DNA of 11,495 nucleotides from a bacterium (GTDB taxonomy: Bacteria; T1Sed10-126): positions 1 to 11,495 of the forward strand of contig PWHN01000006.1 of the NCBI GenBank assembly GCA_003554945.1, written 5' to 3'. Position numbers and translations under genes: made by a program. Positions 1-11,495 of the stretch are shown here, piece by piece (the stretch's first letter is position 1; the number at the start of each line of letters is the position of its first letter). Below the pieces are notes generated by a model. It did not search any database. It saw nothing but the letters and a program-made list of their open reading frames with translations, and had not been told where the DNA came from.

Positions 1-4
1 ATAG

Positions 5-40
5 CTGGCAATAGATCCTGGAGGATCTGATTATTGCCAG
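5..40. repeat. Interrupted hairpin at left edge
   Basis: The arms CTGGCAATA (5-13) and TATTGCCAG (32-40) are perfect inverted complements. Inside them GATCC (14-18) pairs with GGATC (23-27), leaving a TGGA loop and a TGAT bulge. No T-run follows, so it does not look like a standard intrinsic terminator. Its role is unknown; it may be an end structure of a mobile element or the tail of a gene lying outside the window. Confidence 0.5.
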
Positions 41-54
41 ATATACCTCGGACC

Positions 55-124
55 GAGCACTCAATAAAACATATGAAAGCAAATTTTGACATCTGTTACT
101 TCTTACGCTTTAAATTGAGTGCTC
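55..124. repeat. 70-bp segment bounded by 11-bp inverted repeats
   Basis: GAGCACTCAAT at 55-65 and ATTGAGTGCTC at 114-124 are perfect inverted complements separated by 48 AT-rich bases. Such an arrangement could be the terminal repeats of a miniature element, or nested ends beside the transposase-like remnant on the minus strand. No target-site duplication is evident. The inverted repeat is directly visible; the mobile-element reading is inference. Confidence 0.45.
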
Positions 125-264
125 AGAAGAATGAGTCTCAACACTTTTGAGTAGCCTGTCTTCAGCAAGGATTTCAACAGAACCTCTTGACCTAACATTG
201 TTAATTTTTTCTTGGCCTTCCAGTATAATACTTGTGCTGGCGTTTGATTCAAGTGTTTGTGTCC
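103..264 (-). pseudogene. Possible C-terminal remnant of a DDE transposase/integrase
   Basis: On the minus strand an open frame ends at a TAA (complement of 103-105). Its readable tail includes LNQTPAQVLYWKAKKK followed by a basic, leucine-rich end (LLKTGYSKVLRLILLSTQFKA). The TPAQVLY stretch recalls the TPxEVY-type tail after the catalytic core of rve-family transposases, but the match is short and was judged by eye. No start codon or catalytic residues are present, and upstream the frame runs straight into the REP-like hairpin at 275-296, so any original gene has been cut there. It could equally be chance open frame. Confidence 0.28.
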
Positions 265-274
265 GCTGCCCGAA

Positions 275-296
275 GTCACGGCGGGCTTGACCCGCC
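275..296. repeat. REP-like half element
   Basis: GTCACG followed by the perfect hairpin GGCGGG (280-285), loop CTTGA, CCCGCC (291-296). It has the same GTCA...GGGCTTGACCC organisation as the left half of the paired elements at 3780-3877, 8383-8476 and 10414-10508, but lacks their AATCCA end and partner hairpin. It abuts the heptameric array that starts at 299. Confidence 0.6.
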
Positions 297-298
297 GG

Positions 299-420
299 TT
301 TTCAGTTATCAGTTACCAGTTTATAGTTACCAGTTACCAGTTTTCAGTTTAAAAAGTTAATCCGCAGCGAGGTTTATTGGTTTGAATTTAGGTTTCAACC
401 TGAAACTAAAAACTAAAAAC
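299..420. repeat. Heptameric repeat element, copy 1 (inverted relative to copy 2)
   Basis: Bases 299-350 are a 7-bp tandem array; read on the minus strand the units are AACTGAA, AACTGGT, AACTGGT, AACTATA, AACTGGT, AACTGAT, AACTGAA. Bases 351-420 form a non-tandem flank which, reverse-complemented, matches the flank of the copy at 6887-7034 over about 70 bases, including shared blocks such as GTTGAAACCTAA, CAATAAACCTCG and TTAACTTTTTAAACTG. Together this is one dispersed element present twice in opposite orientation. Degenerate heptameric tandem repeats are known from several bacterial groups, notably cyanobacteria; that says nothing about the host here. Confidence 0.8.
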
Positions 421-497
421 GAACTTTAAGATTTTACGGTTCAAGAAGTTAACCCACAATCTGTGTCCGGGATGATGTAGGAAAGGAAGTTACTATT

Positions 498-1301
498 ATG
501 GGACGAGATTACAAAAATATTGTTGAGCCTTCCGACGAATTAAATGCTCTCGTAAAAGGAGTGGCTCATGAAATTAACAATCCGCTCGTCGCTATTCGCG
601 GCAATGTCCGCAATATTGAACTCTTTTTGGAAAAAATGAAGCCGCTACTGGAGGATTATGCCGCTGAAAAACCTGATCTGAAGGTGGGGCAGTTTGAACT
701 GGGGGAGGCCCTGATCAGGCTTGACCGCTGTATGCAGGGAATCAAGACCTCCCTGGCGCGCGTCGAGGGAATGGTGGATGACTTCGATAGTTTTGCCGGT
801 ATTGGCAACATTAAAACCACTGTTCTTGATTTGGCTGAAGTGGTAACTGAAGCCTATAATATGAACGAGAGTCTTGTGGACAGCTTTGGTTCCCTGGAAC
901 TTATTATTGAGGCAGAGGAACCAATACATATAGAGGGCAATAAACTTCAACTTGAACAGGCGATCAACAACCTCATAAAGAACGCTTATCAGGCGATTGA
1001 GGATAAAAGCAACCAGGACGAATCTTTTATCGGTCGTGTGGTTGTTACCGTGGAAGACGTTATCCGTGACGGTCAAGAGTGGGTAAAAGTTATCGTTTTT
1101 GACAACGGTCCCGGGGTGCCGGAGGAGTTACGGGAAAAAATATTTATGCCATTCATCTCTACTAAACCACAGGGTCGAGGCCGGGGGATTGGCTTGCCCC
1201 ACGTCCGGGGTATTGCAATTGAACATGGAGGCCGGCTCTATCTGGTTGATGATTCTGATGAAGGAGCTACTTTTATTCTGGAATTACCCCGGGCAAGTTA
1301 A
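498..1301 (+). CDS. Sensorless cytosolic histidine kinase (HisKA-HATPase)
   Basis: A 267-residue protein consisting only of a kinase core. The H-box GVAHEINNPL puts the phosphoacceptor at H24, only 20 residues from the start, so there is no room for a sensor domain; no membrane segment or signal peptide is seen. The ATPase part carries the N-box (N158 and N162 in NNLIKNAYQAI), the G1 box FDNGPGVP (D202) and a lid/G2 region. The last reads GRGRGIGL at 226-233 where most family members have GxGTGLGL, so Arg replaces the usual Thr. The ATG at 498 is preceded by AGGAAAGGA about 10 bases upstream, and an in-frame stop at 450 rules out a much longer product. It probably receives its signal through a partner, autophosphorylates with ATP and passes phosphate to an Asp in a receiver, plausibly one of the five encoded downstream. 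The kinase assignment is firm; the partner is unknown. Confidence 0.93.
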   Translation: MGRDYKNIVEPSDELNALVKGVAHEINNPLVAIRGNVRNIELFLEKMKPLLEDYAAEKPDLKVGQFELGEALIRLDRCMQGIKTSLARVEGMVDDFDSFAGIGNIKTTVLDLAEVVTEAYNMNESLVDSFGSLELIIEAEEPIHIEGNKLQLEQAINNLIKNAYQAIEDKSNQDESFIGRVVVTVEDVIRDGQEWVKVIVFDNGPGVPEELREKIFMPFISTKPQGRGRGIGLPHVRGIAIEHGGRLYLVDDSDEGATFILELPRAS

Positions 1302-1433
1302 ATAAGTACATCCCTGGTATGAGCGCTTCTGGGGTCGGTTAATTCGTCGCTTTTGTGAACCAAATGGTCTACTTAAATCTTTTCTGAAAAGCTTTCCCCG
1401 GTTCTTTCATTCCAGGGAAAGGGTTAAACATCT
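1302..1433. other. Spacer without a recognisable gene
   Basis: The only structure noted is the inverted repeat CTTTCCC (1392-1398) and GGGAAAG (1415-1421) with a 16-base loop and no T-run. A roughly 50-codon open frame runs from a stop at 1303 to 1470 but ends by reading through the GC-rich palindrome, lacks a start with a Shine-Dalgarno sequence and is not called. Confidence 0.5.
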
Positions 1434-1550
1434 CCTCCCCCTTGAGGGGGGAGGATTAAGGTGGGGGTGAAGAGGCCTCGTAGAGGCCGAACAACGGTTG
1501 TGACGTTTTATCCACCTCACCCTGGCCCTCTCCCTCCAGGGGAGAGGAGA
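1434..1550. repeat. Composite of GC-rich palindromes in inverted orientation
   Basis: Three hairpins lie in sequence: CCTCCCCC with GGGGGAGG (1434-1454), GGCCTC/GAGGCC with loop GTA (1474-1488), and CTCTCCC with GGGAGAG (1528-1546). The two outer ones belong to one family in opposite orientation: the first continues as GATTAAGGTGGGGGTGA, the last is preceded by its approximate complement TCCACCTCACCCTGGCC. The reverse complement of 1528-1558 also resembles 8228-8260, including the stretch AAAAAGTCTCC. No gene lies here. The hairpins may attenuate or insulate transcription between the first two kinase genes, but no T-run marks a terminator. Confidence 0.7.
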
Positions 1551-1567
1551 CTTTTTGGAGCAGCACT

Positions 1568-1594
1568 AACTAAGATGAAACTAAGATGAAGGAG
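1568..1594 (+). promoter_or_regulatory. 11-bp tandem duplication and RBS for the TTG-started kinase gene
   Basis: AACTAAGATGA occurs twice head to tail (1568-1578, 1579-1589) and is followed at once by the Shine-Dalgarno AAGGAG (1589-1594), 10 bases before the TTG at 1605. This ribosome binding site decides the start: the first in-frame ATG (1641) has no comparable sequence before it. Confidence 0.65.
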
Positions 1595-1604
1595 TAGAAC
1601 TTTA

Positions 1605-3683
1605 TTGGCTAAGAGAACCAGTTTGTGTTTGGACGCACTTATGTCTAACACCCAGAATGATGGGGATTTTATTGAGCAGCTAATCAATGCTATGCCACTT
1701 CCCGTATATTTTAAGGACACTGACTTGAAATACCGGGGCTGTAATGAAGCGTTTGAGAAGATAACTGGCTATAAAAAAAATGAATTAATTGGCAAACAGG
1801 ATCGTAAAATCTTCAAATTCGAAATGGCACGTGAACTTGAACACCGGGATAAAAAACTTCTTGAATATCCCGGTGAACAAGTATTTGAATACCGCCTCGA
1901 ACCTCGCTGTGGATTTGACCGCGAAGTTATTTTCCATAAAACTTTAATTGAAGATCGACAGGGTAATCCGACAGGAATAGTTGGCGTGTTAAAAGATGTC
2001 ACCGAGCAAAAGCAGGCCCGTCAACGGCTGGAAGAGATAAATCGCTGTTTTCTTAATTTTACCCCTGATCCGCAGGAAAATATAGAAAGCCTGGTTCGAG
2101 TCGCCGGTGAATTACTCAATGCCTCAGCCTCTCTCTATGTTAAACAAGTTGATGAAGACGTCAGAATGGATGCTACCTGGAATTTGCCTGAACAGCTTGG
2201 GTTTAACTGTCCCCAGCTCATAAAAATTAGCAAACGGCTTCTTTCTCAAAGTGAAACTCAAAAGGTAAAAATTAATTTTTTGGAAGATAACCACTGTCCG
2301 GCCTGCGGCTCTGACTGTTCCGGCTTTGTTACCTCTGTCTCGCAATTGATTAAAACTGACCATTTTGCCGGCGTTCTATTTGTTCTTCATAATCGCACTT
2401 TTGAACTATCTCCCGCCGAGCGTAAATTGTTAGGTGTAATTGCCTCGGCAATCGCGGTTGAGGAGAACCGTCGCCAGTCGGAAGAAGAGCTAAGGCGTGT
2501 GGAGAGTTTACGCCGCGCCCTGGAAGAGAGTGAGAAACGATTCCGGCAGATGACCGAACGGGTTGACGGAGTATTTTTACTTTTTAGAGGTGTTTTTGAA
2601 GAAATCCTTTACGCTAATTCTAAATATGCTGAGGTCTTCGACCGTTCTTCTGAAAAGCTTCGTGATGATCCTGAAGATTTTCTGAATCGAATTTCACCCG
2701 ACCACCGCGGCGGGCTCGAAAGATCAATCAAAATTACCAGACAGGGTGTCCCGGCATCTATTGTTGTTGAAACTACTGATAACCCGGAAAAGAAGTGGTT
2801 GGATTTTCGGTTTTCTCCCGTAGTTGGCGAAGATGGAGACATAAGTAGTGTTGTTGTCCTCGTGCAGGACGTTACTGATCGAGAAGAAGCCCGTCGTCAG
2901 CTTGCCGCGGCCCACGAGGAGTTGAAGGAAAAAACGGGTCAGATCGTTCAAAACGAAAAGATGACAGCCCTGGGCGAGTTGACGGCCAGTGTTGCTCACG
3001 AGCTTAACCAACCGCTTAACGTTATAAAAATAATTGCTCAGTCGCTTTTGCGAAATATTGGTCAAATTAACGCTGACGAAGAATTAAAAGAAGACCTTCA
3101 GGATATTGTCGGCCAGGTCAATAAAATGGCTGAAATTATCGATCACATGCGTGTTTTCAGCCGCAAGTCAGCCGGCGAAAAAAAAGATAACGTTGATTTA
3201 AATGAGCTTTTTGAAGGTGTGTTTAAGTTTGTTGGTCAGCAGCTTGAAAATCATCGTATCGAGGTGAAAAAAGATCTTGCCGGGGATCTGGCTAATGTTG
3301 CCGGCGATCCGATTCGAATCGAACAGATTTTTATGAATTTGATAACTAATGCACGCAACGTGCTCGACGACGTTGATCAGCAGGAAAAAACAATAATTGT
3401 TCGCACTTATAACCTCGAACAAAATAAGTCGCCATTGCATGTTAACTCCGTTGTTGCCGAGGTGGAGGACAACGGCCCTGGCGTACCCGAGGATATTCGT
3501 GATAAAATTTTTGAACCCTTCTTTACGACCCGGGAGCCAGGCAAGGGCACCGGTCTTGGCCTCTCTGTTGCCTCGGAGGTTATCGAAGAGCACGACGGAA
3601 AAATGGAACTTGAAACTGAAAAGGGGGAATACTCGCTTTTTCGCGTAATTCTCCCCGCACAATCACGCGATGCTGTTGATTGA
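1605..3683 (+). CDS. Cytosolic sensor histidine kinase, PAS-GAF-PAS-HisKA-HATPase
   Basis: A 692-residue kinase with no membrane segment. Domains in order: PAS (about 17-133, ending in DVTEQKQ), GAF (about 145-286, beginning INRCFLNFTPDPQENIESL), a short coil, PAS (about 312-425, ending in QDVTDREEARRQL), HisKA with H465 in the H-box [12 protein letters not shown], and HATPase_c (N578/N582 in the N-box, D622 in EDNGPGVP, GKGTGLGL from about 646). All catalytic motifs are intact. The GAF domain contains HCPACGSDC, with C231, C234 and C238 next to H230, a spacing that could bind metal or respond to redox; this is inference. The TTG start at 1605 is chosen for its AAGGAG; ATG 1641 would remove 12 residues before the first PAS. 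Genes lie on both sides in the same direction, with gaps of 303 and 323 bp that hold repeats. It lacks its own receiver, so phosphate probably goes to a separate REC protein such as those starting at 4007, 5242 or 7052. Confidence 0.93.
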   Translation: MAKRTSLCLDALMSNTQNDGDFIEQLINAMPLPVYFKDTDLKYRGCNEAFEKITGYKKNELIGKQDRKIFKFEMARELEHRDKKLLEYPGEQVFEYRLEPRCGFDREVIFHKTLIEDRQGNPTGIVGVLKDVTEQKQARQRLEEINRCFLNFTPDPQENIESLVRVAGELLNASASLYVKQVDEDVRMDATWNLPEQLGFNCPQLIKISKRLLSQSETQKVKINFLEDNHCPACGSDCSGFVTSVSQLIKTDHFAGVLFVLHNRTFELSPAERKLLGVIASAIAVEENRRQSEEELRRVESLRRALEESEKRFRQMTERVDGVFLLFRGVFEEILYANSKYAEVFDRSSEKLRDDPEDFLNRISPDHRGGLERSIKITRQGVPASIVVETTDNPEKKWLDFRFSPVVGEDGDISSVVVLVQDVTDREEARRQLAAAHEELKEKTGQIVQNEKMTALGELTASVAHELNQPLNVIKIIAQSLLRNIGQINADEELKEDLQDIVGQVNKMAEIIDHMRVFSRKSAGEKKDNVDLNELFEGVFKFVGQQLENHRIEVKKDLAGDLANVAGDPIRIEQIFMNLITNARNVLDDVDQQEKTIIVRTYNLEQNKSPLHVNSVVAEVEDNGPGVPEDIRDKIFEPFFTTREPGKGTGLGLSVASEVIEEHDGKMELETEKGEYSLFRVILPAQSRDAVD

Positions 3684-3779
3684 TATCCTTTTTTTATATA
3701 TTGGACACGGAGTAAATCTGTGCCCTGATGTATTAATGGATTCTGTGTCGATTGCTCGAAATCGACAACGGCATCGGTC
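3684..3779. other. Short spacer before the REP pair
   Basis: No gene is seen. The only structure noted is TCGATT (3748-3753) with AATCGA (3760-3765), a short inverted repeat. The open frame from 3670 to 3876 overlaps the kinase stop and then translates the repeat, so it is not called. Confidence 0.4.
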
Positions 3780-3877
3780 GTCATTGTCCGGCTTGACCGG
3801 CCAATCCAGTGGCTTTGGCGTTGACCTTAGATCTATTAAATTCAAAGTCGCTGGATTCCCGTTTGCACGGGAATGAC
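3780..3877. repeat. Paired REP-like palindromes (BIME-like), copy 1
   Basis: A 98-bp element with GTCATT at one end and its complement AATGAC at the other. The left palindrome is CCGG-CTTGA-CCGG, ending in AATCCA; the right opens with TGGATT and holds CCCGT-TTGCA-CGGG. The two face each other across a spacer containing TCTATTAAATTCAA. The copies at 8383-8476 and 10414-10508 share this plan and the spacer (TCTAAAATTCAA), but this one has diverged clearly more. Such elements are usually mobilised by REP-associated transposases; none is in the window. Confidence 0.75.
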
Positions 3878-4006
3878 ATTCAAGACCTCACGGTCGTCGT
3901 TATCGGAATATCATTTGTTCCCAGAATGAGATAATATGATGCCGCCTTCATCTTTGACACATCTGTAACCATAACTCTGGGAGAGCATATCAAACTAAAT
4001 TTCACG
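3878..4006. other. Leader of the REC-REC gene pair; no convincing promoter
   Basis: TAATAT (3932-3937) and TTGACA (3954-3959) each resemble one half of a sigma-70 promoter, but neither has a suitable partner at normal spacing. GGAGAG (3980-3985) is purine-rich but sits 21 bases from the GTG at 4007, so it is a poor ribosome binding site. Confidence 0.3.
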
Positions 4007-5245
4007 GTGATTAAATTGACAAACACAGACAAGCTATCCGTTCTGATAGTAGAAGATGAAGCGTTAGCGCGCCAACAACTGGCCAAGTTTGTCCGTCGAC
4101 AGGGCTATGTAGTAATCGAGGCCTGCAACGGGAAAGAGGGCTGGGAAAAGTTTCAAGAAGAGGCACCTTCAGTTGTTATCAGCGACATCAAGATGCCTGA
4201 ATTGGACGGGATGCAACTCCTTAAAAAAATTCACGACACCGACCCGGAAGTACAATTTGTAGTTGTTACTGCCTACGGCACCACCGATACGGTTATCAAA
4301 GCAATTCGAGAGGGAGCGATTGATTTTATTAAAAAACCAATTGACCTGGATCAACTTTCTCTCGCCCTCGGTCGGGCAGAAAATAAACTTCAGCAGCAGT
4401 CGGAGTTTACCTCATATCCAACTATTCTACTGGCCGAAGACGAAGAAACTACTCGCAGCCAGTTGGCTTCTGTGCTCGAGGAGGAACCCTGGGAAGTTTT
4501 AACTGCTAAAGATGGTATCGAAGCACTCTCCATATTTCGCGATCAAAAAGTTGATATTGTTCTGCTTGACATTAGAATGCCGGAACAATCGGGTCTTGAA
4601 TCTCTGCGAGAAATGACTGCGATCACTGATGATTTTGAAGCTGTCATATTAACCGGCTACGGCGACGAGGACAACGCCACTGAAGCGCTGCGTATGGGAG
4701 CCAATAATTTCTTGCGCAAGCCTATTGATCTGGACCAGCTCATTGTTGCCATCAAAAAAGCGCTGGAACAGCTCAACACTGAGCGAGCTCTCCGTTACCG
4801 CACCCGCGAATTAGAGCTTACCAGGGAAATTATCGCACGTATCACTCGTGAAAAGGAAGTTATTATTGATGCTCGCGATCAGACTCAGCCCGCGGCCCGT
4901 CAGTTTGCACAGCGGCTTATTGACACCGTTCCCGGTGGAGTAGTAGTAGTTGATAAGGATTTAAACCTTGTCTATATCAATAATAACCTCAAGGAAGTGG
5001 CAGAAAAGCTGCCGGAACGGTTGAATGAAGAATTTATAAGTAGCTGGCAAAAGCTTGGCGTCAAGGGACTTGATTACGATGCTTTTTTAGAAACCGTCCG
5101 CGAACACTTCAAGACTGCGCCCGGCGAAGTTCAGTCTGTAAAAGCGGGAGAATACGCACACATTTATCTCATAACAGTTAAGGTTTTGACTGAACAGGGC
5201 GAGAGTAAACACGTTATCATAACCCTGCGTGGTGAAAGAAAATGA
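4007..5245 (+). CDS. Double-receiver protein with PAS-like C-terminus, REC-REC-PAS
   Basis: A 412-residue cytosolic protein. REC1 (about 10-128) has the acidic pair E16-D17, phosphoacceptor D60 in ISDIKMPELDG, T88 and K110 in KKP. REC2 (about 138-257) has E144-D145, D188 in LLDIRMPEQSG, T216 and K238 in RKP, so both look competent for phosphorylation. A helical linker (about 258-295) leads to a PAS-like region (about 298-405; DTVPGGVVVVDKDLNLVYIN). There is no kinase, DNA-binding or enzymatic output domain, so it may be a phosphate sink, a scaffold or a regulator of its neighbour. Its first 280 or so residues resemble the next protein, including the linker (GRAENKLQQQ versus [10 protein letters not shown]). 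The GTG at 4007 is used, with only a weak RBS; TTG 4016 would remove three residues. Its stop overlaps the next start (ATGA), so the two are translationally coupled. Confidence 0.9.
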   Translation: MIKLTNTDKLSVLIVEDEALARQQLAKFVRRQGYVVIEACNGKEGWEKFQEEAPSVVISDIKMPELDGMQLLKKIHDTDPEVQFVVVTAYGTTDTVIKAIREGAIDFIKKPIDLDQLSLALGRAENKLQQQSEFTSYPTILLAEDEETTRSQLASVLEEEPWEVLTAKDGIEALSIFRDQKVDIVLLDIRMPEQSGLESLREMTAITDDFEAVILTGYGDEDNATEALRMGANNFLRKPIDLDQLIVAIKKALEQLNTERALRYRTRELELTREIIARITREKEVIIDARDQTQPAARQFAQRLIDTVPGGVVVVDKDLNLVYINNNLKEVAEKLPERLNEEFISSWQKLGVKGLDYDAFLETVREHFKTAPGEVQSVKAGEYAHIYLITVKVLTEQGESKHVIITLRGERK

Positions 5246-6864
5246 GTGCCCCACAAAAATCTGTATTAATTGTTGACGATGACCAGGTTATCCGTGAACA
5301 ATTAGGGGAAAAACTGCGTCGAAACTATTTTGAAATCTACCTGGCTTCCAACGGCGAGGAGGCGCTTGAGCTTTTTGAAAAGTCTCATATTGATATTATT
5401 TTACTTGACATAAAATTACCGGACATGGATGGGCTTGAAGTTCTGCGCCAGGTGAAAGAAAACAATCCTAACTGCCAGGTTGTGGTGATGACCGGTTACG
5501 GAAGCCAGGACCTTGCCATACAATCTCTGCGCAGCGGGGCTATTGATTATATTGAAAAACCGCTTGATATGGAGCAGTTCAAGGCCTCAATTGGACGCGC
5601 CGAAGAAAAAATATCGCAGCAGGAAGAACTATCTTTCCGAGAAACTATCCTGATCGTGGACGATGAACCAGACGTTGTTAAACAGCTTAAGCGAGTGCTG
5701 GAGCGTGAAGGATATGAGGTCTTTGGGGCTACCAGCGGTTCAGAAGGGATTTCACTGGCCGAAAAGAATAAAGTCGAAGTGGTCGTGGTTGACTACCGGC
5801 TTGGTGATATGACTGGTCTGGAGGTCTTCAAACGGATTCGCGAGTTCTACGACGATATTGAAGGTATTGTCATTACCGGCCATGGAAAACAGGGGATCGC
5901 CGTTAAAGCTCTGCGAGTCGGTGCTCTTGATTATTTAACCAAGCCTTTGAATCTCGAAGAATTATTGTTTTCGGTTGAAAATGCTATTGAACGTATCAAC
6001 CTCAAGCGAAATCGTCTTTACCGCCAGCGGGAACTGGTAATTACTTCAGAAATCAAAGAAAAGATGAATCGTGAACTGGAACAGAAGGTCGAGGAGAGAA
6101 CAAAAGAACTTAAAAAAACGGAAGCTGAGCTTTTTCAGACCTCAAAGCTGGCTACCCTGGGTGAGATGTCGGCTGGATTGGCTCATGAGCTAAACCAGCC
6201 GCTCGGAGGTATTGAACTTGCCGCCGAACATTTGCGCAAGTTGAAAGAAAGAGACAGGCTCGACGAGGAGGCCCTGGAGTCCGCTCTGCAGGATATTGAA
6301 GCTTCAGTTGACAGGATGTCCAGCGTTTTAAAGCACGTGCGTACCTTTGCTCGCCAGGATACGTTGGAGTTTCTGGAGGTGGAGATAAACGAGACGATTG
6401 AAAATGCTCTGGAGCTTCTGGGCCAGCAGTTGCGTCTGCATGAGATTGAGCTGGTTAGAAATTTTAACGATAATTTGCCCAAAATAGAGGGGGCTCCGTA
6501 TCAACTTGAACAGGTCTGGATCAATATGATCTCCAATGCCCGTGATGCGCTCGATGAAGCGGAAAGAGAAAAAAATCTGAAAAAACGACTTGAAATCGAG
6601 ACCGACCTATTAGCTGAAAATAAAGGGGTTGTGGTTCGCTTCAAGGATAACGGCATTGGAATCCCGGAGCCGGCTCTTGAGAAAATTTTTGAGCCTTTCT
6701 TTACCACAAAAGAAGTAGGCGAGGCGACCGGGCTCGGCCTGGCTATTAGCTACGGAATAATTGAGGAACACGAGGGGGATATTGAGATTGAGAGCACCCC
6801 GGGGGATGGAACTACAGTTTCGGTGCTGCTTCCCCTTGAACAAGAAGATAAGAGTAAAATATGA
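5242..6864 (+). CDS. Hybrid kinase with two N-terminal receivers, REC-REC-HisKA-HATPase
   Basis: A 540-residue cytosolic protein. REC1 (about 6-124) shows D12/D13, D56 in [12 protein letters not shown]84 and K106; REC2 (about 134-252) shows D140/D141, D184 in [12 protein letters not shown]212 and K234. A coiled signalling helix (about 255-298, with [10 protein letters not shown]) joins them to HisKA, whose H-box [12 protein letters not shown] gives H315. HATPase_c follows: N428/N432, D469 in KDNGIGIP, and GEATGLGL at 493-500. All catalytic residues are present. Receivers placed before the kinase suggest that phosphorylation elsewhere switches this kinase, the reverse of the commoner C-terminal receiver hybrid. 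The ATG lies inside the previous gene's stop (4-base overlap), implying co-translation and probably interaction. Its kinase core resembles that of the 1605-3683 product (shared HELNQPL, DNGxGxP and PFFTT), suggesting gene duplication. The final phosphate acceptor cannot be told from sequence. Confidence 0.94.
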
Positions 6865-6886
6865 AACCGTAGTTGCGAGAAAGGTC

Positions 6887-7034
6887 GTTTTTAGTTTCCA
6901 GTTGAAACCTAACTTCAAAGCAATAAACCTCGTTACGGGTTAACTTTTTAAACTGGAAACTGGCAACTATAAACTGGAAACTGGCAACTGATAACTATAA
7001 ACTGGCAACTATAAACTGGTAACTGGTAACTAAC
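6887..7034. repeat. Heptameric repeat element, copy 2
   Basis: Bases 6951-7034 are twelve uninterrupted 7-bp units with consensus AACTNNN; the last three positions alternate mainly among GGA, GGC, GGT, ATA and GAT. Bases 6887-6950 are the flank that matches the reverse complement of 351-420. The array has five more units than copy 1 at 299-350, so unit number has changed since they separated. It fills nearly the whole gap between two kinase genes and stops 3 bases before the Shine-Dalgarno of the next one. Confidence 0.85.
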
Positions 7035-7037
7035 TTC

Positions 7038-7043
7038 AGGAGG
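7038..7043 (+). promoter_or_regulatory. Strong RBS fixing a TTG start
   Basis: AGGAGG lies 8 bases before the TTG at 7052. An in-frame TAA at 7031-7033 closes the frame upstream and no ATG lies between, so this site establishes TTG as the start codon. Confidence 0.8.
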
Positions 7044-7051
7044 TTGACCAA

Positions 7052-8182
7052 TTGGCTAAAATACTGGTAATTGACGACGAGGAGATTATCAGGCGTCGTA
7101 TTTGTGATTTATTAGAACTTGATGAGTTTACTCCTCTTGCTGCCGCGGATGGAAAAACCGGTCTGGAAATATTCAAAGATGAAAATCCAGCAGTGGTATT
7201 ATTGGATTTAAAGATGCCCGGAATTGATGGGCTTGAAGTACTGGACGAAATAAAAAAGGTTTCTCCCACAACCGAAGTAATAATTATTACCGGTCACGGC
7301 GGGGTGGAAGCTGCAATACAGGCCCTAAGACGGGACGCTTTCAGCTATATCCAGAAACCACTCGAGTATGATGAGCTGGAGATCGAGATTCAGCGTGCTC
7401 TTGAAAAACAGCAGTTGCGCCAGAAACTGGCTCAGTCGGAGAAGATGGCCGCCGTCGGTGAAATGGCCGCCGGGATTATGCATAGCATCAACAACCCCAA
7501 CGCCTTTATAAGTGGGAACGTCGATTTTTTAAAGAAGGTCTGGGAGAGACACGAAACTGACCTCCAGCAGGTTCTCAATGATTCGGTTGCTGATGAACTT
7601 CCGCGGGCAATTGATGCAATAGCAACGGGTAGTGAGCGTATAAAAACAATCGTTCAAAAAATAAAGCTTTTTTCTCGCCGTAAATTTGCGCCCGGCCGTC
7701 AGGAAAGATTTGATCTCCGTAAAATTTTCCGCGACGCCGCTAATATTGTTTCACAATCAAACAGTGATCAGGCTGAGGAAATTTTAAACCTGGATCTTCC
7801 TGCCAGAAAAGATGAGTCTGAGGAAAGATTTGAAGTATACGGCGATTCCAGCGAATTTCAGGAAATGATTGCAAATTTACTTGAAAATGCATTGGATGCG
7901 GTTGAGGATCAAGCCGAGCCCGAAGTTAATTGTTCTATTGAGTTCGATTCCGGTGAGATACAATTGAATGTGATTGATAACGGTTGTGGTATACCGCCGG
8001 ATATCCAGGAGAAAATTTTTGATCCATTTTTTACTACCAAACCGACCAGCCAGGGCACCGGGCTTGGCATGTCAATTGTCCAGGGGATAGCTGACCGCGC
8101 CGGTGGTGAAATTGAAGTTGATTCTGAGCCCGGCGAAGGGACGAAAATAACTTTATCTGTTCCTTCCGCTGCCTCTAAATAA
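7052..8182 (+). CDS. Hybrid kinase REC-HisKA-HATPase with an HSINNP H-box
   Basis: A 376-residue cytosolic protein. The N-terminal receiver (about 2-119) has D8/D9, D52 in LLDLKMPGIDG, T80 and K102, and connects by a short helix (EKQQLRQKLAQSEKMAAVGE) to the kinase. The H-box reads GIMHSINNPN with H144: Ser145 stands where most family members have Glu directly after the His. That acidic residue is usually needed for efficient phosphotransfer or phosphatase action, so activity may be altered. The HATPase part is complete: N275/N279, D309 in IDNGCGIPPD, and GTGLGM at 335-340. No sensor domain is present, so the receiver is the only visible input and the protein probably acts in the middle of a relay. 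The TTG start is supported by AGGAGG. It lies 187 bp after the coupled REC-REC pair and may share their transcript. No terminator is evident after its stop. Confidence 0.93.
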   Translation: MAKILVIDDEEIIRRRICDLLELDEFTPLAAADGKTGLEIFKDENPAVVLLDLKMPGIDGLEVLDEIKKVSPTTEVIIITGHGGVEAAIQALRRDAFSYIQKPLEYDELEIEIQRALEKQQLRQKLAQSEKMAAVGEMAAGIMHSINNPNAFISGNVDFLKKVWERHETDLQQVLNDSVADELPRAIDAIATGSERIKTIVQKIKLFSRRKFAPGRQERFDLRKIFRDAANIVSQSNSDQAEEILNLDLPARKDESEERFEVYGDSSEFQEMIANLLENALDAVEDQAEPEVNCSIEFDSGEIQLNVIDNGCGIPPDIQEKIFDPFFTTKPTSQGTGLGMSIVQGIADRAGGEIEVDSEPGEGTKITLSVPSAASK

Positions 8183-8227
8183 CTGCGCGTAACGTTGAGA
8201 ACATCAAGCAACTATACTGAGTCCACT

Positions 8228-8276
8228 TCAAAAAGTCTCCCCTCCCCTGGAGGGAGGGGATTAAGGGGAGGGGAGA
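8228..8276. repeat. GC-rich palindrome, CTCCCC family
   Basis: TCCCCTCCC (8238-8246) pairs perfectly with GGGAGGGGA (8252-8260) around the loop CTGGA, followed by TTAAGGGGAGGGGAG. With its AAAAAGTCTCC lead it resembles the reverse complement of 1528-1558. It follows the REC-kinase gene by about 50 bp, but no T-run makes it a typical terminator. Confidence 0.7.
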
Positions 8277-8284
8277 ATTAATTC

Positions 8285-8318
8285 AGCTAAAGGCTAAAAG
8301 CCAAAAGCCGAAAGCTAA
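8285..8318. repeat. Short degenerate AGCTAAA/AAAAGCC repeat
   Basis: Successive blocks AGCTAAAGGC, TAAAAGCC, AAAAGCCG and AAAGCTAA give an approximate 8-9-bp periodicity. Its origin and function are unknown; it is one tile in the mosaic filling 8183-8657. Confidence 0.5.
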
Positions 8319-8382
8319 TTCAAATTTATCAAGTTCTCATAATCTTGTTCATGTTCTTGATTTTGAACTTGATTTAACGTTC

Positions 8383-8476
8383 GTCATTGCGGGCTTGACC
8401 CGCAATCCATCTTTACGGGTTTGAACTATACCTATCTAAAATTCAACATGGATTCCGGCTCGGAGGCCGGAATGAC
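8383..8476. repeat. Paired REP-like palindromes, copy 2
   Basis: A 94-bp element: GTCATT, a GCGGG-CTTGA-CCCGC hairpin, AATCCA, a spacer with GAACTATACCTATCTAAAAT, TGGATT, a CCGG-CTCGGAGG-CCGG hairpin, and AATGAC. From the AATCCA end to the last base it appears identical to the copy at 10414-10508; only the first hairpin differs. This points to recent spread or gene conversion. Confidence 0.85.
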
Positions 8477-8522
8477 AACCAAAAGTTCTGTTTTTGAGCT
8501 TGATTTATATTTTTGACCTTGA

Positions 8523-8590
8523 TCTTACGCCCCGCGCCCTGCTCCCGAGATTCCGGATCGCGCTCTCTGCGGTCGCTTGCCCGGAATGAC
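8523..8590. repeat. CGCCC-rich tile followed by a REP-like half element
   Basis: Bases 8523-8548 (CTTACGCCCCGCGCCCTG...) match 10749-10774 closely. They are followed by ATTCCGG (8550-8556) and CCGGAAT (8581-8587) with GAC, which has the right-half organisation of the paired elements but a 24-base loop. No gene or clear promoter is seen in the remaining bases up to 8657. Confidence 0.5.
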
Positions 8591-8657
8591 AAACTAAGTG
8601 GCATTGAATAAGTACAAGCTAAACAGTTACTTCAAAACTTAACTGAGGTTTTTAATT

Positions 8658-10289
8658 ATGATTAAAATTAATTGGGACCGTAATTTTTGTGCACAGATCA
8701 TTATTACGGTTCTGCTTGTCGCTGTTGTGATGACTGTTTACCAGTTTGTTCGTATTATGACTATGAGCTATTTTCCTTTCATTGATCCCATGTTATCTGG
8801 TCTGATGACTGTATCTTTTTCAGCCCTGGCCGCCGGCGTAGTCGCCTTTTTTGTTCTCCGTCGACGAGAACAATTGTATCAATCGCTTGAGCTTGGCGAA
8901 GCGGAGCTGCAGGCCTTTGCTCAATCTCTTCCCGATCTTGCCTTTGTTTTTGATGAGGAAGGGTATTATGAAAAAATATATACTGCCCGTGACGAGTTAC
9001 TCTTTCTGCCCCGGGAGGACTTAATCGATCAGCGGGTGGACGAGGTTCTGCCTGATCCGGTGGGGAAACAATTGTTTAACTGCGTTAAAAGAGCAGTGGC
9101 AGATAACAGAATGGTACATATTGAATATGTGCTTGTGATTGACGGTACAAAGCGTTATTTCGATGCCCGGTTGTCACCTTTTCAGTGTCGTGACCTGACT
9201 TATGTTTCCTGTGTAACCCGGGACATAACTGAGCGCCGCCGGATTGAAAAACGGTTGCGTAGTGCTAACGAGTCATTAAAGAAACTTACCGAGAGATTAA
9301 GCCGCTTTGAAGATATATTCCAACATATTGAAGACCCTGTCATGCTGCAGGATCGTGACGGAAAATTTGTATTGGCCAATGAAGCTGTCTCCCGTTTTGC
9401 AGGATATCCCCCTGCAGATCTGCTGGGGGAGGACGAATTTTTCTTTATGGATGAAGAATCAGCGGCTCGTGTCAGTGAGAAAAAACAACAGGTGGTGGAA
9501 GCTGAAGAACCGGTAAAATATGAAATTTCTCCGGATTTACCCGGGGAAAAAGATGTACATTTTTCTACCCTGCGCTACCCTTATTATGATAAAAATGGTG
9601 AGCTATTTGGAACAATTGCTATCTGTCGTAATATCACTGAACGCAAAAGAATGGAAAGACAATTACGCCAGGCCGTGCGGGAAAAGGAAACTTTACTAAA
9701 AGAGCTCCATCACCGGGTGAAGAATAATCTCCAGGTCATATCAAGTCTCCTGCGTCTGCAAAAGTATCAAGTTGAAGATCAGGCCTCGCCAGAAGTTCTG
9801 GAGGCTTTTGAATCCAGCCGCAAGCGTGTCCTGGCCATGGCTGAAGTGCACGAACAAATTTATCAAGTCGAAAAGTTGGATGCAATTGATGCTTCCGGTT
9901 ATTTGCGTAAATTAGCTGATATGGTTGTTAAAGGATTTGATGTTACCGGTAGCCTTAAGTTGAACTACAGCATCGAAGAAGACCTTGAACTTGAGGTCGA
10001 TCAGGCGATCCACTGTGGTTTGATTGTAAATGAGCTGCTCACCAATGCAGTTCAGCACGGTTCTGAATCGGGCAGGGATGATTTTAATATTCATCTGTCT
10101 ATGAAAAAAACAGACGGAGGTTATACCCTGGTAGTAGCTGATAACGGGGTTGGATTACCCCCGGACTTCGATCTTGCAGAATCAGATTCGCTTGGACTAC
10201 AGCTTGTTCAGGCATTAGTCGAGGATCAACTCGCCGGCTCCCTGAAAATAGACTCCACCGACGGCACTAAATTTATTATCAATTTTTAG
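8658..10289 (+). CDS. Membrane-anchored sensor kinase, 2TM-PAS-PAS-HisKA_2-HATPase
   Basis: A 543-residue protein with two hydrophobic segments (about 10-31 and 45-67) joined by a loop of only about 13 residues, so it is anchored in the inner membrane but has almost no periplasmic sensor. Two cytosolic PAS domains follow: about 80-190, ending RDITERRR, and 217-330, ending RNITERKR. The kinase is of the HisKA_2 type rather than HisKA: LLKELHHRVKNNLQVISSLL at about 346-365, with H351-H352; by comparison with the HWE/HisKA_2 families H352 is the likely phosphoacceptor. The ATPase part has N458 and N463 in NELLTNAVQHG, D495 in ADNGVGLP, and a SLGLQL lid. HisKA_2 kinases normally phosphorylate stand-alone receivers, so one of the REC proteins upstream could be its target. 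The ATG at 8658 has GAGG about 9 bases before it. It is separated from the previous gene by 475 bp of repeats and may be transcribed independently. Confidence 0.93.
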   Translation: MIKINWDRNFCAQIIITVLLVAVVMTVYQFVRIMTMSYFPFIDPMLSGLMTVSFSALAAGVVAFFVLRRREQLYQSLELGEAELQAFAQSLPDLAFVFDEEGYYEKIYTARDELLFLPREDLIDQRVDEVLPDPVGKQLFNCVKRAVADNRMVHIEYVLVIDGTKRYFDARLSPFQCRDLTYVSCVTRDITERRRIEKRLRSANESLKKLTERLSRFEDIFQHIEDPVMLQDRDGKFVLANEAVSRFAGYPPADLLGEDEFFFMDEESAARVSEKKQQVVEAEEPVKYEISPDLPGEKDVHFSTLRYPYYDKNGELFGTIAICRNITERKRMERQLRQAVREKETLLKELHHRVKNNLQVISSLLRLQKYQVEDQASPEVLEAFESSRKRVLAMAEVHEQIYQVEKLDAIDASGYLRKLADMVVKGFDVTGSLKLNYSIEEDLELEVDQAIHCGLIVNELLTNAVQHGSESGRDDFNIHLSMKKTDGGYTLVVADNGVGLPPDFDLAESDSLGLQLVQALVEDQLAGSLKIDSTDGTKFIINF

Positions 10290-10310
10290 CTCTAAAATTT
10301 TCATTCCACC

Positions 10311-10394
10311 GTCATTTTGACCTTTGACTCGCAATCCATCTTTTCACCCCCCTTTGTTTTTCCCCCCCTCAAGGGGGGGAAAAGAAAGGGGGGG
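10311..10394. repeat. REP-like half element plus long poly-C/poly-G hairpin
   Basis: GTCATT...GCAATCCAT (10311-10339) is a left half of the paired element with a decayed hairpin. It is followed by an inverted repeat whose arms (10347-10368 and 10373-10394) pair along nearly their full length: CCCCCC, TTT, T-run and seven C against seven G, A-run, AAA and G-run, with loop TCAA and one irregular position. The lack of a 3' T-run argues against a simple terminator for the kinase gene ending at 10289, though the stem could still stabilise or end its transcript. Confidence 0.6.
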
Positions 10395-10413
10395 AGGTCT
10401 TGACCTGAAGTTC

Positions 10414-10508
10414 GTCATTGCGGACCACGATCCGCAATCCATCTTTACGGGTTTGAACTATACCTATCTAAAATTCAACATGGATTCCGGCTCGGAGGCC
10501 GGAATGAC
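10414..10508. repeat. Paired REP-like palindromes, copy 3
   Basis: Same plan as copies 1 and 2. The first palindrome is GCGGA-CCACGA-TCCGC, whereas copy 2 has GCGGG-CTTGA-CCCGC: both arms differ in step, so pairing is preserved. The rest matches copy 2 base for base as read by eye. It lies 125 bp after the membrane kinase gene. Confidence 0.85.
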
Positions 10509-10541
10509 GTCAAATTCAGGAGCGAACTTGATCTAACGCTC

Positions 10542-10604
10542 GTCATTGCAGATTTTGCTCCCGATTTATCTCCTCTCCCCTCCGAGGGAGAGGACACAGG
10601 TGAG
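10542..10604. repeat. REP-like half element and CTCTCCC palindrome
   Basis: GTCATTGCAG...CCCGATT (10542-10566) is a decayed left half element. It is followed by CCTCTCCC (10572-10579) pairing with GGGAGAGG (10586-10593) and then ACACAGGTGAGGGG, the same order of parts as the element at 1434-1470. Confidence 0.6.
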
Positions 10605-10621
10605 GGGGGAAGTTGCTTTTG

Positions 10622-10845
10622 ACCTTCCTTAGCGTCTTTGCGCCTTTGCGTTTTCCGAACTTGATCTTGATTTCCCCGAACTTTCGCCCCCTCGCCCCGA
10701 CGCCCCACCGCCCTATCGTGAATTACCCCCGGCTCGTCCTTTGAGAACTTACGCCACGCGCCCTGCGCCCAGCGCCCCGCGAACTTTCCCCCTTCGCCCC
10801 AGCGCCCGCTCGCCTCATCGAGTTCTCCCCTCCGTCGAGGGGAAA
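10622..10845. repeat. Low-complexity CGCCC-rich mosaic without a gene
   Basis: The stretch contains TTAGCGTCTTTGCGCCTTTG (near 10629-10648) and two similar tiles beginning CGAACTTTC and running into C-rich CGCCCC blocks (10677-10712, 10780-10814). A third block at 10749-10774 matches 8523-8548. Near 10827-10842 lies a decayed CCCCT/AGGGG palindrome. No start codon with a ribosome binding site and no protein-like frame is seen on either strand. Confidence 0.5.
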
Positions 10846-10874
10846 AGAGGTATCAATACGCCTCAAAAAAATCC

Positions 10875-10903
10875 TTGACATAAATTAGAAAACAACGTAT
10901 CAT
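10875..10903 (+). promoter_or_regulatory. Near-consensus sigma-70 promoter
   Basis: TTGACA (10875-10880) and TATCAT (10898-10903) are separated by exactly 17 bases in an AT-rich stretch that contrasts with the C-rich repeats before it. Transcription would begin near 10910, about 50 bases before the TTG at 10960. It is the best promoter in the window and suggests that the last gene is transcribed independently of the kinase cluster. Confidence 0.65.
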
Positions 10904-10959
10904 AAATACCTCATCTTAGCGAGCAACAGCCCGCCAACCACACGAGGGGGGTTTTTGGG

Positions 10960-11495
10960 TTGAAAATTGATGTTGAGCAAATCGACCTTCAAAGTAACGA
11001 AATGCTTTCCGTTCTTGACGAAATTCCTTTATTAATATGCATCTTTGTTCCCGGCGGACAGGTAAAATATGTAAATGTTCCTTATTGTGATTTTTTCGAC
11101 TGTGATCGCAGTGACTTAATTGGGGCCAGCTTCTTTGATCTTATTCCTGAGTTTGACGGGGGGCTTGACGAGCAGGATGTAAGGGAAATAAAGCATAACG
11201 GCGGCCAATTAGTTCATGAACACAGTTTTACAACTGAAGACGGAAACGAACGCTACCAGCGGTGGACGATTAAGCTTCAGCGTGACTCTAATGCCGAAGT
11301 TCAGTATTACTACGCTATTGGTGAGGACACTACGGAGAAACGAGAACTTGAAAAAGACCTGGAGAATAAAGAACAAGAATACGAGGCCGCCAACCAGCAG
11401 TTAGACGCCCAGAACCAGCAGTTGGAGGCCCAGAATCAACAGCTTGACGCTTACGTCCAGCAACTTGAGGCACAGGAACAGCAGTTGAGAGCTGA
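10960..11495 (+). CDS. PAS domain protein with heptad coiled coil, N-terminal part (cut by window edge)
   Basis: An open frame of 178 codons runs to the last base with no stop. The TTG start at 10960 follows GAGGGGGG (10944-10951) by 8 bases; the frame is closed upstream by a TAA at 10903-10905 and no in-frame ATG lies between. Residues about 12-125 form a PAS domain (MLSVLDEIPLLICIFV near the start, AIGEDTTEKRELEKDL at the end). From about residue 126 the chain becomes a coiled coil, and from 145 it is made of 7-residue repeats with consensus NQQLEAQ, built from 21-bp DNA repeats. Such helices often join a PAS to further PAS, GAF or kinase domains, so this is probably the sensor end of another signalling protein, but the output is outside the window. 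No membrane segment or signal peptide is seen. Given its own promoter, it need not belong to the upstream cluster's operon. Confidence 0.85.
   Translation, partial: MKIDVEQIDLQSNEMLSVLDEIPLLICIFVPGGQVKYVNVPYCDFFDCDRSDLIGASFFDLIPEFDGGLDEQDVREIKHNGGQLVHEHSFTTEDGNERYQRWTIKLQRDSNAEVQYYYAIGEDTTEKRELEKDLENKEQEYEAANQQLDAQNQQLEAQNQQLDAYVQQLEAQEQQLRA
11392..11495 (+). repeat. 21-bp coding repeats (heptad coiled coil)
   Basis: Almost five imperfect 21-bp units encode NQQLDAQ, NQQLEAQ, NQQLDAY, VQQLEAQ and EQQLRA. Third-codon positions differ between units (CAGCAGTTA, CAACAGCTT, CAGCAACTT) while the amino acids are kept, so the array is old and under protein-level selection. The array may continue past the window. 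Confidence 0.8.

Follow-up and report, generated by a model that had tools for sequence, protein, structure and literature searches.

A multi-kinase gene cluster cut by a contig end continues into a two-CheA chemosensory gene run: a possible merged signalling locus

Where does the phosphate go in a gene cluster that encodes five kinases and five receivers and no visible output? The window analysed here, a stretch of 11,495 nucleotides, is one complete contig (C97) of a draft genome assembly, and its positions 498-10289 hold six open reading frames on the forward strand, with five HATPase kinase cores and five receivers between them. Gene 1 (498..1301) codes for a HisKA-HATPase kinase core of 267 amino acids without a recognised sensor domain, for which the tree of kinase cores gave no well-supported partner (best support 0.51). 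It is followed by gene 2 (1605..3683), coding for a soluble PAS-...-PAS-HisKA-HATPase kinase of 692 amino acids, by gene 3 (4007..5245), coding for a REC-REC protein of 412 amino acids with a weak PAS-like C-terminal region, and by gene 4 (5242..6864), which overlaps gene 3 by 4 bp and codes for a REC-REC-HisKA-HATPase protein of 540 amino acids. Gene 5 (7052..8182) encodes a REC-HisKA-HATPase protein of 376 amino acids and gene 6 (8658..10289) a putative membrane kinase of 543 amino acids, with two predicted TM segments preceding a PAS-PAS-HisKA_2-HATPase architecture. The H, N, G1 and G2 boxes and the D/T/K residues of the receivers are intact throughout. An earlier note on this DNA had described five kinases and five receivers with intact key residues, and receivers on the N-terminal side of two of the kinases; both observations were borne out, the latter by genes 4 and 5. 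It overlooked a seventh component, the 5' part of gene 7 (10960..11495, forward strand), which encodes a PAS domain and a coiled coil and is cut by the contig end.

The note took the locus to be compact, which it is only in part. Apart from the overlap of genes 3 and 4, the gaps inside 498-10289 measure 187-475 bp, 670 bp precede gene 7, and these gaps contain dispersed repeats, such as a MITE/REP-like element between genes 1 and 2 (1418..1573) that occurs about 40 times across the genome, in complete or partial form. Over the extended locus described below, the gaps range from 142 to 762 bp and again contain dispersed repeats, which argues against one transcript. An Rfam scan of the window gave no match. 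Homologues of gene 3 at E<=1e-40 were absent from 40 other genomes, and a single-sequence structure prediction of its product was uninformative (mean pLDDT of 39).

A Pfam search of the window detects neither HPt, CheW or MCP sequences nor an output domain. Taken by itself, the window agrees with the earlier proposal of phosphate delivery to an effector encoded elsewhere, by a relay of these genes alone with no HPt domain, no involvement in chemotaxis and an unlinked effector. However, the contig ends inside gene 7, and an end-to-end sequence comparison revealed that its last 121 bp (11375..11495, forward strand) are an exact match to the 5' end of a second contig, C96. The overlap sequence is found at these two ends only and is absent from the rest of the genome. 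It is the longest exact overlap among the 85 contig ends compared; contigs C20 and C24 also share 121 bp, which fits the expectation for the assembler's k. The open reading frame of gene 7 stays in frame across the join and is finished on C96, yielding a 571-amino acid PAS-coil-PAS-coil-HisKA_2-HATPase protein, for which the coiled-coil repeat number across the join is uncertain. The kinase cluster makes up the first half of a locus that the assembly broke inside gene 7, and the joined locus comprises 14 genes on the same strand over 22.9 kb. As this locus, about 1% of the genome length, carries 9 of the 27 receivers, the clustering of kinases and receivers is far beyond what chance would produce. 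The exact and unique overlap largely refutes a relay restricted to the window, which we regard as improbable, since the next contig adds CheA, HPt, CheW and MCP sequences. The apparent lack of an HPt domain and of chemotaxis proteins holds inside C97 and arises because the assembly cut the locus.

At the other side of the window, positions 1..130 are occupied by a dispersed repeat, relatives of which occur at about 20 further sites in the genome. Contig C38 might be the upstream neighbour, as its last 103 bp are identical to window positions 1-103; this tentative placement would bring in genes that on inspection code for HTH/RodZ-like, PgsA-like, PgpA-like and DUF47/PhoU-like proteins and a PiT permease. 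Contig C19 was considered as the continuation of C96 and rejected: the two contigs terminate in one shared MCP hairpin (96%) that points the same way in both, and C19 is a paralogue.

All C96 genes of the locus lie on the same strand as those of C97. Gene 8 (C96 1444-2343) encodes a REC-REC protein, gene 9 (2318-4579) a CheA with an HPt domain (CheA1), gene 10 (4560-5732) a REC-kinase located between the two CheA genes, gene 11 (6277-6669) a receiver, gene 12 (6976-9015) a second HPt-containing CheA (CheA2), gene 13 (9778-10365) CheW and gene 14 (10409 to the contig end) an MCP with 4HB_MCP and MCPsignal domains, which is cut by the contig end. According to Pfam, CheA1 and CheA2 each possess HPt, H-kinase_dim, HATPase and CheW domains and no C-terminal REC, and CheW and a methyl-accepting receptor are encoded in one gene run with both of them. 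The HPt domains of the locus are found only in these two CheAs. In the receiver tree, the receivers of genes 8 and 11 cluster with CheYs that adjoin CheA in other genomes. The MCP and the predicted TM segments of gene 6 also make the idea that the locus integrates several cytosolic signals incomplete. Neither C97 nor C96, which stops inside the MCP gene, carries CheR or CheB adaptation genes; inspection of translations located a cheR-cheD-cheB-cheW-mcp run on C19 and an mcp-cheR-cheW-cheB run on C117. FliM/FliN are also encoded in the genome.

A counterpart of genes 2-5 was found on plasmid pILYOP01 of Ilyobacter polytropus (NC_014633.1), where ILYOP_RS11825-RS15300-RS15305-RS15310 match them one by one without a change of order. 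In both organisms, genes for a PAS-kinase, a REC-REC protein with a further region and a REC-REC-kinase follow each other on one strand. The kinase core of gene 2 is 44% identical to that of RS11825 (tree support 0.99), although the Ilyobacter protein is shorter (377 versus 692 amino acids); gene 3 matches RS15300 with 38% identity over 402 amino acids and gene 4 matches RS15305 with 50% over 535 amino acids. Most counterpart domains are sisters, with support of 0.90-0.996, in the trees, which cover 286 receivers and 137 kinase cores; the second receivers of genes 3 and 4 form one group with those of the Ilyobacter counterparts, within which the pairs are not separated. The Ilyobacter run is the one close relative of this module among the matches listed; when named genomes were scanned with gene 4, most of the matches listed were generic PAS-kinase/REC-kinase pairs with 27-47% identity. 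A search of the available literature for Ilyobacter kinases or HD-GYP kinase modules of Fusobacteria returned nothing relevant.

The two modules differ in their fourth gene. RS15310 is a REC-PAS-GGDEF-HD-GYP protein, whereas gene 5 carries the corresponding receiver on a HisKA-HATPase kinase. The neighbourhood comparison suggested in the earlier note recovers the gene order and an effector in Ilyobacter, and it supports that note in that genes 2-5 form a conserved kinase/receiver set with no output of its own. The receiver of gene 5 is 56% identical to that of the Ilyobacter effector versus 32% to that of gene 10, and its kinase core is 44% identical to that of gene 10, its sister in the tree (support 0.988), versus 30-33% to those of genes 1, 2 and 4. 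As receiver and kinase core have different closest relatives, gene 5 can be identified at the sequence level as a chimera between the receiver of a c-di-GMP effector and a gene-10-type kinase core.

We consider it reasonably probable that a cytosolic multi-kinase module, in which the c-di-GMP output was replaced by a kinase, has merged with a two-CheA chemosensory locus. Module A (genes 2-5) is a soluble unit of PAS kinase, REC-REC adaptor, REC-REC kinase and terminal receiver; module B, on C96, is a two-CheA core with the REC-REC and REC (CheY-like) proteins, CheW, the MCP and gene 10 between the CheAs. The MCP might set the activity of CheA1 and CheA2 through CheW, and the phosphorylated HPt domains of the CheAs could then pass phosphate to the CheY-like receivers encoded by genes 8 and 11 as well as to the N-terminal receivers of the REC-kinases 10, 5 and 4, turning these kinases up or down. 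The latter step is proposed by precedent of the action of CheA3 on CheS3 in Rhodospirillum centenum. PAS kinase 2 would feed the REC-REC proteins encoded by genes 3 and 4. In Ilyobacter, the terminal receiver is expected to drive the GGDEF/HD-GYP enzyme; as its counterpart sits on a gene-10-type kinase in gene 5, the output of the module would be another kinase. Signalling would probably end at the flagellar switch, reached through the CheY-like receivers, with c-di-GMP as the alternative; the genome encodes FliM/FliN as well as GGDEF and HD-GYP proteins. More tentatively, the replacing kinase may have been borrowed from the neighbouring two-CheA system, so that HisKA kinases and CheA arrays would be joined in a single hierarchy that feeds the flagellar switch.

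The two halves might also be independent neighbours that exchange no phosphate, with module A, here taken as genes 1-6, as a self-contained relay to an effector elsewhere, for instance an orphan GGDEF/HD-GYP protein, and C96 as an ordinary chemotaxis locus. The 41.6-kb stretch read in Ilyobacter contains no che genes, in contrast to the C97/C96 locus, and modules A and B therefore need not cooperate. The long, repeat-bearing gaps between the blocks and the GGDEF and HD-GYP proteins encoded on other contigs (0.63 Mb of the genome was searched) are also consistent with such independence. Against it, the kinase core of gene 5 is sister to that of gene 10, between the two CheAs, and the paralogous genes 6 and 7, whose kinase cores share 55% identity, flank the split; this kinship indicates that the halves exchanged or duplicated parts, and we consider independence unlikely. 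Paralogous pairs (genes 6/7, 5/10 and 3/4) would also be expected if local duplicates had piled up and were partly decaying without a joint function, and a genome of the same family (G001), with no CheW, no MCP and just 8 receivers, lacks a comparable neighbourhood. But every catalytic and phospho-accepting residue is intact, there are no pseudogenes and the gene order of module A is kept in another phylum, making mere accumulation highly improbable.

A merger of the two modules would illustrate one way in which multi-kinase networks may come together: the gene order of a module is shared by a Fusobacterium and a lineage of which few genomes have been sampled, and the terminal receiver has passed from an effector enzyme to a kinase. 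The locus also provides a defined protein set for asking whether CheA controls HisKA kinases via N-terminal receivers outside the alphaproteobacteria, and serves as a warning that, in a draft genome, an output may seem to be missing simply because a contig stops there.

Among other chemosensory loci, the two-CheA clusters of three genomes (G335, G204 and G063; loci L160, L157 and L159) combine a CheA2-like kinase (45%) with a CheA1-like kinase, a CheB-sized REC protein and two CheYs, of which just one was detected in L159; L160 also has CheW. The two receivers of gene 8 have their best matches in the two separate CheYs of these clusters (38-47%). The clusters differ from the C97/C96 locus in that each CheY has a gene of its own, the gene after CheA1 encodes an HPt-CheW protein and HisKA kinases are not interspersed. 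The 312-amino acid proteins beside the CheA1 relatives were considered as REC-REC proteins and rejected, as Pfam identifies one as CheD-REC and the others share its N-terminal sequence. Methylobacterium MCP-CheA(-REC)-REC-REC-kinase loci (L054, L060 and L089) likewise place a REC-REC-HisKA-HATPase kinase, 27-36% identical to gene 4 among the matches listed, near an MCP and a CheA; however, they contain a single CheA with a C-terminal REC, and a REC-PAS-kinase-REC follows. The R. centenum Che3 system (CheA3/CheS3/CheY3) belongs to the alternative-cellular-function class, and CheA3 acts on a receiver of the REC-REC kinase CheS3, which combines PAS and an HWE kinase with one phosphorylatable receiver and a second receiver without the Asp (PMC3868531). 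Similarly, gene 4 encodes a REC-REC-HisKA-HATPase protein upstream of CheA1 and CheA2, across the contig join; both systems thus unite an HPt-CheA, a kinase with two N-terminal receivers and a stand-alone receiver without an output domain in one chemosensory cluster. In contrast to CheS3, the gene 4 protein is a HisKA (PF00512) kinase with no PAS and with the Asp in both receivers; CheA3 has a C-terminal REC, whereas CheA1 and CheA2 do not, and the locus has two CheAs and several more kinases. Our best reading by analogy is that the C97/C96 locus would work like the CheA3/CheS3 type, though it is not a member of it.

The window encodes six genes on the + strand between positions 498 and 10289, and a seventh gene starting at 10960 is truncated by the window end. 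The five HATPase kinase cores and five receivers of these six genes were correctly counted in the earlier note, and the kinase boxes and the Asp, Thr and Lys residues of the receivers are indeed all intact. What had been described as a compact locus is loosely spaced, as the intergenic gaps measure 187-670 bp and carry dispersed repeats, with the exception of genes 3 and 4, which overlap by 4 bp. The repeats are partly palindromic and occupy the gaps at 1-130, 1418-1573, 8220-8620 and 10310-10870; the 1418-1573 element is present in about 40 full or partial copies across the genome and the 1-52 element in about 20. The proposed sensing of cytosolic signals does not extend to gene 6, for which two transmembrane segments are predicted, and hence not every input would be cytosolic.

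The draft genome (2.2 Mb, 121 contigs) contains the window as one complete contig, C97. The final 121 bp of C97 recur exactly, on the same strand, as the start of contig C96, and this stretch has no further occurrence in the genome. As a check on this value, exact overlaps at contig ends were determined for a set of 37 whole contigs and 85 contig ends; the largest was 121 bp and was seen twice, matching the expectation for the largest k-mer of an assembler. The frame of gene 7 is continuous across the join, giving a normal 571-aa PAS-coil-PAS-coil-HisKA_2-HATPase kinase, the core of which is 55% identical to that of gene 6. Its repetitive coiled coil probably caused the assembly break, so that the repeat number of gene 7 is uncertain at the join. 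On C96, gene 7 is followed by genes for a REC-REC protein (gene 8, 299 aa), CheA1 with an HPt domain (753 aa), a REC-kinase (gene 10, 390 aa), a single receiver (gene 11, 130 aa), CheA2 with an HPt domain (679 aa), CheW (195 aa) and an MCP that is cut by the contig end. The joined locus comprises 14 genes on a single strand over 22.9 kb. The genome has 27 receivers and 28 HATPase matches, and nine of each fall within this locus. The earlier note, right within the window yet incomplete, had reported neither HPt nor chemotaxis parts; this holds inside the window but not for the locus, and its main negative is an artefact of the contig edge, since C96 supplies these parts. The 5' end of the window lies within a dispersed repeat, and the same 103 bases terminate contig C38. 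A join between C38 and C97 can be proposed only tentatively, as it sits in a repeat; the C38 genes are housekeeping genes, and the signalling cluster therefore probably starts with gene 1.

Among the matches listed, the best relative of gene 4 (REC-REC-kinase) is encoded on plasmid pILYOP01 of the fusobacterium Ilyobacter polytropus (50% identity over 535 aa). Its immediate 5' neighbour resembles gene 3 (REC-REC-x; 38% over 402 aa, including the C-terminal part), and the gene preceding that one encodes a PAS-kinase similar to gene 2 (38% over 364 aa). The neighbourhood comparison suggested in the earlier note thus shows that, of this module (genes 2-5), the order of genes 2-4 is kept in I. polytropus, where the relative of gene 4 is followed by a gene for a REC-PAS-GGDEF-HD-GYP protein (four-gene run at pILYOP01 17654-23406). 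The run is annotated merely as 'response regulator', 'ATP-binding protein' and 'HD domain-containing phosphohydrolase', and no published description of it was found in the literature searched. In a tree of 286 receivers, REC1 of gene 3 (support 0.90), REC1 of gene 4 (0.988) and the receiver of gene 5 (0.912) are each sister to the positionally matching Ilyobacter receiver, and REC2 of genes 3 and 4 form one group with their two Ilyobacter counterparts, in which the pairs are unresolved. A second tree, built from 137 kinase cores, likewise pairs those of genes 2 and 4 as sisters with their Ilyobacter counterparts (0.99 and 0.996, respectively).

Gene 5 is chimeric. The Ilyobacter c-di-GMP enzyme and gene 5 share 56% identity in their receivers, against 32% between the receivers of genes 5 and 10. 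In the kinase core, gene 5 shares 44% identity with gene 10 and 30-33% with genes 1, 2 and 4, and the cores of genes 5 and 10 are sisters in the tree (0.988). The simplest account would be that the terminal receiver of the module was joined to a kinase of the type of gene 10, which sits between both CheA genes, replacing a c-di-GMP output, or that the reverse took place in Ilyobacter; the direction is not readable from two cases.

In genomes G335, G204 and G063, genes for two CheA kinases, one resembling CheA2 and the other CheA1, are clustered with CheY genes and a gene for a CheB-sized REC protein. Both receivers of gene 8 match the CheYs of these clusters best (38-47%), and gene 8 therefore resembles two CheYs fused into one protein. 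Its REC2 clusters, as does gene 11, with the CheY adjoining CheA1 (0.86-0.87), and the placement of its REC1 is weak (0.37). HisKA kinases close to CheA occur in seven further sampled loci (L161, L162, L163, L176, L177, L180 and L183) and Methylobacterium MCP-CheA loci contain REC-REC-kinases; no other run of seven kinases was present among the loci sampled. CheD-REC fusions adjoin CheA in three genomes of different families (L155 3182-4120, by Pfam; L154 7856-8794 and L156 11060-11998, by the same sequence type), and HPt-CheW proteins of about 315 aa immediately follow CheA in three genomes (L157 10566-11519, L159 10687-11634 and L160 10625-11584).

Elsewhere in the genome, a third CheA is encoded on C18, CheR/CheD/CheB with CheW and MCP on C19, CheR/CheB with CheW and MCP on C117, and FliM/FliN-type proteins on C113. 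GGDEF and HD-GYP proteins are present on contigs other than those of the locus. The DNA-binding-type output seen among receivers consists of four NtrC-like proteins with a sigma-54 AAA motif on C11, C47 and C108, which adjoin other kinases. C47 also encodes a PilM-like protein (2521-5106) with a very long, highly acidic, proline-rich insertion of about 350 residues. A second kinase/chemosensory mixture is found on C78 (2817-6764), where a gene for a 1315-aa multi-PAS histidine kinase lies between a CheR-like gene and an Rcp1-like single-receiver gene, bordered by two MCP genes. The only other family member examined encodes FliM/FliN-type proteins and just 8 receivers, with no match for CheW or MCP; it apparently has a flagellum without a chemosensory system, or its draft has gaps.

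In Rhodospirillum centenum, phosphorylation of a receiver of the REC-REC kinase CheS3 by CheA3 turns off the phosphorylation of CheY3 by CheS3 (PMC3868531). By analogy, we propose that CheA1 and CheA2 would donate phosphate to the receivers of genes 8 and 11, which are CheY-like, and would control how active three REC-kinases are, those of genes 10, 5 and 4. The PAS kinase of gene 2 would drive the products of genes 3 and 4, which carry paired receivers. The signal probably ends at the flagellar switch, or alternatively at the c-di-GMP enzymes. The sequences themselves establish the domain anatomy, the gene order shared with Ilyobacter and the chimera, and each phosphotransfer step and the end point go beyond them as inference. 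Two features of Che3/ACF were tested for and are missing here, namely the PAS-HWE kinase of CheS3 and the C-terminal receiver of CheA3, and for this reason we do not assign the locus to that system; it is best read as a merger of a two-CheA chemosensory locus and a transferable multi-kinase module, the output of which has been exchanged.
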